Assembly (NCBI GenBank): GCA_016177735.1
Contig: JACOUS010000014.1
Span: forward strand, 186,001 to 250,000
Direction: 5' to 3'
Source of the DNA: Ignavibacteriales bacterium
Lineage (GTDB): Bacteria; Bacteroidota; Ignavibacteria; Ignavibacteriales; Melioribacteraceae
DNA length: 64,000 bases
Of this stretch, positions 1 to 64,000 are shown one piece after another (position 1 is the first letter of the stretch; each line of letters opens with the position of its first letter). The notes beneath the pieces were generated by a model. That model was not told the origin of the DNA. It did not search any database and saw only the letters and a program-made list of their open reading frames with translations. A program made the position numbers and the translations under genes.

Positions 1-1496
1 TCCTTCGATGAAAATTTTTTTACGAGAGAGAGATAATTCAGATTAACGTAAACAACGCCGCCTTCGGCATACAAAATTTTTATCGATTCTTGTTCAACTT
101 GCCCGATCTTAATTGTTTCGAGTCCGGCATACTGCCCGATGCCGAAATTTTCGTGAACAACGTAATCTCCTCTTTTGATCGAAGCAAAATCTTTTGTGCG
201 GGATTTTTTCGCTTTATACTTTGCACTCAGTTTTGTTCTGTACGGTTTGTTGAAAATTTGGTAATCGGTCAGCAACAAAAGTTTATCTGCTTTAGAAATG
301 AATCCGCTTTTAATTGCGAGCACAGTGATTTTGATTTTTGCTTCTTCGAACAAACGAGCGAGTTCTTTTTTGTAATCGGATAACAGTTCGCGAAGTCTGC
401 TGCTTTGCAATTCATTTTCAACCGCGATGATAATCTGAAAATTTTTCGAAGCGTAATCTGTCAGCAGATTAAACAGAAGTTCGTAGTTGGAATTAATAAC
501 CGGTGCTTCGATAAGATTCAATTGCAGCCGTTCGTCATTTTTGCCGAGTTTGTCTTCAATAATCCATCGTGCATTTTTATTGAACAATCTATCAAGTGAA
601 AAATTTTTATTCTCTTCTTGCCCGCCTAAAGAATGGCGGGTAAATTCTTGTCCGCCTTCGGCGGATTGTTCTTCCTCGTAAAGTTCCTCTTTCAATTCAT
701 CATCAAGATCATTTCCCATTTGAAAAGTTTGTTCTGCTTCAACTTCTTCTTTAAAAATATTTTCGAGTTCGTATTCATCAGCAAAGATGAGCGGGTTATC
801 GAGATAATCGAATATCGAGCCGGATAAATCCGCGCCGTCTCCATCAATCGAAGCTGCAATTGTTGTGTTTGTAATTTTATCGAGCGAGCGCTGGCTTTCC
901 GGATCGAAATGGCGGATCGATTCGAGAAAATCTCCGTCGTATTCCAAACGAGCCGGCTGTTTTTCGCTGTACGACCAAAAATCAATTATCGAACCGCGCA
1001 CGGAAAACATTCCGGGCGAATCAACATATTTATCGCTGTTATAATTTATTGCATTCAGGTATTCAATCAGTTCGTTGTAAGTAATGCTTCCGCCGATCTC
1101 AATCCGCGTTGTGTTTTTATCAATCTCTTTTTTTGGCGGAAGTTTTTTTGCAAGCAGTTCGTAAGTGGAAACGAGAATAAATTTTTCTCTTTCGGAAAGG
1201 TCGGTTAATTTTTCTTGAAGCATTTCGGAATTAAAATCATCTGCCGTTACAACGACATCGCCAACACCGAGAATGCTCAGTTCAACTTTTGTTTCGTTAA
1301 CAGATTGAACCGTGGGACATAAAATTAATAATTGCTTTTCCGTTCCAATGAGTTCGGCAGCAAACAATGCGCGCGCAGAACCAGCCAGCGGAGAAATAAA
1401 AATCTTTCCACCGGGGTTTTTGGACTTCTCTATTTTTTGTTTAAGAATTTTTAACGCTTCGAGCTTATCAAAAATTATTTTTTCGGGTTTGTTCAT
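1..1496 (-). CDS. mfd: Transcription-repair coupling factor Mfd, N-terminal part (runs off left edge)
   Basis: Mfd is the ATP-dependent translocase that removes stalled RNA polymerase from damaged DNA and recruits UvrA. The minus-strand frame is open from ATG at 1496 to base 1, about 498 residues; the helicase part is outside the window. Visible are a UvrB-like module (SPGMFSVRGSIIDFWSY near residue 155) and the start of the CarD-like RNA-polymerase-interacting domain (GDYVVHENFGIGQYAGLE from about residue 443). Between these modules, near residues 277-295, lies a Gly/Gln/Glu-rich stretch encoded by two copies of a palindromic repeat inserted in frame. Family identity is recognised from the RID motif and domain order; I am confident despite the truncation. 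Confidence 0.9.
   Translation of the reverse strand, partial: MNKPEKIIFDKLEALKILKQKIEKSKNPGGKIFISPLAGSARALFAAELIGTEKQLLILCPTVQSVNETKVELSILGVGDVVVTADDFNSEMLQEKLTDLSEREKFILVSTYELLAKKLPPKKEIDKNTTRIEIGGSITYNELIEYLNAINYNSDKYVDSPGMFSVRGSIIDFWSYSEKQPARLEYDGDFLESIRHFDPESQRSLDKITNTTIAASIDGDGADLSGSIFDYLDNPLIFADEYELENIFKEEVEAEQTFQMGNDLDDELKEELYEEEQSAEGGQEFTRHSLGGQEENKNFSLDRLFNKNARWIIEDKLGKNDERLQLNLIEAPVINSNYELLFNLLTDYASKNFQIIIAVENELQSSRLRELLSDYKKELARLFEEAKIKITVLAIKSGFISKADKLLLLTDYQIFNKPYRTKLSAKYKAKKSRTKDFASIKRGDYVVHENFGIGQYAGLETIKIGQVEQESIKILYAEGGVVYVNLNYLSLVKKFSSK
616..668. repeat. Two palindromic CTTGYCCGCC repeats inserted in frame in mfd
   Basis: Two inverted repeats lie back to back: CTTGCCCGCC-N8-GGCGGG and CTTGTCCGCCTTCGGCGGA. 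The same cores occur in intergenic DNA near 1719, 20281 and 60263. Here they are read as codons of mfd on the minus strand (SAEGGQEFTRHSLGGQEE) with no stop, so the element adds residues without breaking the gene. Confidence 0.75.
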
Positions 1497-1692
1497 TTTT
1501 CAAAATAGTATTTTATGATTTTCTTCGCGAACTATACGCGCTTAAAGATTTTCAAGTGCAAGGGCGTTAAGAATCCGCGGAGTTGTTTAAAATATACTTT
1601 ACCCCACAACGCATAGCGCCGGGAAATTCTTCTGTAAAACCGATAAACAAAGTTAATTCGTTTTAAACAATTTCGCTTGAATGAAAAAGAAA

Positions 1693-1707
1693 GGCGGTAA
1701 AGCCGCC
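1693..1707 (-). terminator. Hairpin terminator after the frameshifted T9SS gene
   Basis: Stem GGCGG / CCGCC with loop TAAAG. On the minus strand it is followed by TTTCTTTTTC and lies about 60 bases after the stop of the T9SS gene ending at 1766. A partial copy of the CTTGTCCRCC palindrome follows at 1719-1741. Confidence 0.5.
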
Positions 1708-1765
1708 CCTTCTCGATGCTTGTCCACCTTCGGCGGACTGTATGCTTGATACAGGATACTTGATT

Positions 1766-2206
1766 TTACTTTAAAAGTAACATCTTCTTTGTTAATGAAT
1801 TTCCATTTGTGGTTAGGTTATAGAAATAAACTCCGCTTGGCAAACTTGAACCGTTGAACGGAATTTCGTAACTGCCGGCTTCGTGGTAACCGTTTAATAA
1901 ATCTGCTACTTCTCTTCCCAATACATCGTAAACTTTTAGCGTTACTTTACCTGAATTCTTTATTGTGTATCTGATCAATGTTGTTGGGTTAAAAGGATTG
2001 GGATAATTTTCTGATGTTAATACTTCGCTTCCGATTGTTTCCGCACTGCTTATTTTACTTGCCGCAGATTCGTTTTGTGTTGCCGCGTTCGTATAATCAA
2101 AGATGTGTCCCAAACTTGCAAATGCGGTTGTCTTCGGTGTCATCCCTTTTACTTTCAATCCTATCTCAACTTTATCATATCCTCTTTCTGCATTTACTGA
2201 ATTCAA
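1766..2206 (-). CDS. C-terminal T9SS sorting-domain part of a frameshifted secreted protein
   Basis: This 146-codon frame continues the product of the gene at 2203-5031 after a frameshift. It holds the usual end of a T9SS cargo: SENYPNPFNPTTLIRYTI, then KVYDVLGREVADLL, then GVYFYNLTTNGNSLTKKMLL. Reading the same frame upstream gives SFVWLLNSVNAERGYDK, which joins smoothly to KIDL of the upstream frame if one base is restored near 2218. The TTG at 2206 is therefore probably not a real start. Without this part the upstream protein would lose its secretion tag. Confidence 0.8.
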   Translation of the reverse strand: MNSVNAERGYDKVEIGLKVKGMTPKTTAFASLGHIFDYTNAATQNESAASKISSAETIGSEVLTSENYPNPFNPTTLIRYTIKNSGKVTLKVYDVLGREVADLLNGYHEAGSYEIPFNGSSLPSGVYFYNLTTNGNSLTKKMLLLK

Positions 2207-5031
2207 CAGCCAAACGAAAGATCAATTTTATTTGGATTGCCTTCGATTACTTTATCTATGTTTTCGCCTCGTACTGTGTAATCAAAAACAAGCTCGTCTG
2301 CACCAACTGGTATGGTTAAATCCTTTATTCCTTTCATCAAATCCCAGGCATTGCTTGGTGTCAAATCAAACTTTTCTTTTGTTTTCAATTCTTCCAAATC
2401 TGCCGGAAAAAAATCTACTCTTTGTTCAGAACCGTCTTTCATCTTGAAATGGATTTTGTTAAGAACAACTTCAAGATATTCTTCAGGATTGTTCATAATT
2501 GCAATTGAACGGGAATAAACATCCGGATTGAATTCTGATTCTTTGCTTAATGTTTCGCTGCTCAGTGTTACAGTATATGGAGAAGCTGTTCCGCTTGTGT
2601 AAACATATTTTGCAGTTGCTGAACCGGTTGATACAGAAGGGTTATAGCAATAACCACCGGTACCTTTTGAAACTGGTGCCGACCATGTAGTACCGCTATT
2701 TCTTGTGTACATTAGTTGATAACCACCTGTTGTGTAGAATAAATCAATCTTGTTTGTTGCTAATGCAGTTATTGTAGGCGCATACTGATCGCCGGAAGTT
2801 ACTTGCCAGTACTGATAAGGCCAGCTTCCGTTTGCACTTGTATTCTTTGTATAAAATGTTCTTGGGCTAACCGGAGTGCCGCTGCTGTTGTCGTATCTTA
2901 TCCATGCAAGATGAACACCGCCGTCCGCCGGAACTCCGCTGATTGTTGGCCAATAATTTACAGATGCACCCGGAACCAAGTTTGAAAGATTTAACGGAGT
3001 TGAAGTCCATGTCCCGTCACTGTTTTGGTAACGGTAATAAATGCTCGTACTGCTTCTATAAGAAAATAAATTATAGCCGGAATTACCGGACGATGCTATC
3101 GAAGGTGATTCGTCCGAAGATGTTGTTATTTGTGTTGTTGTCCAATTTGCTGCTGAAGTAGGTGCTGAGGTTGTTGTATGTTTTGAATAAAGCCCTGAAT
3201 TAGTAACATAACAAATTGTCTTTCGCAAACTTGACGTATTGTAAGTAATTACCGGTACCGGATTTGATGACGAGACAGACGAGGCAAGTAGATATTTATT
3301 ATTCCATGTTGAACCGCCGTCGGTACTCATCGAAAAATACACATCGTAATTTGTTCCGTTACTTCTCTGCCAGGTTATCATTATTTGATTTGCTGAACCG
3401 ACTGCGATTGATGGGTAGTTATTATTATCATTATCGTAACTGATTTTAATCGGACTTTGCCAGGTTCCGCTTACATATTTTCGATAAAAAATTTCTCCAT
3501 AAGAATAGAAAACTATATGATAATTACCCGAAGCATCCTGAACAATTTTTCTTTGACCCTCTTTTGCTGTAGACGAAGAACCTATTGTTTGGTTATTTTC
3601 TGCAAGTTGGGGTAAAAAACCAAAAGTATAAAATCCATCTGTCCCACCGGCATAAACAATTCCGGAACGATCTGCATCAGGATATACTCCGTAAATTCCG
3701 AGTGCCCAGTTGGGCCATGAATAGACACTTTTTCTGAAGAACAACGAATTTGCCGGGTCTATGCTGAGCGATTGAGTAAAGTCGTCGTAATACCCCTCTT
3801 CTATCGGGCTTTCAGGACTTGAAATATTCATTACTCTGAAACCCTGAGTATAGTGTGAAACGTAAATATATTTTCCTCTAACGAACATTTGATGAATGGT
3901 ATTCGGAATCCAGTTGGTGTCAATTTGTGATAGGTTAGTAATGCCGGTCGTATTTAGTTCGGGAACATAGTATCCGCCCTTCAAGGAACTACTTGTACCT
4001 AACAGAGAAGTTTTCCATGTTCTTAAAAATGCACCAATTCTTCTCGGGCTGCGCAGCACACCATTATTAGCATATAAATTTATGTCGTTCGGTGAATATA
4101 AATTAGGATAATCCCGTTCTGCCGCTAATTCATCGGTTGTAAATATGTACTGACCGTCATCTGTGGGCCAGGCAGAGTGAGTAAAAATGTAATCGAATTT
4201 GGTATCTGTCGATTGTACTGTAGTTGGTGAAGCTCTATCGGAATCGTATAATTGTTCCACTCTGTTATTTACTGTTACCGAATTTGTATTTATAGTAATA
4301 TCTATAACTTGCATTCCGGCGTTACTGCAAGCGGCGTATAATTTTGACGTGGTCGCGCTTAAGCTCTTAGCATACAATTCGTGAACGGCTATGCCGTTTC
4401 TATTTTGGTTGTTTGTTGTTGTAACGTTGACATTACCAACCAATGTTGGAGAAGCCGGTGTATTATTTAAATTCCAGACGGAAATATTTGGCGTTAAAGC
4501 CGCTACATATAAATATCCGCCCGCTATTGTTAGTGTGTGTGATTTGGGGCTTTCTGTTGTTGGTGCAATTTTGCCAACATAGACCGAAGTAAAACTGCCG
4601 CTGGGATCTATTAAAATTGTACCGCCGGTACTTATTGCAGCATTCAAATTTATAATCAAAACCAACGGCATAGTAACACTGTTTGTTGCAAGATAAGCGT
4701 AAACAGTTCCGTTTTTTTCAAAGGTCTCAACATCCGGGGTTTCAAGTCTAAAATCCAATGAAGGATCAGATGGGTTGTAATTGATTTTATTAATATGAGC
4801 AACTTCAATTGGATTAGAAGGACTGCTGGTATTAATAATACTAAGTCCGCGGTCTAATGTTGCAAGAGCGTAATTAGTATTATTTATCTTAACACCCCAG
4901 ACATCTTCAACCCCGAAGTAGCGGTTGAATTTTGATTTATTGTAAAGGTAAGTATTATACTTTACCTGAGAGAATACAATAAAGGAACCGGATAAGAGAA
5001 AAGCTATAATGAGAAGAAATAACTTTTTCAT
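2203..5031 (-). CDS. Large secreted LVIVD / Asp-box repeat protein, frameshifted before its T9SS tail
   Basis: Predicted exported beta-propeller-like protein. Residues 1-21 form a signal peptide (MKKLFLLIIAFLLSGSFIVFS). Residues about 50-430 hold LVIVD-type repeats (GLSIINTSSPSNPIEVAHI; FRVMNISSPESPIEEGYY). Residues about 470-830 resemble sialidase/Asp-box repeats (STDGGSTWNN; TRNSGTTWSAP). The frame ends at 2203 with IDLSFGC, but homology to T9SS cargo continues in the next frame at 1766-2206, so a one-base deletion (real or a sequence error) is likely. ATG 5031 has GGAGG upstream (minus strand AGGAGGTTAT). Substrate or ligand is unknown; a cell-surface or extracellular role is inferred from the secretion signals only. 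Confidence 0.75.
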   Translation of the reverse strand: MKKLFLLIIAFLLSGSFIVFSQVKYNTYLYNKSKFNRYFGVEDVWGVKINNTNYALATLDRGLSIINTSSPSNPIEVAHINKINYNPSDPSLDFRLETPDVETFEKNGTVYAYLATNSVTMPLVLIINLNAAISTGGTILIDPSGSFTSVYVGKIAPTTESPKSHTLTIAGGYLYVAALTPNISVWNLNNTPASPTLVGNVNVTTTNNQNRNGIAVHELYAKSLSATTSKLYAACSNAGMQVIDITINTNSVTVNNRVEQLYDSDRASPTTVQSTDTKFDYIFTHSAWPTDDGQYIFTTDELAAERDYPNLYSPNDINLYANNGVLRSPRRIGAFLRTWKTSLLGTSSSLKGGYYVPELNTTGITNLSQIDTNWIPNTIHQMFVRGKYIYVSHYTQGFRVMNISSPESPIEEGYYDDFTQSLSIDPANSLFFRKSVYSWPNWALGIYGVYPDADRSGIVYAGGTDGFYTFGFLPQLAENNQTIGSSSTAKEGQRKIVQDASGNYHIVFYSYGEIFYRKYVSGTWQSPIKISYDNDNNNYPSIAVGSANQIMITWQRSNGTNYDVYFSMSTDGGSTWNNKYLLASSVSSSNPVPVITYNTSSLRKTICYVTNSGLYSKHTTTSAPTSAANWTTTQITTSSDESPSIASSGNSGYNLFSYRSSTSIYYRYQNSDGTWTSTPLNLSNLVPGASVNYWPTISGVPADGGVHLAWIRYDNSSGTPVSPRTFYTKNTSANGSWPYQYWQVTSGDQYAPTITALATNKIDLFYTTGGYQLMYTRNSGTTWSAPVSKGTGGYCYNPSVSTGSATAKYVYTSGTASPYTVTLSSETLSKESEFNPDVYSRSIAIMNNPEEYLEVVLNKIHFKMKDGSEQRVDFFPADLEELKTKEKFDLTPSNAWDLMKGIKDLTIPVGADELVFDYTVRGENIDKVIEGNPNKIDLSFGC

Positions 5032-5067
5032 ATAACCTCCTGATTTATTTTATTGTGTTAGTGATTG

Positions 5068-6408
5068 TTATTTTACCAGAGCCATTTTTTTGTTATCTAC
5101 AAAATTTCCAGCTCGCCCTGGCGAGTAAACTCTGATACTATATATATATATTCCGCTTGAAAGGTTTTTTGCATTAAACTCTATTTCGTAATTTCCCGGT
5201 GTTTGCTCTTTACTCACAAGTGTTGTTACTTCTCTTCCCAACAGATCGTAGATTTTAACTGTTACAAAAGACAATTGAGGAATAGTATATTTTATTTTTG
5301 TTTTGGGATTAAAAGGATTGGGATAATTTTGAGATAAAGAATAGCTTATATTTTCAAAAGTGTTCCCGTCTTTCACATCGGTAATATCAGCTTTTTTATA
5401 AATGCCGGACAGAGTCCCAACATACATAGTTTTTCCTATTAAAAATATATTTTTAAGCCGTCCTAAATCTGCTGATTGAAATCCTGGTCGAGACCCACCT
5501 TGTAACGGAAGACTCTCCGTACCGCTCAACTTTTGCCAATTAATTGTTTGTTTTTCCGATACATATATGCCCGTTGTTTTCGCTACGTATAATTTTGAAT
5601 TAACTGTATCTATGTAGAGAGACAAATAGCGGGATGTTAATGAATAGTCTATTGAATCAACCTGATTCCAGCTTGAACCACAATTATCTGTTATAAAAAA
5701 AGATTCTAAATATATTCTGCATTCTAATTTATTGTCAGTTAAGATTTCTCGGGGTCCCAACGGAGGTTGACTAACATACTGCCAAGAATAACCGTCATCA
5801 GTACTCTTGTAAAAAGCCTGGAAAAATTGTACGTCATCATACGCATATAAAACAGAATCTTTTGCGAGTGAGAAGTTGAATGCAACAAAGCGTCCGTGAC
5901 TTGAAGCAGGAAATTCGCCTATTAAACTCCAGGTATCTCCCCCATCAACACTTTTGTAAACTTCATTATTAAGTGCATCTACTGCATAAAATTTATTCTC
6001 GTTAAATGGTGAAGGATGAAACCATTTTATTAGATAATTATCCAATCCCATTCCTGTCCATGTTTTACCACCATCGATTGATTTGAAAGGTGTTCCTGAG
6101 CCGCCATAGGGGCTATTTATTGCTTTAACTATATATATAATATTATGATTTGTTGGATGGAAATTTAAAGAGCCGATACCCCCTTTACTTAAGACAGTAT
6201 CTATTTGAATCCAGTCTTTACCTTTATTAGTAGATCTGTATAAACCTGATATTTGAGATTGAGTAGTGTGAACAGCCGTACCAGCCCAAATAGTATCTCC
6301 AAATACTTGCACTTGTCTTACTACTATAGAATCTAATCCAACAAATTCCCACTGGCTGTAAAGCTTGCTAATACTAATTAAGAAATATATTAACATATAT
6401 TTTTTCAT
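5068..6408 (-). CDS. T9SS-secreted Asp-box beta-propeller protein, paralogue A
   Basis: 446 residues: signal peptide 1-18, about five Asp-box/BNR motifs (RSTNKGKDW, KSIDGGKTW, KSVDGGDTW, KSTDDGYSW, ITDNCGSSW), then a T9SS sorting domain starting at SLSQNYPNPFNPKTKIKYTI and ending in DNKKMALVK. Asp-box repeats form sialidase- or sortilin-like propellers; the ligand cannot be told. It is one of three close paralogues in tandem. Its N-terminal half is almost identical to paralogue C, its middle matches paralogue B, and its tail diverges from both, so it is mosaic. No catalytic sialidase signature is seen. It lies 37 bases upstream of the LVIVD gene start, on the same strand. Confidence 0.8.
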   Translation of the reverse strand: MKKYMLIYFLISISKLYSQWEFVGLDSIVVRQVQVFGDTIWAGTAVHTTQSQISGLYRSTNKGKDWIQIDTVLSKGGIGSLNFHPTNHNIIYIVKAINSPYGGSGTPFKSIDGGKTWTGMGLDNYLIKWFHPSPFNENKFYAVDALNNEVYKSVDGGDTWSLIGEFPASSHGRFVAFNFSLAKDSVLYAYDDVQFFQAFYKSTDDGYSWQYVSQPPLGPREILTDNKLECRIYLESFFITDNCGSSWNQVDSIDYSLTSRYLSLYIDTVNSKLYVAKTTGIYVSEKQTINWQKLSGTESLPLQGGSRPGFQSADLGRLKNIFLIGKTMYVGTLSGIYKKADITDVKDGNTFENISYSLSQNYPNPFNPKTKIKYTIPQLSFVTVKIYDLLGREVTTLVSKEQTPGNYEIEFNAKNLSSGIYIYSIRVYSPGRAGNFVDNKKMALVK

Positions 6409-6496
6409 GAGATTTCCTTTCTTTAACGAAGAATATAATTTTAAACGGAGGAATTGTCTAAACCTAAAATGAAGCTAAGACATAAGAACACTCCTG

Positions 6497-6592
6497 TCAA
6501 GTCGAAAATGCTGTGATTGAATAGTTATGAGAAAAGACAATGAAAGAACTGAAGAGGGAAATAGTTAAAAAGAGAAGAACTAACTTTTTCAT
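6497..6592 (-). pseudogene. Signal-peptide remnant of a second LVIVD-type gene
   Basis: A 31-codon frame on the minus strand reads MKKLVLLFLTISLFSSFIVF and then S, matching the signal peptide of the gene at 2203-5031 (MKKL.LL, SFIVFS), and stops after 11 further codons. The DNA from about 6571 to 6670, covering this start and the intergenic stretch up to the next paralogue, closely matches 5012-5110. It is what remains of a duplicated upstream gene. Confidence 0.65.
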
Positions 6593-6628
6593 ATAACCTC
6601 CTGATTTATTTTATTGTGTTAGTGATTG

Positions 6629-7960
6629 TTATTTTACCAGAGCCATTTTTTTGTTATCTACAAAATTTCCAGCTCGCCCTGGCGAGTAAACTCTGATTGT
6701 GTAAATGTAAATGCCGCTTGAAAGTTTACTGCCATCAAAATTAACCTCGTAATTACCCGCTGATTGTTCTTTGTTAACAAGCGTTGTTACTTCTCTTCCC
6801 AACAAATCATATATCTTGACAGATACAAAAGATGATTGAGGAATTGTATATTTTATTTTTGTAGTTGGATTAAAGGGATTGGGATAATTTTGAGATAAAG
6901 AATAGCTTATATTTTCAAAAGTGTTCCCGTCTTTCACATTGGTAATATCTGTCTTTTTATAAATACCTGAAGTTGTACCGACATACATTGTTTTCCCAAC
7001 TAAAAATATATTTTTAAGTCGTCCTATATCTTCAGGTTGATAATCTCTTTGCAACGGAAGACTTTCACTACCGCTCAACTTTTGCCAATTAATTGTTTGT
7101 TTATCTGAAACATAAATGCCGTCTGTCTTCATCAAATACAATTTTGAATCAGCTTTGTCTATATACAGAGACAAATAGCTGGACGCTGGTGTTGCCGATG
7201 AATCGACCCGCTTCCAACTAAGACCACAATTATCCGTGATAAAGTATGACTCCATATAAACTTTGCATTCTAATTCATTATCGGTTGATATTTCTGGTGT
7301 TATCCCTAGTGGGGGGGTACCAACATAGTGCCAAGAATAACCGTCATCAGTACTCTTGTAAAAAGCCTGGAAAAATTGTACGTCATCATACGCATATAAA
7401 ACAGAATCTTTTGCGAGTGAGAAGTTGAATGCAACAAATCGTCCGTGGCTTGAAGCTGGAAAAGAACCGATCAAATTCCAATCATTACCTCCATTGGTGC
7501 TTTTGAAAACATCTTCATTAATTGCATCTACAGAATAAATCTTGTTGTAATTAAAAGGCGAAATATTCAACCATTTAATTCCATAACCATATTCTCCAAT
7601 ACTAATTTTCGTCCATGTTTTACCACCATCTTCAGATCTATGATAATAGCCTCCAATCGTATAACTAAGAGTCCCTTTAACTATATGAATAATATTATGA
7701 TTATAAGGATGAAAACTTAGTGCAGTAATATCTCCATTACCAAGAGACGTATCTACTTGTGCCCAGTTTTTTCCTTTATCTGTGGATCTATACAAACCAG
7801 TAATTTGTGAGCCGTAATAAAGGTCTGCAGTTCCCGCCCAGATTGTATCTCCAAAAATTTGCATTTGTCTCACCATTAATGAGTCCAAACCAACAAATTC
7901 CCACTGGCAGTATAAATTACTGATACTAATTAAGAAATATATTACCATATATTTTTTCAT
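6629..7960 (-). CDS. T9SS-secreted Asp-box beta-propeller protein, paralogue B
   Basis: 443 residues with the same plan as its neighbours: signal peptide (ending NLYCQ), Asp-box motifs (RSTDKGKNW, RSEDGGKTW, KSTNGGNDW, KSTDDGYSW, ITDNCGLSW) and a T9SS tail from SLSQNYPNPFNPTTKIKYTI. The first 200 residues differ clearly from A and C, while residues about 200-235 are identical to A and the stretch after ITDNCGLSWKRVDSSATP matches C. Function is unknown beyond a secreted, probably surface-bound propeller. It starts 16 bases after the stop of paralogue C on the same strand, so the two may share a transcript. Confidence 0.8.
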   Translation of the reverse strand: MKKYMVIYFLISISNLYCQWEFVGLDSLMVRQMQIFGDTIWAGTADLYYGSQITGLYRSTDKGKNWAQVDTSLGNGDITALSFHPYNHNIIHIVKGTLSYTIGGYYHRSEDGGKTWTKISIGEYGYGIKWLNISPFNYNKIYSVDAINEDVFKSTNGGNDWNLIGSFPASSHGRFVAFNFSLAKDSVLYAYDDVQFFQAFYKSTDDGYSWHYVGTPPLGITPEISTDNELECKVYMESYFITDNCGLSWKRVDSSATPASSYLSLYIDKADSKLYLMKTDGIYVSDKQTINWQKLSGSESLPLQRDYQPEDIGRLKNIFLVGKTMYVGTTSGIYKKTDITNVKDGNTFENISYSLSQNYPNPFNPTTKIKYTIPQSSFVSVKIYDLLGREVTTLVNKEQSAGNYEVNFDGSKLSSGIYIYTIRVYSPGRAGNFVDNKKMALVK

Positions 7961-7976
7961 GAGATTTTCCTCTCTC

Positions 7977-9329
7977 TCATTTTATCAAAGCCATCTTTTT
8001 GTTATCTACAAAATTTCCGGCTCGCCCCAGCGAGTAAACTCTGATTGTGTAAATGTAAATGCCGCTGGAAAGTTTACTACCATCAAACTCTACTTCGTAA
8101 TTACCCGCTGATTGTTCTTTGTTAACAAGTGCTGCAACTTCCCGTCCGAGAATATCGTAGATTTTTAACGTAACATGTTGTAGAGACGGAATATATCCCG
8201 TCTCTACGGTTGGAATTGTGTACTTAATTGTTGTTGTAGGATTAAAAGGATTGGGATAATTTTGAGATAAAGAATAGCTTATATTTTCAAAAGTGTTCCC
8301 GTCTTTCACATCGGTAATATCAGCTTTTTTATAAATGCCGAACAGAGTGCCAACATACATTGTCTTTCCCATTACAAATATATTTTTAAGCCGTCCGGTA
8401 TCTGATGACTGATATCCATATCCTCCTTGTAATGGAAGACTTTCCGTACCGCTCAACTTTTGCCAATTAATTGTTTGTTTATCCGAAACATAGATGCCGT
8501 CTGTTTTCATCAAATACAATTTTGAGGCAGCTTTGTCTATGTATAGAGACAAATAGCTGGATGTCGGCGTTGCCGATGAATCGACCCGCTTCCAACTAAG
8601 ACCACAATTATCTGTAATAAAGTACGATTCAAAGTAGACTCTGCAGTCTAATTCGTTATCCGTATTAATTTCATTTGTATACGGTGGTGCACCTACATAC
8701 TGCCATGAGTTGCCATCATCGGTACTTTTATAAAAAGCTTGATAGAACTGTACATCATCAAAAGCAAAAAGAAGGGAATCTCTTGCAAGGGAAAAGTTAA
8801 AAGCAACAAAACGACCGTGACTCGAAGCCGGAAATTCGCCTATTAAACTCCAGGTATCTCCCCCATCAACACTTTTGTAAACTTCATTATTAAGTGCATC
8901 TACTGCATAAAATTTATTTTCGTTAAATGGTGAAGGATGAAACCATTTTATTAGATAATTATCCAATCCCATTCCTGTCCATGTTTTACCACCATCGATT
9001 GATTTGAAAGGTGTTCCTGAGCCGCCATAGGGGCTATTTATTGCTTTAACTATATGTATAATATTATGATTTGTTGGATGGAAATTTAAAGAGCCGATAC
9101 CCCCTTTACTTAAGACAGTATCTATTTGAATCCAGTCTTTACCTTTATTAGTAGATCTGTATAAACCTGATATTTGAGATTGAGTAGTGTGAACTGCCGT
9201 ACCAGCCCAAATAGTATCTCCAAATACTTGCACTTGTCTTACTACTATAGAATCTAATCCAACAAATTCCCACTGGCAGTATAAATTACTGATACTAATT
9301 AAGAAATATATTACCATATATTTTTTCAT
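7977..9329 (-). CDS. T9SS-secreted Asp-box beta-propeller protein, paralogue C, with a repeat-encoded insert
   Basis: 450 residues: signal peptide, about five Asp-box motifs and a T9SS sorting domain. The first half is almost identical to paralogue A at the DNA level (8840-9290 against 5900-6370), the second half resembles B. In the sorting domain the other copies read KYTIPQxSFV, whereas this one reads KYTIPTVETGYIPSLQHV: the roughly eight extra residues come from a GTAGAGACGG palindrome at 8180-8207. The insert lies just before the first strand of the sorting domain. Whether the tail still works cannot be judged from sequence. Confidence 0.8.
   Translation of the reverse strand: MKKYMVIYFLISISNLYCQWEFVGLDSIVVRQVQVFGDTIWAGTAVHTTQSQISGLYRSTNKGKDWIQIDTVLSKGGIGSLNFHPTNHNIIHIVKAINSPYGGSGTPFKSIDGGKTWTGMGLDNYLIKWFHPSPFNENKFYAVDALNNEVYKSVDGGDTWSLIGEFPASSHGRFVAFNFSLARDSLLFAFDDVQFYQAFYKSTDDGNSWQYVGAPPYTNEINTDNELDCRVYFESYFITDNCGLSWKRVDSSATPTSSYLSLYIDKAASKLYLMKTDGIYVSDKQTINWQKLSGTESLPLQGGYGYQSSDTGRLKNIFVMGKTMYVGTLFGIYKKADITDVKDGNTFENISYSLSQNYPNPFNPTTTIKYTIPTVETGYIPSLQHVTLKIYDILGREVAALVNKEQSAGNYEVEFDGSKLSSGIYIYTIRVYSLGRAGNFVDNKKMALIK
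8180..8207. repeat. GTAGAGACGG palindrome inserted in frame in paralogue C
   Basis: Perfect 10-base arms GTAGAGACGG and CCGTCTCTAC with an 8-base loop. Members of the same family occur between genes at 12361-12390, 25459-25484 and 45309-45334. Here it is translated as part of TVETGYIPSL. Confidence 0.8.
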
Positions 9330-9345
9330 GAGATTTTCCTCTCTC

Positions 9346-9588
9346 TCATTTTATCAAAGTCATTTTTTTATTGTCAACAAAATTTCCGGCTCGCCCTTGC
9401 GAGTAAACTCTGATAGTGTAGATATATATACCGCTTGAAAGTTTACTCCCGTCAAATTCTACTTCGTAATTACCCGCTGATTGCTCTTTGTTGACAAGTG
9501 CTGCAATTTCTTTTCCCAACAGATCATAGATTTTAACTGTGACGTTTGAAAAGTGCATAGAAAATAACATAAACCAAAAATTCATCAC
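9346..9588 (-). pseudogene. C-terminal remnant of a fourth Asp-box paralogue
   Basis: Only the T9SS sorting domain is left: VTVKIYDLLGKEIAALVNKE followed by GIYIYTIRVYSQGRAGNFVD and a lysine-rich end, as in paralogues A-C. The first 15 codons (MMNFWFMLFSMHFSN) are unrelated sequence and not a convincing signal peptide, and the propeller is missing. It is separated from paralogue C by 16 bases, as C is from B. I read it as a deletion remnant of the tandem array and not a functional gene. Confidence 0.65.
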
Positions 9589-9793
9589 AAAATCTTAGTT
9601 ATTGATTTATGGTAATAGTTTTGGGACACATGCAGAATATTTAAAACAATTCTTTCGCCCTCACAAATAAAATAGTGATCACCTGATTAATTGTAAATGC
9701 AAATTTTACTGGAGAAAAGAGGCTGTATCCTCTGTGATTTTACATGTTCGTAATTACTTAATTTATGCCGGCACCACTTTATAAAATTTATAT

Positions 9794-9801
9794 TATCTTT
9801 G
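9794..9801 (+). promoter_or_regulatory. Possible TAnnTTTG promoter element before the Lon-like gene
   Basis: TATCTTTG fits the Bacteroidota -7 element and lies 33 bases upstream of the ATG at 9835. I see no clear -33 TTG box, so this is tentative. Confidence 0.4.
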
Positions 9802-9834
9802 AATTAAACACTCTCAATAAATTTGGGCGGTAAT

Positions 9835-12321
9835 ATGGCACTTCTAAAAGCTCCGCGGTTTAAGGAACTACAACCAAAAGAATTGAAATGGGTCTGCGAT
9901 CCGGAAGTTTTTGAGTTTGATACTACAACCACAGTAAAACCGATTGAAGGAATAGTCGGGCAAGAGCGTGCATTGAAAGCTTTGCGTATCGGTGTTGATT
10001 TGAAAAGCCAGGGCTACAACATTTTTGTTACCGGACTTTCGGGCACGGGCAAGTTCACTACTATCAAAATGGTTTTGGAATCGATCAGTCCCAACGGTGC
10101 AAAACTTTATGATTATGCTTATGTAAATAATTTCAAAGACGAGGATCGCCCAACACTGCTTGTGTTCTCTGCCGGTAAAGCCGTTCACTTTAAAAAAGAT
10201 TTAAACCGTGCAATAAATTTTCTTCAGGAAAAAATTCCTCAGGTTCTTTCAACAGATCCGTTCTCTTCAAAAAAGAAACAACTCCTTTCCGATTACGGAA
10301 AAATTCAGCAGTCTATGATGAGCGAATTTGAGAACAAACTTCGCACGGATAACTTCACACTCGGGCAGATTAAAGTTGGTGAACTTGCGCGCCCTGAAAT
10401 TTTAGCGGTGATAGACAACCAGCCCGTTTTTGTTCAACAGCTTGATGAACTTGTGCGCGGCGAAAAAATCACAAAAGAAAATGCCGATCAAATTGTTGAT
10501 AAGTATGCTGCATATCAGGAAGAACTGCAGAATCTTTTTAAAGAGAGTCTGAAACTCACTCAAGATTTTCAGGAAAAAGTCTTTCAGCTGGAAACCGAAT
10601 TTGTTAACGATATAATTATTGTTGCAATAGAAAATTTAAAGAAAAAATACAGCGATGATAAAATAAAAGAGTACCTCGATCAGATTTACGAAAACATTCT
10701 GCAGAACCTCGATGTATTCAAAGGACAGAAGCCGGTTCAGGAAGAAACAGCCGGCGGAGTTGTGATCGATTATTTAAAAGAATACGAAATAAATATTATT
10801 CTCGATAACTCCGAAACAAAATCACAACCGGTGATCGTTGAAACTGCGCCGACCTACAGCAATCTGTTTGGCACGATAGAAAAATACAGCGACGGGCGCG
10901 GCGGCTGGTATGCCGATTTCACAAAAATTAAAGCCGGTTCTCTGCTTCGCGCAAACGGGGGTTATCTTGTAATTAACGCGATGGATGCATTCAGCGAACC
11001 CGGTGTTTGGAAAGCGCTCAAGCGTGTCCTCCTCTACGGCAAACTTGAAATTCAAGACCTCGCCAATTTATATCAGTTTTCGCCGAGCATATTAAAACCG
11101 GAACCGATCGATGTCGATGCAAAGGTTATCATGATCGGCAACAATTATATCTATTCGATTCTCTCCGCATACGAAGACGACTTCAATAAAATTTTTAAGA
11201 TCAAAGCCGATTTCGATTACGAAATGAAGCGCACGGAAAATGCTTTGATCGAATATTCAAGAATCATAAAAAAATTAATTGAAACGGAAAAACTGCTCGA
11301 GTTCAGTAAATCCGCAATTGCAAAAATTGTTGAATATGGTGCTCGTTACGCCGGCGAACAAAATAAATTAACAACACGATTCGCATACATTGCCGATATC
11401 GCACGCGAATCTTGTTTTTGGGCGCGCGATAACGGCGATAACTGCGTAAACAGTTATCATGTTGATCAAGCATACAATTCGTGGAAAGATCAGCACGGTT
11501 TGTACGAATCGAAACTTTCCGAGATGATAACCGAAGGAACAATTTTAATTGATACGGAAGGCTTGCGTATCGGTACCGTTAACGGACTTGCGGTTTACGA
11601 AAGTGGACCGTTTTCATTCGGCAAGCCGACTCGCATCACAGCTTCGGTTGCACTCGGCAGCGGAAACATTATTAACGTTGAACGCGAAGCCGGCATGAGC
11701 GGAAATACTCACAACAAAGGCGTGTTAATTATTTCCGGCTACTTCAGGGAAAACTTCGGCATCCGCGTTCCGCTCTCTTTTACTGCGAGTTTGGTTTTTG
11801 AACAAGGTTACGGAATGATTGACGGCGACAGCGCATCGATTACGGAAATATGTGCATTGCTTTCCGCTATTTCAAAAATTCCGCTCAAACAATCGCTCGC
11901 AATCACCGGCTCGGTTAATCAAAAAGGAGAAATTCAACCGATCGGCGGGGTCAATGAAAAGATCGAAGGATTTTTTGATATCTGCAAAACAAGAAAGTTG
12001 AACGGGAGTAACGGCGTTATTATTCCGATGCAGAATGTGAAAGACCTGATGCTGAAAGATGAAATACTCGAAACAGTGAAGAAAAAGAAATTCCATATTT
12101 ATCCCGTTGCCAAAGTTGAAGATGCGATAGAATTATTAACCGGGGTTAAATCCGGCAAGCAGATGAAAAACGGAAAGTATCAGCCCAAAACGGTTTTCGG
12201 CGAAGTTGAGAAAGAATTGAGCGCGATGAGAAAAAGATTAAAACCGGAACCGAAAAAAAATAACAACAAATCAAAAGAAAACAACACACAAAAAAGTTCT
12301 GAGCAGAAACGGAAAAAATAA
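9835..12321 (+). CDS. Lon-like ATP-dependent protease (LonB / AAA-S16 family)
   Basis: Cytoplasmic AAA+ protease that unfolds and degrades proteins. Walker A is GLSGTGKFT with Lys73; a long helical insert follows (residues about 110-330). The C-terminal S16 domain has the Ser-Lys dyad: Ser666 in DGDSAS and Lys709 in GGVNEKIEG, 43 residues apart as in Lon. It lacks the Lon N-terminal substrate domain and has the layout of the bacterial Lon-related family of about 800 residues. The last 45 residues are Lys/Asn-rich and probably disordered. ATG 9835 is preferred to the TTG four codons upstream. Monocistronic by context. Confidence 0.88.
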   Translation: MALLKAPRFKELQPKELKWVCDPEVFEFDTTTTVKPIEGIVGQERALKALRIGVDLKSQGYNIFVTGLSGTGKFTTIKMVLESISPNGAKLYDYAYVNNFKDEDRPTLLVFSAGKAVHFKKDLNRAINFLQEKIPQVLSTDPFSSKKKQLLSDYGKIQQSMMSEFENKLRTDNFTLGQIKVGELARPEILAVIDNQPVFVQQLDELVRGEKITKENADQIVDKYAAYQEELQNLFKESLKLTQDFQEKVFQLETEFVNDIIIVAIENLKKKYSDDKIKEYLDQIYENILQNLDVFKGQKPVQEETAGGVVIDYLKEYEINIILDNSETKSQPVIVETAPTYSNLFGTIEKYSDGRGGWYADFTKIKAGSLLRANGGYLVINAMDAFSEPGVWKALKRVLLYGKLEIQDLANLYQFSPSILKPEPIDVDAKVIMIGNNYIYSILSAYEDDFNKIFKIKADFDYEMKRTENALIEYSRIIKKLIETEKLLEFSKSAIAKIVEYGARYAGEQNKLTTRFAYIADIARESCFWARDNGDNCVNSYHVDQAYNSWKDQHGLYESKLSEMITEGTILIDTEGLRIGTVNGLAVYESGPFSFGKPTRITASVALGSGNIINVEREAGMSGNTHNKGVLIISGYFRENFGIRVPLSFTASLVFEQGYGMIDGDSASITEICALLSAISKIPLKQSLAITGSVNQKGEIQPIGGVNEKIEGFFDICKTRKLNGSNGVIIPMQNVKDLMLKDEILETVKKKKFHIYPVAKVEDAIELLTGVKSGKQMKNGKYQPKTVFGEVEKELSAMRKRLKPEPKKNNNKSKENNTQKSSEQKRKK

Positions 12322-12360
12322 AAACCGGTTATTCATCAATGATCTTCGAGACTTACCAAA

Positions 12361-12390
12361 CGTAGAGACGCGCCGCCACGCGTCTCTACG
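12361..12390. repeat. GTAGAGACGCG palindrome, likely terminator of the Lon-like gene
   Basis: Perfect 12-base arms CGTAGAGACGCG / CGCGTCTCTACG with 6-base loop CCGCCA, followed by TTTTAAAAC, 40 bases after the Lon-like stop codon. Same family as the copies at 8180, 25459 and 45309. Confidence 0.75.
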
Positions 12391-12472
12391 TTTTAAAACA
12401 CTCGCCCATAAATTTAATTGTTTGGTAACAGCATAAACTTTGAGAAGGACAATTTATTTTTATACCTTTGCC

Positions 12473-12480
12473 GTTAAAGA
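12473..12480 (+). promoter_or_regulatory. Possible TAnnTTTG promoter element of pyk
   Basis: TACCTTTG lies about 160 bases before the pyk start codon. If used, the transcript has a long 5' leader. No convincing -33 box at the expected spacing. Confidence 0.35.
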
Positions 12481-12643
12481 AAGCTTGCTCTGTGTAAAAA
12501 CAACAACAGCTTCGTTAGATTCTTTATTCATAATAACAACTTGCAATAGTTTCTTCAATCCATTTTTTAATACGAAAGATATTGCATCCTCTTTTAGTTC
12601 TCACTGTATTCAAAAATATTTATTAAAGGGAAGATTTATAAAC

Positions 12644-14071
12644 ATGAGCTCCAAATTCTCCAAAACAAAAATACTTGCAACGGTAGGTCCGGCAATTGAT
12701 TCGCCCGAAAAATTAGAAGCGCTTGTAGATGCCGGCACGAACGGATTCCGGCTAAACTTTTCACACGGCAGTCACGATTACTTCGAAAAAATTTTCCAGT
12801 TGATTAACCAACTTTGTATCCGCAAATCTCTCCCTATTCCAATTCTTATTGATCTGCAAGGACCCAAAATTAGAATAGGCGAACTGAGCAAAAACGAAAT
12901 CGAAATCAAATCCGGCGACACAATTGAAATAACAACCGCAGATGTACGCGGTACAAAAGATAAAATCTCTACAAGCTACAAACAGCTTGTAAAGGATTCG
13001 AAAATTGGCGATCTAATTTTAATAGACGACGGTCTCATTCGCTTAAAGATAAAAGACAAATCCAGAATTTCAGTTGAGTGCGATGTAATTGAAGGCGGAA
13101 TTCTTAAACCTAAAAAAGGGATGAATCTGCCGGGAATGAATTTGAGCACTCCTTCAGTTACTGAGCAAGATTTGAAGAACCTCGAATTTTCACTCAAGCA
13201 CCGCGTTGATTTTGTTGCACTTTCTTTCGTGCGCAGAGCTGAAGATATAATTGAACTGAGAAACTGGCTCACCAAAAGAGGATACAAAAAATCAATCATT
13301 GCAAAAATTGAAAAGCAAGAAGCAATAACCAATTTCGAAGAAATATTATCCGCTGCAGACGGCATAATGGTTGCACGCGGCGATCTCGGTGTCGAGCTTG
13401 CGCCGCAAGAAGTTCCGATAATTCAGAAAACAATTATTAAAAGATGCAATGAAGCCGGCAAACTTGTAATCACGGCTACACAGATGCTCGAATCGATGGT
13501 AAACAATCCGATTCCAACGAGAGCAGAAGCTTCAGACGTTGCAAATGCCGTGTGGGATGGTACGGACGTTGTTATGTTGAGCGCGGAAACTTCCGTTGGA
13601 AAATTTCCGGTGCGCACTGTTGAAATTATGAGAGAGATAATTACAAACGCTCAGCAGTCATTCCATTACGAACCTGATTTAAGTTACGATGTGCCCGATG
13701 AAATTCAACAAAAACTTTTTGATTCGATGAACAAAAGTATCTGCGCAATCAGCCGACAGATAAACGCAAAAGCAATTGTAGCGTTCACAAGCAACGGCAA
13801 CACTCCTTCCGGTCTTTCAAAATTCCGTCCCGAAGCAAAAATTATTGCCGTCTCCGACAGCTTCGATGCAATGAACAAATTAACTTTGCGATGGGGCGTT
13901 TCATCACTTTACTATCAGGAAATCAGCGATATGCACAGAGCAATTTCCGCTGCGAAAAATTTAATACTCGAAAAGAAGCTTATAAAAAAAGGTGATCTTG
14001 TTATCTTTACCGAAGGCGGACAAAAAGCCGATAACGTTAGAGAGAACTGGATTCGTTTCGAAATTGTTTAA
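12644..14071 (+). CDS. pyk: Pyruvate kinase
   Basis: Glycolytic enzyme converting phosphoenolpyruvate and ADP to pyruvate and ATP in the cytoplasm. 475 residues from ATG 12644, the usual bacterial length. Signatures: TKILATVGPA at the start, FRLNFSHG, the catalytic region IAKIEKQEAI, MVARGDLGVE, and the PTRAEASDVANAVWDGTD loop followed by MLSAETSVGKFP. A C-terminal allosteric-type domain is present. The open frame continues 68 codons upstream, but that part is not pyruvate-kinase-like and AAAGGGAAG lies before 12644, so I place the start there. Other glycolytic genes in the window are gpmA and two fba genes. Confidence 0.95.
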   Translation: MSSKFSKTKILATVGPAIDSPEKLEALVDAGTNGFRLNFSHGSHDYFEKIFQLINQLCIRKSLPIPILIDLQGPKIRIGELSKNEIEIKSGDTIEITTADVRGTKDKISTSYKQLVKDSKIGDLILIDDGLIRLKIKDKSRISVECDVIEGGILKPKKGMNLPGMNLSTPSVTEQDLKNLEFSLKHRVDFVALSFVRRAEDIIELRNWLTKRGYKKSIIAKIEKQEAITNFEEILSAADGIMVARGDLGVELAPQEVPIIQKTIIKRCNEAGKLVITATQMLESMVNNPIPTRAEASDVANAVWDGTDVVMLSAETSVGKFPVRTVEIMREIITNAQQSFHYEPDLSYDVPDEIQQKLFDSMNKSICAISRQINAKAIVAFTSNGNTPSGLSKFRPEAKIIAVSDSFDAMNKLTLRWGVSSLYYQEISDMHRAISAAKNLILEKKLIKKGDLVIFTEGGQKADNVRENWIRFEIV

Positions 14072-14211
14072 ACAAGTACTTGATGCTGGATTTTTGATGT
14101 CTGCTTTTTCTTACTTCGTACTTGTAAATAGATTCTGTAGTTAATTTGAAGCAATGATGATTTTTAAATTCTGTCTTCTGATTTCTGACTACTGACTTCT
14201 GAAGGGAAAAA

Positions 14212-15258
14212 ATGTCAGTCGAAACAGAAAAATATTACCCGGCACGATGGTGGGAAACTGCGGAGAATACATCCGACGGCAAATCAAAAATTCTTTGCAC
14301 GCTCTGTCCGCGTTACTGCAAAATCGGCGAAGGTCAATCGGGGTTCTGTTTTATCAGGCAGAATATCGACGGCAAACTTTATTCAACCGGATACGGAAGA
14401 CCGACCGGCTTTGCAATCGATCCCGTTGAGAAAAAACCGCTCAATCATTTTCTGCCGGGCACTCACATTTTAAGTTTCGGAACTGCCGGATGCAATCTCG
14501 GATGCCGCTTCTGCCAAAACTGGTCTATCAGTAAAGCGCGATTGGATACTGTCGATGCACTCTTTGCAGAACCCGATGAAGTAGTCTCGCTTGCAAAAAA
14601 ATATCACCTTCCTTCAATTGCATACACTTATAATGATCCGGTAATTTACGCCGAGTACGTTGTAGATATTTCAAAGATTGCCCGCGAAGAAGGAATTAAA
14701 AATGTTATGGTCACAGCCGGTTACATCGATAAAAATGCACGCAAAGACGTTTACAAATATATCGATGCCGCAAATGTGGATTTAAAAGCATTCACCGAAA
14801 CATTTTATCATAAAGTTACCTTCGCCCATCTCGATCCGGTTCTCGATACATTAAAATGGCTGAAGTACGAAACAGGCGTTTGGTTCGAGATTACTAATTT
14901 GATGATCCCCGATGAAAACGATGCACCCGAAGAAACAAAACAAATGTGCGAATGGATTCTTGAAAATCTCGGTGATGAAGTGCCGCTTCACTTTACCGCT
15001 TTCCACCCGGATTTTAAAATGATGGATAAACCGCGCACACCTTCTGCAACAATAATAAACGCACGCAAAATTGCTTTGTCACTCGGTATCAAATATTGTT
15101 ACGTTGGTAACATTCACGATATCGAAGGGCAAACGACTTACTGTCCAAATTGCAAAACAAAACTAATCAAACGGGATTGGCACTCCGTTTTAATGGATGA
15201 AATCCCCGACGGCAAATGCACAAAATGCGGCACAGTTATACCGGGTGTGTATTGTTAA
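14212..15258 (+). CDS. amrS: AmmeMemoRadiSam-type radical SAM enzyme
   Basis: 348 residues. The radical SAM motif is CNLGCRFCQNW (CxxxCxxC). Ahead of it is a CTLCPRYCKIGEGQSGFC zinc-finger-like stretch, and the C-terminus has two further Cys pairs (CPNCK, CTKCG) ending in CYC?-like GVYC. This is the family found with AMMECR1 and MEMO proteins, resembling pyruvate-formate-lyase activases but of unproved substrate. The partners are not beside it here: pyk is upstream and a small exported protein downstream. GAAGGG precedes the ATG. Family assignment is strong, biochemical role unknown. Confidence 0.85.
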   Translation: MSVETEKYYPARWWETAENTSDGKSKILCTLCPRYCKIGEGQSGFCFIRQNIDGKLYSTGYGRPTGFAIDPVEKKPLNHFLPGTHILSFGTAGCNLGCRFCQNWSISKARLDTVDALFAEPDEVVSLAKKYHLPSIAYTYNDPVIYAEYVVDISKIAREEGIKNVMVTAGYIDKNARKDVYKYIDAANVDLKAFTETFYHKVTFAHLDPVLDTLKWLKYETGVWFEITNLMIPDENDAPEETKQMCEWILENLGDEVPLHFTAFHPDFKMMDKPRTPSATIINARKIALSLGIKYCYVGNIHDIEGQTTYCPNCKTKLIKRDWHSVLMDEIPDGKCTKCGTVIPGVYC

Positions 15259-15448
15259 CTCGCCTTTTCACCAGCCACTCGGTGGCCGAAGCTGCCGCTT
15301 CCGCCTACATAAACCTTCAAAATAATTTACTTTCGTCATCAAATAATTTTTTTTTTTTTGAATTTTCTAAATATATTTATTCATAGGCAATTATCTTATT
15401 AAGATTGCCGGTATGAGATTAACAAACAGCAAATTTTAGGAGTTTTCC

Positions 15449-15892
15449 ATGAGAAAATTGTTTCCTTTAATCGTTCTAATCGCGCTGATATCCACGGCGG
15501 GAATTTCTGCACAAAGCAAGAACTTAACTATCGGTAAAATTTTTACCAACCAACAGGCAAACGAATTATACGGTCCGGTTTTAACTTCGGTTCAAATAAG
15601 CAAAGAAGAATTGGGAGCAGCGGTTGCCAAAGCAAAAAAATATGTCCTTTTCGCAATTAAAGACGGCAAAGCTTTCATAATGGATGAAAGAAAAGTTTCT
15701 TTAACCGGTGATCTTTCATTTTTAGCATACCATGAAAAAGCAAATGCATTTAGTAAAAGCGTAGTTGAAAGATTTTTAAGCAGCAGTTCAAACACTATAA
15801 CTTTTGAACAACGAGAAACTGTTTTTACCGTTAGTAGCAGTGAAAGTACTACTGAAAGCTCTTTACCTTGTCCACCAATGTGTCCTTATTGA
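15449..15892 (+). CDS. Small exported protein with Cys-Pro C-terminal tail
   Basis: 147 residues of no family I recognise. Residues 1-22 are a clear signal peptide (MRKLFPLIVLIALISTAGIS, then AQ). The mature part has no cysteine until the last eight residues, which read PCPPMCPY, after a Ser/Thr-rich linker (VSSSESTTESS). TTTAGGAG is a good ribosome-binding site. The stop codon is only 2 bases from the ATG of a 7-TM protein that in turn precedes a histidine kinase and a receiver protein. That context allows the idea that the protein, or its Cys-tail, is a signal or sensor partner; this is inference only. Confidence 0.7.
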   Translation: MRKLFPLIVLIALISTAGISAQSKNLTIGKIFTNQQANELYGPVLTSVQISKEELGAAVAKAKKYVLFAIKDGKAFIMDERKVSLTGDLSFLAYHEKANAFSKSVVERFLSSSSNTITFEQRETVFTVSSSESTTESSLPCPPMCPY

Positions 15893-15894
15893 TT

Positions 15895-16467
15895 ATGTCA
15901 TTAGTCGATCTTTCAAAAATATTTTTCTTTGGAAGTGTAATACTATGGTTGCTTCCACCTATTAGACACAACAAGGGTAGTTTTTTCTTATTTTTTCTTA
16001 TACTAGCTTTACTTGACCCAGTCAGTTATATTTATGCAAAATTTTTTCAATCAAGCAATCTCTGGATATATATCCTTTTTTACTTTTTGCTAATTGTTAG
16101 TGTGGTCAGTAAAGAAGTTTTAGTAAGATATAAGTATTCATTCATTCTTATCACAGTCCTTTTGCTTTTGTCATTTATCTACAATTTACCTCCTAACTAT
16201 TATTTTATAATAATTGTTCTTGAGCATTTAACACTACTTTTAATATTCATCAAAAACCTAATAACAACGTTTGCAAATGATCGTAAAATAAATTTGTTTT
16301 ATTTAATGCTTGTTATATACGAACTACTCTCGATCTTTAAATTTTTCAATTTACTAATTGGTTTTGCTGATGCAATTGCTTTTTTTATTATTACAAGTAT
16401 CTTCCAAATCGCGTTTGGACTCTTCTTTTCAATCTTTAGAGAAGATAACCCCCGACTCATTCTTTAG
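15895..16467 (+). CDS. Seven-TM membrane protein upstream of a histidine kinase
   Basis: 190 residues from ATG 15895, very hydrophobic with seven predicted membrane spans (about residues 8-22, 30-52, 55-77, 82-100, 105-128, 134-156, 158-178) and short loops. No enzyme motif is visible. The layout is like the membrane sensor half of 7TM-histidine kinases, but here the kinase is a separate gene starting 13 bases after this stop. Either the pair is a split receptor or a frameshift divided one gene. A TTG start at 15868 would overlap the previous gene and is less likely. Base composition is more AT-rich than in the neighbours. Confidence 0.7.
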   Translation: MSLVDLSKIFFFGSVILWLLPPIRHNKGSFFLFFLILALLDPVSYIYAKFFQSSNLWIYILFYFLLIVSVVSKEVLVRYKYSFILITVLLLLSFIYNLPPNYYFIIIVLEHLTLLLIFIKNLITTFANDRKINLFYLMLVIYELLSIFKFFNLLIGFADAIAFFIITSIFQIAFGLFFSIFREDNPRLIL

Positions 16468-16480
16468 TATCGAGAATCCG

Positions 16481-17662
16481 ATGTTATTTTCTCTACTGAT
16501 TACGGTAATAATATTATCGGTAATGTTTATTTTTTACCGTTTCGTAATAATACCGATGCGGAAGAGGCATCTGCAAGAGCAGGAGAACTTAAAGCTTCAG
16601 CAAGCAGAACTAATGGCGCTATTTGCAGAACTTTCGCCGGATCCGATTTTCAGATTTGACGAAACCGGTAAAGTTGTTCTTGCAAATAATTCGGCGCACC
16701 AATTATTTCCTTACAAAGTATTGGTCGGAGGACAAGTTCAGAATGTGCTTCCCTTTACGGCAGAATACAACGCTCACGATTTAATTACACACAATAAAAG
16801 TGTAAACCATACAATGCTGATAGGCGAGCGCTTTTACATGTTTATTGTAATGGGCGTAACAAAATTCGGAATGTGCCAGGTTTACGGACGCGATATAACC
16901 GATTTGAAAATCAAAGAGCGCGAGCTCAAAGACGCACTTGAAAGAGCCGAAGAATCAAAAAAATTGAAAGAGTTTTTCCTTTCGCAAATCTCTCATGAAA
17001 TTCGTTCGCCGTTGAATGTAATTATCGGCTATTCTGATTTATTGATGAATGAATTGATGAAAGAGCATCCCGATTACAGAAGTATATTTCTTTCGATGAT
17101 TAACAACAGCAAACGGCTCTACCGCACTTTTGATTTAATGCTCAACATGTCCCAGTTGCGAACCGGCAAATACGAAATGCGCTTGGAACGCGTCAATATC
17201 AACTCGCTGGTAAAAACACTGCTCAACGAATTCAAATCGTTCTCACAAGAAAAAGATCTCGGTTTGAGTTTTATCAACACACTCGAAAAAGACGCAGTTG
17301 CAACAGTCGATCACTACTCATTTGCACAAATATTTATAAACCTGATTGACAATGCAATCAAGTACACTAATCACGGTAAGATTGATATAATACTTTACAA
17401 AAGTAATTCCAATTTATGTGTAGATGTTTCCGATACCGGAATCGGCATCCCGAAGGAGTATCAATCAAAATTATTCACACCATTTTCTCAGGCGGATATG
17501 GGCTACACGCGTCCGTACGACGGAACGGGACTCGGTCTTGCACTGGTGAAAAGTTTTATAGAATTAAATAGGGCAAAAATAAAAGTGAACAGCGAACCCG
17601 GCAGAGGTTCAACTTTCACTGTAATATTAGAGGGAGAAAAAAGATGGGGCATGGAGGTCTAA
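16481..17662 (+). CDS. PAS-domain membrane histidine kinase
   Basis: 393 residues from ATG 16481: one membrane span (LFSLLITVIILSVMFIFY), a coiled linker, a PAS domain (about residues 45-150: ELSPDPIFRFDETGKVVLAN), then HisKA with the phosphorylated His in SQISHEIRSPLN and an HATPase domain with NLIDNAIKYT, DTGIGIP and DGTGLGLALV. It should pass phosphate to the receiver protein encoded next, whose start overlaps its stop. The frame is open further upstream, but that stretch overlaps the 7-TM gene out of frame and has no coding sense. The stimulus may be supplied by the 7-TM protein. Confidence 0.85.
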   Translation: MLFSLLITVIILSVMFIFYRFVIIPMRKRHLQEQENLKLQQAELMALFAELSPDPIFRFDETGKVVLANNSAHQLFPYKVLVGGQVQNVLPFTAEYNAHDLITHNKSVNHTMLIGERFYMFIVMGVTKFGMCQVYGRDITDLKIKERELKDALERAEESKKLKEFFLSQISHEIRSPLNVIIGYSDLLMNELMKEHPDYRSIFLSMINNSKRLYRTFDLMLNMSQLRTGKYEMRLERVNINSLVKTLLNEFKSFSQEKDLGLSFINTLEKDAVATVDHYSFAQIFINLIDNAIKYTNHGKIDIILYKSNSNLCVDVSDTGIGIPKEYQSKLFTPFSQADMGYTRPYDGTGLGLALVKSFIELNRAKIKVNSEPGRGSTFTVILEGEKRWGMEV

Positions 17663-18123
17663 ATGTTCCCGGTAATTTAAGGAACAACCTTGCTTCGGCA
17701 AATAAACCTAAGCTTCTTATCGCGGAAGATGATTTTGAAAATCAAAAATTTCTTGAACTGTATCTCCGCAGATTTTTTGATGTAAACATTTGCGATTCTT
17801 CGGAAGTATTCTGCACTCTTCTCGAAAAGGATGATTACGATATTATCCTTATGGATATTTCAATTAAAGGAAGTAAAAACGGTTTGGAATTAACAAAAGA
17901 ACTAAAGAGCAATCCGGTATATTCGCACATTCCGGTAATTTGTTACACGGCGCACGCATTCAACCGCGATAGAAACAACGCATTGAATGCCGGCTGTGAT
18001 GCATACGTTAGCAAACCTTCCGATGTTAGAACTTTGTTAAATTCTTTGTTTGAACTTCTCAAAGCTACAAAGAAAAATTTATCGCTCGAAGAACTTGAGA
18101 TAAAACTTGCTTTAAGCGCTTAG
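17644..18123 (+). CDS. Single-domain response regulator
   Basis: 159 residues, a receiver domain only: acidic pair in IAEDDFENQ, phosphorylated Asp in DIILMDISIKG, Thr in CYTAHAF and Lys in YVSKPSD. There is no DNA-binding output domain; a short helical tail follows. The ATG at 17644 overlaps the kinase stop by 19 bases and has GAGGGAG in front, so translation is probably coupled. Output must go through protein contact or a phosphorelay. Confidence 0.85.
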   Translation: MGHGGLNVPGNLRNNLASANKPKLLIAEDDFENQKFLELYLRRFFDVNICDSSEVFCTLLEKDDYDIILMDISIKGSKNGLELTKELKSNPVYSHIPVICYTAHAFNRDRNNALNAGCDAYVSKPSDVRTLLNSLFELLKATKKNLSLEELEIKLALSA

Positions 18124-18196
18124 TGAGTCGTCCTAAAAAAGGCTGACTGTTATTCAGTAATGACTAAGTAATTCTTTAAATGCCATTCAAAAAAAC

Positions 18197-18222
18197 GGGC
18201 GGTTAGACAAACCGCCCTACTT
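18197..18222. terminator. Bidirectional hairpin terminator
   Basis: Stem GGGCGGTT / AACCGCCC with loop AGACA, followed by TACTTTTTTT on the plus strand and preceded by AAAAA, so it can serve both the receiver gene (+) and the porin-like gene (-). Confidence 0.75.
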
Positions 18223-18225
18223 TTT

Positions 18226-19353
18226 TTAAAACCAAAAATGAAACTGCAGAACGAATGCATCGTTATCAACATTTGGGTCTTCGATGTTAATTCTGTACTG
18301 CGGACGCAATTCAACAAAGCTGTACGGAAAAAATTCGAAGCCGAACACAACATGTGCAATATCATCTTTTTCAACATCTGCATCGGGGTCAAATCTATCG
18401 TAACGTGCTATGGCTTCCAAGCCAATCATTAATTGATAAGCGGCTTCAATCATAAATGCGGAGGAATTTATTTCTTTGCCGAGATAATCTTTTGCAATAT
18501 CGTACTCGCCCGTAACGGTAAATCTTTTATAGCCGAACCCGGCAAAGCCGCCGTACAATTCAGTCGGCAGAGTTACAAGCACTCCGAGTTGATTAAAATA
18601 TTTTGTCTTCGTTGATGCAAAAGAACCGCCGAACATTAAAGCGGTTTTTCCTACTACCGGATTGAATTCGAGTCGCGTTGTAAAAGTTGGATCGGTTGTG
18701 AGAGTTCTGTTAAATTTACTTTTGCCGACACTCGCAGACAACAGCCCTACATTCGAAATATTGATTCCGAGCTCTGCACCGGTTTCCAAATAAAGAGGAT
18801 TGTACATTAATCCTTGAATTTTGCCGAGCGCAAAAAGAAGTCCGTAATCACCGCCGCGCGTATATGCCGTGTGATCATCGAGACGTATTCCAAAGTTTGG
18901 CGCAAACGTTCCGACTTTAATATAACTTTCGTTCGGTAAAATTTTTGCGATGCCGTACGCTTCCCAAATTGCATTGATAAAATCGTAGCGAGCAAGGACA
19001 TTAATTTTATTTGATACGGCGGCGTTCAAATAGATCGAGCCGGTCATATCCTGAAAATCTGCTCTCTTCTTTTCTCCCGAATAGAGTAACTGCGAACGGT
19101 AATCGAATCCGAATGAAACATTCTCGGAAATTTTCGGCGATATCGGGAAATCCTGATCGCGCGGAGAAATCATACTAACAACATTTTTGCCGAAAAAGAC
19201 TCCGTCTGAATTTCTCATTAATCCGCCGGTTGGATTGATGTGGCAGTCTGCACAATTATTTTTTTGTTGAAGTGCAAATCTTGGCAGAGCATAAAAATCA
19301 TTTACAGAAAAATTTAATACAAGGAACACAAGTAAACTGATTAGTTTTTTCAT
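18226..19353 (-). CDS. Heme-motif / outer-membrane beta-barrel fusion protein
   Basis: 375 residues. A signal peptide (1-22) is followed by one CxxCH heme site, CADCHINPTGG, then about 320 residues of alternating strands ending in HFWF, typical of an outer-membrane barrel. The stretch CxxCH..P.GG..RN...FG is shared with the gene just upstream (19431-20099), so both probably have one heme-binding or similar domain. This layout suggests a conduit carrying electrons or small molecules across the outer membrane, but no multiheme partner is nearby. It could also be a porin whose CxxCH is structural. Confidence 0.65.
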   Translation of the reverse strand: MKKLISLLVFLVLNFSVNDFYALPRFALQQKNNCADCHINPTGGLMRNSDGVFFGKNVVSMISPRDQDFPISPKISENVSFGFDYRSQLLYSGEKKRADFQDMTGSIYLNAAVSNKINVLARYDFINAIWEAYGIAKILPNESYIKVGTFAPNFGIRLDDHTAYTRGGDYGLLFALGKIQGLMYNPLYLETGAELGINISNVGLLSASVGKSKFNRTLTTDPTFTTRLEFNPVVGKTALMFGGSFASTKTKYFNQLGVLVTLPTELYGGFAGFGYKRFTVTGEYDIAKDYLGKEINSSAFMIEAAYQLMIGLEAIARYDRFDPDADVEKDDIAHVVFGFEFFPYSFVELRPQYRINIEDPNVDNDAFVLQFHFWF

Positions 19354-19430
19354 TTCTTCCTCAATTCTTTATTCTGAATTCTCCATCAGAGTCCTTTGGA
19401 CTTACTGCTGACTACGGACTTCTGTAGTTC

Positions 19431-20099
19431 TTATTTCATCAAAATCATACGTGCGGATTTATCGAACTTGCCGGCTGATAATCTGTAAATGTAAATTCCG
19501 GAAGCCGCATCAACGCCCGAATCATTTTTGCCATCCCAAACTTTTTCGAATCTGCCGGGCGGTAAATTCTCTTGCGAGATTGTTCGAACAAGTTCGCCGT
19601 TTATATTAAATACTTTCAGAGTAACGAATTCAGCTTGAGGAATTTCAAAAGAAATTGTTGTCGAAGGATTGAAAGGATTCGGATAATTGTTGTAAAGTTT
19701 GTATTGAAGAGGAAGTGATTCTGCCGTTACGGAAACAGGATTCGGTTTACTGCTTGGATTGCCGGGGTTTGTAACCAAATTAAAATCGCCGATTGCACCG
19801 CTTGTCCATGTGCCGTTAGGATCCTGAAGTTCAGCTCCGTTTGTAAATCCGTCGCCGTCGGAATCAATATTTGCGAGAGCTGCAGACCAAAAATTATTTG
19901 TACTGCCTGGTGTGACCCTTTGCTCAACATCCTGCCCGAATGCATTTCTTGTACCGCCGCCGTTTGGATCTACATGGCAGTTGGAACAACTGAATTTACT
20001 TCCATTCGGAATCTGTTGAACGCGCCAGCTTCTAGAAAGAAGTACTGTTGCAGTGGCAGATACTAAAAACATAAAAATGTATATGTATATTTTTTTCAT
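19431..20099 (-). CDS. T9SS-exported CxxCH protein with calcium-binding-like repeat
   Basis: 222 residues: signal peptide, CSNCHVDPNGGGTRNAFG (one heme-type site), an EF-hand/thrombospondin-3-like loop (DSDGDGFTNGAELQDP), then a T9SS sorting domain from YNNYPNPFNPSTTISFEI to the end. It is probably an extracellular or surface-bound monoheme cytochrome, or a redox-silent relative. It is 77 bases upstream of the heme-barrel gene on the same strand; the pair may act together. Heme attachment itself is not shown by sequence. Confidence 0.7.
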   Translation of the reverse strand: MKKIYIYIFMFLVSATATVLLSRSWRVQQIPNGSKFSCSNCHVDPNGGGTRNAFGQDVEQRVTPGSTNNFWSAALANIDSDGDGFTNGAELQDPNGTWTSGAIGDFNLVTNPGNPSSKPNPVSVTAESLPLQYKLYNNYPNPFNPSTTISFEIPQAEFVTLKVFNINGELVRTISQENLPPGRFEKVWDGKNDSGVDAASGIYIYRLSAGKFDKSARMILMK

Positions 20100-20409
20100 A
20101 TTTACCCTCAGTTTATATTATGAACTTAGCTCTAAATAATCCGGTTTGAAAATAATGAACAAAGGAGTAATTGTCTATTTATAAACTGCTCAGCTCTTTT
20201 CGTTATATTTCATATGCATAAATGAAAGGTTATCCCGTAAGTATCAAATAAAAATCCGCGGAAATCTGTTTCAATCAGAGCTTGCCCGCCGCTAGTTGGC
20301 GGGTTATCCGCCTAAGGCGGACAAGTCCGCGTTCTATTCTTAACAAAAATTTTACTTTTGATATAATCTCGTTTGTTTCATTCACTCAAAAAATAGATCG
20401 GAAAACTTT
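20100..20409. other. 310-base gap holding a nested palindromic repeat
   Basis: Contains the divergent start regions of the genes on both sides and the repeat at 20251-20340. No open frame or RNA gene is recognised. Confidence 0.6.
20251..20340. repeat. Composite palindromic repeat (AAAATCCGCG...TTATCCGCGTTC type)
   Basis: Outer sequence AAAATCCGCGGAAATC...TCAGAG then CTTGCCCGCC-N7-GGCGGGTTATCCGC, with a further CCGCCTAAGGCGGACAAG palindrome nested before the final CCGCGTTCTATTCTT. The copy at 60235-60325 has the same outer frame but carries its extra palindrome at a different place. Confidence 0.75.
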
Positions 20410-20895
20410 ATGGAATATTTTATAATAAAATCTCTGCACATTACTTTTGCCGGCATTTGGCTCGCCAATCTTTTAACAGATTCCGTATTGAGAGGAATAA
20501 TTACTACTAACAAACAAAAATCCGGCGAAAGAAAGTTCATCAGATTGTACATGACGTTTATAAATTTACTCGGCATCATAGGCAGTGTGGGAATTCTTGC
20601 AACGGGAATTTTTTTGGTACTCGATTCCCAATACGGCTTCTTTGATATGAGCGCCAACCACTGGCTTGCCGCAAAACAAATTTTGATGGTTGTACTGCTC
20701 TTAACAATTTTTCTTTTTATTATTCCAACAGCAAAAAAAATTAAAACCGAATTAGGCGAAAATCTGGAGAGCGACACAATCTTAAGCGAGAACACTTATC
20801 TCCTTCTTCAAAAACTTTACAGATTGAGCACCATTGTTAATGCTATTGTTCTAATTAATTTTTTGTTTGCTGTTACACATTACCTTTTCGGCTGA
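20410..20895 (+). CDS. Small integral membrane protein (DUF2269/CopD-like)
   Basis: 161 residues with four predicted membrane spans and a His in the first one (IKSLHITFAGIWLANLL), a layout like DUF2269 or CopD-type proteins that may bind heme or copper. No firm family match from memory. It is 20 bases upstream of dxr on the same strand and may be co-transcribed with dxr and rseP. Role unknown. Confidence 0.6.
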   Translation: MEYFIIKSLHITFAGIWLANLLTDSVLRGIITTNKQKSGERKFIRLYMTFINLLGIIGSVGILATGIFLVLDSQYGFFDMSANHWLAAKQILMVVLLLTIFLFIIPTAKKIKTELGENLESDTILSENTYLLLQKLYRLSTIVNAIVLINFLFAVTHYLFG

Positions 20896-20915
20896 TTATA
20901 ATTTTAGGTTAATAG

Positions 20916-22061
20916 ATGAAAAAAATTCTTCTGCTCGGTTCTACCGGTTCTATCGGATTAAATACGCTTGAAATAGTACGTTCTTTTCCCGATGAATTTA
21001 AAATCACCGGGCTTTCAACAAATACAAACATCAGTTTGTTAACAGAACAAATCAAAGAATTTTCACCCGAAACGGTTGTTGTGCGAGACAGCAGCAAATC
21101 CGCCGAACTAAAAAAAATTATCGGCGAAAAATGTGAAGTACTTTCCGGCAATGACGGACTGATCGAAATTTCCAAACACTGCGATTACGATATTATTGTA
21201 ACTGCCGTTGTCGGCTTCACGGGATTGATACCCACAATTGAAGCAATCAAACGAAAAAAAAGAATTGCGCTTGCAAACAAAGAAACACTCGTTGTTGCCG
21301 GCGAAGTTATTACAGAGCTTTGCAAGCAATACAATGTTGAATTGCTGCCGGTCGATTCGGAACACAGTGCAATTTTTCAATGCTTGAACGGCGAGCACAA
21401 AAACGAAATCAACAAATTAATTCTCACTGCTTCGGGCGGACCTTTTCTCAACAAAAATAAAAACGAACTTGCCGGCGTTTCAATTAAAGATGCACTCACA
21501 CACCCCAACTGGAAAATGGGAAATAAAATTACAATTGATTCAGCAACAATGATGAACAAAGGTCTCGAAGTAATTGAGGCATACTGGCTTTTCAAACTTC
21601 CGAAAGAAAAAATAGAAGTTATCATTCATCCGCAGTCAATAATTCATTCGATGGTTGAATTTATTGACGGCTCTATCAAAGCGCAGATGAGTACGCCGAA
21701 CATGAAACTTCCTATTTTGTATGCACTTACCTATCCAAATAGATATTCATACCGGTCTGTCCGGACAGACTTCAAAAAAATAAATCAGTTAACGTTTTTT
21801 GAGCCGGATTTTGATAAATTTACATGCCTTAAAATTGCATACGAAGTTATTGAAGAGGGCGGCACAGCTCCTTGCATTCTTAATGCCGCAAATGAAATTG
21901 CAGTTGATAAATTTCTAAACGGTAAAATTAATTTTATTCAAATACCGGAAATAATTAAAGACGCGCTTGATAAAGTTAATAACCACAAGAACGCAACACT
22001 GGAAACAATTTTAGAGAGCGACTTTAGAACAAGAGAATATCTAAACAAAAAATACTTATAA
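20916..22061 (+). CDS. dxr: 1-deoxy-D-xylulose-5-phosphate reductoisomerase
   Basis: Second enzyme of the MEP isoprenoid pathway: NADPH-dependent conversion of DXP to MEP. 381 residues, normal length. NADPH loop GSTGSIG at residue 8; NKETLVVAG; metal and substrate motifs VDSEHSAIFQCL, TASGGPF, and HPNWKMGNKITIDSATMMNK. Directly followed by rseP after 11 bases, an order seen in many bacteria. Confidence 0.97.
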   Translation: MKKILLLGSTGSIGLNTLEIVRSFPDEFKITGLSTNTNISLLTEQIKEFSPETVVVRDSSKSAELKKIIGEKCEVLSGNDGLIEISKHCDYDIIVTAVVGFTGLIPTIEAIKRKKRIALANKETLVVAGEVITELCKQYNVELLPVDSEHSAIFQCLNGEHKNEINKLILTASGGPFLNKNKNELAGVSIKDALTHPNWKMGNKITIDSATMMNKGLEVIEAYWLFKLPKEKIEVIIHPQSIIHSMVEFIDGSIKAQMSTPNMKLPILYALTYPNRYSYRSVRTDFKKINQLTFFEPDFDKFTCLKIAYEVIEEGGTAPCILNAANEIAVDKFLNGKINFIQIPEIIKDALDKVNNHKNATLETILESDFRTREYLNKKYL

Positions 22062-22072
22062 GAGAACCCTTC

Positions 22073-23425
22073 ATGGAATACATAATTTATTTTGTAATTA
22101 CAATCGGCATTTTGGTATTTGTACACGAGTTCGGTCACTTTGCGGCGGCTAAATTATCGAAGATGCGCGTTGATGTTTTCGCAATCGGATTCGGCAAAAG
22201 ATTATTCGGCTACAACAAATTGAGCAAATTTACGTTCGGCGAATTAGCCAAAGATTGGGACGGAGAAGGAAATACCGATTACAGATTGTGTCTTTTCCCG
22301 CTCGGCGGTTACGTAAAAGTTGCCGGTATGGTTGATGAAAGCATGGATACAAAATTTGTTGAATCAGAACCAAAGCCTTTCGAATTCAGAGCGAAGCCGA
22401 CGTATCAAAAATTATTTGTAATTACTGCCGGCGTTTTAATGAATCTTCTTTTGACGCTTTTTATTTTTTGGGGAATCAATTTCTTTCAAGGCAAACAAGT
22501 TTTCAAATCAATAACAATCAGCAAGATCGAAAAAAACAGTGCCGCCGAAAAAGCCGGCTTCCATTCCTACGATAAAATTATTTCCATCAACGGCACACAC
22601 GTAAACGATTGGGATGAAGTGGTTGATAATCTTTTGATCAAAAGTTCGACAGATGTTTCAGTTACCGTTGCAAGAGCCGACCGGCATTCAACATTCAAAG
22701 TTTCGAGAAGTTTAATTGCCGAAGGATCGCAAAAAGGATTTTTCATCTTTCCATATCCTACACAACCGTACATTCAGGAAGTAATGAAAAATTCTCCGGC
22801 AGAAGATGCCGGTATTAAAGGCGGTGATATTTTCCTTGCCATCAACGGAACTGAATTAAAAGATAGGGAACAGGCTGTTGCGATTATTTCTTCGAGCAAA
22901 GAAAAAGATTTAGAGCTTGTTTACTTGCGTGGCAACGACACATTGAAAACAAAAGTTAATCCCGGCATGGAAGGAAAAATCGGGATTGCAATTACAGATG
23001 CTTACACGGGCGATTTCGAATATAAAACTTACGGATTTATCGGGGCGTTCAATCATAGTATTTCTAATATCGGTCAGTACACAGTACTTACTTTTGGGAT
23101 GTTGAAAAATGTAATCACCGGAAAAATTGCATTCAATCAGGCGTTCGGCGGACCGGTAAAGATTGCACAGTACGCCGCACGTTCGGCTGATTCCGGAATT
23201 ATTTCTTTCTTATTCTTCCTTGCAATGCTCAGTTTAAGTTTGGCTATAATTAATATTCTCCCCTTCCCGGCTTTGGACGGCGGACATTTTATTATAATTC
23301 TTCTTGAAGGAATTACAAAAAGAGAACTTCCGCTAAAAGTTAAGATTGCAATTCAGAATGCCGGATTTGTAATCTTGCTTCTGCTAATGGCTTTCATAAT
23401 TTACAACGATTTAATCAGCCTCTAA
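22073..23425 (+). CDS. rseP: RIP zinc metalloprotease RseP (site-2 protease)
   Basis: Inner-membrane intramembrane protease that cleaves anti-sigma factors and signal-peptide remnants. 450 residues: HEFGH zinc site in the first membrane span, two PDZ domains (about residues 150-225 and 235-310; GFHSYDKIISINGT, AGIKGGDIFLAINGT), and the second metal-binding motif NILPFPALDGGH near the C-terminus, with further membrane spans. It lies in an apparent operon with dxr. An anti-sigma-like protein is encoded 3 kb away, but a link is speculative. Confidence 0.95.
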   Translation: MEYIIYFVITIGILVFVHEFGHFAAAKLSKMRVDVFAIGFGKRLFGYNKLSKFTFGELAKDWDGEGNTDYRLCLFPLGGYVKVAGMVDESMDTKFVESEPKPFEFRAKPTYQKLFVITAGVLMNLLLTLFIFWGINFFQGKQVFKSITISKIEKNSAAEKAGFHSYDKIISINGTHVNDWDEVVDNLLIKSSTDVSVTVARADRHSTFKVSRSLIAEGSQKGFFIFPYPTQPYIQEVMKNSPAEDAGIKGGDIFLAINGTELKDREQAVAIISSSKEKDLELVYLRGNDTLKTKVNPGMEGKIGIAITDAYTGDFEYKTYGFIGAFNHSISNIGQYTVLTFGMLKNVITGKIAFNQAFGGPVKIAQYAARSADSGIISFLFFLAMLSLSLAIINILPFPALDGGHFIIILLEGITKRELPLKVKIAIQNAGFVILLLLMAFIIYNDLISL

Positions 23426-23525
23426 AAAATTTTTAAGCGGTTCCGAAATTATTACAGCTTTTTTGTACGTTGGAAATAATTGCGCAGCCGCTTTTTTATT
23501 TATATGAACTATAAAAATATTTTCG

Positions 23526-23553
23526 ATTGCCACAACTTAAAAGTCGCGGCAAT
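23526..23553. repeat. ATTGCCAC / GTGGCAAT-type palindrome
   Basis: Arms ATTGCCACAACTT and AAGTCGCGGCAAT, nearly complementary, in the leader of the TonB-dependent receptor gene. Half-copies with GGT(C/A)GTGGCAATT occur at 41516-41530 and 56187-56199. Confidence 0.55.
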
Positions 23554-23628
23554 TTCTATTGTGCAGCAATCATAAGTACCGGAGCTTTTATGCTTCTGTA
23601 ATTTGTACTATTCAACAAACGAGGTAAT

Positions 23629-25449
23629 ATGAAAAAAATATTTTTTACCATTCTCACATTCTTTGTTTGCGGCAGTATCATTTACTCACAGCAAAAAGAA
23701 TACAAACTCAACGAGGTTGTTGTTACATCGGCAAAATCACCGGTTAGTTTTGCTCATCTTGCAAGAACGGTTGCAGTAATTGATTCAAGCACGATACAAT
23801 CTTTGCCGGCGAATAATATTCAGGATATTCTTCAATATGCCGGTTCCGTTGATTTGCGCACTCGCGGTGTTGAAGGCGTGCAAGGCGATGCGGTAATTAG
23901 GGGCGGCACTTTCGAACAAACATTGATACTTATCAACGGCGTAAAAATCAGCGATCCTCAGACCGGGCATCACAACCTTAATATTCCTATTTCGCTGCAA
24001 AATATTGAGCGGATCGAAATATTAAAAGGACAAGGTTCGCGCATCTTCGGACCGAACGCTTTCGGCGGTGCAATTAATATCATTACAAAAAAAGGAAACG
24101 AAGTTTTATTCTCGGTTTCCGAAATCGTCGGTGAAAATAATCTTAATGATTTCTCCGTTAATACTTCATATCCGCTCGGTATTTTCGGAAATAGTTTTTC
24201 ATACTCAAAAAAGAAATCGGACGGCTACAGACACAACACGGATTTTGATATCACAAATTTTTCTTTCAACCAGTCAATTTCTTTCGGCAGCCAGATAACA
24301 AGTTTGTTCTTCGGTTATGTTGATAAAAAATTCGGCGCAAACAGTTTCTACTCCAACAGCTTTCCCGATCAATGGGAACACACGACAACAAAAATTTTTA
24401 CTGCTTCTTCCGATATCGAATTTGCAAACTTGATCGTCTCTCCGAAATTTTATTGGCGGAGAAATGATGACGATTACCGGCTCGATAACACGCGTCCCGG
24501 TTGGTACCGAAACATTCACAAAACATATTCGTACGGTGCGGAAATTCAATCAACGCTGAAAACGTCAATCGGAACAATATCATTGAGCACGGAAATTGCA
24601 AATGAAGAAATAAAAAGTACGAACCTCGGTTCGCACGAAAGAAGAAAAGGCGGTATCTCCGGCGAATTCAATTTTAATCCGTTCGAAAAATTATTTGTCT
24701 CCACCGGATTCTTTGCTTACGATTACGCAGAGATCGGATGGAAATTTTGGCCCGGCATCGATGCGGCTTATCAATTGAACGATGAAATAAAAATTATTGC
24801 TTCCGCCGGCAAAGCATTTCGTCTTCCCTCTTTTACGGAATTGTATTATGTGAGTCCGGCAAACGTTGGAAATCCGAATCTCAAGCATGAAGAAGCAATC
24901 AATTACGAAGTGGGATTTTCTTTCTTGCGTCAATCGTACGAAGCGAGCGCAAATCTTTTTTATAAAGACGGGAAAAATATAATCGATTGGGCAAGGCAAT
25001 CGCCGCAAGAACCGTGGAAAGTTGAGAATGTTACAGAGCTAAAAACTATCGGCACTGAACTTGGGTTTACAATTTATCCGCAGAAAATTCTGAACACATT
25101 GCCGGTTACAAAAATCGGTTTGCAGTACACATATTTAAGTTCCGACCGCAAAACGGGAAATTACCAGTCAAAATATGTTCTCGATCATTTGCGGCATCAA
25201 TTGCTCGTTAACATCTCGCATTATTTAATTGAAGGCATCTCACAAAATTGGATATTGCGTTTTGAAGAGAGAGAAAATTTCACTTCATATTTTATTGTGG
25301 ATAAACAAATTTCCACACACATAAAAAGTTTTGATCTTTTCTTACGTATCAACAATCTTTTCAACCATGCTTATTCAGATTTTATCGGCGTACAGATGCC
25401 CGGCAGATGGATTAGTGTTGGTGCAACTTACAGTCTGGATAAATTTTAA
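23629..25449 (+). CDS. TonB-dependent outer-membrane receptor (BtuB-like)
   Basis: 606 residues: signal peptide, TonB box-like region, plug domain (about residues 35-150: VVVTSAKSP, RTRGVEGVQGDAVIRGG, LINGVKISDPQTGHH, IEILKGQGSRIFGPNAFGGA) and a 22-strand barrel ending ISVGATYSLDKF. These proteins import large or scarce substrates such as cobalamin or siderophores using TonB energy. The plug resembles cobalamin receptors, but the leader shows no B12 riboswitch that I can see, so the substrate is open. AACGAGGTAAT precedes the ATG. Confidence 0.88.
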   Translation: MKKIFFTILTFFVCGSIIYSQQKEYKLNEVVVTSAKSPVSFAHLARTVAVIDSSTIQSLPANNIQDILQYAGSVDLRTRGVEGVQGDAVIRGGTFEQTLILINGVKISDPQTGHHNLNIPISLQNIERIEILKGQGSRIFGPNAFGGAINIITKKGNEVLFSVSEIVGENNLNDFSVNTSYPLGIFGNSFSYSKKKSDGYRHNTDFDITNFSFNQSISFGSQITSLFFGYVDKKFGANSFYSNSFPDQWEHTTTKIFTASSDIEFANLIVSPKFYWRRNDDDYRLDNTRPGWYRNIHKTYSYGAEIQSTLKTSIGTISLSTEIANEEIKSTNLGSHERRKGGISGEFNFNPFEKLFVSTGFFAYDYAEIGWKFWPGIDAAYQLNDEIKIIASAGKAFRLPSFTELYYVSPANVGNPNLKHEEAINYEVGFSFLRQSYEASANLFYKDGKNIIDWARQSPQEPWKVENVTELKTIGTELGFTIYPQKILNTLPVTKIGLQYTYLSSDRKTGNYQSKYVLDHLRHQLLVNISHYLIEGISQNWILRFEERENFTSYFIVDKQISTHIKSFDLFLRINNLFNHAYSDFIGVQMPGRWISVGATYSLDKF

Positions 25450-25458
25450 TTCGCAAAA

Positions 25459-25490
25459 GTAGAGACGCCATAAATGGCGTCTCATTTTTT
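25459..25490. terminator. GTAGAGACGCCA palindrome acting as bidirectional terminator
   Basis: Stem GAGACGCCA / TGGCGTCTC with loop TAAA, followed by ATTTTTT. It lies between the convergent ends of the TonB-dependent receptor (+) and the TonB-like lipoprotein (-). Member of the GTAGAGACG repeat family. Confidence 0.75.
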
Positions 25491-26316
25491 ATCTAACAGA
25501 AAATTGTATCGGAACTGTAACAATTGTTTTAACTTTTTTGCCTTTATGTTCGCCGGGAGTAAATTTTGTTTTCAAAACAGCATTCGATGCCGCCGAATCC
25601 AAAACCTCGTGGGCACTTTTCAATATTTCTATTTTAACAACATTACCGTTTTCATCAATAAATGCTTTTATAAAAACACGTCCTTGAATGCCGGCACGTT
25701 TAGCAATTTCGGGATAAATAATTTTTTTCTGAATAGCTACCAATCCGCCAATCGGTTCCGGCTGTTTATCTACCGTAATAAAGTATTCATTCCGAAACAG
25801 ATTTGAGAAATCTAACGAAAGATTGAAAGGTATAAACGCTTTTGTTGTTCCATCGGGACGAATAGAATAAGCATACGCAACATCAAAACGAAATTTGACA
25901 TTCGCATTCTCCTTTCGAGCGGATTCAAATCTCATCTTACTTAATATTTCTTTGATCCGAGGATATAATTTTTGATTCTCACCGAAAAGAATTCCATCCT
26001 CCTCGGTTGTTCCGAATGGGAAAGATGTTTCATCCAAAAATTTTAGTTTGTCAATCTCCCCATTTTCATTTACATAAATATGGAATGCTATCTTAAATAA
26101 TTCAGCTTGCCCAGATTTTTCATCGTAAAATTCCTTGAAAAGATTTTCGAGTTCCTTTTGTGAATCTTCACCTTGTATGGGTTTAGCCGGTGAATCAACA
26201 TTCTGTTCCGTAAAATAAACAGCATCATAGTCCGGTATAATTTCAATACCGTCGTTTTTAGATTCGCAACCGGCTAAAACAGCCGCGATTAGTACAACAA
26301 AAAACTTCTGTTTCAT
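25489..26316 (-). CDS. Lipoprotein with TonB C-terminal domain
   Basis: About 275 residues from ATG 26316, which has GAGGTGG in front; the ATG four codons upstream overlaps the previous gene. Signal peptide with lipobox (VLAGC). The last 90 residues are a TonB C-terminal domain (IYPEIAKRAGIQGRVFIKAFIDENG... FTPGEHKGKKVKTIVTVPIQF). TonB normally spans the inner membrane and drives outer-membrane receptors; a lipid-anchored form is unusual and more often a periplasmic interaction module. Last gene of the ECF sigma operon. Confidence 0.8.
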   Translation of the reverse strand: MKQKFFVVLIAAVLAGCESKNDGIEIIPDYDAVYFTEQNVDSPAKPIQGEDSQKELENLFKEFYDEKSGQAELFKIAFHIYVNENGEIDKLKFLDETSFPFGTTEEDGILFGENQKLYPRIKEILSKMRFESARKENANVKFRFDVAYAYSIRPDGTTKAFIPFNLSLDFSNLFRNEYFITVDKQPEPIGGLVAIQKKIIYPEIAKRAGIQGRVFIKAFIDENGNVVKIEILKSAHEVLDSAASNAVLKTKFTPGEHKGKKVKTIVTVPIQFSVR

Positions 26317-26324
26317 TTTCCACC

Positions 26325-26786
26325 TCACATATTTGCTTTAATAACAATTGTGTTTTCATACTTCGGGTTAACTTCTACCGGCGGCAAACTATTCATCAAT
26401 GTTTGGATGATCCGGCTTTGCATGTCAATCTGCCAATTGATTGATTCTATAGAGCTTTGATAATTTCTTGTTTGGTTGTAAAGAAAGAACGAAATAACAA
26501 GCATAGCAATTGTAAGTGTATACGAGACAGCAGTAAAAATTTTCCTACTGCCGAAAATCGCTGGCGTTTCCTTTTTATTAATTACCGAACGTAAAATCTT
26601 TTCTTCGAGATGTTGCGGGAATTCCTCCGATGATGTTTCCGCCGCGGTCTTCAGCGAATTCATCTGCTTAAAATACTCACGTGCAAACTCATCACGGGAA
26701 AGTTCTATAAATAGAAACGCTTCTTTCTGTTTTTCCAGCTCGCCATCGAAATATTTATCGATCATAAATTTAATTTCATTGCCCAT
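26325..26786 (-). CDS. Anti-sigma-factor-like single-span membrane protein
   Basis: 153 residues: a cytoplasmic N-terminal helical part with the feature (DKYFDGELEKQKEAFLFIEL) seen in anti-sigma factors, one membrane span (TAVSYTLTIAMLVISFFLY) and a short periplasmic tail. There is no HxxxCxxC zinc motif. Position three genes after an ECF sigma factor, overlapping the TPR gene by 11 bases, supports the role. Sequence identity is weak, so the call rests on architecture and context. Confidence 0.65.
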   Translation of the reverse strand: MGNEIKFMIDKYFDGELEKQKEAFLFIELSRDEFAREYFKQMNSLKTAAETSSEEFPQHLEEKILRSVINKKETPAIFGSRKIFTAVSYTLTIAMLVISFFLYNQTRNYQSSIESINWQIDMQSRIIQTLMNSLPPVEVNPKYENTIVIKANM

Positions 26787-28095
26787 TGACTTTCCCTTTC
26801 CAAAATTTTTTTTCTTTTTCGGTTAATTCCTGAATGCGTTTAACGGCATGTTCTACTTCTTTTTGATAAAGAGGATCGCGGCTAATTGCCGTCAATGCTT
26901 TCCGGTAATGCTGAACTGCTTTATCCGTTTTGCCGGATTCATCATAAGTACACGCGAGATAAAAAAGCGACTTGGCATTCTGCGGATTAAGTGTGAAAAC
27001 TTTTTCGGCTATTTTTTGAACTTCGTCAAATTTCTTCTGCATGTAATTGAGCGTTATTAATTCTTCAAATGCAGAAATTATTTGTGCGATTGGATAATTC
27101 AGCAGTGCTTTTTCAAAAGAATCTTTCGCAGCTTCTACCGAATCAATTTTTGCATAGACAAATCCAAGATTTAAATAAGATAAAGGATTTGCCGGCGTTA
27201 ACTCGGCAGCTTTCTTGTATGCAGCTAAAGCCGAATCGTATTCTTCAACCATAAAGTGAGCATAACCGAGATGACTAAAATAATTTGCAACCGTGGAATC
27301 GCGTTTAATTGCTTTCTTAAAAAGCCCGATTGAACCGTAATAGTTTTTTACTTTCTCAAAACAAAATCCGGCACGATAAAAATATTCGCCGTTGGTAGCA
27401 TTCAATTCCGTCAACCGCGAGTAATATGCAAAAGCCGGCATGTAATTATTGTTAGCTAAGCTGTATGCGGCGGCAAGCTCGAACGATGGGGTATATTCCA
27501 AATTAAGCCTTATTGCATTGGCGATGCTTTTTGAAGCGTCCAAAGAATCCGATTGTGTTTCAGCTGTTTCTATTTTTGCTAATGCAAGGTAGTATGCGCT
27601 TAAAAAATCTTCTTTGTTTTGTTCACAGATTTTCGAAAATATTTTTTTTGCCGGATGGAATTCTTTCTTATTTACATAGATAATTCCAAGATCATACTGC
27701 GCCGCTCCATTTAATGAATCGTGTGAGATAAGTTGTTCATATTGTCTCACAGATTCATTTGTCTTGCCGTATTGATTTAATAATCGTGCATAATTAAGCC
27801 GCCAGCCGTCGTTAAGCGAATCAAGTTTTACAGCATTACTCATTGCAGACAAAGCCTTCTTTAAATCTTTCGATTGAGAATAACTCATACCGAGATAGTA
27901 ATAATCCGATGCAGCGAGTGTTTCCGGATTTTTACTTTCCAAAAAATTAATAACTTTCGTGTACTGTCCGCTTATATAAAGCTGAATTATATCTTCATTT
28001 TGATTTACACTTGTTCTTTCAAATTGTTCAGTTGAGAATTTTGCATAAAGAGTAATAGAAAAATGAATCAGAATAATTATTAGGACAGTTTTCAT
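26776..28095 (-). CDS. Exported TPR-repeat protein of the ECF operon
   Basis: 439 residues: signal peptide or N-terminal anchor (MKTVLIIILIHFSITLYA), then about ten tetratricopeptide repeats from residue 40 to 430 (ASDYYYLGMSYSQSKDLKKA, AQYDLGIIYVNKKEFHPA, PLSYLNLGFVYAKIDSVEAA). TPR arrays act as protein-binding scaffolds. It starts 7 bases after the sigma factor stop and overlaps the anti-sigma-like gene, so the four genes form one operon. Probably periplasmic; partner unknown. Confidence 0.8.
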   Translation of the reverse strand: MKTVLIIILIHFSITLYAKFSTEQFERTSVNQNEDIIQLYISGQYTKVINFLESKNPETLAASDYYYLGMSYSQSKDLKKALSAMSNAVKLDSLNDGWRLNYARLLNQYGKTNESVRQYEQLISHDSLNGAAQYDLGIIYVNKKEFHPAKKIFSKICEQNKEDFLSAYYLALAKIETAETQSDSLDASKSIANAIRLNLEYTPSFELAAAYSLANNNYMPAFAYYSRLTELNATNGEYFYRAGFCFEKVKNYYGSIGLFKKAIKRDSTVANYFSHLGYAHFMVEEYDSALAAYKKAAELTPANPLSYLNLGFVYAKIDSVEAAKDSFEKALLNYPIAQIISAFEELITLNYMQKKFDEVQKIAEKVFTLNPQNAKSLFYLACTYDESGKTDKAVQHYRKALTAISRDPLYQKEVEHAVKRIQELTEKEKKFWKGKVNGQ

Positions 28096-28102
28096 TGTTA
28101 GT

Positions 28103-28627
28103 TCAACTAAATAATGGTGATAATTTTTTAATTAACTTCTGCCGTGTTTTGTACAATCTGCTTTTCACAAGCTCCTCGTCAATTTTCATCACTTCAGAAA
28201 TTTCTTTGTAGCTCAAGCCGCCGTATTCTTTTAACAGAAAAACCTCGCGCTGTTCGATTGTCATTTTTTCGAGTTCAATGTTTATGAGCTCTCGCAGCTC
28301 TTTCTGTTCAAAGTTGTAATCTAGCTTTTCATCCGAAGCCGCATCGATTTCACCGCTGTCATCAACTTGAAATTGATCCACCCGCACTTTTTTTGCGCGG
28401 TAGTACGAGAATATTTCATTACGTACCGTTGTGAATAGCCAGAACTGAACACTGCTCTTATTGCGCAAATTTTCCAAATTTTCAAACAACTTTATAAATG
28501 TGTTTTGGATTACGTCTTCGCACACCATCCGATCTGCAATCATTTTGACTGCGTAGTTATAGAGTCTTTTTTTGTGCTGATTATAAATCAGAGTGAACTC
28601 AATTATATGCGCCGAAGGATTTTTCAA
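28103..28627 (-). CDS. ECF-type RNA polymerase sigma factor
   Basis: 174 residues: sigma region 2 (residues about 12-80: AVKMIADRMVCEDVIQNTFI, FWLFTTVRNEIFSYYRAKK) and region 4 (about 112-165: EKMTIEQREVFLLKEYGGLS, KEISEVMKIDEELVKSRLYK), joined by an acidic linker. It should direct RNA polymerase to a small regulon, probably including its own operon, and be held by the membrane protein encoded two genes later. Regulon promoter cannot be read from this window. Confidence 0.92.
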   Translation of the reverse strand: MKNPSAHIIEFTLIYNQHKKRLYNYAVKMIADRMVCEDVIQNTFIKLFENLENLRNKSSVQFWLFTTVRNEIFSYYRAKKVRVDQFQVDDSGEIDAASDEKLDYNFEQKELRELINIELEKMTIEQREVFLLKEYGGLSYKEISEVMKIDEELVKSRLYKTRQKLIKKLSPLFS

Positions 28628-28724
28628 AAAGGAATATTCTCTTTATCTAAAAGATGTTTTAGTTAGTGAAATGTTGCTTCTACAAAATAAAAAATTGTTG
28701 ACGGTTATGAGGCTATACCATCAA

Positions 28725-29279
28725 TTAATTTATCGAAGTAAGTATCGTGTTCTGTGTTTTGTAAAGTTCCGGTGGGTCTGTTGTGCCGTTTTGCAATGCG
28801 GCAAGTTCATAAAATTTTTCTTTGTGCTTGAAAACTACTACGCGGATATTTCTTTTTTCATTGTCTTTGTACTGATACGCCGCAAATTTTTTCCCGTTGA
28901 TTTCAAAAATTTCTTCATCGAAAAATCCATCGAATGATTTTCCGAGTTTTGCTTTCACAAATAATTTATTGTAACCGGATATTTTTTCAACTTCGCTGCC
29001 GGAAATTTCTTTGAGAGTTTCATCGTCAATTGTAATTAAGTTGAAAATGAGTGATGCCGAGAGATCATTCTTTACAAGCCACAACACACTGCATTTGCAT
29101 TCGTTATCTTCGACGCTGTACCAGCCTTGCGGGATTTTTACTGCGATATTTGTTGATGTTGAATACGCCGTTTCATCGGTGAGCGGATAATCAAAATTGT
29201 ATAATGAAAATAAAGTTCCGGAACATGAAAGGAGAATGCTTGCAAGTATTTGTAATAGAATTATTTTTTTCAGACTCAT
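28725..29279 (-). CDS. Predicted lipoprotein of unknown function
   Basis: 184 residues with a lipoprotein signal (ILASILLSCSG). The rest resembles proteins with a PsbP/DUF1795-like fold by its run NIAVKIPQGWYSVEDNE and the later VKAKLGKSFDGFFDEEIFEI, but I do not recognise a family. Its ATG directly follows the T-tract of the ahpC terminator and has no ribosome-binding site, so it may be expressed weakly by read-through. Confidence 0.6.
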   Translation of the reverse strand: MSLKKIILLQILASILLSCSGTLFSLYNFDYPLTDETAYSTSTNIAVKIPQGWYSVEDNECKCSVLWLVKNDLSASLIFNLITIDDETLKEISGSEVEKISGYNKLFVKAKLGKSFDGFFDEEIFEINGKKFAAYQYKDNEKRNIRVVVFKHKEKFYELAALQNGTTDPPELYKTQNTILTSIN

Positions 29280-29284
29280 AAAAA

Positions 29285-29324
29285 AAGCGGATTAGCTTAA
29301 TTGTAAGTTAAGCAAACCCGCTTT
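29285..29324 (-). terminator. Hairpin terminator of the peroxiredoxin gene
   Basis: Imperfect stem AAGCGG-N4-GCTTAA / TTAAGC-N4-CCGCTT followed on the minus strand by TTTTTT, ending just before the ATG of the next gene. Confidence 0.6.
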
Positions 29325-29364
29325 TAAAAACCGTGTCATGATCACTTGCACTGTCTATTTAATA

Positions 29365-29447
29365 GACCGCTGATGACCCGTCACAAAGATGCTGGGCATC
29401 ACGGATTAAATCCGTGAACATCTGTGTCATAGGCGTCATCCGCGGTC
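29365..29447. repeat. Long imperfect inverted repeat (GACCGCTGATGAC ... GTCATCCGCGGTC)
   Basis: Outer arms of 13 bases match with one mismatch and enclose a smaller CACGGATTAAATCCGTG hairpin. Non-coding, between a lipoprotein gene and ahpC. The end resembles the TCCGCG motif of the repeats at 20251 and 60235. Confidence 0.6.
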
Positions 29448-29488
29448 AATTTCTCCTCATATTTTTTAACAACTTTAATTAAAAGTTA

Positions 29489-30052
29489 TTAGATTTTTCC
29501 AACAAGTTCGATTCCCGGTTTCAAAGTTTCTTCGCCTGGTTCCCAGCTTGCCGGGCAAACCAATCCGGGATTTTCGCGCACAAATTTTGCCGCTTGTACT
29601 TTGCGCAAAATTTCTTTTGTGCTTCTGCCGATGCTGTTATCGTGAACATCAGCGGCTTTTAGAGCTCCATCCGGATCAATAATAAAAGTACCGCGGAGTG
29701 ATAACCCGGCTTCTTCAATGTACGTACCGAATTCTTTGCAAAGTTTGCCGGTCGGATCTGCCGCCATCGGATATTTAATTTTTCCAATCGCTTTTGATGA
29801 TTCATGCCATGCAAAATGAGTGTACACTGTGTCTGTGCTTACACAAATTATTTCTGCACCGCTCTGCTGGAATAATTCGTAATACTCAGCAGCTTCTTCC
29901 AATTCCGTCGGGCATACAAAAGTAAAATCTGCCGGATAAAACAACAGCACAAGCCACTGATCTTTGTAATCAGAAAACTTTACTGTTTTGAATTCGTTTT
30001 TATGGAAAACTTCAAATTCCATATCTGGTATTTGAGCACCTATCTTTGCCAT
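29489..30052 (-). CDS. ahpC: Peroxiredoxin (AhpC/Prx1 family)
   Basis: Thiol peroxidase that reduces hydrogen peroxide and organic peroxides in the cytoplasm. 187 residues from ATG 30052 (AGGAG 9 bases upstream; the longer frame to 30094 lacks this). Peroxidatic Cys in FTFVCPTE, resolving Cys in GLVCPASW near the C-terminus: a typical 2-Cys enzyme. No ahpF or thioredoxin-reductase gene is adjacent. Own terminator and promoter element suggest a single-gene transcript. Confidence 0.93.
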   Translation of the reverse strand: MAKIGAQIPDMEFEVFHKNEFKTVKFSDYKDQWLVLLFYPADFTFVCPTELEEAAEYYELFQQSGAEIICVSTDTVYTHFAWHESSKAIGKIKYPMAADPTGKLCKEFGTYIEEAGLSLRGTFIIDPDGALKAADVHDNSIGRSTKEILRKVQAAKFVRENPGLVCPASWEPGEETLKPGIELVGKI

Positions 30053-30091
30053 ACAAGTATTCTCCTGAAATAATTTATGAAAGTGAATGCG

Positions 30092-30099
30092 CAAAGATA
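30092..30099 (-). promoter_or_regulatory. Possible TAnnTTTG promoter element of ahpC
   Basis: Minus-strand TATCTTTG lies 40 bases upstream of the ahpC ATG, matching the Bacteroidota -7 element. Confidence 0.5.
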
Positions 30100-30174
30100 A
30101 AAAAGAATTTTATCTCTTTAATTAAAGAGATGATTAAAAATTTTCGAGAAAGAGTTCTGCGGCTCCGAATTTAT

Positions 30175-31206
30175 TTATTCGCTTCCTCTCAAGAATTTTG
30201 GTTCTTCGAGAGTAAGCATCAAAGAAATGCGGTGGGAATCAGGCAGTCTTTCAGATTCGGATTGAGCAACGCGCGCAAACGAATAATCGATTGTGAGTTT
30301 GGGGAGATAAATTCCGGCACCAACTGTAAATTGCTTTACATCGTTGTAACCGGCACGTACTGCAAAAATATTTTTGTAATTGTATTCGAATCCGGTGTGT
30401 GCATCAAAACTAACCGGACCGATATTAAACATCGAAGCATACTTTCTATTTTCGAAACGGATATCGAGATCAACAGCCGGCAAAATTTTTCCGCCGAGCA
30501 ATTCAAGTTCGTATGCAGCACCAACTTTTGCGGTTGGAGTTATCAATTCATTTCTGCCGGAACTCCACGCAACAAGTGTGGTTGTTACATCCTGAATATT
30601 CGCGCCGAGATGAAGTTTTTCCATCGGCTGATAATATGCACCGACATCAAAACCGATTCCGGTCGCGCTGTATTCTGCGAGATCACGTTTAATAATTTTT
30701 ACGTTTGCGCCCCAATAAAAATTTTCCGAATGGCGTTTTGCAAAAGTAAAGTAGAATGCCCAATCGGTATTACTGAACTCGGTAATTTTAGAATAATCGA
30801 GACGGTCATCATTAATATCGAGAATGCCGTCGCCGTTTGCATCTTCAAGCGCGTTACGTGTATCGGGAATGCCGTCAACACTCAATCTGATTATGCTCAA
30901 ACCGAAACTCATATCGGATTCGTACGGAATAGCAACAGCTCCGTAATTGTAATTAACAAGATTACCGAAATGTTCTTCGTGCATTAATGAAACTTGAGGG
31001 TAATCAATTTTTGCCAGCCCCGCCGGATTCCAGTAACCGGCAGTAACATCGTTTACAATTGCTGTTTGCGAACCACCCATTGCAAGTGCACGTCCGCCAA
31101 CGCCGATTGCCAAAAATTCGCCGGCGTATTTACCAATTACAGTTTGAGAATTAATTGTGGTGAGAGAAGCAAAGAGAAAGAACGTTGAAAGAAATATTTT
31201 CTTCAT
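30175..31206 (-). CDS. PorV/PorQ-family outer-membrane protein
   Basis: 343 residues: signal peptide (ends INSQ), then the family start GEFLAIGVGGRALAMGGSQT and GYWNPAGLAKIDYPQVSL, followed by barrel strands. PorV-type proteins shuttle or support T9SS cargo at the outer membrane, fitting the many T9SS-tagged proteins in this window. An acidic Asp-rich loop (DANGDGILDINDDRLD, residues about 123-138) may bind calcium. Whether it is PorV itself or one of the many paralogues in this phylum cannot be decided. Confidence 0.8.
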   Translation of the reverse strand: MKKIFLSTFFLFASLTTINSQTVIGKYAGEFLAIGVGGRALAMGGSQTAIVNDVTAGYWNPAGLAKIDYPQVSLMHEEHFGNLVNYNYGAVAIPYESDMSFGLSIIRLSVDGIPDTRNALEDANGDGILDINDDRLDYSKITEFSNTDWAFYFTFAKRHSENFYWGANVKIIKRDLAEYSATGIGFDVGAYYQPMEKLHLGANIQDVTTTLVAWSSGRNELITPTAKVGAAYELELLGGKILPAVDLDIRFENRKYASMFNIGPVSFDAHTGFEYNYKNIFAVRAGYNDVKQFTVGAGIYLPKLTIDYSFARVAQSESERLPDSHRISLMLTLEEPKFLRGSE

Positions 31207-31336
31207 GATAAAAAATCCTCAATTAAATAGTTATCGTAGAAATAACTATGTTCTTTCTCCTTTTCTTGATGCAATATTAGTTTTTATCTTTTTGTTTTGC
31301 AACAGCCGAACAATTACCTTGTTTCAGTAACTGTTG

Positions 31337-31358
31337 GGGCGAAACCAGCGTTTCGCCC
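31337..31358 (-). terminator. GGGCGAAA hairpin after gpmA
   Basis: Stem GGGCGAAA / TTTCGCCC with loop CCAGCG, 25 bases after the gpmA stop. The T-tract is weak, so it may be a palindromic repeat first. Confidence 0.45.
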
Positions 31359-31382
31359 TACAATTTAAATTAGCAGCGTTAA

Positions 31383-32129
31383 TTATTTTTTCTCGGTTTG
31401 TTTTGCAACTGCGTTAATAGCCGCGTTGATTGCTTCCTGATCTCCGAGATAATAATGCTTTATCGGTTTCAAATTTTCATCGAGTTCATAAACTAACGGA
31501 ACACCCGTCGGAATATTCAATTCAACTATTTCAGCTTCGGTAACATTATCAAGATATTTAACAAGTGCGCGCAGACTGTTGCCGTGCGCGGCAATAATTA
31601 CTTTCTTTCCGCTTTTTATTGTCGGTGCAATTGTTGAATGCCAGTACGGTAAAAATCTTTCCACAGTAGATTTTAAACTTTCCGTGAGAGGAATATCTTT
31701 CGGGTCCAAATCGCCGTAACGCAGATCCTTGCCGGGATATCTTTCATCATTTACATCGAGTGCCGGCGGCGGAACATCATAACTTCTTCTCCATATTTTT
31801 ACTTTATCATTGCCGTACTTTTCTGCTGTCTCTGTTTTGTTCAAGCCTTGCAGTGCGCCGTAATGTCTTTCATTCAACCGCCATGATTTTATAACCGGTA
31901 TCCACATTAAATTCATATTTTCTAATGTAATGTTTAATGTTCTTATCGCTCTTTTTAAAACAGAAGTGAAAGCCAGATCAAAAGTATAACCTTCTGCTTT
32001 TAATGTTTTGCCGGCTTGATCTGCTTCCAGAAGTCCCTTTTCGGAAAGATCAACATCGGTCCAGCCGGTAAAAAGATTTAGTTTGTTCCATTCGCTTTCG
32101 CCGTGTCTTAGTAATACTACTTTATACAT
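31383..32129 (-). CDS. gpmA: 2,3-bisphosphoglycerate-dependent phosphoglycerate mutase
   Basis: Glycolytic enzyme converting 3-phosphoglycerate and 2-phosphoglycerate. 248 residues, usual length. Catalytic His in [10 protein letters not shown], then [22 protein letters not shown], the [14 protein letters not shown] motif and the second His in [12 protein letters not shown]. With pyk and two fba genes it gives most of lower glycolysis in the window. Promoter element TATATTTG lies about 40 bases upstream. Confidence 0.96.
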
Positions 32130-32165
32130 TTTTCATCACCATAAAATGTTGTTAAAAATTCCCGG

Positions 32166-32173
32166 CAAATATA
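32166..32173 (-). promoter_or_regulatory. Possible TAnnTTTG promoter element of gpmA
   Basis: Minus-strand TATATTTG, 37 bases before the gpmA ATG, matches the Bacteroidota -7 element. Confidence 0.5.
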
Positions 32174-32240
32174 AGAAAAAATGCTCTCCGTTTGTTTCTT
32201 TTATGATGCTCTTCAGTTATTTTTGCAGCAACACAGACCA

Positions 32241-32711
32241 ATGAAAAATCTAATGAAAGAAAAACTGATTTATAATTTTTTCAGCGATGACGATTTTCTG
32301 CGCATCTCTAACAAAATAACCGAAGCGGAAAAATCTACATCGGGTGAAATCCGTGTTTCGCTCCGTGAGAATCCCCCGTTCTTCAAAAGGAAAAAGGGAA
32401 TCCGCAAACTTGCCGAAGAAGAATTTTATAGATTGAACATGCACAGTACCCGCGACAAAACCGGAATACTTCTCTACTTACTTTTGGGGCAGCGCAAATT
32501 TTATATTTTGGCTGATGAAGGAATCAACGCGAAAGTTCCGCAATCTACATGGGATTCTTTCAGAGATGAAATTCAAAATGAATTTAGGAACGGGCATTTT
32601 ACAAAAGGAATTTTATTTGGAATAGAACAAGTCGGAAAAATTTTGAGCGAACACTTTCCGATCAAACAAGATGATACGAATGAACTATCGAACAAAATTA
32701 TTGTAAGCTAA
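32241..32711 (+). CDS. TPM-domain protein (TLP18.3/Psb32/MOLO-1 family)
   Basis: 156 residues from ATG 32241; the frame opens 20 codons earlier, but that part is not family-like and no good ribosome-binding site decides. The domain is seen in ITEAEKSTSGEIRVSLREN, TGILLYLLLGQRKFYILADE and GHFTKGILFGIEQVGKIL. Members lack a settled function. Unlike many relatives it has no signal peptide or membrane span, so it should be cytoplasmic. Followed by a metallo-beta-lactamase-fold gene 65 bases on. Confidence 0.75.
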   Translation: MKNLMKEKLIYNFFSDDDFLRISNKITEAEKSTSGEIRVSLRENPPFFKRKKGIRKLAEEEFYRLNMHSTRDKTGILLYLLLGQRKFYILADEGINAKVPQSTWDSFRDEIQNEFRNGHFTKGILFGIEQVGKILSEHFPIKQDDTNELSNKIIVS

Positions 32712-32776
32712 CATAAGATATTTATTTCTGCACACTCACAAGGAATTTTTTTCTGCGTCAAACTGTTTGTCATTTT

Positions 32777-33715
32777 ATGAAACGAAGAAATTTTGTTAAA
32801 CATATATCACTTGCCTTTGCCGGAACATTTTTAGCTCCTCTTTTCATCAAATCGGATTCCATCGCAGAGCCGCGCGTAAAATTAAATTACAAACCCGAAC
32901 CGCATTTATGGAATAACGATTCGCTTACGCTCGCGTGGATTGGTCATTCAACAGTACTGATAAATTTTTTCGGGAAATGGATTGTTACCGATCCGGTTTT
33001 GTTCGACAACATAGGATTATATTTTTTAGGAAATACAATCGGACCTCAGCGCGTAACACCGCCGGCTCTTTCCGTTGATGAATTCCCGAAGCCTGATATT
33101 ATTTTGCTTTCGCACGCGCACATGGATCATATGGATTACCAAACTCTGAAACATTTTGCGGAAAAATATCCCGGTGAAATTGAAGTAATCACTGCATACT
33201 TAACAAAAGATGTAATTGTTGATCTGCCGTGGAAATCTATTTCTATTTTGGATTGGAACGACGAACGGACTCAGCAAAATATCAGTTTCCGCGCACTCGA
33301 AGTAAAACATTTCGGATGGCGTTTCCCATGGGAACGCGACCGTTCGCGCGGATACTTTAAGGACGGAAGAAGTTACAACGCGTACATTATCGAATATAAC
33401 GGAAAGAAAATTTTATTCGGCGGCGATACTGCAATGACAGACAAACTTCAGATTGCAAAAAACGTAAATGTCGATATTGCACTGATGCCGATTGGCGCAT
33501 ACAACCCGTGGAAAAGAAATCATTGCAATCCCGAAGAAGCTCTTCAAATGGCGGCAGAGATAAACGCAAGATATTTTATTCCCATCCACACAAAAACTTT
33601 CCGGCAAGGTGTTGAACCTTTTAACGAGCCGGTTGACTGGCTGAAAAAATCTGCGGTTAATTATCCGGTAGAACTTGGACTCGATGAAATCGGGCAGACG
33701 TTTGTGCTGAGATAA
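32777..33715 (+). CDS. Exported metallo-beta-lactamase-fold hydrolase (UlaG/NAPE-PLD-like)
   Basis: 312 residues. The N-terminus MKRRNFVKHISLAFAGTFLA is a Tat-type signal (RRNFVK). The metal site is complete: LAWIGHSTVLI, LSHAHMDHMD (HxHxDH), a His in VKHFGWRFPW, FGGDTAMTD and PIHTKTF. This subgroup includes phospholipase-D-like enzymes acting on N-acylethanolamine phospholipids and UlaG-like lactonases; the substrate here is unknown. Periplasmic location follows from the signal. Confidence 0.85.
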   Translation: MKRRNFVKHISLAFAGTFLAPLFIKSDSIAEPRVKLNYKPEPHLWNNDSLTLAWIGHSTVLINFFGKWIVTDPVLFDNIGLYFLGNTIGPQRVTPPALSVDEFPKPDIILLSHAHMDHMDYQTLKHFAEKYPGEIEVITAYLTKDVIVDLPWKSISILDWNDERTQQNISFRALEVKHFGWRFPWERDRSRGYFKDGRSYNAYIIEYNGKKILFGGDTAMTDKLQIAKNVNVDIALMPIGAYNPWKRNHCNPEEALQMAAEINARYFIPIHTKTFRQGVEPFNEPVDWLKKSAVNYPVELGLDEIGQTFVLR

Positions 33716-33753
33716 AATTACTGACGCGCCGAGGTCAGACTCTTTTAGAAAGA

Positions 33754-35385
33754 CTAATCATTTTTAATTAACGGAATTCCAATCGAAGCGCTCGGTTCTG
33801 AAATTTTTAATAGATCGGCAATAGTTGGGGCAATATCTACAATAAAAACCGGGGCGTTAACTGTTTGCTTGGGAATATTCCATCCGTAAAACAAAAGCGG
33901 AACATGCGTATCGTAACTATATTCCGAGCCGTGATTCGTTCCCTTTTCTCTAAATTCAGAAAGGTAACCGGGGCGAAGCGTAAAGAAAACATCTCCGGCA
34001 ATAGATAACGGGAAACTATTAAGAATCGGATTTACCGGCTCGCGTGCTGCCGTTTTTCCTTCTAAATTGTCACGTGTTATTATTGCCGCAATTTCCGGAA
34101 AAGAATCTCTCAAAAAATCCGCCGTCTTTTGCTGAAGGATGTGAATATCAATTTTATTCTTTTTAATTACGTCGCGGTCAAAATAAATCTGCTTATTGGA
34201 AACATTTTCGATCAGATTATCGCTGCCGAATGTATCGAGTAAAAATTCTTTAACCATTTGAATTTTATTTCCGAGTCCACCGGTTGGAAGATTATTCTCT
34301 TCTAAGAATGAGGGAGAATCAAGTGCGGCATGGTCTGCAGTTAGAAACAAAATGTAATTCTCTTTGCCGATAAGTTTATCAAGCATAATTATGAAATCCG
34401 AAAGTGTGGAATCGAGCCGTACATAAACGTCTTGCGTTTCGTAAGCGTTAGTTCCGTACGAATGTCCGATGTAATCCGGCGCTGAAAAACTGACCGCCAG
34501 AAAATCAGGTATTTCATCTTTACCCAGTTCTTCGTTAATCAAAGCTTGTTTTGCAAATTCGTAAACCAAATCGTTGCTGAAAGGAGTGTTGGGAAACAAA
34601 GAATATTTCTCACCGGGTTTTACATTCCTAAAAGTATGAGGAAAGGAAGTTCTTCCTTCATTAAAAACATCTTCTTCATGATTAGTTTCGTCCGGTTCGC
34701 TAATAGCATAGTTTTCTTTCTTCATAAATAGATGCCAGCCGGCTTCAATATATTTATCGGCAAGTTTTCTTTTATTAAAACCTTCAACCCATTCCGGCAG
34801 ATGTTTCATATAGTAAGATGAAGTTATAAAATCTCCGTTGTTATTATTGTACCAATAAACTCCGCTGGGCAGATGTCCGCCCGGCAAAACAGCACCTCTG
34901 TTTTTAGATGAAATGGAAATAACTTTCGATTTTCCGTTGAATGCCATTTTAAGCTGATCGGTAATTGTAGTAGCTCTAAGTTTTTTTGGAGAGCATTCAC
35001 CTTCTTTATCATTACTGCCCACGCTTTTATAGCGTGTGTCAACAACGGCGTTTACTACTTGCCTAGTTTGTTTATCATACCAGTCATTCCCGATAATTCC
35101 ATGATAAAAAGGAGTCGCCCCGGTGTAAATAGAAGCATGACCCGGCGCAGTTTTAGTAGCTTCGTAGTTATAGTGAGCAAACGTAAAATTGCTTCCTACA
35201 TTCATTAGCTTCTTAAAACCGCCACCGCAATAGAAAGGATAATATTTATATAGATAATCATAACGCATCTGATCAACCACAATTCCAATAACAAGTTTTG
35301 GTCGTTTTAATTCTTGTGCATCGAGAGTTGTTAAAAGAAGAGGCAATACAAGAACGGCAAGTGCAAAAATTTTAGTTTGTTTCAT
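33754..35385 (-). CDS. PafA-type alkaline phosphatase
   Basis: About 543 residues from ATG 35385 with GAAGGA in front; the longer frame to 35421 adds 12 unrelated codons. Signal peptide (ends TLDAQ). Alkaline-phosphatase superfamily: first metal site in GIVVDQMRYDYL, nucleophile Thr in ATKTAPGHASIYTG, later SFSAPDYIGHSYG, LTADHAALDSPS and GTNHGSEYSYDTHVPLL. It resembles the phosphate-irrepressible phosphatase PafA of Bacteroidota, a periplasmic phosphomonoesterase. No pho-type regulator is adjacent. Confidence 0.85.
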   Translation of the reverse strand: MKQTKIFALAVLVLPLLLTTLDAQELKRPKLVIGIVVDQMRYDYLYKYYPFYCGGGFKKLMNVGSNFTFAHYNYEATKTAPGHASIYTGATPFYHGIIGNDWYDKQTRQVVNAVVDTRYKSVGSNDKEGECSPKKLRATTITDQLKMAFNGKSKVISISSKNRGAVLPGGHLPSGVYWYNNNNGDFITSSYYMKHLPEWVEGFNKRKLADKYIEAGWHLFMKKENYAISEPDETNHEEDVFNEGRTSFPHTFRNVKPGEKYSLFPNTPFSNDLVYEFAKQALINEELGKDEIPDFLAVSFSAPDYIGHSYGTNAYETQDVYVRLDSTLSDFIIMLDKLIGKENYILFLTADHAALDSPSFLEENNLPTGGLGNKIQMVKEFLLDTFGSDNLIENVSNKQIYFDRDVIKKNKIDIHILQQKTADFLRDSFPEIAAIITRDNLEGKTAAREPVNPILNSFPLSIAGDVFFTLRPGYLSEFREKGTNHGSEYSYDTHVPLLFYGWNIPKQTVNAPVFIVDIAPTIADLLKISEPSASIGIPLIKND

Positions 35386-35521
35386 TTTTTCCTTCACAGG
35401 CAATGATAATTTGAATAACAAAAAATACTAAATCCTAAGTAGAATGGTGTTAAGTGATTGTAAAATTTCTGCCGTTCTTTAGTTGTTGAAATTTTGGGCG
35501 AGGCTATGTAATGTCAAGGTG

Positions 35522-36409
35522 TTACAATACTTCTTTGTTTCCGATTTGTTGAACCAAAATTCCGCCGACAATCATTACCAATCCGATGATTGATGAGACG
35601 AACAGTTTTTCTTCCAAAACAAGTGCGATGAAAAAAAGCGAGATCACCGGGAAGAGATAAACTACTGTGGAAGTTTTCGCTTTGTTATCGCTCAATGATA
35701 GCGCCTTCAGCCAAAGAAAAAATGTGATTCCCATTTCAAACAATCCGACATAAATTGCACCGAGCATGTATTTTGTTTCGACCGGTCCGAAGGAATCAAA
35801 AAAGAAAATATAAATTCCGGTATAAATTGTTCCGAAGAAAAACGCTCCGAAAAGTTTTGTCGATTCTTCTCTGCTGTCGAGCAAATTCAAAATCCAGAAA
35901 GAAGCCCAGATGAACGAACTGCTCAACGCCAAAATTACTCCGTACAAATTGTGGAAGTGGAGCGAGAAAATATTTCCTCGTGTTGCAATTACTACAACTC
36001 CAATAAATGAGACGAGCATTCCCGTCATTACTTTCACGGTTAGTTTCTGTTTCAGAAAGAGTGCGGAGAAAATTGAAATGATGAGAGGCCATGTTAAATT
36101 AACCGGCTGTGCTTCTTGTGCCGGAAGAATCGAATATGCTTTGAACAAAATCAGGTAATAAATAAACGGGTTGATGAAACCGAGCACCAAATTATTTTTA
36201 AGATGATGCTTCTTAAAAAATTGTTTCAGTTCGTTCGGAGAATATGCAAGCACAAAAAAGAATAATACAATCAAACTTGTAAGTGAAGAATAAAAAAGAA
36301 GCTGTGCATTGCTCATGCCGGCAAGTGTAAGTTTGAATGCAGTTGCTACCGTTGACCAAAAGAGCACGGCACTTAATGCAAATAAAAGCGATTTATGTTT
36401 GTTAGCCAT
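35522..36409 (-). CDS. EamA/DMT-family transporter
   Basis: 295 residues from MANKHKS at 36409 (the frame extends to 36472, out of family). Ten membrane spans in two EamA repeats (about residues 8-140 and 150-290). These carriers export amino acids or metabolites; the substrate is unknown. It is divergent from the hypD operon starting at 36538, so a role in moving imino acids is possible but unsupported. Confidence 0.8.
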   Translation of the reverse strand: MANKHKSLLFALSAVLFWSTVATAFKLTLAGMSNAQLLFYSSLTSLIVLFFFVLAYSPNELKQFFKKHHLKNNLVLGFINPFIYYLILFKAYSILPAQEAQPVNLTWPLIISIFSALFLKQKLTVKVMTGMLVSFIGVVVIATRGNIFSLHFHNLYGVILALSSSFIWASFWILNLLDSREESTKLFGAFFFGTIYTGIYIFFFDSFGPVETKYMLGAIYVGLFEMGITFFLWLKALSLSDNKAKTSTVVYLFPVISLFFIALVLEEKLFVSSIIGLVMIVGGILVQQIGNKEVL

Positions 36410-36537
36410 AAACGAATTTTCTTTTGGAAAAGATAAGCTTTTCGTCCCGTAAAAAAGAAACCAAAAACACATCTCTTAATTTAGTTTTTACCGCAAATAT
36501 TTTATTTTGCTTATAGTATTATTTACATTATGAATTA

Positions 36538-37344
36538 ATGAACACACGCGGTTTTATTTTCGATATAAAAAAATATTCAATCAACGACGGACCCGGAATC
36601 CGCACTACAATTTTTTTTAAAGGATGCCCTCTCAAATGCTGGTGGTGTCACAATCCCGAAAGCCAAAATAAATTACCCGAAGAATTCGAAGGATGCACTT
36701 TCCGGTGGAATCTTTCTTACGATCCCGGGCAAAAAAATACCATCGGCACTGAAGTTTTCAGCCATGACGTGATGAAAGAAATCGAAAAGGATATTCCGTT
36801 TTACGAAGAATCAAAAGGCGGCGTAACTTTTTCAGGGGGCGAGCCGATGATGCAAATGGATTTTCTTTTCGAACTTCTTACAAAATCAAAAAAGAAAGAT
36901 ATTCGCACAGCAGTTGATACAACCGGTTTTACGGATTACCAAAACTTTGAACGCATTTACGAATTGACAGATCTTTTTCTTTACGATTTGAAATTGATGA
37001 ACAACGAAGAGCATCTTCTTTACACGGGAGTTCCAAACAAAATTATTCATGAAAATTTGATACTGCTCTCGGAAAAAGGAAATAAAATTATTCTCCGAAT
37101 TCCGGTTATCCCGAAAATCACAGATACAAATGAGAATCTTGATTTGATGATCAATTTTATTTCTGAATTAAAAAACGTCCGCGAAATTGATCTGCTTCCC
37201 TTTCACAAAACAGCCGAATCCAAATACGAAAAAATGGGAAAGGAAAACAAAGTAGTACAACTCGAACCGCCGACAAACGAACAGATGAACAATATTAAAT
37301 ATAGATTATCTTCACTCGGTCACACGGTGAAAATAGGAGGATGA
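36538..37344 (+). CDS. Glycyl-radical enzyme activase (for the HypD-like enzyme)
   Basis: 268 residues. Radical SAM motif GCPLKCWWCHNPE (CxxxCxxC) after the family start YSINDGPGIRTTIFFKG; SAM-binding GGEP in TFSGGEPMMQMDF. It should cut SAM and put the glycyl radical on the enzyme encoded 1 base downstream. Oddity: beyond the three cluster cysteines I see only one more Cys (EGCTF), so it lacks the ferredoxin-like insert with two extra clusters common in non-PFL activases, resembling compact PFL activase in this respect. Stop and next ATG sit in GGAGGATGAAATG, so translation is coupled. Confidence 0.9.
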   Translation: MNTRGFIFDIKKYSINDGPGIRTTIFFKGCPLKCWWCHNPESQNKLPEEFEGCTFRWNLSYDPGQKNTIGTEVFSHDVMKEIEKDIPFYEESKGGVTFSGGEPMMQMDFLFELLTKSKKKDIRTAVDTTGFTDYQNFERIYELTDLFLYDLKLMNNEEHLLYTGVPNKIIHENLILLSEKGNKIILRIPVIPKITDTNENLDLMINFISELKNVREIDLLPFHKTAESKYEKMGKENKVVQLEPPTNEQMNNIKYRLSSLGHTVKIGG

Positions 37345-37345
37345 A

Positions 37346-39709
37346 ATGAACGAACGAATTAAAAAGCTTCGCGAACAAACATTGACAGCGGTTCCTAGAT
37401 TGTCGTACGAGCGTGCGCTTCTGCTGACTGAATTTTATAAAAGCGGCAAAGCGGAAAAAGTTTCTTTACCGGTTGCCCGTGCGCTTTCATTTAAATACAT
37501 TCTTGAAAATAAAGAGTTGTGTGTTAATGACGGCGAGTTGATTGTCGGCGAACGCGGACACGAACCGAAAGAAACTCCGACATATCCCGAACTTTGTGTT
37601 CACAGCTTGCACGACCTTGAAATTCTCGATACACGTCCGAAAGTTTGGTTCAAAGTTAACGACGAAACAAAATCGATCTACGAAAAAGAAATTATTCCTT
37701 TCTGGCAAGGAAGATCGATCCGCGATAAAATTTTTGAGGAAGTCGATCAAGAATGGAAAGACGGTTACGAAGCCGGAATCTTCACAGAATTTATGGAACA
37801 GCGCGCACCGGGGCATACGGTTCTCGATGACAAAATTTACAAAAAGGGAATGCTCGATTTTAAAAATGATATTCAGCTTGCACTTACAAATTTAGATTTC
37901 TACAATGATAAAGAAGCATTTGAAAAACGTGAAGAACTTCACGCGATGGAAATTTGCTGCGATGCGTTAATTTCATTTGCGAACCGCTACACTAAAAAAT
38001 TATACGAACTCGCTTCCAAAGAAAAAGACAAACAACGAAAGAACGAACTCGAAACGATGGCTGGAATCTGCGCACGAATTCCGGCAAATGCACCGCGGAC
38101 TTTTTGGGAAGCACTGCAATATTATTGGTTTGTTCATATTGGAGTAATTACCGAACTCAACACGTGGGATTCTTTTAACCCGGGCAGACTCGATCAACAT
38201 TTATATCCTTTCTACAAACGTGATGTCGAAAGCGGATTGTTAACGGAAGAGAGTGCTAAAGAATTACTGCAATCATTTTGGGTGAAGTTTAATAATCAAC
38301 CGGCGCCGCCGAAGATTGGAGTTACTGCCGCAGAGAGCGGAACTTACACTGATTTCTGTTTAATAAATGTCGGCGGTGTTACTCCCGAAGGCGAAGATGC
38401 GGCAAACGATTTGACTTATGTTATTCTCGATGTGATCGAAGAGATGAGACTTCTTCAGCCAAGTTCGATGGTGCAAGTGAGCAAAAAAAATCCGGACCGT
38501 CTGCTCAAACGCACGATGAAAATTATTAAAACCGGATTCGGTCAGCCGAGCATTTTTAATACGGACGCAATAATTCAGGAAATGCTTCGCCACGGGAAAT
38601 CAATTGTTGATGCGCGGTGCGGCGGTGCAAGCGGTTGTGTTGAAACCGGTTCGTTCGGAAAAGAAGCGTACATACTCACCGGCTATTTCAATCTCGTAAA
38701 AGTTTTGGAAATTACTTTGCATAACAGCTTCGATCCGCGAACACAAAAACAGATTGGCATCGAAACCGGCGATGCTGCCACGTTCAAAACTTTTGACGAA
38801 TTGATGCAAGCATACGAAAAACAACTGAATCATTTCGTCAACATCAAAATAAAAGGAAACATCATCATCGAACGAATTTATGCCGATTACATGCCGGCAC
38901 CGTTCATGTCGATTTTAATTGACGACTGCATTGCAAACGGAAAAGATTACAATGCCGGCGGTGCGCGTTATAATACTTCGTACGTTCAAGGCGTTGGGCT
39001 CGGAACAATTACCGATTCGCTTTCTTCGATCAAGTATAACGTGTTCGATAAGAAAAAAATCTCAATGAAAGAATTGTTCGATACTTTGAGAAATAATTTT
39101 GCAGAGAAAAAAGAATTGCATGACTCGCTTTTGTTCAATACACCAAAGTACGGTAACGATGATGATTACGCCGATGAAATCACAAAACAAATTTTTGAAA
39201 TCTATTACAAAGCTGTTGACGGAAGACCCAACGCCAAAGGCGGATATTTCAGAATAAATTTACTGCCGACAACTTCACATGTTTATTTCGGAAGTGTTAC
39301 CGGCGCTACTCCCGACGGACGTTTTGCATACGAACCGTTGAGCGAAGGAATTTCGCCGGTACAAGGTGCTGATGTTCACGGTCCCACTTCAGTGATTAAA
39401 TCCGCATCGAAGATTGATCACTTGCGAACCGGCGGTACTTTGCTGAATCAAAAATTTACTCCGCAGCTTTTGGAAACAGAAGACGGGATCGAGAGAGCCG
39501 TTCAATTAATCAGGACATATTTTAGATTGGACGGGCATCATATTCAATTCAATGTTGTTAATGCAGGCATTCTGCGCGAAGCACAAAAACATCCCGAAAA
39601 ATTCCGCGACCTTATTGTTCGAGTTGCGGGTTACAGCGATTACTTTGTAGATTTGAGCGAGTCTCTGCAGAACGAAATTATTCGCAGAACAGAACACGCT
39701 GGTTTTTAA
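37346..39709 (+). CDS. hypD: Glycyl-radical trans-4-hydroxy-L-proline dehydratase (HypD)
   Basis: 787 residues. Oxygen-sensitive radical enzyme removing water from trans-4-hydroxy-L-proline to give 1-pyrroline-5-carboxylate (P5C). Active-site motif GGASGCVETGSFGKEAYI (Cys431, Glu433), radical Gly762 in VRVAGYSDYF, and Asp275 in TELNTWDSFNPGRLDQH. Long stretches match my memory of Clostridioides HypD, e.g. FTEFMEQRAPGHTV, KFNNQPAPPK, DYNAGGARYNT, KYGNDDDYADEI and GGTLLNQ. Choline lyase, glycerol dehydratase and PFL lack this combination. It heads a set of imino-acid genes. The remaining doubt is substrate identity, not the class. Confidence 0.9.
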   Translation: MNERIKKLREQTLTAVPRLSYERALLLTEFYKSGKAEKVSLPVARALSFKYILENKELCVNDGELIVGERGHEPKETPTYPELCVHSLHDLEILDTRPKVWFKVNDETKSIYEKEIIPFWQGRSIRDKIFEEVDQEWKDGYEAGIFTEFMEQRAPGHTVLDDKIYKKGMLDFKNDIQLALTNLDFYNDKEAFEKREELHAMEICCDALISFANRYTKKLYELASKEKDKQRKNELETMAGICARIPANAPRTFWEALQYYWFVHIGVITELNTWDSFNPGRLDQHLYPFYKRDVESGLLTEESAKELLQSFWVKFNNQPAPPKIGVTAAESGTYTDFCLINVGGVTPEGEDAANDLTYVILDVIEEMRLLQPSSMVQVSKKNPDRLLKRTMKIIKTGFGQPSIFNTDAIIQEMLRHGKSIVDARCGGASGCVETGSFGKEAYILTGYFNLVKVLEITLHNSFDPRTQKQIGIETGDAATFKTFDELMQAYEKQLNHFVNIKIKGNIIIERIYADYMPAPFMSILIDDCIANGKDYNAGGARYNTSYVQGVGLGTITDSLSSIKYNVFDKKKISMKELFDTLRNNFAEKKELHDSLLFNTPKYGNDDDYADEITKQIFEIYYKAVDGRPNAKGGYFRINLLPTTSHVYFGSVTGATPDGRFAYEPLSEGISPVQGADVHGPTSVIKSASKIDHLRTGGTLLNQKFTPQLLETEDGIERAVQLIRTYFRLDGHHIQFNVVNAGILREAQKHPEKFRDLIVRVAGYSDYFVDLSESLQNEIIRRTEHAGF

Positions 39710-39926
39710 CTGCGGGGGAAGAAAGTCGTATCATAAATAATTTATAGTGTCTTTGTGACTTAGCAGTAATTAATTACAATCTGTCATCATCGCCCTAATT
39801 CCTCTTTGACACAAAGGCAAAATCAGCGGGCGGCTCAAAAAGAATTTTTCGAGATGATTGTGAAGGATCTCAGATCCAGATTCTTCAGCCGCTCCGCTCC
39901 TTCAGAATTTAAAAAAAGGGGAAACC
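39710..39926. other. 217-base gap with repeat-like non-coding text
   Basis: Contains repeat-like pieces (GTGTCTTTGTGAC, GATCTCAGATCC, TCTTCAGCCGCTCCGCTCCTTCAG) of kinds scattered between genes here. GGGG and AAAAAAGGGG lie just before the next ATG. No gene seen. Confidence 0.5.
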
Positions 39927-41321
39927 ATGTTCAGCACAAAAACTTACACCACACGAAGAGCACAACTAAAAAAGAAAATTGATAACGGAGTAATTCTTCT
40001 GCTCGGCAATAACGATGCGCCGATGAATTACACCGACAACACTTATCACTACAGGCAAGACAGCACTTTCCTCTACTACTTCGGTTTGGAACAACCAGAA
40101 CTTGCCGCAGTGATTGACATTGACGAGAACAAAGAAATTATTTTCGGGAATGATTTTACTCTCGATGAAATTGTTTGGATGGGACCGCAGCAAACAATGA
40201 AACAGAAAGCGGAAAAAGTCGGTGTAAAAGTTACAAAGCCGGCAGACGAGCTTGAAACATTTTTGAAAGATGCCATCGGCAAAAAAAGAAAAATTCATTT
40301 CATTCCGCAGTACCGTCACGATAACATGCTGAAGTTTCAAAAACTACTCGGCATCGATGCAAATAAAATTAATGATTATTCATCTATCTCTTTGATAAAA
40401 GCAATTACGGAACAGCGTTCGGTGAAATCAAAAGAAGAAATTGCGGAGATCGAAAATGCAATTTCAATTTCTTATGAAATGCAGACCGGTGCGATGAGTT
40501 ATGCAAAACCGGGAATGATGGAACGCGAAATTGCCGGATTCATTGCGGGACTCGCTTCTTCGATGGGAAACGGAATTGCATTCCCCATAATTTTTTCGCG
40601 CAACGGACAAACTTTGCACAATCACTTTCACGGAAATATTTTGAAAGAGGGCGACATTGTTGTTAACGACAGCGGTGCCGAATCCGATGAACATTACGCA
40701 AGCGATATCACGCGAACATTTCCGGTGAGCGGAAAATTTACAGCACAGCAAAGGGAAATTTATCAGATTGTCCTAGATGCAAATCTTGCCGGAATAAAAG
40801 GAGTGAAACCCGGCATCAGTTTCCGCGAAGTACATTTTAAATCCGCTCTCGTAATCGCAGAAGGATTGAAAGCGCTTGGCTTCATGAAAGGCAGCATGAA
40901 AGAAGCTGTTAAAGCCGGTGCACATGCACTCTTCTTCCCTCACGGCTTGGGACATCTGCTCGGATTGGATGTTCACGATCTCGAAAACTTCGGCGAAAAT
41001 AATTTCGGCTACGATGAAAATGTAAAGCGCAGCACACAATTCGGATCGAAGTCGCTCCGCTTTGCAAGAATTTTAAAACCGGGAATTGTATTAACAATCG
41101 AGCCGGGCATCTATTTCATTCCCGAATTAATTGATAAATGGAAAGCAGAGAAAAAATTCACCGAGTACATTAATTACCCGAAAGTTGAATCGTACAAAAA
41201 GTTCGGCGGAATCAGAATTGAAGACGATGTAGTAGTTACAAACACCGGCAGCCGCGTACTCGGCATTCCGATTCCCAAAACAATTGATGAAGTAGAAGCG
41301 GCAGCCTCGGAAAAGATATAG
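39927..41321 (+). CDS. pepP: Xaa-Pro aminopeptidase / dipeptidase (M24B)
   Basis: Releases N-terminal residues before proline (or hydroxyproline). 464 residues: N-terminal creatinase-like domain (YRQDSTFLYYFGLEQPELAA) and C-terminal pita-bread domain with the five metal ligands: Asp in NDSGAESDEHY, Asp in SDITRTFPV, His in FPHGLGHLLGLDVHD, Glu in TIEPGIYF, and Glu in GGIRIEDDVV. No signal peptide, so cytoplasmic. Its place between hypD and prolinedehydrogenase fits a supply of free imino acids from peptides. Confidence 0.9.
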   Translation: MFSTKTYTTRRAQLKKKIDNGVILLLGNNDAPMNYTDNTYHYRQDSTFLYYFGLEQPELAAVIDIDENKEIIFGNDFTLDEIVWMGPQQTMKQKAEKVGVKVTKPADELETFLKDAIGKKRKIHFIPQYRHDNMLKFQKLLGIDANKINDYSSISLIKAITEQRSVKSKEEIAEIENAISISYEMQTGAMSYAKPGMMEREIAGFIAGLASSMGNGIAFPIIFSRNGQTLHNHFHGNILKEGDIVVNDSGAESDEHYASDITRTFPVSGKFTAQQREIYQIVLDANLAGIKGVKPGISFREVHFKSALVIAEGLKALGFMKGSMKEAVKAGAHALFFPHGLGHLLGLDVHDLENFGENNFGYDENVKRSTQFGSKSLRFARILKPGIVLTIEPGIYFIPELIDKWKAEKKFTEYINYPKVESYKKFGGIRIEDDVVVTNTGSRVLGIPIPKTIDEVEAAASEKI

Positions 41322-41610
41322 CAAAAAGTGTGGTTTCAGACTGAGCGGCTCGGCTGAGCTTGTCGAAGTCTGACACGGCGCTCAGTTAGTTTAACGTCAC
41401 GAAAACATTGATAAGTAAGAGGACAATAATTTTTAAACCTTTGCGCTCTGGCGTTTTCCTTGCGTCTTTGCGTGAACCGGCTTTTAAGCGCATAGAGTTT
41501 TTGCAATAGACTCTAAAGGTCGTGGCAATTAAAAGTATCCAAATTAGTTATATAATAAGTTTGAGATGCTTCGTTTCGCTCAGCATTAAGAAAACAAGAA
41601 AGGGCAATAA
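41322..41610. other. 289-base gap with several repeat fragments
   Basis: Repeat-like text: CGGCTGAGCTTGTCGAAG, CTTTGCGCTCTGGCG and CTTGCGTCTTTGCGTGAA, GGTCGTGGCAATT (41516-41530), GATGCTTCGTTTCGCTCAGCA. Such pieces are common between genes in this group. No open frame of note. It separates pepP from the proline dehydrogenase gene. Confidence 0.5.
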
Positions 41611-42537
41611 ATGAGTCTCTCCCGTAGTGTACTTTTATGGATGTCTGAAAATAAATGGATGCAAAACAATGTACCGCGGTGGTGGTTTGTCCGCAAAGCG
41701 GTAAAAAAATTTATGCCGGGCGAAAGTGTTGAAGATGCGCTCAACGCCGCGCAAAATTTTTCGGCATACAACATTCCTACCGTTTTCACAAAACTTGGCG
41801 AGAACATCACACAAATTTCTGAAGCCGCCGTTGTACGCGATCACTATCTTCGTCTAATCAATAAAATTTCCGAACGAAAACTCGATGTTGAAATTTCTTT
41901 GAAGCTCACACAGCTCGGTTTTGATTTATCCGAAGAAGAGGCTTTCAAAAATTTTTCGGTAATCGCAAAACATGCAAAGGAGAAACTTGGCAATACTGTT
42001 TTCATCGATATGGAAGGAAGTGCTTACACGCAAAGAACAATTGATTTTTACAAGCGCATCAAACTTGAACACAGCAACGCGGGTTTATGTTTGCAAGCAT
42101 ATCTCAGGAGAACCGATAATGATTTAAATGAATTGTTCGGAATTTCTTTGTCTCTTCGATTGGTAAAAGGCGCGTACAAAGAACCGCGAGAGATTGCACT
42201 TCCCGAAAAATGGGAAGTTGACCGTAATTATTTTGACCTCTCTTCAAAAATGATGAACGAAATTAAAAAGAACGGCGAAAGAATAATTTATGCTACACAC
42301 GATCAGAAATTAATTGCAAAAATTATTGAGGAATCGAAAAAGATCGGTCTGCCCAAAGAGAAGCTTGAGTTTCAAATGTTATACGGAATAAAAACTCCCT
42401 TGCAAAAACAGCTTGCAAAGGAGGGATACAAAATCCGCGTGCTGATATCCTACGGAGAATCGTGGTATCCGTGGTACGTACGGAGGCTTGCGGAACGACC
42501 GGCAAATATTTGGTTCGTACTGAAGAATCTTTTTTAA
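41611..42537 (+). CDS. Proline dehydrogenase-family enzyme, possibly hydroxyproline-active
   Basis: 308 residues, a monofunctional FAD-dependent PRODH: oxidises L-proline to P5C at the membrane. Motifs: IDMEGSAYTQRT, LCLQAYLRRTDND, LRLVKGAYKEP, YATHDQKL, FQMLYGIK and the substrate-binding Arg pair in WYVRRLAERPAN (Arg291, Arg292). Oddity: 13 residues before Arg291, where Thermus PRODH has Tyr275 and E. coli PutA Tyr540, this protein has Leu278 (RVLISYGESWYP). That Tyr is known to enforce proline over hydroxyproline; mammalian PRODH2, which takes hydroxyproline, has Ser there. So hydroxyproline activity is plausible, given the neighbours. Confidence 0.88.
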   Translation: MSLSRSVLLWMSENKWMQNNVPRWWFVRKAVKKFMPGESVEDALNAAQNFSAYNIPTVFTKLGENITQISEAAVVRDHYLRLINKISERKLDVEISLKLTQLGFDLSEEEAFKNFSVIAKHAKEKLGNTVFIDMEGSAYTQRTIDFYKRIKLEHSNAGLCLQAYLRRTDNDLNELFGISLSLRLVKGAYKEPREIALPEKWEVDRNYFDLSSKMMNEIKKNGERIIYATHDQKLIAKIIEESKKIGLPKEKLEFQMLYGIKTPLQKQLAKEGYKIRVLISYGESWYPWYVRRLAERPANIWFVLKNLF

Positions 42538-42646
42538 TTTTTTGAGTATTTAATAAGTGCAATTAATATAAAAATAAAATTACATTTGGAGTGTAAATCG
42601 CTTTTGTTCGGCAGTGCTTCTTTTCATTTAATAAAGGAGGTGCAAG

Positions 42647-42937
42647 ATGAAAGCGGGCATTTATCTTACGGGCTCAGGTCCAATCGTAATTATTACTTCG
42701 TATGATTCATTTACACATCCAAACCTCGTAAAAAAATTATCGTCGAAAGGAATCAAAAAATTTATCGTGTACGAAATTCCGGTGGATGCGGCGATGGAAA
42801 AATACGGGCATCATTACGAAGCGGTGATGGATGATCTCAAACAAGAAGATGATCTTCGCGTTCTCGATTACGACGGTCACCATATTTTTGCAAAATTCTC
42901 ATTTAAAGAATTCGGCGTACCGATTCTTTATGAATAA
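42647..42937 (+). CDS. Small protein of unknown function in the imino-acid island
   Basis: 96 residues, start MKAGIYLTGSGPIVIITSYD, with an excellent AAAGGAGGTG ribosome-binding site. Predicted alpha/beta, cytoplasmic; two His pairs (GHHYEA and DGHHIF) are notable as possible metal ligands. I do not recognise a family. Lying between the PRODH-like and HOGA1-like genes on the same strand, it could be an accessory factor of this pathway, which is inference from position. Confidence 0.65.
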   Translation: MKAGIYLTGSGPIVIITSYDSFTHPNLVKKLSSKGIKKFIVYEIPVDAAMEKYGHHYEAVMDDLKQEDDLRVLDYDGHHIFAKFSFKEFGVPILYE

Positions 42938-43074
42938 CGAATGGACAAGAAAATTATTTCTTGGAACCGTTTGATTAATCAATCTTGTTTGGAGAATAGT
43001 TATTGCAAAATAGACTCTCCGATGTTTACATATGCGGCAGAGTAAAGTGATTAATATTTTTAAAATGGAGGAAT

Positions 43075-43959
43075 ATGAAAAAGTTGTACGGAATTATGCC
43101 GCCGATAGTCACTCCTTTTGTGAACGGCGAGCTTGCAATAGATAAACTTGAATTCAACATTAATAAATGGAACAAGACAGAACTTAGCGGTTACGTTGTA
43201 ATGGGTTCAAACGGCGAGTCGGTTTTTCTTACACGCGAAGAAAAATTAAAACTTGTCGAAGCCGCAAAAAAATTTTCATCGGAAAATAAATTAATTATTG
43301 CCGGTACCGGTTCGGATTCAATCAAAGAAACAATCGCACTCACAAATGATGCGGCGGAACGCGGCGCCGATTTTGCACTTGTGCTCACTCCTTCTTTTTA
43401 CAAATCCGAAATGAAACACGCATCGTATGTAAAATATTTTACAATGGCTGCTGATGCGGTAAAGATTCCCGTGATAATTTACAATGTTCCAAAATTCACC
43501 GGCGTTGATATTGAAGTGGAAACAGTTGCAGAACTTTCCGCACATCCGAATATTGCCGGGATAAAAAACAGTTCGGAAAATTCAAGACAGAATACCGAGT
43601 TCGTTTCAAATACAAAAAAAGATTTTGCTGTAATTGTCGGCACCGCTTCGATGATCTTTCCGGGAATTACATGCGGTGCAGCCGGAGGAATTGTTGCACT
43701 CGCCAACATAGCGCCGAATGAATGTGTGCAAATTCAAAAATTAATCGAGAATGGAAAATTGAACGAAGCACTCGAACTTCAGCAAAAAATGATTCCCGTT
43801 AACAAAGCCGTAACGGCAAAGTACGGTGTTGCCGGATTAAAAGCGGCAATGGATATGCTTGGCTATTTCGGCGGTGAGCCGAGAGCGCCGCTGTCGGGGC
43901 TTGCAGATCCAGATAAGGAGAATATAAAAAAGATTCTTGCTCATGCCGGATTAGTATAA
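43075..43959 (+). CDS. HOGA1-like 4-hydroxy-2-oxoglutarate aldolase (DapA/NAL superfamily)
   Basis: 294 residues, class I lyase of the dihydrodipicolinate-synthase superfamily. Schiff-base Lys164 in IAGIKNSSE and Tyr136 in VIIYNVPKFTG. The substrate-loop reads VMGSNGESVFLT, like human HOGA1 (QGSNGEF) and unlike DapA (GTTGES). The tail NKAVTAKYGVAGLKAAMDM then GYFGGEPRAPL matches HOGA1 closely as I remember it. HOGA1 splits 4-hydroxy-2-oxoglutarate into pyruvate and glyoxylate, the last carbon step of hydroxyproline breakdown. Next gene is AGXT-like, which uses glyoxylate. DapA function is the alternative but less likely. Confidence 0.75.
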   Translation: MKKLYGIMPPIVTPFVNGELAIDKLEFNINKWNKTELSGYVVMGSNGESVFLTREEKLKLVEAAKKFSSENKLIIAGTGSDSIKETIALTNDAAERGADFALVLTPSFYKSEMKHASYVKYFTMAADAVKIPVIIYNVPKFTGVDIEVETVAELSAHPNIAGIKNSSENSRQNTEFVSNTKKDFAVIVGTASMIFPGITCGAAGGIVALANIAPNECVQIQKLIENGKLNEALELQQKMIPVNKAVTAKYGVAGLKAAMDMLGYFGGEPRAPLSGLADPDKENIKKILAHAGLV

Positions 43960-44164
43960 CAACACGGGAAATTTAGCTATGTACGATTTACGAAATACGA
44001 AGTACGAATTTTTAAATGCATGGGTGCATGACTGCATGGAAAAACTTGTTGAATTGGACAAAGAGAAGGAGTTTAATCTCGCATCTTACTTCTCACGTCT
44101 CGCATTCATTGCCAGTATCCAGTAACTAATAAATTTTTATCACATAAAATATTCGAGACATACT

Positions 44165-45280
44165 ATGAATAAATCTTTTATCCCTTTCAACCGAATTTTG
44201 ATGGGACCCGGTCCATCAAATGTTAATCCGCAAGTATTAAAAGCATTATCAAAACCGGCACTCGGTCATCTCGATCCGCAATTCATCGAACTTATGGATG
44301 AAATAAAATCATTACTCAAGTACACATTCAAAACCGAGAACGAAGCAACGTTTGTTCTTTCCGGTCCGGGCTCGCTTGGAATGGAAGCGTGCCTTGTTAA
44401 TCTTGTTGAACCAGGCGATAAAGTTATTGTTGCAATCGGCGGATATTTTGCAAACAGAATGGCGCAGATTGTCGAGAAGATCGGCGGACACGTAATTGCA
44501 GTAAAAGAAACTTGGGGACGTGCAATCGATCCGCAAAAATTTGAAGATGCATTCAAACAAAATCCCGATGTAAAAGTTGCTGCATTTGTTCACGCGGAAA
44601 CATCGACCGGCGCACTGCAAAATGCCAAAGTACTTTCGGAGGTCGCACACAAATACGGCGCGCTCGTAATTGCCGACACGGTTACATCGCTCGGCGCTGT
44701 TGAAGTCCGCGTTGATGAATGGAATCTCGATGCATCGTATTCATGTTCACAGAAAGGATTATCATGCGTAGCCGGAATGTCGCCGATAACATTCAGTGCT
44801 CGTGCAGTCGAGCATATCAAAAAAAGAAAAACTCCGGTTCAAAGCTGGTTTAATGATTTGAATCTTCTTTTGAGTTATTGGAACGGACCGGGCAAAAGAG
44901 CTTATCATCACACTGCACCGAGTAATCAATTTTATGGATTGCATGAAGCGCTTCTTCTTTTAAAAGAAGAAGGGATTGAAAATTCTTGGCGAAGACACAA
45001 AGAAAACAGCAATAAATTAGTCGCTAGATTGAAAGAAATTGGTTTGGAGCCGCTCGTTCCCGAAAACGAACGGATACCGAATTTGCTTACAATAAAAATT
45101 CCCGAAGGAATTGACGAAGCAAAAGTTAGAACAGATTTGTTGAACAAACACAATCTGGAAATTGGCGCCGGACTCGGGGAACTTGCCGGAAAAGTTTGGC
45201 GAATCGGGTTGATGGGTTACAATTCCAGTGAGAAGATGATTCTGTTTTGCATCAATGCGTTGAAGGATGTGATGAGGTAA
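44165..45280 (+). CDS. Class V aminotransferase, alanine-glyoxylate (AGXT-like)
   Basis: 371 residues, PLP enzyme. Start LMGPGPSNVNPQVLKAL, PLP-Lys197 in SCSQKGLSCVAGMSP, Asp in VIADTVTSLGA, then YHHTAPSNQFYGLHEALLLL and IGLMGYNSSEKM. These match the alanine-glyoxylate/serine-pyruvate aminotransferase group, which turns glyoxylate into glycine with alanine as donor. Following the HOGA1-like aldolase, this would clear the glyoxylate it makes. A gap of 205 bases separates the two and shows no promoter I can name. Other class V substrates (serine, phosphoserine) cannot be fully excluded. Confidence 0.82.
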   Translation: MNKSFIPFNRILMGPGPSNVNPQVLKALSKPALGHLDPQFIELMDEIKSLLKYTFKTENEATFVLSGPGSLGMEACLVNLVEPGDKVIVAIGGYFANRMAQIVEKIGGHVIAVKETWGRAIDPQKFEDAFKQNPDVKVAAFVHAETSTGALQNAKVLSEVAHKYGALVIADTVTSLGAVEVRVDEWNLDASYSCSQKGLSCVAGMSPITFSARAVEHIKKRKTPVQSWFNDLNLLLSYWNGPGKRAYHHTAPSNQFYGLHEALLLLKEEGIENSWRRHKENSNKLVARLKEIGLEPLVPENERIPNLLTIKIPEGIDEAKVRTDLLNKHNLEIGAGLGELAGKVWRIGLMGYNSSEKMILFCINALKDVMR

Positions 45281-45308
45281 TTTAACTAACCGATGAAATA
45301 AATAATTC

Positions 45309-45334
45309 GTAGAGGCGGGGTACGCTCCGTCTCT
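45309..45334. terminator. GTAGAGGCGG palindrome between converging genes
   Basis: Arms AGAGGCGG / CCGTCTCT (one G-T pair) then TTTGTTT, lying between the AGXT-like gene (+) and the PIN-domain gene (-). Degenerate member of the GTAGAGACG repeat family. Confidence 0.55.
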
Positions 45335-45350
45335 TTGTTTATATGCTACA

Positions 45351-45725
45351 TTAAATTTTATGAAGTCTTAAACCGGGAATAAATTTAAAATCCTTCAAGT
45401 TGTAGGTTAACAATTCATAATGGAATTCTAATGCTGTCGCTGCTATAAAAGCATCGGGGATAGAGAGTTTGTGACTCTTGCTAAATTGCTCAATCAAATT
45501 AACGCTCCGCATCGAAATTTCTTTTGTTACGTGAATTATAGGAAGAGAAGATAAATGTTTTTTAATGAATTGTATTTCGCGTTTGTTAAAAGCGCCGTAG
45601 TAAAGTTCCATTTCGGTAATCGAGCTAACCGTTAATTCTTCAATCCCAATCTTATTAACAATTCCAATTGTCTTTTCACTGCCCTTTAATAGTTCAATTA
45701 TAATGTTGGTATCACACAGAATCAT
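45351..45725 (-). CDS. PIN-domain ribonuclease toxin (VapC-like)
   Basis: 124 residues from ATG 45725. PIN fold acidic residues: Asp in ILCDTNIIIELL, Glu in SSITEMELYYGAF, Asp in LSIPDAFIAATAL and Asp/Asn in TYNLKDFKFIPGL. VapC toxins cut tRNA or other RNA and are held by an antitoxin. The ATG lies 1 base after the stop of the upstream small gene. The frame opens further back over that gene and is not used. It sits on the opposite strand between two imino-acid genes. Confidence 0.85.
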   Translation of the reverse strand: MILCDTNIIIELLKGSEKTIGIVNKIGIEELTVSSITEMELYYGAFNKREIQFIKKHLSSLPIIHVTKEISMRSVNLIEQFSKSHKLSIPDAFIAATALEFHYELLTYNLKDFKFIPGLRLHKI

Positions 45726-45726
45726 T

Positions 45727-45939
45727 TTATCTACGTCCCCACGCTTTTTTACGTAAGGCGACAAGTTCAATATTCCTATTTTTCCAAATGCCAAAAAGAT
45801 TTCTGAAATCACCTTCTTGGGTTCTTGGTCTTAAATCAGGTTTATGTTCTTCTATCCGAACAAATTTCAACTCTTTTAATAACCGAAGAATCAGATTTTT
45901 TTTAGAAACATCTTTTATAGTAAGTGTTATTCTTTCCAT
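45727..45939 (-). CDS. Putative antitoxin partner of the PIN-domain toxin
   Basis: 70 residues, charged, start MERITLTIKDVSKKNLILRL with AGGAGG upstream. It has the size and operon position of a VapB-type antitoxin, immediately before the toxin, but no classic AbrB or MetJ-like motif that I can name. Only context supports the function. Such genes often act as repressor of their own operon. Confidence 0.65.
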   Translation of the reverse strand: MERITLTIKDVSKKNLILRLLKELKFVRIEEHKPDLRPRTQEGDFRNLFGIWKNRNIELVALRKKAWGRR

Positions 45940-46114
45940 TTTTCCTCCTATTATAAATTACAAATATAAGATTGGTTTGTAAAGGCAAACTTCGGATTCA
46001 ACCAGCTGAAACTTTACAGCTTTAATACAGAAATAAGATTGTGAACACACCGTATAATTTTCCTAATTTTACTTCATAAAAAATATTCTTTGTTAAAAGA
46101 GAAAAGGACGCACC

Positions 46115-47752
46115 ATGTCGAACGCAATATTTAAAGTACCGCTCCCCCCGAACGATCAAAACAAAACTTATGCGCCGGGAACACCGGAACGTTCAGCGCT
46201 CAAAGCAAAACTTGATGAACTTGCAAACCAGCAGATTGATATCCCGATAATCATCGGCGGAAAAGAAATTAGAACCGGCGACACAGATAATTGTATAATG
46301 CCGCACGACCACAAACATGTACTCGCGAAATACCACAAAGTGAGCGAGAAAGAAGTTAAGATGGCTATTGATTCCGCAATGGAAGCTCACAAAATTTGGT
46401 CGCGTACGAATTGGTACGACCGTGCCGCAATTTTTATGAAAGCCGCCGACTTGCTTGCTTTAACCGAATGGCGTTATACTTTAAATGCCGCAACAATGCT
46501 CGGTCAAAGTAAAAATGCTTTTCAGGCAGAGATCGATTCCGCAAGCGAGATAATCGATTTCTTCCGTTTCAACGCTTACTACGCTATGAAAATTTATGAA
46601 GAACAGCCGATTCACTCGCCGTTCGGAATGTGGAATAGATTGGAATACCGTCCACTTGAAGGATTTATTTTTGCAGTTGCACCATTTAACTTTACATCCA
46701 TCTGCGCAAATTTACCAACCGCGCCGGCATTGATGGGAAATGTTGCTTTGTTAAAACCGGCATCGAGCGCAGTTTATTCTGCATACTGGATTATGAAATT
46801 ATTGGAAGCTGCCGGCTTGCCCGAAGGCGTTATTAATTTTGTTCCGGGTTCCGGTTCAAAAGTTGGAAACCCCGTAATGGATTCAGAATACTTTGGCGGC
46901 ATACACTTTACCGGTTCAACACCAACATTTCAATCAATGTGGAGAACTGCTGCAAACAATTTGCCAAAGTACAAATCATACCCGCGCATAGTTGGTGAAA
47001 CCGGTGGAAAAGATTTTATCTTCGCACACCCAAGTGCAGATTTGAAAGCAATCGGCACTGCAATGATACGCGGCGCGTTTGAATATCAAGGACAAAAATG
47101 TTCGGCCGCATCGCGCGCTTACATTCCTAAATCAATCTGGAAGGAATTGAAAGATTATATCGTAAGCGAACTCAAAACCGTTAAGATGGGTGATCCGCGC
47201 GACTTCTCAAATTTCATGAATGCCGTTATCGACAAAGGCGCATTCGATACAATTACAAGTTACATCGACTATGCAAAGAAATCGAACGAAGCAGAAATTA
47301 TATCCGGCGGAAATTACGACAGCTCGAAAGGATATTTCATCGAGCCAACTATAATTCAAACAACCAATCCGAAATTCAAATCGATAGAAGAAGAAATCTT
47401 CGGACCGGTACTCACTCTTTATGTTTATGATGATAACAAGTACGAAGAAACACTACATCTTTGCGATGAAACTTCTCCATACTCGTTGACCGGCGCAATA
47501 TTCGCACAAGATAGATACGCAGTAGAAACAGCAAACAAAATTTTGGTAAACGCATCCGGGAATTTTTACATCAACGATAAGCCGACCGGCGCAGTAGTTG
47601 GTCAACAGCCTTTTGGTGGTGCACGCGCAAGCGGCACAAACGATAAAGCCGGCAGTTATCTTAATTTGATGCGTTGGGTTTCTGCCCGTACAATTAAAGA
47701 AAATTTTATTCCTCCGAAAGATTACCGCTATTCTTTTATGAGTGAGAAATAA
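46115..47752 (+). CDS. pruA: L-glutamate gamma-semialdehyde (P5C) dehydrogenase, ALDH4A1-like
   Basis: 545 residues, NAD-dependent aldehyde dehydrogenase. Catalytic Cys329 in YQGQKCSAASRAY and Glu295 in IVGETGGKDFIF; FTGSTPTFQSMW; EEEIFGPVLTLYVYDD. The N-terminal arm (FKVPLPPNDQNKTYAPGTPE) is like the eukaryotic ALDH4A1/fungal type found in Bacteroidota. It oxidises glutamate semialdehyde, the open form of P5C made by HypD or proline dehydrogenase, to glutamate; ALDH4A1 also takes the 4-hydroxy form. It completes the imino-acid island, though a toxin-antitoxin pair lies between. Confidence 0.93.
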   Translation: MSNAIFKVPLPPNDQNKTYAPGTPERSALKAKLDELANQQIDIPIIIGGKEIRTGDTDNCIMPHDHKHVLAKYHKVSEKEVKMAIDSAMEAHKIWSRTNWYDRAAIFMKAADLLALTEWRYTLNAATMLGQSKNAFQAEIDSASEIIDFFRFNAYYAMKIYEEQPIHSPFGMWNRLEYRPLEGFIFAVAPFNFTSICANLPTAPALMGNVALLKPASSAVYSAYWIMKLLEAAGLPEGVINFVPGSGSKVGNPVMDSEYFGGIHFTGSTPTFQSMWRTAANNLPKYKSYPRIVGETGGKDFIFAHPSADLKAIGTAMIRGAFEYQGQKCSAASRAYIPKSIWKELKDYIVSELKTVKMGDPRDFSNFMNAVIDKGAFDTITSYIDYAKKSNEAEIISGGNYDSSKGYFIEPTIIQTTNPKFKSIEEEIFGPVLTLYVYDDNKYEETLHLCDETSPYSLTGAIFAQDRYAVETANKILVNASGNFYINDKPTGAVVGQQPFGGARASGTNDKAGSYLNLMRWVSARTIKENFIPPKDYRYSFMSEK

Positions 47753-47770
47753 TTTCGAACCCATCCTAAA

Positions 47771-47800
47771 TCCTTCCCTTCAACGAAGGGAAGGACTTTT
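47771..47800 (+). terminator. Hairpin terminator after pruA
   Basis: Perfect 10-base arms TCCTTCCCTT / AAGGGAAGGA with loop CAACG, followed by CTTTTAAA, 18 bases after the pruA stop. Confidence 0.75.
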
Positions 47801-47901
47801 AAATTCTACCGGCAATTGAACTGTTTATTTTTTTCTTGATACTGATCCTTTAAAAATATTAGATTCTATCAGGCATCATATCTAATTAATACGAGGTCAA
47901 T

Positions 47902-48330
47902 ATGAAATCAATAAAACAAATTGTTCAGTCACACGAATTATTTACAGTCAAATCGGGTTCGGCTATTCACAATGTTGTTTATTACATGGCAGAACACAAT
48001 ATCGGGCTTGTACCGGTTTTGAGCGATGACGGAAAACTTCTCGGAGTTTTTTCCGAAAGAGATCTGGTTCGAAGAGTGATTGCAAAAGGATTGGATTTAA
48101 AATCAACCATTGTTGACAACATCATGACTAAAGATTTAGTTTTAGCAGATGCGAGCGAAACACATCAAGAGTGTTTGAAAAAAATGAAAGACCGTGGAAT
48201 TAGACATATATTAGTAATCGAAAAAGATAAATTACTTGGAATTCTTTCGGTAAGAGACCTCTTGGAGATTGATATTATTACTCAACAAGAAACAATTGAA
48301 GTACTTCATAATTACATTTATTCGAAGTAG
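47902..48330 (+). CDS. Two-CBS-domain protein
   Basis: 142 residues made almost wholly of a CBS pair (VPVLSDDGKLLGVFSERDLV and ILVIEKDKLLGILSVRDLLE). Such stand-alone pairs bind adenine nucleotides and sense energy state. ACGAGGTCAAT precedes the ATG. It starts a three-gene run with the DUF2721-like and aat genes; no clear functional link. Confidence 0.85.
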   Translation: MKSIKQIVQSHELFTVKSGSAIHNVVYYMAEHNIGLVPVLSDDGKLLGVFSERDLVRRVIAKGLDLKSTIVDNIMTKDLVLADASETHQECLKKMKDRGIRHILVIEKDKLLGILSVRDLLEIDIITQQETIEVLHNYIYSK

Positions 48331-48337
48331 GGAAAAT

Positions 48338-48829
48338 ATGCAAGAGATTTTATCAGGACATTCGAACGCAGTAAGTATTATCCAGTTAATATTAGCACCG
48401 GCAATTATGATAAGCGCATGCGGCTTGCTGCTTTTGGGAATGAACAACCGTTATTCACTTGTTGTTAACAGAATAAGATTATTGAACGAAGAAAAAAGAA
48501 GACTGCTTTTAAAAGTCGGCGAGAGACCTTTAACAACAGATGACAATATCCGCCTCGAAAGTATTGCAAAACAAATTTCATTTTTGGTTTACCGCGTTAA
48601 ACTTGTACGCAACTCGGTTTTAAATTACGTTATTGCCGTTGCACTTTTTGTAACTACGTCTCTTCTGCTCGGTACATCCGCAATACTGGGTATCGAAAAA
48701 TTGAATGTTATCACTGTCATAACTTTTTTACTCGGAATGATTTCTGTGCTGGTCGGAGTAATCTTCGCGGGTTTCGAAACCAAAAAAGGTTACGATATAA
48801 TTAAGTTCGAAGTTCAGGCTCATGAGTGA
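48338..48829 (+). CDS. DUF2721-like membrane protein
   Basis: 163 residues from ATG 48338, 7 bases after the CBS gene stop. Three membrane spans: about residues 12-34, 98-120 and 128-150. The stretch NRYSLVVNRIRLLNEEKRRL, then ESIAKQISFLVYRVKLVRNS, is typical of DUF2721. Function unknown. Its end overlaps the aat start by 8 bases. Confidence 0.75.
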   Translation: MQEILSGHSNAVSIIQLILAPAIMISACGLLLLGMNNRYSLVVNRIRLLNEEKRRLLLKVGERPLTTDDNIRLESIAKQISFLVYRVKLVRNSVLNYVIAVALFVTTSLLLGTSAILGIEKLNVITVITFLLGMISVLVGVIFAGFETKKGYDIIKFEVQAHE

Positions 48830-49424
48830 GGAAAAATTTCCCGCCAAAAAAGATCTGTTAAAACCTGAAAACATGATACGGCTTTATGCGAGCGGTGCTT
48901 TCCCGATGGCGGATGAATCGGGAGATATCCACTGGTACATGCCGGAAGTTAGAACAATTGTACCGCTCAATAATTTTAATATCCCGCGTTCGTTAAAAAA
49001 ATTTATTGCTGAAACTGATTTTGAATACGGGTTTGATACCGCAACACTCGAAGTGATTGCGAATTGTACCAACCGAAGTTCAACTTGGATTTCAAAAGAG
49101 TTGATCGAAGCATACAAAGGACTTCACAAACTCGGTTATCTTCATTCCGTTGAAGTTTTTCAGAAAAAGAAATTAATTGGCGGGCTTTACGGCGTTACAC
49201 ACAAAGGTGCTTTCTTCGGTGAATCGATGTTCTCGAAAGTTACGCAAGCATCCAAATGTGCTTTTGTAAAATTAATTCTCCACTTGAAAGAAAAAGGTTT
49301 TGTTCTGCTCGATGTTCAATATCAAACCGAGCATTTAAAAATGTTCGGCTCCGTAGAAATTTCGTTCGAGGAATTTTCAAATCTTCTTATCGAATCCTAC
49401 ATGAAAGATGTTTCTTTTACATAA
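48822..49424 (+). CDS. aat: Leucyl/phenylalanyl-tRNA-protein transferase
   Basis: 200 residues. Adds Leu or Phe from tRNA to proteins with N-terminal Lys or Arg, marking them for ClpAP (N-end rule). Family motifs: YASGAFPMADESGDIHWYMPE, CTNRSSTWISKELIEAYKGL and GGLYGVTHKGAFFGESMFS, SKCAFVKL. Start overlaps the previous gene, implying coupled translation. Confidence 0.95.
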   Translation: MSEEKFPAKKDLLKPENMIRLYASGAFPMADESGDIHWYMPEVRTIVPLNNFNIPRSLKKFIAETDFEYGFDTATLEVIANCTNRSSTWISKELIEAYKGLHKLGYLHSVEVFQKKKLIGGLYGVTHKGAFFGESMFSKVTQASKCAFVKLILHLKEKGFVLLDVQYQTEHLKMFGSVEISFEEFSNLLIESYMKDVSFT

Positions 49425-49496
49425 CTAAAATTACCAAGCTTCTTTTTTCTCTATTTTATTGTTAATTTATTAGTGACTGTAAAATAAGAGGTAGGC

Positions 49497-49715
49497 ATGA
49501 CAAAGCTATTAGAGAAGGCATTTAAAAAAGCTTCGCAATTGCCTGAAGTTGAACAGAATGCGCTGGCAAAATGGATGCTTGAAGAACTTGAAACTACTAA
49601 GCAATGGGATAAAGCTTTTGCAGAATCCGAGAATATTCTCGAGGCACTTGCCAATGAAGCATTAACAGAACATCAGCAAGGCAAAACAAAAAATCTGGAT
49701 ACCGGCAAGCTGTGA
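49497..49715 (+). CDS. Antitoxin-like small protein
   Basis: 72 residues, helical and acidic, with a good AGAGG ribosome-binding region. The start KAFKKASQLPEVEQNALAKW then MLEELETTKQWDKAFAESEN looks like an antitoxin paired with RelE/ParE toxins. Its stop overlaps the GTG start of a broken toxin gene (49712-49977), which supports the call. Confidence 0.7.
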   Translation: MTKLLEKAFKKASQLPEVEQNALAKWMLEELETTKQWDKAFAESENILEALANEALTEHQQGKTKNLDTGKL

Positions 49716-49977
49716 ATTCCAAAACAACCGACCGTTTTTGGAAGTGATATTCTAAGCTACCGACTAAATTAAAAAACGAACAAAAGCCACTTACCAATTA
49801 TTCATCGGCAACCCGTATCATCCAAGTTTACATTTTAAAAGAATTCACGCTAATCGTCCCATCTTTTCAATAAGAATTACAAAAACTTACCGCGCACTTG
49901 GAGTTTTACAAGATGATGATATAATTTGGTTTTGGATCGGTTCACATAAAGATTATGACGAACTTTTAAAACAATAG
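49712..49977 (+). pseudogene. Decayed RelE/ParE-superfamily toxin gene
   Basis: From GTG 49712 the frame reads VNSKTTDRFWK, an in-frame TGA at 49745, then YSKLPTKLKNE; after a one-base deletion near 49780 it continues TKATYQLFIGNPYHPSLHF and then the run IRITKTYRALGVL, WFWIGSHKDYDELLKQ to TAG 49975. This is a full-length RelE/ParE-like toxin (about 88 residues) broken by one stop and one frameshift. The antitoxin gene before it is intact. Confidence 0.75.
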
Positions 49978-50045
49978 AAGAATATTTAACAACTACAAAA
50001 GAAATTTACAAATTCATTTTTCACTCTGCGTTCATCATTCTGCAC

Positions 50046-50732
50046 TCACTTAAGAAGTATCATCCGGTAGCCAACACCCGATTCCGTTAAAATCATTCTC
50101 GGTTCCGAGGCATCATCTTCTATTTTCTTTCGCAGTTGCCCGATAAACACACGCAAATATTGAGTCTGCTCAAAATAACTTGGTCCCCAAATTTCTTTCA
50201 GAATGAAACGGTGTGTTAAAACTTTTCCAATATTTTTTATGAAAAGAAGCAATAGAGAATATTCAGTATTGGTAAGTTTTATTTCTTCGATGTTCTTTTT
50301 AACAACGTGCGAAACAAAATCAACAGTGAGAGAGCCGTTGGCAAAACTACTTTCGTTCGATTGCTGCGTTCTTCTTAAACTTGCCCGTATCCGTGCAAGA
50401 AGCTCGGCAGTGTTGAAAGGCTTGGTTAGATAATCATCGGCACCGTTATCGAGTGCAGTTACAATATCTTCTTCGGAATTACGGACAGACAAAATTATTA
50501 CGGGCACACCGTTCCAGCTTCTCAATTCTTTCAACAATTCCAAACCGTCTTGGTCTGGCAGACCCAAATCGAGGATTATTAAATTCGGGTGAGCAGTGCC
50601 GGCTTGTACAATTCCGTCTTTTGCAGTAGCGGCTTCAACTACTTTGTAATCTTGTGCTTCAAGTGTAATTCTCAGAATTTTTCTGATCTGCGGTTCATCA
50701 TCAATTACAACAATCGTTGGTTTGATATTCAT
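50046..50732 (-). CDS. kdpE: Potassium-response regulator KdpE
   Basis: 228 residues, OmpR family: receiver domain with phosphorylated Asp in LIILDLGLPDQDG and Lys in DYLTKPFN, then a winged-helix DNA-binding domain (TNTEYSLLLLFIKNIGKVLT, LRVFIGQLRKKIE). It activates the kdp operon at low potassium. Its start lies 1 base after the kdpD stop; last gene of kdpFABCDE. Confidence 0.93.
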   Translation of the reverse strand: MNIKPTIVVIDDEPQIRKILRITLEAQDYKVVEAATAKDGIVQAGTAHPNLIILDLGLPDQDGLELLKELRSWNGVPVIILSVRNSEEDIVTALDNGADDYLTKPFNTAELLARIRASLRRTQQSNESSFANGSLTVDFVSHVVKKNIEEIKLTNTEYSLLLLFIKNIGKVLTHRFILKEIWGPSYFEQTQYLRVFIGQLRKKIEDDASEPRMILTESGVGYRMILLK

Positions 50733-50733
50733 A

Positions 50734-53394
50734 TCAGTTCATAGGAAGTTTAATTGTAAAGATGGCACCGCCGGTTTCTCTATTTTCTGCTTTTACCGAA
50801 CCTTTGTGCGCTTCAATAAAACCTTTTGCAATTGACAACCCCAAACCCGTACCGCCGGTTTTAGTTTGCGGCACGCGGTAAAATTTTTGAAACAGCTTCG
50901 GCAAAGTTTCTACTGTAAATCCCGAACCGTTATCGGCTATCGAAATTACACACGAATCATTTTCTGTTTTTACATTGATCAAAATCTCGCTTCCCTCTTT
51001 CGTGTAAGTTACTGAATTATGAAGAATATTTATAAGGGCTTGTTCCATTAAACCGTAATCGAACTTGAAGAGTTTAATTTCCTTCTGAATTTCTATCGTA
51101 AGTTTATGATTTGTTAACTCGTTTTTCAATCTGTTGACAGCACCGTAAATTAAATCCGAGATGTCGTGCCAATCGGATTTTAATTTCAGTACGCCGGATT
51201 CCAGCCGCGCCATATCGAGAAGATTCTCTACAAGTCTGTTCAATCTTTCAGCCGCAATATTTATTTCTTTCAAAATCCTTTTTACAAAATTTTCGTTCTT
51301 CAAATTTTCTTCGCTGTTGAAACTGCTTGCCGCACTTATAATTGTTGTGATCGGCGTTTTCAATTCGTGGGAAATCGAGTTGAACAATGTTTTGTATAAT
51401 TTTTCCGATTCGGAAACAACGAGCGATTCTTTTGCAAGTTCATTCAGGTATTCGCGTTCAAGTGTTGTAGTAATTTGTGCAATAAAAGTATCGAGCAAAA
51501 CCTGCTGATCGAACAAGAGCTGCTGATCATTCTTTGTTCTGATTCCGAGAACACCGAGACTATTGCGCAGACTGTTTAACGGATAATACGTTGCAACAGC
51601 AAGAGGAAGCGTATTTGTGAACATGCCGCATTTCTGTTTGTTAAGATATGCCCACTGTGCAATTCTCCATTCGCCGTCGTCTATCGAAAATGTACTTGCA
51701 AGATGAGAAGCCGGCGATATTTTTTTTTCTTGATTGAGCAGAAACAAAATAACATCGACATCAAAATGTTGTGTTATGTTTTTAACGGAAACTTCGGCAA
51801 CTTCATTCAAATCGTTTGCGGCTGAAAGATCTTTGGTAAGGTTGTAAAGAGCGTTAGTTCTTTTTTCTCTCTGCTTTACGAAAATTTCTTGCGAGCGGAT
51901 GCGCGCTGTTAAAAATCCGGTAACAATGGCAACAATAAAATACATCACAAACATCAACGCATCTTCAACTTTGTAAATATGGAATGTGTACTGCGGCGGT
52001 ATGAAAAAGAAATTCCAGCTTAACGCACTTAACAATGCCGCAATAAATGTTGGACCGGGTCCAAAATTAAAAAGAGGCATCAACGAAACAGTAAGTAGAA
52101 ACAGCAGCGAAACCGTTTGATAACCGATATCTTTATAAACCGTGTAGCAAAAAATGCCGACAATTAATACAATCAGCATTGCCAATTGGTATCTCAGCCA
52201 GCTCGATTGAAATCGGAGATAATTTTTCCATGAAATATTTCCTTCATCTTTTTTGTCGCCGCCTACTATATAAACATCAATATCGCCGCTGTTTTTTATC
52301 AGCCTCTCAACAATATCATGATGACCGGCAAGTTTAAGAAATTTTTTCTCGCGCGTTTTACCGACTATTATCTGAGTCACATTATTTTCTTTTGCTGCTT
52401 TAATTAATGCACCAACAACATCTTTATCCGAGACTGTAATTATTTCTGCTCCGAGTTCACGGGCAAGATTAAAATTTTTCTGGATCAGTTCTCTATTTTC
52501 CTCAGAAATTCTTTGCCCCGATTCAACATAGACGGCAAGCCACGATGTTTCCATCGAATACGCAAGCCGCCGTGTCCATCTAATAAGATCGGCAGAATAC
52601 GGACTTGGACTTACGGCAACCATAAACCGCTGCGACGATTTCCAAATAGCATCGATTCTCTTTTCGGTTTTGTAATCGCGCAGCTGCCAATCAACACGCT
52701 CGGCGGTCATTCTCAAAGCCATTTCACGAAGCGCGGTTAAATTTCCTTTACGGAAAAAATTTTGAACTGCCTGCTTCGAGCGTTCGGGTGCATAAACTTT
52801 TCCTTCTGAAAGTCTTTTCAAAAGTTCATCGGGAGTAATATCAACAAGTTCAACTTCATCGGCTTTTTCAAAAACAGAATCGGGAACCGTTTCGCGGATA
52901 ACCGAACCGGTAATCTGTCTGACTGTTTCTGCGCGGCTTTCGATATGCTGAACATTTAATGTCGTATAAACATCAATTCCGTTGTTGAGAATTTCGAAAA
53001 CATCTTGAAAACGTTTTACATGCCGGCTGCCCGGAATATTTGTATGTGCAAGTTCATCAATAATTACAAGCTTGGGTTTTCTTTTGAGTATTGCATCGAG
53101 ATCCGTTTCCTTAAAAATTGTTCCGCGGTATTCTATTTCTTTCAAAGGAATTTGTTCGAGTCCTTCGAGAAGTTCTTCGGTTTCTTTTCGTTTATGAGTT
53201 TCAACAAGTCCTACTACAACATCAACGCCGTCTCTTTTTGCTGTTTGTGCTGCTTCAAGCATAGTGTAAGTTTTGCCGACTCCGGCACACATTCCGAAAA
53301 ATATTTTCAGTTTCCCCTTCTGCGCATTTAATTCTTCTTGCTTGATCGATTCAAGCAGCGAATCGGGATTCGGTCTTTCTTCTGTTGCATTCAT
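50734..53394 (-). CDS. kdpD: Potassium-sensing histidine kinase KdpD
   Basis: 886 residues. N-terminal KdpD domain with Walker-A GMCAGVGKTYT, then a universal-stress-like domain (about 250-375), four membrane spans (about 395-500), a GAF-like part, HisKA with His in SISHELKTPITT and HATPase with NILHNSVTYT, DNGSGF and GGTGLGLSIA. The full E. coli architecture is kept. It senses K+ and turgor and phosphorylates KdpE. Encoded right after kdpC. Confidence 0.95.
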   Translation of the reverse strand: MNATEERPNPDSLLESIKQEELNAQKGKLKIFFGMCAGVGKTYTMLEAAQTAKRDGVDVVVGLVETHKRKETEELLEGLEQIPLKEIEYRGTIFKETDLDAILKRKPKLVIIDELAHTNIPGSRHVKRFQDVFEILNNGIDVYTTLNVQHIESRAETVRQITGSVIRETVPDSVFEKADEVELVDITPDELLKRLSEGKVYAPERSKQAVQNFFRKGNLTALREMALRMTAERVDWQLRDYKTEKRIDAIWKSSQRFMVAVSPSPYSADLIRWTRRLAYSMETSWLAVYVESGQRISEENRELIQKNFNLARELGAEIITVSDKDVVGALIKAAKENNVTQIIVGKTREKKFLKLAGHHDIVERLIKNSGDIDVYIVGGDKKDEGNISWKNYLRFQSSWLRYQLAMLIVLIVGIFCYTVYKDIGYQTVSLLFLLTVSLMPLFNFGPGPTFIAALLSALSWNFFFIPPQYTFHIYKVEDALMFVMYFIVAIVTGFLTARIRSQEIFVKQREKRTNALYNLTKDLSAANDLNEVAEVSVKNITQHFDVDVILFLLNQEKKISPASHLASTFSIDDGEWRIAQWAYLNKQKCGMFTNTLPLAVATYYPLNSLRNSLGVLGIRTKNDQQLLFDQQVLLDTFIAQITTTLEREYLNELAKESLVVSESEKLYKTLFNSISHELKTPITTIISAASSFNSEENLKNENFVKRILKEINIAAERLNRLVENLLDMARLESGVLKLKSDWHDISDLIYGAVNRLKNELTNHKLTIEIQKEIKLFKFDYGLMEQALINILHNSVTYTKEGSEILINVKTENDSCVISIADNGSGFTVETLPKLFQKFYRVPQTKTGGTGLGLSIAKGFIEAHKGSVKAENRETGGAIFTIKLPMN

Positions 53395-53398
53395 TTTA

Positions 53399-53974
53399 TT
53401 ACTCTATTTTATCAAGTTCGATGTTGAGCAAAAGAACATTTATTGTTGGTTTACAGAGAAATCCAAACTGCGGTTTTTCGGTTAACGAAGCAATAAGCAG
53501 AATAATTAATCGTCTTCGGTGTTCATCAAAATTTCTTGCTTTGGTAATTCGTCCGACTTGCAAAAAAGCGGCTTGCGGAGTTATATGCGGATCAACTCCG
53601 CTTGCAGATGCAAAAAGCATTTCGTGCGGAGTTAAATCCGCATCATTGATATAATTCTTTTCTGCAAATTCTTTTTTCCTTTCATCGAACAAAGATTTGA
53701 GCTTTGTGCTTGTCATCCCAAAATTGCTCGCACCGGACGGCATTGGACTAAAATCAATTTCAGATGGACGCGATGAAAAATATTTATCGCTCACAAATTT
53801 TTGTCCGATCAATTCTGAACCGATCAACTTTCCATCTTTTTTTATCACACTGCCGGAAGCTTCTTGTGGAAAAATTATTTGTGCCGCGAAAGTAATAAAG
53901 AGCGGGTAGATTAAACCGGTAATTATTGTGAGCATCAAAAAAATTTTTAACGATATAACAATTTGCGGTTTCAT
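53399..53974 (-). CDS. kdpC: Potassium-transporting ATPase subunit KdpC
   Basis: About 191 residues from ATG 53974 (GAGGAATGATGAA before it; a GTG five codons upstream is possible). One N-terminal membrane span, then the family motifs GSELIGQKFVSDKYFSSRPS and LFASASGVDPHITPQAAFLQ. KdpC stabilises the KdpFABC complex and helps nucleotide binding. Confidence 0.93.
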   Translation of the reverse strand: MKPQIVISLKIFLMLTIITGLIYPLFITFAAQIIFPQEASGSVIKKDGKLIGSELIGQKFVSDKYFSSRPSEIDFSPMPSGASNFGMTSTKLKSLFDERKKEFAEKNYINDADLTPHEMLFASASGVDPHITPQAAFLQVGRITKARNFDEHRRRLIILLIASLTEKPQFGFLCKPTINVLLLNIELDKIE

Positions 53975-53993
53975 TTCATCATTCCTCACTTCA

Positions 53994-56096
53994 TCAAATT
54001 ATTCCAAGCATAGTTATTACAACGTCGATTAATTTTATACCGGCGAACGGAACAATAAGTCCGCCGATGCCGTAAATTAAAATATTTCTTTTAAGAATTG
54101 CTTCGGCTCCTTCGGGACGATATTTGATTCCCTTCAATGCAAGCGGCACAAGCAGAATTATAATTATCGCATTAAAAATCACCGCGCTCAGAATTGCACT
54201 TTGCGGAGTCGATAGATTCATAATGTTTAGTACCGATAAAGGACCTTTTGCCGGACCGGCGGCGTACAGTGCTGCAGTGATTGCCGGAATAATTGCAAAA
54301 TATTTTGCAACATCGTTTGCAATGCTGAATGTAGTGAGCGAGCCGCGTGTCATCAATAATTGTTTGCCGATTTCAACAACTTCGATCAGTTTAGTCGGAT
54401 TGCTGTCGAGGTCAATCATGTTGCCGGCTTCTCGTGCGGCTTGAGTGCCGCTGTTCATCGCAATTCCCACATCGGCTTGTGCAAGTGCCGGTGCATCGTT
54501 TGTACCGTCGCCAATCATGCCTACCATTTTTCCGTTGGCTTGTTCATCGCGGATTTTTTTTAGTTTGTCTTCGGGCTTTGCTTCTGCAATAAAATCATCA
54601 ACACCGGCTTCTGCTGCAATTGAAGTTGCTGTTAGCGGGTTATCGCCGGTAATCATCACTGTCTTGATTCCCATCTTTCTTAATTGCGCGAAGCGTTCTT
54701 TGATTCCTCCTTTAACAACATCTTTCAATTGAATAACACCGAGCACTTTTTTGTTTTCAACAACAATCAATGGAGTTCCGCCGGCAAGAGAAATATCAAC
54801 TCCAATCATCTGCGTAAATAAAAAATCAGAGTTCGAGCTTATGTGGAGATTACTCTCTTCCGAAATATATTTTCTGATTGCATCGATTGAACCTTTGCGA
54901 ATAATTCTTTCTTCGGAATTCTCCGCCGCCTGAATATCCACGCCGCTCATTTGCGATTGCGCGCTGAACGGAATGAACCGTGCATTCAACTCATGAATGT
55001 TCCTTCCTCTTATTCCAAATTTTTCTTTTGCGAGAACAACAATCGATCTTCCTTCGGGCGTTTCATCGGCAAGCGATGCAAGCTGAGCCGCATCTGCCAA
55101 ATATTTTTCAGTAGTGCCCGGCGCCGGTACAAATTCGGTAGCCATTCTGTTGCCAAGAGTAATCGTACCGGTTTTATCGAGAAGAAGCACATCGATATCT
55201 CCGGCGGCTTCAACAGCTCTGCCGCTCATTGCAATAACATTGTGGTTTAATAATCTGTCCATTCCGCTGATACCGATTGCACTCAACAAACCGCCGATTG
55301 TAGTTGGAATTAGGCAGACGAGCAGCGATACCAGAATCGGTATCGAAACAGAATTCAGTAAAGAGGCATCGCCGCTGTTATGATATTGAACGAAAATCCT
55401 TAACGTAATTACAACAAACAGAAAAATTATCGAGAGCCCTGAAAGTAAAATTGAAAGAGCAATTTCATTCGGAGTCTTTTTCCGTTTTGCATTTTCAACA
55501 AGCGAAATCATTTTATCGAGATATGTATCGCCCGGGTTCGCGGTGATTCTTATAATAATTTTGTCGCTTATTACTTTTGTACCGCCGGTAATAGCGCTTC
55601 TATCACCGCCGCTTTCGCGTATTACCGGCGCAGATTCTCCGGTGATTGCAGATTCATCAACGCTCGCAATTCCTTTCACAACTTCGCCGTCCGCCGGAAT
55701 TATATCGCCGGTTTCGCAAACAACAAGATCATTTATTCTCAAGTCCACAGCCGGAATTTTTTCTTCGTGGTCGTTCACGAGTTTTCGCGCAATTGTTGAT
55801 GTTCTTTGTTTCCGCAAACTTTCGGATTGAGCTTTGCCTCTTCCTTCTGCTATTGCTTCTGCAAAATTTGCAAAGAATACCGTGAACCAGAGCCAAACAA
55901 TAATCTGAAAATTAAACGAAGAAAAATTTCCTCTGCTTAAATCAACGGAAAACAAAATGGAAGCTAGTGCCGCACCGATAGCTACCATAAAAATTACGGG
56001 ATTGCGTACCAATGTTTTCGGATTCAATTTTGCAAAAGAATCCTTTGCCGCTTCCGCTAAAATTTTTTTATCGAATAGTTTTCTTTCTTCTCTCAT
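53994..56096 (-). CDS. kdpB: Potassium-transporting P-type ATPase subunit KdpB
   Basis: 700 residues. Catalytic subunit: phosphorylated Asp in [16 protein letters not shown], actuator TGES in [10 protein letters not shown], and hinge [20 protein letters not shown]. It hydrolyses ATP to drive K+ uptake through KdpA. It starts after a 248-base gap from kdpA, larger than usual for this operon and filled with palindromes. Confidence 0.96.
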
Positions 56097-56344
56097 TTTT
56101 TATCATTTTAAATATCTCAAGCTGCCTATATGATATGGGGTTAAAACCCCTTAATCTATTGGGACATTTAATTATCTCGTCCTAAAGGTAGTGGCAATTG
56201 CCCCGACCTTCGAGCCGGGGAATATTACAAGCTCAAAAAACACACGGGGCTTTAGCCCCAAATTTTAGAGCGGTTAACACGAGTAAAATATTTTCCTTTG
56301 TAGGAAACTTAGTGCGTCCCGGCGTATTGCGTTCCCTACTTATT
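56097..56344. repeat. Palindromic repeats between kdpA and kdpB
   Basis: Three hairpins: GGGGTTAAAACCCC, CCCCGACCTTCGAGCCGGGG and GGGGCTTTAGCCCC, plus the GGTAGTGGCAATT motif at 56187-56199. No gene. They lie inside the kdp transcript, where they could attenuate or protect mRNA. Confidence 0.6.
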
Positions 56345-58039
56345 CTAAAAAACAATTCCGCGCTGCATCAAAAAATGTTCTAGTATCGGTCCCACGGCAA
56401 GCGAAGGGAAAAATGTTAATGCACCAACAATAAGAATCACACCGGTTAGAAGAATTCCGAATAGTAAACTATCCGTGTGCAAAGTTCCTTGCGAAACCGG
56501 AGTAATATTTTTCTTCACAAGACTTCCGGCAATTGCCATCACCGGAATTATTACACCGTATCTTCCGATTAAAATTCCGAGCGATATCATCAGATTATAA
56601 AAAAACGTGTTTGTATTTAAACCGGCAAATGCACTTCCGTTATTTCCGGCGGCTGAAGAAAACGCGTACAAAATTTCCGAGAAACCGTGGGGACCTTTAT
56701 TTGCAATGCTCGACAAACCGGCATTTACACTCAAAGCAATTGCAGTAAATAGGAGAATAACGATGCCGGGCAATAGTACGGCAATAATCGTCCATTTGAT
56801 TTCGTATGCTTCTATTTTTTTGCCGAGATATTCGGGCGTTCTTCCAATCATCAAACCGACAATAAAAACAGTTAGAAAAATAAAAAGCAGCATTCCGTAC
56901 AAACCTGAGCCGACACCGCCGAAAATAATTTCTCCGAGTTGAATATTGAGTAATGCAAACATTCCGGCAACCGGCGATAAACTGCTGTGCATCGAATTAA
57001 TGGAACCGTTTGATGCCGCTGTTGTTGCAGAAGACCACAGCACGCTGTTCAATATTCCGAAGCGTGTTTCCTTCCCTTCCATAATTCCGCTTGTTTGAAA
57101 AATATTGTTATGCGAATATTCCGCAGCCGCAGAGCAGGCAAATGATATCACGAAAAGAAACAGCATCACACCGAATATCATCCAAGCTTGCCGCTTCGAG
57201 CCGACAATTTTTCCGAAAGCAAAAACAAGTGCACCGGGAATTAAAATAATAGAAAGCATTTCTAAAAAATTTGAAAACGGCGTCGGGTTCTCAAACGGAA
57301 ATGAGCTGTTGGTGTTAAAAAATCCACCGCCGTTTGTGCCGAGCTGCTTTATTGCAATTTGTGATGCCGCCGGTCCCATCGGAATCATTTGTTTGTAACC
57401 TTCGAGTGTTGTTACTTCAGTATATGATGAAAAAGTTTGAACCACACCCTGACTAACAAGAACTATTGCCAGCAAAATTGAAAGAGGCAGTAACACGTAA
57501 AGTGTAATTCGAACAAGATCGATCCAAAAATTTCCGAGCCCGTTTCCCTTTTTTATTTTTATTGCGCGGGCAATTACAAACATAACTGCAATCCCCGAAG
57601 CGGCACTCAAAAAATTCTGTACTGCCAAGCCGGTCATCTGAACAAAATAACTCAGTGTTGTTTCTCCGCCGTACGATTGCCAGTTTGTATTCGTTACAAA
57701 ACTAATGGCTGTATTTATTGCCAATGTTAATTCAACATTCGGAAGATTCATCGGATTAAGAGGAAGGTAACTTTGCAGTAATTGAAGAAGGACAAGTACA
57801 ATCATTCCGAACAAATTGAAAAATAGAAGTGAGAGAGTATAAACTTTCCAATCCATTTCCTCTGCCGGATTTATTCTGCAAAACTTGTAAATGATCTGCT
57901 CAATTTTGGTGAGTACCGGCGACAAAAAATTTTTATGTCCGTTCGCCACATTTGCAATAAATGAACCTAAAAATGGCGACACAACAATCAACAGAACGAA
58001 AAAAATTACTACTTGAATTAGTTCATATAGTTCAAACAT
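56345..58039 (-). CDS. kdpA: Potassium-transporting ATPase subunit KdpA
   Basis: 564 residues, about ten membrane spans; the K+-channel-like subunit. Selectivity loops are visible: TNTNWQSYGGETTLSYF, LGTNGGGFFNTNSSFPFENP, and SAAGNNGSAFAGLNTNT. High-affinity K+ passes from here to KdpB. It follows the short kdpF gene by 18 bases. Confidence 0.96.
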   Translation of the reverse strand: MFELYELIQVVIFFVLLIVVSPFLGSFIANVANGHKNFLSPVLTKIEQIIYKFCRINPAEEMDWKVYTLSLLFFNLFGMIVLVLLQLLQSYLPLNPMNLPNVELTLAINTAISFVTNTNWQSYGGETTLSYFVQMTGLAVQNFLSAASGIAVMFVIARAIKIKKGNGLGNFWIDLVRITLYVLLPLSILLAIVLVSQGVVQTFSSYTEVTTLEGYKQMIPMGPAASQIAIKQLGTNGGGFFNTNSSFPFENPTPFSNFLEMLSIILIPGALVFAFGKIVGSKRQAWMIFGVMLFLFVISFACSAAAEYSHNNIFQTSGIMEGKETRFGILNSVLWSSATTAASNGSINSMHSSLSPVAGMFALLNIQLGEIIFGGVGSGLYGMLLFIFLTVFIVGLMIGRTPEYLGKKIEAYEIKWTIIAVLLPGIVILLFTAIALSVNAGLSSIANKGPHGFSEILYAFSSAAGNNGSAFAGLNTNTFFYNLMISLGILIGRYGVIIPVMAIAGSLVKKNITPVSQGTLHTDSLLFGILLTGVILIVGALTFFPSLAVGPILEHFLMQRGIVF

Positions 58040-58057
58040 TTTTTTCTCTCTTTCCCG

Positions 58058-58153
58058 TCAAAATTTTTCCGGCTTTATCAGAGTGTAGAGAAGATAAATC
58101 AACACAACCACCGATACGGCAAGTGAAATAATTATCTCGAAATCGCTCTCCAT
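58058..58153 (-). CDS. kdpF: Small membrane subunit KdpF
   Basis: 31 codons: one membrane span (SLAVSVVVLIYLLYTLI) and the KPEKF end, as in KdpF. AAAGGAGAAATT is a strong ribosome-binding site. It precedes kdpA in the classic order; KdpF stabilises the complex. Confidence 0.85.
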   Translation of the reverse strand: MESDFEIIISLAVSVVVLIYLLYTLIKPEKF

Positions 58154-58305
58154 AATTTCTCCTTTACTACTGAAGCGAACATAACAGAATGTTTATAAAG
58201 ACCTGATCAAAAATGAGGTGTGATGCATAAAGATATTATAAAGATTTGGATCTGCCATCCGCTTAAATTTTAAGAGCGCTTTTAGATATCGAAGCCGACA
58301 ATTAG

Positions 58306-58313
58306 TATATTTG
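58306..58313 (+). promoter_or_regulatory. Possible TAnnTTTG promoter element of the outer-membrane gene
   Basis: TATATTTG about 100 bases before the ATG at 58417, in the divergent gap between kdpF and this gene. No -33 box is certain. Confidence 0.4.
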
Positions 58314-58416
58314 CATCCGAAAAATCTTACGTAAAATCTTGTACATATTCTTGCTCTATTTTTTTGATAAGAACATGAATAAGAGCAAGAGTATATAAAA
58401 ATAAACGAGAAAGGGG

Positions 58417-59100
58417 ATGAAAAAATATTTATTGCTTGCAGCAGTTTTATTTTGTTTGACTGCTGTTGTACAAGCGCAAACTATTGGCGGAAGTATAATG
58501 ATCGGCTCACCGCAAGGTGAGTTCAGAACAAACGTTGACCGGCTCGGTTACGGTTTACAATTACACGGAACATTTTGGACTCCAAACGAAGAACGCCCGT
58601 TTACAATCGGATTGAACATCGGTTACATGATTTACGGCGAAATGACGGAACACAGACCGTTGAGCGAATACATTCCCGATGTGAACGTTGAAGTAAGCAG
58701 AACAAACAGCCTTGCCAATTTCCATTTTTTAATGCAAGTCTCCCCTTTCAACGGAACATTGAAGCCGTACATTGACGGCTTATTCGGCGGCGCATATATT
58801 TTTACTTCTACAAATGTAAAAAGCGAAAGCACACAAGAAAGCTTTGCAGAATCAACAAACTGGGATGATTTTACATGGAGCTACGGCGGCGGTGTCGGAT
58901 TACTTATTCAACTTGCAGAAGATCTCGGCGATGTAAAAAATTTGTACCTCGATTTAAAAGCGAGATACGTTTACGGATCGGAAGCATCATACTTAACCGA
59001 AAATGATGTAGAAGTTTCAAACGGAAAAGTTTATTACTATCCGCGTAAATCAAAAACGGATTTACTTACATTTCACATCGGTGTAACAGCTTATTTTTGA
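58417..59100 (+). CDS. Outer-membrane beta-barrel protein
   Basis: 227 residues: signal peptide (MKKYLLLAAVLFCLTAVVQA), then alternating strands ending in FHIGVTAYF, the OmpA/OmpW-type small barrel layout. No family-specific motif beyond this. It is divergent from the kdp operon and upstream of fba; function unknown. Confidence 0.75.
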   Translation: MKKYLLLAAVLFCLTAVVQAQTIGGSIMIGSPQGEFRTNVDRLGYGLQLHGTFWTPNEERPFTIGLNIGYMIYGEMTEHRPLSEYIPDVNVEVSRTNSLANFHFLMQVSPFNGTLKPYIDGLFGGAYIFTSTNVKSESTQESFAESTNWDDFTWSYGGGVGLLIQLAEDLGDVKNLYLDLKARYVYGSEASYLTENDVEVSNGKVYYYPRKSKTDLLTFHIGVTAYF

Positions 59101-59180
59101 TCTGCAATAAATCCGTCTGCAAAACTTTCTAACAGTTTTGATAAATAAAAAAACGACATTCATTAATAATGGTGAGAACT

Positions 59181-60173
59181 ATGATAACTTACAAAGAATT
59201 GGGTTTAGTGAACTCAAAAGAATTATTTCAGAAAGCAGTAAAAGGCGGCTACGCAATTCCGGCTTTCAACTTTAATAACCTTGAACAATTACAGGCAATT
59301 ATCGGCGCATGTGTTGAAACAAAATCGCCGGTAATTCTTCAAGTATCAAGCGGTGCACGCAAATATGCAAACCAAACTTTATTGAAACATCTTGCAAAAG
59401 GTGCTGTTGATTATGCTCATGAACTCGGTTTCGATATTCCGATTGTTCTGCATCTTGATCACGGCGATACTTTCGAACTTTGCAAATCGTGCGTTGAATC
59501 CGGATTCTCTTCTGTGATGATCGACGGCTCCCATCATCCGTATGAAAAGAACGTTGAACTTACCGCACAAGTCGTTGAATACGCTCACAAATATGATGTA
59601 AGCGTTGAAGGCGAACTCGGAGTTCTTGCCGGTATCGAAGACGAAGTTTCAAGCGAAGTTACACACTACACAAAACCGGAAGAAGTAGAAGACTTCGTTA
59701 AGAAAACCGGTGTTGATTCGCTTGCTATTTCAATCGGTACATCGCACGGTGCAAATAAATTTACACCGGCTCAGTGTACACGCAATGAAGACGGCATTCT
59801 TGTTCCGCCGCCGCTCCGTTTTGATATTCTTGAAGAAGTCGAAAAAAGAATTCCCGGCTTCCCGATTGTATTGCACGGTGCATCTTCCGTTCCGGTTGAT
59901 CTTGTTAAAATTATCAACGGCAACGGCGGAAAATTAAAAGATGCTGTCGGAATTCCCGAAGATCAATTACGCAAAGCTGCAGCTTCCGCCGTTTGCAAAG
60001 TGAACATCGATTCCGACGGAAGATTGGCAATGACCGCAGCAATTAGAAAAGCATTTGCAGATAACCCGGCAGAGTTCGATCCGCGTAAATATCTCGGTCC
60101 GGCACGCGATTCATTGAAAGAACTTTACAAACACAAAATTGTGAACGTACTCGGCAGCGGAAGTAAAGCATAA
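59181..60173 (+). CDS. fba: Class II fructose-bisphosphate aldolase
   Basis: 330 residues from ATG 59181 (GGTGAG before it; four codons earlier is another ATG). Zinc-dependent aldolase of glycolysis/gluconeogenesis. Zn and substrate residues: HLDHGDTFELC, IDGSHHPYEKN, VEGELGVLAG, GTSHGANKF, LHGASSVP, KVNIDSDGRLA. Followed by a class I aldolase gene, so two unrelated enzymes do the same reaction. Confidence 0.93.
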   Translation: MITYKELGLVNSKELFQKAVKGGYAIPAFNFNNLEQLQAIIGACVETKSPVILQVSSGARKYANQTLLKHLAKGAVDYAHELGFDIPIVLHLDHGDTFELCKSCVESGFSSVMIDGSHHPYEKNVELTAQVVEYAHKYDVSVEGELGVLAGIEDEVSSEVTHYTKPEEVEDFVKKTGVDSLAISIGTSHGANKFTPAQCTRNEDGILVPPPLRFDILEEVEKRIPGFPIVLHGASSVPVDLVKIINGNGGKLKDAVGIPEDQLRKAAASAVCKVNIDSDGRLAMTAAIRKAFADNPAEFDPRKYLGPARDSLKELYKHKIVNVLGSGSKA

Positions 60174-60199
60174 GTATTTAGTATTGAGATGATATCAGA

Positions 60200-60228
60200 A
60201 AGGGCGGTTCGGTGAATCGCCCTTTTTT
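60200..60228 (+). terminator. Hairpin terminator after class II aldolase
   Basis: AAGGGCGGTTC / GAATCGCCCTT (one G-T pair), loop GGT, followed by TTTTTGTTTTT, 26 bases after the stop. Confidence 0.8.
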
Positions 60229-60234
60229 GTTTTT

Positions 60235-60325
60235 AAAATCCGCGCAAATCCGCTTCATCAGAGCTTGCCCGCCGAAGGTCGGGCTTGCCCGCCGCTTGTT
60301 GGCGGGTTATCCGCGTTCCATTCTT
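60235..60325. repeat. Composite palindromic repeat, second copy
   Basis: AAAATCCGCGCAAATC... TCATCAGAG then CTTGCCCGCC twice, GGCGGGTTATCCGCGTTCCATTCTT. Same outer frame as 20251-20340; here the extra palindrome (GAAGGTCGGGCTTGCCCGCC) is inserted in the middle. Confidence 0.75.
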
Positions 60326-60403
60326 TGAATTGCTTTTAAACTGAGCAACCCGGCGCTTTTTTCCCCAATTAAAATTTTTGTGTAAAATAAAAAAACGATT
60401 TGC

Positions 60404-60411
60404 TAACTTTG
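60404..60411 (+). promoter_or_regulatory. TAnnTTTG promoter of the class I aldolase gene
   Basis: TAACTTTG 58 bases before the ATG at 60469, with TTTTTG 23 bases further upstream as a possible -33 box. Matches the Bacteroidota promoter pattern. Confidence 0.5.
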
Positions 60412-60468
60412 CACAAGAGAGCATCCACCCACTTACATATAATAATATCAAGAAAGATGAGGTTAGCT

Positions 60469-61530
60469 ATGATCGATAAAATAAAAGAATACCTTGGAAG
60501 CGAGGCAGATTCTCTTTTGAACCACAAAGCAAAATTTCCAAAAGAAAAATTGCATTTGCCCGGACCTGATTGGGTTGACAGAATATTCGCTCAGTCCGAT
60601 AGAAACATTAACGTTCTAAAAAATTTGGAATGGATGTATCAAACCGGCAGACTTACCGGCACGGGATATTTATCAATTCTTCCGGTAGATCAGGGAATCG
60701 AACATTCTGCCGGAGCTTCGTTTGCAAAGAACCCGGATTATTTTGATTCGGAGAATATCGTTAAACTTGCAATCGAAGGAGGATGCAATGCTGTTGCTTC
60801 AACACTCGGCATACTCGGAAGTGTTGCAAGAAAATATGCGCACAAAATTCCTTTCATACTAAAAATCAATCACAACGAGTTGTTAACGTTCCCGAATAAA
60901 GCAGACCAAATTATGTTTGCCGGAATTGAACAAGCATGGGATATGGGCGCCGCCGCAGTTGGTGCTACAATCTATTTCGGTTCCGAAGAGAGCGGAAGAC
61001 AAATTGTTGAAGTGAGCGAAGCTTTTCAATATGCACACGAACTCGGCATGGCAACAATTTTGTGGTGCTATTTGAGAAATCCCGATTTCAAAAAAGATAA
61101 AGATTATCATCTCTCTGCCGATTTAAGCGGACAGGCAAACCATCTCGGCGTTACAATTCAAGCGGATATCATCAAACAAAAACTGCCTGAAAACAACGGC
61201 GGTTACACAGCACTCAATATGGGAAATTCTTCGTACGGAAAAATTGATAAACGCGTTTACACGGAATTAACAACCGAACATCCGATTGATTTAACACGCT
61301 ATCAAGTTATGAATAATTATATGGGTCGCGCCGGATTAATCAACAGCGGCGGTGCTTCAGGCGAAAATGATTTTGCAGAAGCAGCACGAACTGCCGTAAT
61401 TAATAAACGTGCCGGCGGCATGGGATTAATTTCAGGTCGCAAAGCATTCCAGCGTCCGCTTGCTGAAGGAGTTAAACTCCTCAACGCAATTCAAGATGTT
61501 TATCTTTGCAAGGAAGTGACAGTGGCGTGA
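60469..61530 (+). CDS. Class I fructose-bisphosphate aldolase (FbaB/archaeal type)
   Basis: 353 residues from ATG 60469 (GATGAGG upstream). Schiff-base aldolase of the DhnA/FbaB group: [39 protein letters not shown], and [15 protein letters not shown] for phosphate binding. It acts on fructose-1,6-bisphosphate without metal. It stands directly after the class II gene with its own promoter and terminators, so the two may be used under different conditions. Confidence 0.9.
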
Positions 61531-61585
61531 GAAAGAATAGAAGTCAGTCCGAAGGATTTCCTACCCAAGAGACAGAATTCAGTAG

Positions 61586-61610
61586 AAGCGGCTCAATGAG
61601 CCGCTTTTAA
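61586..61610. terminator. Hairpin terminator between converging genes
   Basis: AAGCGGCTC / GAGCCGCTT with loop AAT, followed by TTTAATAG; about 55 bases after the class I aldolase stop. Confidence 0.75.
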
Positions 61611-61619
61611 TAGATGAAA

Positions 61620-62015
61620 TTATATTTTGAGATGCCCATAGGCATATTTTAATGAGATATTATTTTTAGAGTAGGACCAGACTTTAAAGAAATAAAATTT
61701 GTCTTTAATAAAATTATGTTGATATTCAAAAATATTTACATCTTTCTCAACCACCCCTATCCGCTCATAAATAGATGATACTTTTGGATCATATAGCTTC
61801 ATTTCTATTATAAAGCCGTCCTCACCATTACTTACATCATCCCACATAAAAGAAACGGTTGTATCGTTGTATTCAATTATTCTAAAATTTTGGGGGGCAT
61901 CAGGTACATAATTTGCAGAACGATAATCGTGTTCATTATCATATACAGTAGTTAAATTATCTTTGCAGCTTATTATTATAAACATCAAAATTAGGGTTAA
62001 ACAAAATTTTAGCAT
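61620..62015 (-). CDS. Lipoprotein with a fibronectin-III-like domain
   Basis: 131 residues from ATG 62015 (GGAGGAAGC before it). Lipobox MFIIISCKD; then a single Fn3-like domain (VPDAPQNFRIIEYNDTTVSF, FYFFKVWSYSKNNIS). Surface or periplasmic; role unknown. It overlaps or closely follows the PEGA gene and is probably co-transcribed with it. Confidence 0.7.
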   Translation of the reverse strand: MLKFCLTLILMFIIISCKDNLTTVYDNEHDYRSANYVPDAPQNFRIIEYNDTTVSFMWDDVSNGEDGFIIEMKLYDPKVSSIYERIGVVEKDVNIFEYQHNFIKDKFYFFKVWSYSKNNISLKYAYGHLKI

Positions 62016-62026
62016 TGCTTCCTCCA

Positions 62027-63169
62027 TTAAAACTTCAGTTTAAGACCTACATTAACTTTACCTGTATTGAAATCGTTATTTTCTATTTTGGGGATAATTT
62101 CTAAATTTCCATCAGTTGAATGAAATAATACAGCGTCAATAATATTCGCTAAATAGATTCCCAACGCTATTCCTATCATCAAATTCTTTTTATCAATCTG
62201 TTTATTTACTTGTGAAAGTTTTTCCTCCATTTTTTTTGCAAGAGCTACGGCTTCTTGTTCATTGCCAGCTTTTTGATAAAGTTTTCGTGCTTCGTTGTAA
62301 ACCGATAATTCATCTCTGTATTTCTTATCAAAATCGAAATACAATACTGATGTACCGATTAACGCAGAAAAATAAAGCAGCCCTTTTAACTTAGAATCAT
62401 CGACAAATTGACCAAGACCGGGAACAATTGCCGACATGGCAACATTTCTGTATGTAAAATAATTGTAATCTATTTTTATATCATAATCAGTTTTGGTTTG
62501 TATATCTATTTTTTCTCCTAAAGGCTTATAAAAATTTTTCAATCTTACTTCTATATTTCTTTCACCAACTTCAGCTTGAAAAACGTTGAAAGAATCAAGA
62601 GTTACCTCTTTTCCATCCATCATTATCTGAGAAATATTTTCCGTTTCAACAAATCTCAGTTGCCTGTATTTGTAATCCATATTCCAGAACAAATCATGCT
62701 TCATATTTTTGATTGAAAGATTTTTCTCCAAATCAATAAAATTTTCTTTTACCAACTTCAAATTATTTTTACCGAGTGGGACCTTTGAATTTTTAAGAGG
62801 AGTTCTTCCGTAAAGTTCACCATTAATAAAAACCTTCGCATTAGCTGGAATGCTTGTTATGTTAATCACTCCGTAATTATCATCTAATATGAGAAACAAT
62901 TCTTTTGTACCACCACCATAGTCTATATAACTTTCCTTGGTTTTATCATCCAAGGTAACGCTAATTTTGTATTTACCTTCATCGTATGAAGACAAAGTCA
63001 AAGGTGTGATTCCACATTCTTTATCATCGATGCAAACCATCGCGCCAGGCGGCATCGATTCAATTACGAGTATGTTATTTGATTTTATGGTTGATAATGA
63101 ATCTTGTGAAAATGTTAAGATGGGAACAAAGCAAAATAAAATGATCATAAAAAAAAGTTTTTTTAGCAC
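62027..63169 (-). CDS. Exported PEGA-domain protein with DUF5683-like C-terminal part
   Basis: About 380 residues from GTG 63169, placed by GGAGG five bases upstream. Signal peptide (ends TFSQ). Two PEGA domains (about 35-95 and 100-150: ESMPPGAMVCIDDKECGITP, TSIPANAKVFINGELYGRTP) that bind surface layers or peptidoglycan-type partners, then membrane-associated helices with SAIVPGLGQFVDDSKLKGLLY typical of DUF5683, and a coiled coil (residues about 300-335). Function unknown. AT-rich like the Fn3 gene that follows. Confidence 0.75.
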   Translation of the reverse strand: MLKKLFFMIILFCFVPILTFSQDSLSTIKSNNILVIESMPPGAMVCIDDKECGITPLTLSSYDEGKYKISVTLDDKTKESYIDYGGGTKELFLILDDNYGVINITSIPANAKVFINGELYGRTPLKNSKVPLGKNNLKLVKENFIDLEKNLSIKNMKHDLFWNMDYKYRQLRFVETENISQIMMDGKEVTLDSFNVFQAEVGERNIEVRLKNFYKPLGEKIDIQTKTDYDIKIDYNYFTYRNVAMSAIVPGLGQFVDDSKLKGLLYFSALIGTSVLYFDFDKKYRDELSVYNEARKLYQKAGNEQEAVALAKKMEEKLSQVNKQIDKKNLMIGIALGIYLANIIDAVLFHSTDGNLEIIPKIENNDFNTGKVNVGLKLKF

Positions 63170-63317
63170 TATGCCCTCCACTCAATTTATTCGATAAAGA
63201 TACAATGGTCATTATTTTGCTTTTTCAATTTAACTTCTAAAGAAGTTAAATTCTACATAAAATTTTATAACATATTAGAAAAAGAGATATACGATTAAGT
63301 TACCTTTCAATAAAAAA

Positions 63318-63340
63318 CCCGGCTTCATTGCCGGGCTTTA
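63318..63340 (-). terminator. Hairpin terminator of the cytochrome c gene
   Basis: CCCGGC / GCCGGG, loop TTCATT; on the minus strand followed by TTTTTTATT, 30 bases after the stop. Confidence 0.8.
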
Positions 63341-63368
63341 TCTCAAAATGCTCAAATCTAAATACTAA

Positions 63369-63785
63369 TTACTTTGTTTGAAGGTACTCCGCAATCTTCC
63401 CGAGGTCTTTCACATCGAGATTGCCGAAGGAAGGCATAACAATACCTTTGTACTTTTCGCGATAGGCTTCAAAGCGTTCGTCTCCGCTGTAAGCACCCGG
63501 ATTGCGCAAATAATTAATCAATGCATCGCGCGACCAATGTTTTTTAATATCTACAAGAGCCGGCGCCATTTTCGTTCCTTCTAAATTTTGTCCGTGGCAT
63601 GTAATGCATCCGTTTTGTTTTATCAAAGTTAATGCATCAACTTCGGCGGGCTGCTGCCCGCTCTGCTCATTATAATTTTCATTTGCAACCGGCATCGTTT
63701 CTTCTTTTTTTGTTACTCGTCCGAGAATAAAAAGTACGAGGAATAAACCGAGAAAAGCGGCGACCCATTTTTGTGCGTTAGTCAT
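63369..63785 (-). CDS. Membrane-anchored monoheme cytochrome c
   Basis: About 138 residues from ATG 63785. One N-terminal membrane span (WVAAFLGLFLVLFILGRV), a short linker, then a class I cytochrome c domain: heme site NGCITCHGQNLEG and distal Met in GIVMPSFGNLDVKDLGKIAEYL. It carries electrons in the periplasm, in respiration. No oxidase gene is beside it in the window. Confidence 0.88.
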   Translation of the reverse strand: MTNAQKWVAAFLGLFLVLFILGRVTKKEETMPVANENYNEQSGQQPAEVDALTLIKQNGCITCHGQNLEGTKMAPALVDIKKHWSRDALINYLRNPGAYSGDERFEAYREKYKGIVMPSFGNLDVKDLGKIAEYLQTK

Positions 63786-63803
63786 TTTTCGAATACCTTT
63801 CAC

Positions 63804-64000
63804 TTAAAAAATGTTGCGTAAAATTAAGGCGCATTAAAGTGAATAACAAATTGAATCGGCGGTCGAAATTGTTTTAAGAAAGGCTGAAAAAAATTTACAC
63901 ATTAAACTTCCCGCCGTTATGATTTTATTTTTTGTTCTCTGAAGAGATTGCAATTTCTCTATCGTAAAACTCTTTATATTTTTTTATGGAATTAAATATT
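63804..64000. other. Window end with no recognised gene
   Basis: AT-rich, non-coding by eye. ATGGAATTAAATATT at 63986 could start a plus-strand gene, but too little is present. Confidence 0.4.

Follow-up and report, generated by a model that had tools for sequence, protein, structure and literature searches.

A Leu/Trp-type proline dehydrogenase in a predicted hydroxyproline gene cluster of an ignavibacterial genome

Characterised proline dehydrogenases (PRODHs) have a tyrosine shortly before the substrate-binding arginine pair (Tyr275 in Thermus, Tyr540 in PutA). A sequence-only reading of a 64,000-nucleotide stretch of an Ignavibacteriales genome (the window) found leucine there in a PRODH encoded in the stretch. 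It took the tyrosine to enforce proline over hydroxyproline, and proposed that the enzyme may oxidise hydroxyproline and so provide the first step of a HOGA1-like branch. For PutA Tyr540 this rule has backing: as summarised in a citing paper (PMC3718742), Ostrander et al. 2009 reported that this residue favours proline over hydroxyproline. The locus thus raises the question of whether the substitution identifies the substrate or whether a role in hydroxyproline use has to be argued from elsewhere. Loss of the gatekeeper tyrosine and use of hydroxyproline are easily equated; here we keep them apart.

The PRODH and its substrate pocket

The features considered in this section are the following.

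41611..42537, + strand: Leu/Trp-type monofunctional PRODH, proposed trans-4-hydroxy-L-proline dehydrogenase (PF01619; nearest solved structure Thermus PRODH)
42442..42444, + strand: Leu278 codon, CTG, corresponding to Thermus Tyr275 and PutA Tyr540 (HMMER alignment; Leu in 78/78 clade members)
42472..42474, + strand: Trp288 codon, corresponding to Thermus Tyr285 and co-varying with Leu278 (HMMER alignment; clade alignment)

The 308-residue product matches PF01619 with 102.6 bits (cut-off 27) and possesses the catalytic residues Lys98, Asp133, Arg291, Arg292 and Glu295, which together place it in this family. These pocket residues, along with Tyr189, are invariant over our alignment. The AlphaFold model (pLDDT 89.2) is most similar to the Thermus thermophilus PRODH structure 2g37 (TM 0.88, 35% identity), and the HMMER alignment with another structure of this enzyme, 2ekg (E 6e-57), is gap-free around RVLISYGESWYPWYVRRLAERP. 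It pairs Leu278 with Tyr275, Trp288 with Tyr285 and Tyr281 with Tyr278. By this alignment the leucine does occupy the Tyr275 place, and no alternative tyrosine takes it. According to the codon positions, Leu278 lies 13 residues before Arg291-Arg292, as had been claimed, within the span 42433-42495 that encodes residues 275-295. Thus, the window enzyme has the fold and catalytic residues of Thermus PRODH but lacks the tyrosine of proline-specific PRODHs and has Leu278/Trp288 instead of Tyr275/Tyr285; its score against the ProDh_Thermus equivalog is 251 (cut-off 500). The second change, Tyr285 to Trp288, at a place that we take to be Tyr552 of PutA, was missing from the earlier reading. The bulky Trp288 may fill the space left by the loss of Tyr275.

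In PRODH2 the tyrosine is replaced by serine. The window PRODH has leucine rather than serine at this place, and its closest solved relative is the bacterial Thermus enzyme. Human PRODH2, as modelled, is described as resembling PutA more closely in fold, and the structure of human HYPDH has not been determined to date (PMC13155685). Small bacterial Leu/Trp enzymes might stand in for it in structural work.

The genome (3.87 Mb, 99.99% complete) encodes one more PRODH, designated C30, in which the corresponding motif, RIYVPFGEHWYKYSIRRL, has tyrosine at both places. We compared the window's own genome with those of 57 relatives. All 58 have a PRODH match, and 15 have the window type (53-68% identity), each time beside a distant PRODH (about 32-42%); the other genomes have distant PRODHs only. 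Leucine is present in all 14 full-length window-type sequences and tyrosine in every distant-type sequence inspected.

The Leu/Trp clade across phyla

How far the leucine extends was addressed by scanning GTDB genomes with the patterns RRLAERPAN and YGxxWYPWY and keeping the best 80 relatives. Leu-type records among these came from Acidobacteria, Gemmatimonadetes, Chloroflexi, Eisenbacteria, Actinobacteria and Ignavibacteria, in a sample biased by patterns that favour Leu-type-like sequences and by the limit of 80. In an alignment of 145 PRODHs, Leu278 and Trp288 are found together in 78/78 clade members, whereas the other 67/67 sequences have tyrosine at both places; mixed cases number 0. Because of this invariance, the alignment indicates that neither residue is due to chance. 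The columns that carry the trait were retained when the PRODH tree was computed. Rooted at the midpoint, this tree requires a single change between the two types and unites the ignavibacterial Leu types, with full SH-aLRT support, inside the Leu group. Fixed together with Trp288 across the clade and traceable to that single change, Leu278 is, on sequence grounds, a clade signature. The Leu278/Trp288 pair would be ancestral to the clade and permissive at most: it may permit activity on hydroxyproline but is no proof of it. We also considered whether Leu278 arose together with the linkage to a gene for a HOGA-like aldolase, and rejected this, as the tree has one change and only the ignavibacterial subgroup shows the linkage.

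Gene content outside Ignavibacteria bears on the same question. No other PRODH was detected in 22 of the 43 sampled non-ignavibacterial Leu-type genomes, and 12 of these 22, Chloroflexota and Eisenbacteria among them, have no HOGA-like gene at ≥34% identity; the 43 genomes are metagenome assemblies of unstated completeness, in which absences cluster by lineage. One of the 12 (G103) has a borderline HOGA-like match at 32%. Most simply, Leu-type enzymes that are the sole PRODH of a genome without a HOGA-like gene oxidise proline. Leu278 alone is therefore no sign of hydroxyproline specificity, and the step from this residue to hydroxyproline use, as originally argued, is weak.

HOGA-like genes of 34-42% identity are present in 27/43 of the non-ignavibacterial Leu-type genomes. 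One could picture the whole Leu/Trp clade as old hydroxyproline or dual-specificity dehydrogenases, with a mammalian-type route widespread in bacteria and its genes mostly unlinked, but we regard this as doubtful. No pocket residue in the alignment separates HOGA-linked from other Leu-type enzymes; column 118 alone differs between them, and it is outside the listed pocket positions. Nor did we see convincing conserved neighbours of Leu-type PRODH genes in other phyla, where high-GC antisense ORFs add noise. The clade provides a direct test bed for the role of the Tyr275 pocket position. Positions 36, 60, 131, 185 and 260 likewise separate Leu/Trp from Tyr/Tyr enzymes in the 145-sequence alignment. 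At two of them, Asp60 and Arg131 of the Tyr type are jointly replaced in the Leu group, by Thr60 and mostly Trp131, perhaps with the loss of a salt bridge.

The gene cluster and its predicted route

Around the PRODH gene, the window encodes the following.

36538..37344, + strand: radical-SAM HypD activase (best match NF043069 at 310 bits, short of the required 425; TIGR02494 threshold exceeded)
37346..39709, + strand: HypD, trans-4-hydroxy-L-proline dehydratase, a glycyl radical enzyme of the anaerobic branch (NF043068, 1332 bits, cut-off 1100)
39927..41321, + strand: Xaa-Pro aminopeptidase-like M24 peptidase (PF00557 and PF05195)
43075..43959, + strand: predicted HOGA1-like 4-hydroxy-2-oxoglutarate aldolase of the DHDPS family (PDB matches; GSNGE motif)
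44165..45280, + strand: alanine-glyoxylate-aminotransferase-like (AGT-like) class V aminotransferase (1vjo AGT, 6e-115; human AGT, about 2e-72)
45351-45812, - strand: VapC-like PIN-domain toxin gene, between the AGT-like and P5CDH genes
46115..47752, + strand: ALDH4A1-type P5C dehydrogenase (TIGR01236, 783 bits; mitochondrial P5CDH structures)

HypD is identified by its NF043068 score together with the glycyl radical domain PF01228. The closest characterised relatives of the aminotransferase are AGTs, which suggests an AGT-like function, although no NCBIfam equivalog cut-off is reached. The ALDH4A1-type enzyme exceeds the TIGR01236 cut-off of 613.6 and is the only protein in the genome to do so; both PRODHs and HypD therefore probably share this one P5C dehydrogenase. 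The M24 peptidase likely releases proline or hydroxyproline from peptides. The best PDB match of the aldolase is human mitochondrial HOGA1 (3s5n, 1.4e-65), ahead of the best DapA (1.6e-42). The GSNGE motif is the same as in human HOGA1, the Schiff-base lysine is present, and phenylalanine replaces the DapA arginine Arg138, all of which points to a HOGA1-like enzyme. Spacing between genes of the cluster is up to 537 bp, so they may not share a single transcript, and a scan for promoters and terminators returned about as many matches as chance predicts.

The sequences themselves show which genes are present, in what order and with which residues, how they co-occur and how they group on the tree; the substrates and fluxes that follow are inferred. 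Hydroxyproline would be released from collagen-like peptides. The Leu-type PRODH would convert trans-4-hydroxyproline to 3-hydroxy-pyrroline-5-carboxylate, from which the ALDH4A1-type dehydrogenase would form 4-hydroxyglutamate. Transamination would then yield 4-hydroxy-2-oxoglutarate; for this step our analysis turned up no dedicated 4-hydroxyglutamate aminotransferase. Cleavage of 4-hydroxy-2-oxoglutarate by the HOGA1-like aldolase would release pyruvate and glyoxylate, the latter being converted to glycine by the AGT-like enzyme. HypD would offer a parallel route without oxygen, from hydroxyproline to P5C, joining at the same P5C dehydrogenase.

The cluster is best read as a bacterial counterpart of the mammalian route from hydroxyproline through glyoxylate to glycine, beside an anaerobic HypD branch. 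Homologous counterparts of the four mammalian enzymes (PRODH2/HYPDH, ALDH4A1, HOGA1 and AGXT) are clustered in the window, and human HOGA1 and mitochondrial P5CDHs are among the best solved relatives of its aldolase and P5C dehydrogenase. Unlike in mammals, the dehydrogenase is a small bacterial monofunctional PRODH with Leu/Trp, and all the genes are gathered in a single bacterial cluster that also includes HypD. HypD and its glycyl-radical activase are shared with the gut Clostridiales pathway, in which the described partner of HypD is P5C reductase (PMC7077986); in the window the partners are a P5C dehydrogenase and the oxidative HOGA branch. Mammals are described as converting hydroxyproline to glyoxylate and pyruvate, and bacteria as converting it to alpha-ketoglutarate (PMC5144071). 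The Pseudomonas Lhp pathway described there has the same substrate, but the predicted products here are pyruvate and glyoxylate rather than alpha-ketoglutarate. The own genome has no match to hydroxyproline 2-epimerase (PF05544) at E 0.001, and on this ground the classical Lhp epimerase pathway was rejected.

If the reading is right, a mammalian-type route, the human enzymes of which play a part in primary hyperoxaluria, is available as an easily expressed bacterial gene cluster that also encodes a second, glycyl-radical way of handling hydroxyproline. Our literature search found no description of a bacterial cluster for the mammalian-type hydroxyproline route, which is not proof of absence.

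Co-occurrence in relatives and alternative readings

In 13/13 complete loci of the relatives, and in the window, the next gene after the Leu-type PRODH is the HOGA-like one, setting aside the small ORF described below. A HOGA-like gene at ≥53% identity is present in 15/15 genomes with the Leu type and in 2/43 without it (Fisher p 4.6e-12, ignoring relatedness). The association with HypD is loose: 9 genomes have both HypD and the Leu type, 6 the Leu type only and 9 HypD only (p 0.009). Since HypD is only loosely associated and at least five relatives have the Leu-type PRODH and HOGA-like genes without it, PRODH and HOGA form a unit of their own, and the oxidative branch stands alone.

Could the aldolase be something else? 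If it were DapA, serving lysine and DAP synthesis, its place beside the PRODH gene would be incidental. In favour of DapA, the genome has no second PF00701 gene and does encode DapB, and with a score of 202.6 the protein narrowly misses the TIGR00674 cut-off of 206.15. The meaning of Arg138 in DapA is well established, however, and the window protein has neither this arginine nor the GTTGE motif. Its closer homologues carry motifs of the GS(N/T)GE type and have another residue than arginine at the exact Arg138 place, whereas a majority of the distant, DapA-like homologues in the relatives keep GTTGE, together with SRT or GRT. The window protein is also nearest to HOGA1, and its gene tracks the Leu-type PRODH, with no detectable homologue in 27/58 genomes. 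On motif, Arg138, closeness to HOGA1 and distribution we rejected DapA, an identity we consider very improbable. We give just as little credence to the protein being the deaminase of a hydroxyproline pathway. That deaminase is reported to be of the DHDPS family as well (Watanabe 2012, as cited in PMC5144071), and a PF05544 protein does occur in the clusters of some relatives. But the own genome lacks a PF05544 gene, the relatives' PF05544 proteins that were read have threonine at the second catalytic position, a dehydratase pattern, and the window aldehyde dehydrogenase is a P5CDH that, with 215 bits, falls well short of the 770-bit cut-off for alpha-KGSA dehydrogenases.

A more serious rival concerns the PRODH itself, which might be a second proline dehydrogenase for the proline of the same peptides, with HypD handling hydroxyproline and Leu/Trp a neutral alternative to Tyr/Tyr. 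Such neutrality would fit the fixation of Leu/Trp across phyla and the possibility that the tryptophan occupies the space of the tyrosine. It would also fit the roughly one half of the 43 sampled non-ignavibacterial genomes in which no PRODH other than the Leu type was seen, 12 of these lacking a HOGA-like gene as well. Yet the genome already has a Tyr-type PRODH, and the conserved adjacency and co-occurrence with the HOGA-like gene, even where HypD is missing, would be left unexplained; we consider this alternative rather unlikely. We favour, with a probability of roughly 0.7, a specialised second PRODH that oxidises hydroxyproline, and may retain some activity on proline, within a hydroxyproline cluster. 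Counting against this reading are the Leu/Trp enzymes that are probably the sole PRODH of their genome, the absence of a pocket residue that marks HOGA-linked enzymes, the two genomes with a HOGA-like gene but no Leu-type PRODH, and the gaps in the route and in gene spacing noted above. This PRODH2-like role is predicted from gene context: hydroxyproline use is likely right because of the HOGA1-like, AGT-like, P5CDH and HypD genes and the second PRODH of the Tyr type. Of the original proposal, the suggestion that this enzyme may feed a HOGA1-like branch finds good support in gene context, in co-occurrence and in the Tyr-type PRODH elsewhere in the genome.

Several loci depart from the common arrangement. 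The sole interruption between PRODH and HOGA-like genes is a 96-aa ORF in the window (42647-42937, + strand, MKAGIYLTGSGPIVIITSYDSF..., with no Pfam match) and in its congener G001, where it is 91% identical (locus L033); it is absent from the other loci examined. With respect to DAP and lysine synthesis, the own genome combines a DapB gene with a sole PF00701 gene without the DapA arginine, and 27/58 genomes have no match to the protein encoded by the latter. In G002 (L035, G002:C169:3342-3470) a short HypD remnant, covering profile positions 738-783, lies beside a PepP gene, and since only this remnant is left, it suggests that the anaerobic branch was lost there. Two HOGA-like loci, L233 and L234, belong to hydroxyproline-type clusters without a Leu-type PRODH, in G021 and G032. 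In G032, consecutive genes encode HypD, a POT-type transporter, a HOGA-like and an AGT-like protein, and in G021 the HOGA-like gene is near a PF05544-type gene; in both genomes another enzyme may feed the aldolase. The clusters of several relatives include a PF05544 protein that is nearest to trans-3-hydroxyproline dehydratase, though below the equivalog cut-off, and in the two sequences read its catalytic places hold Cys and Thr (DRSPTGTG). Clusters of several relatives also encode a proton-dependent POT peptide transporter, and both proteins would suit growth on collagen-type peptides.
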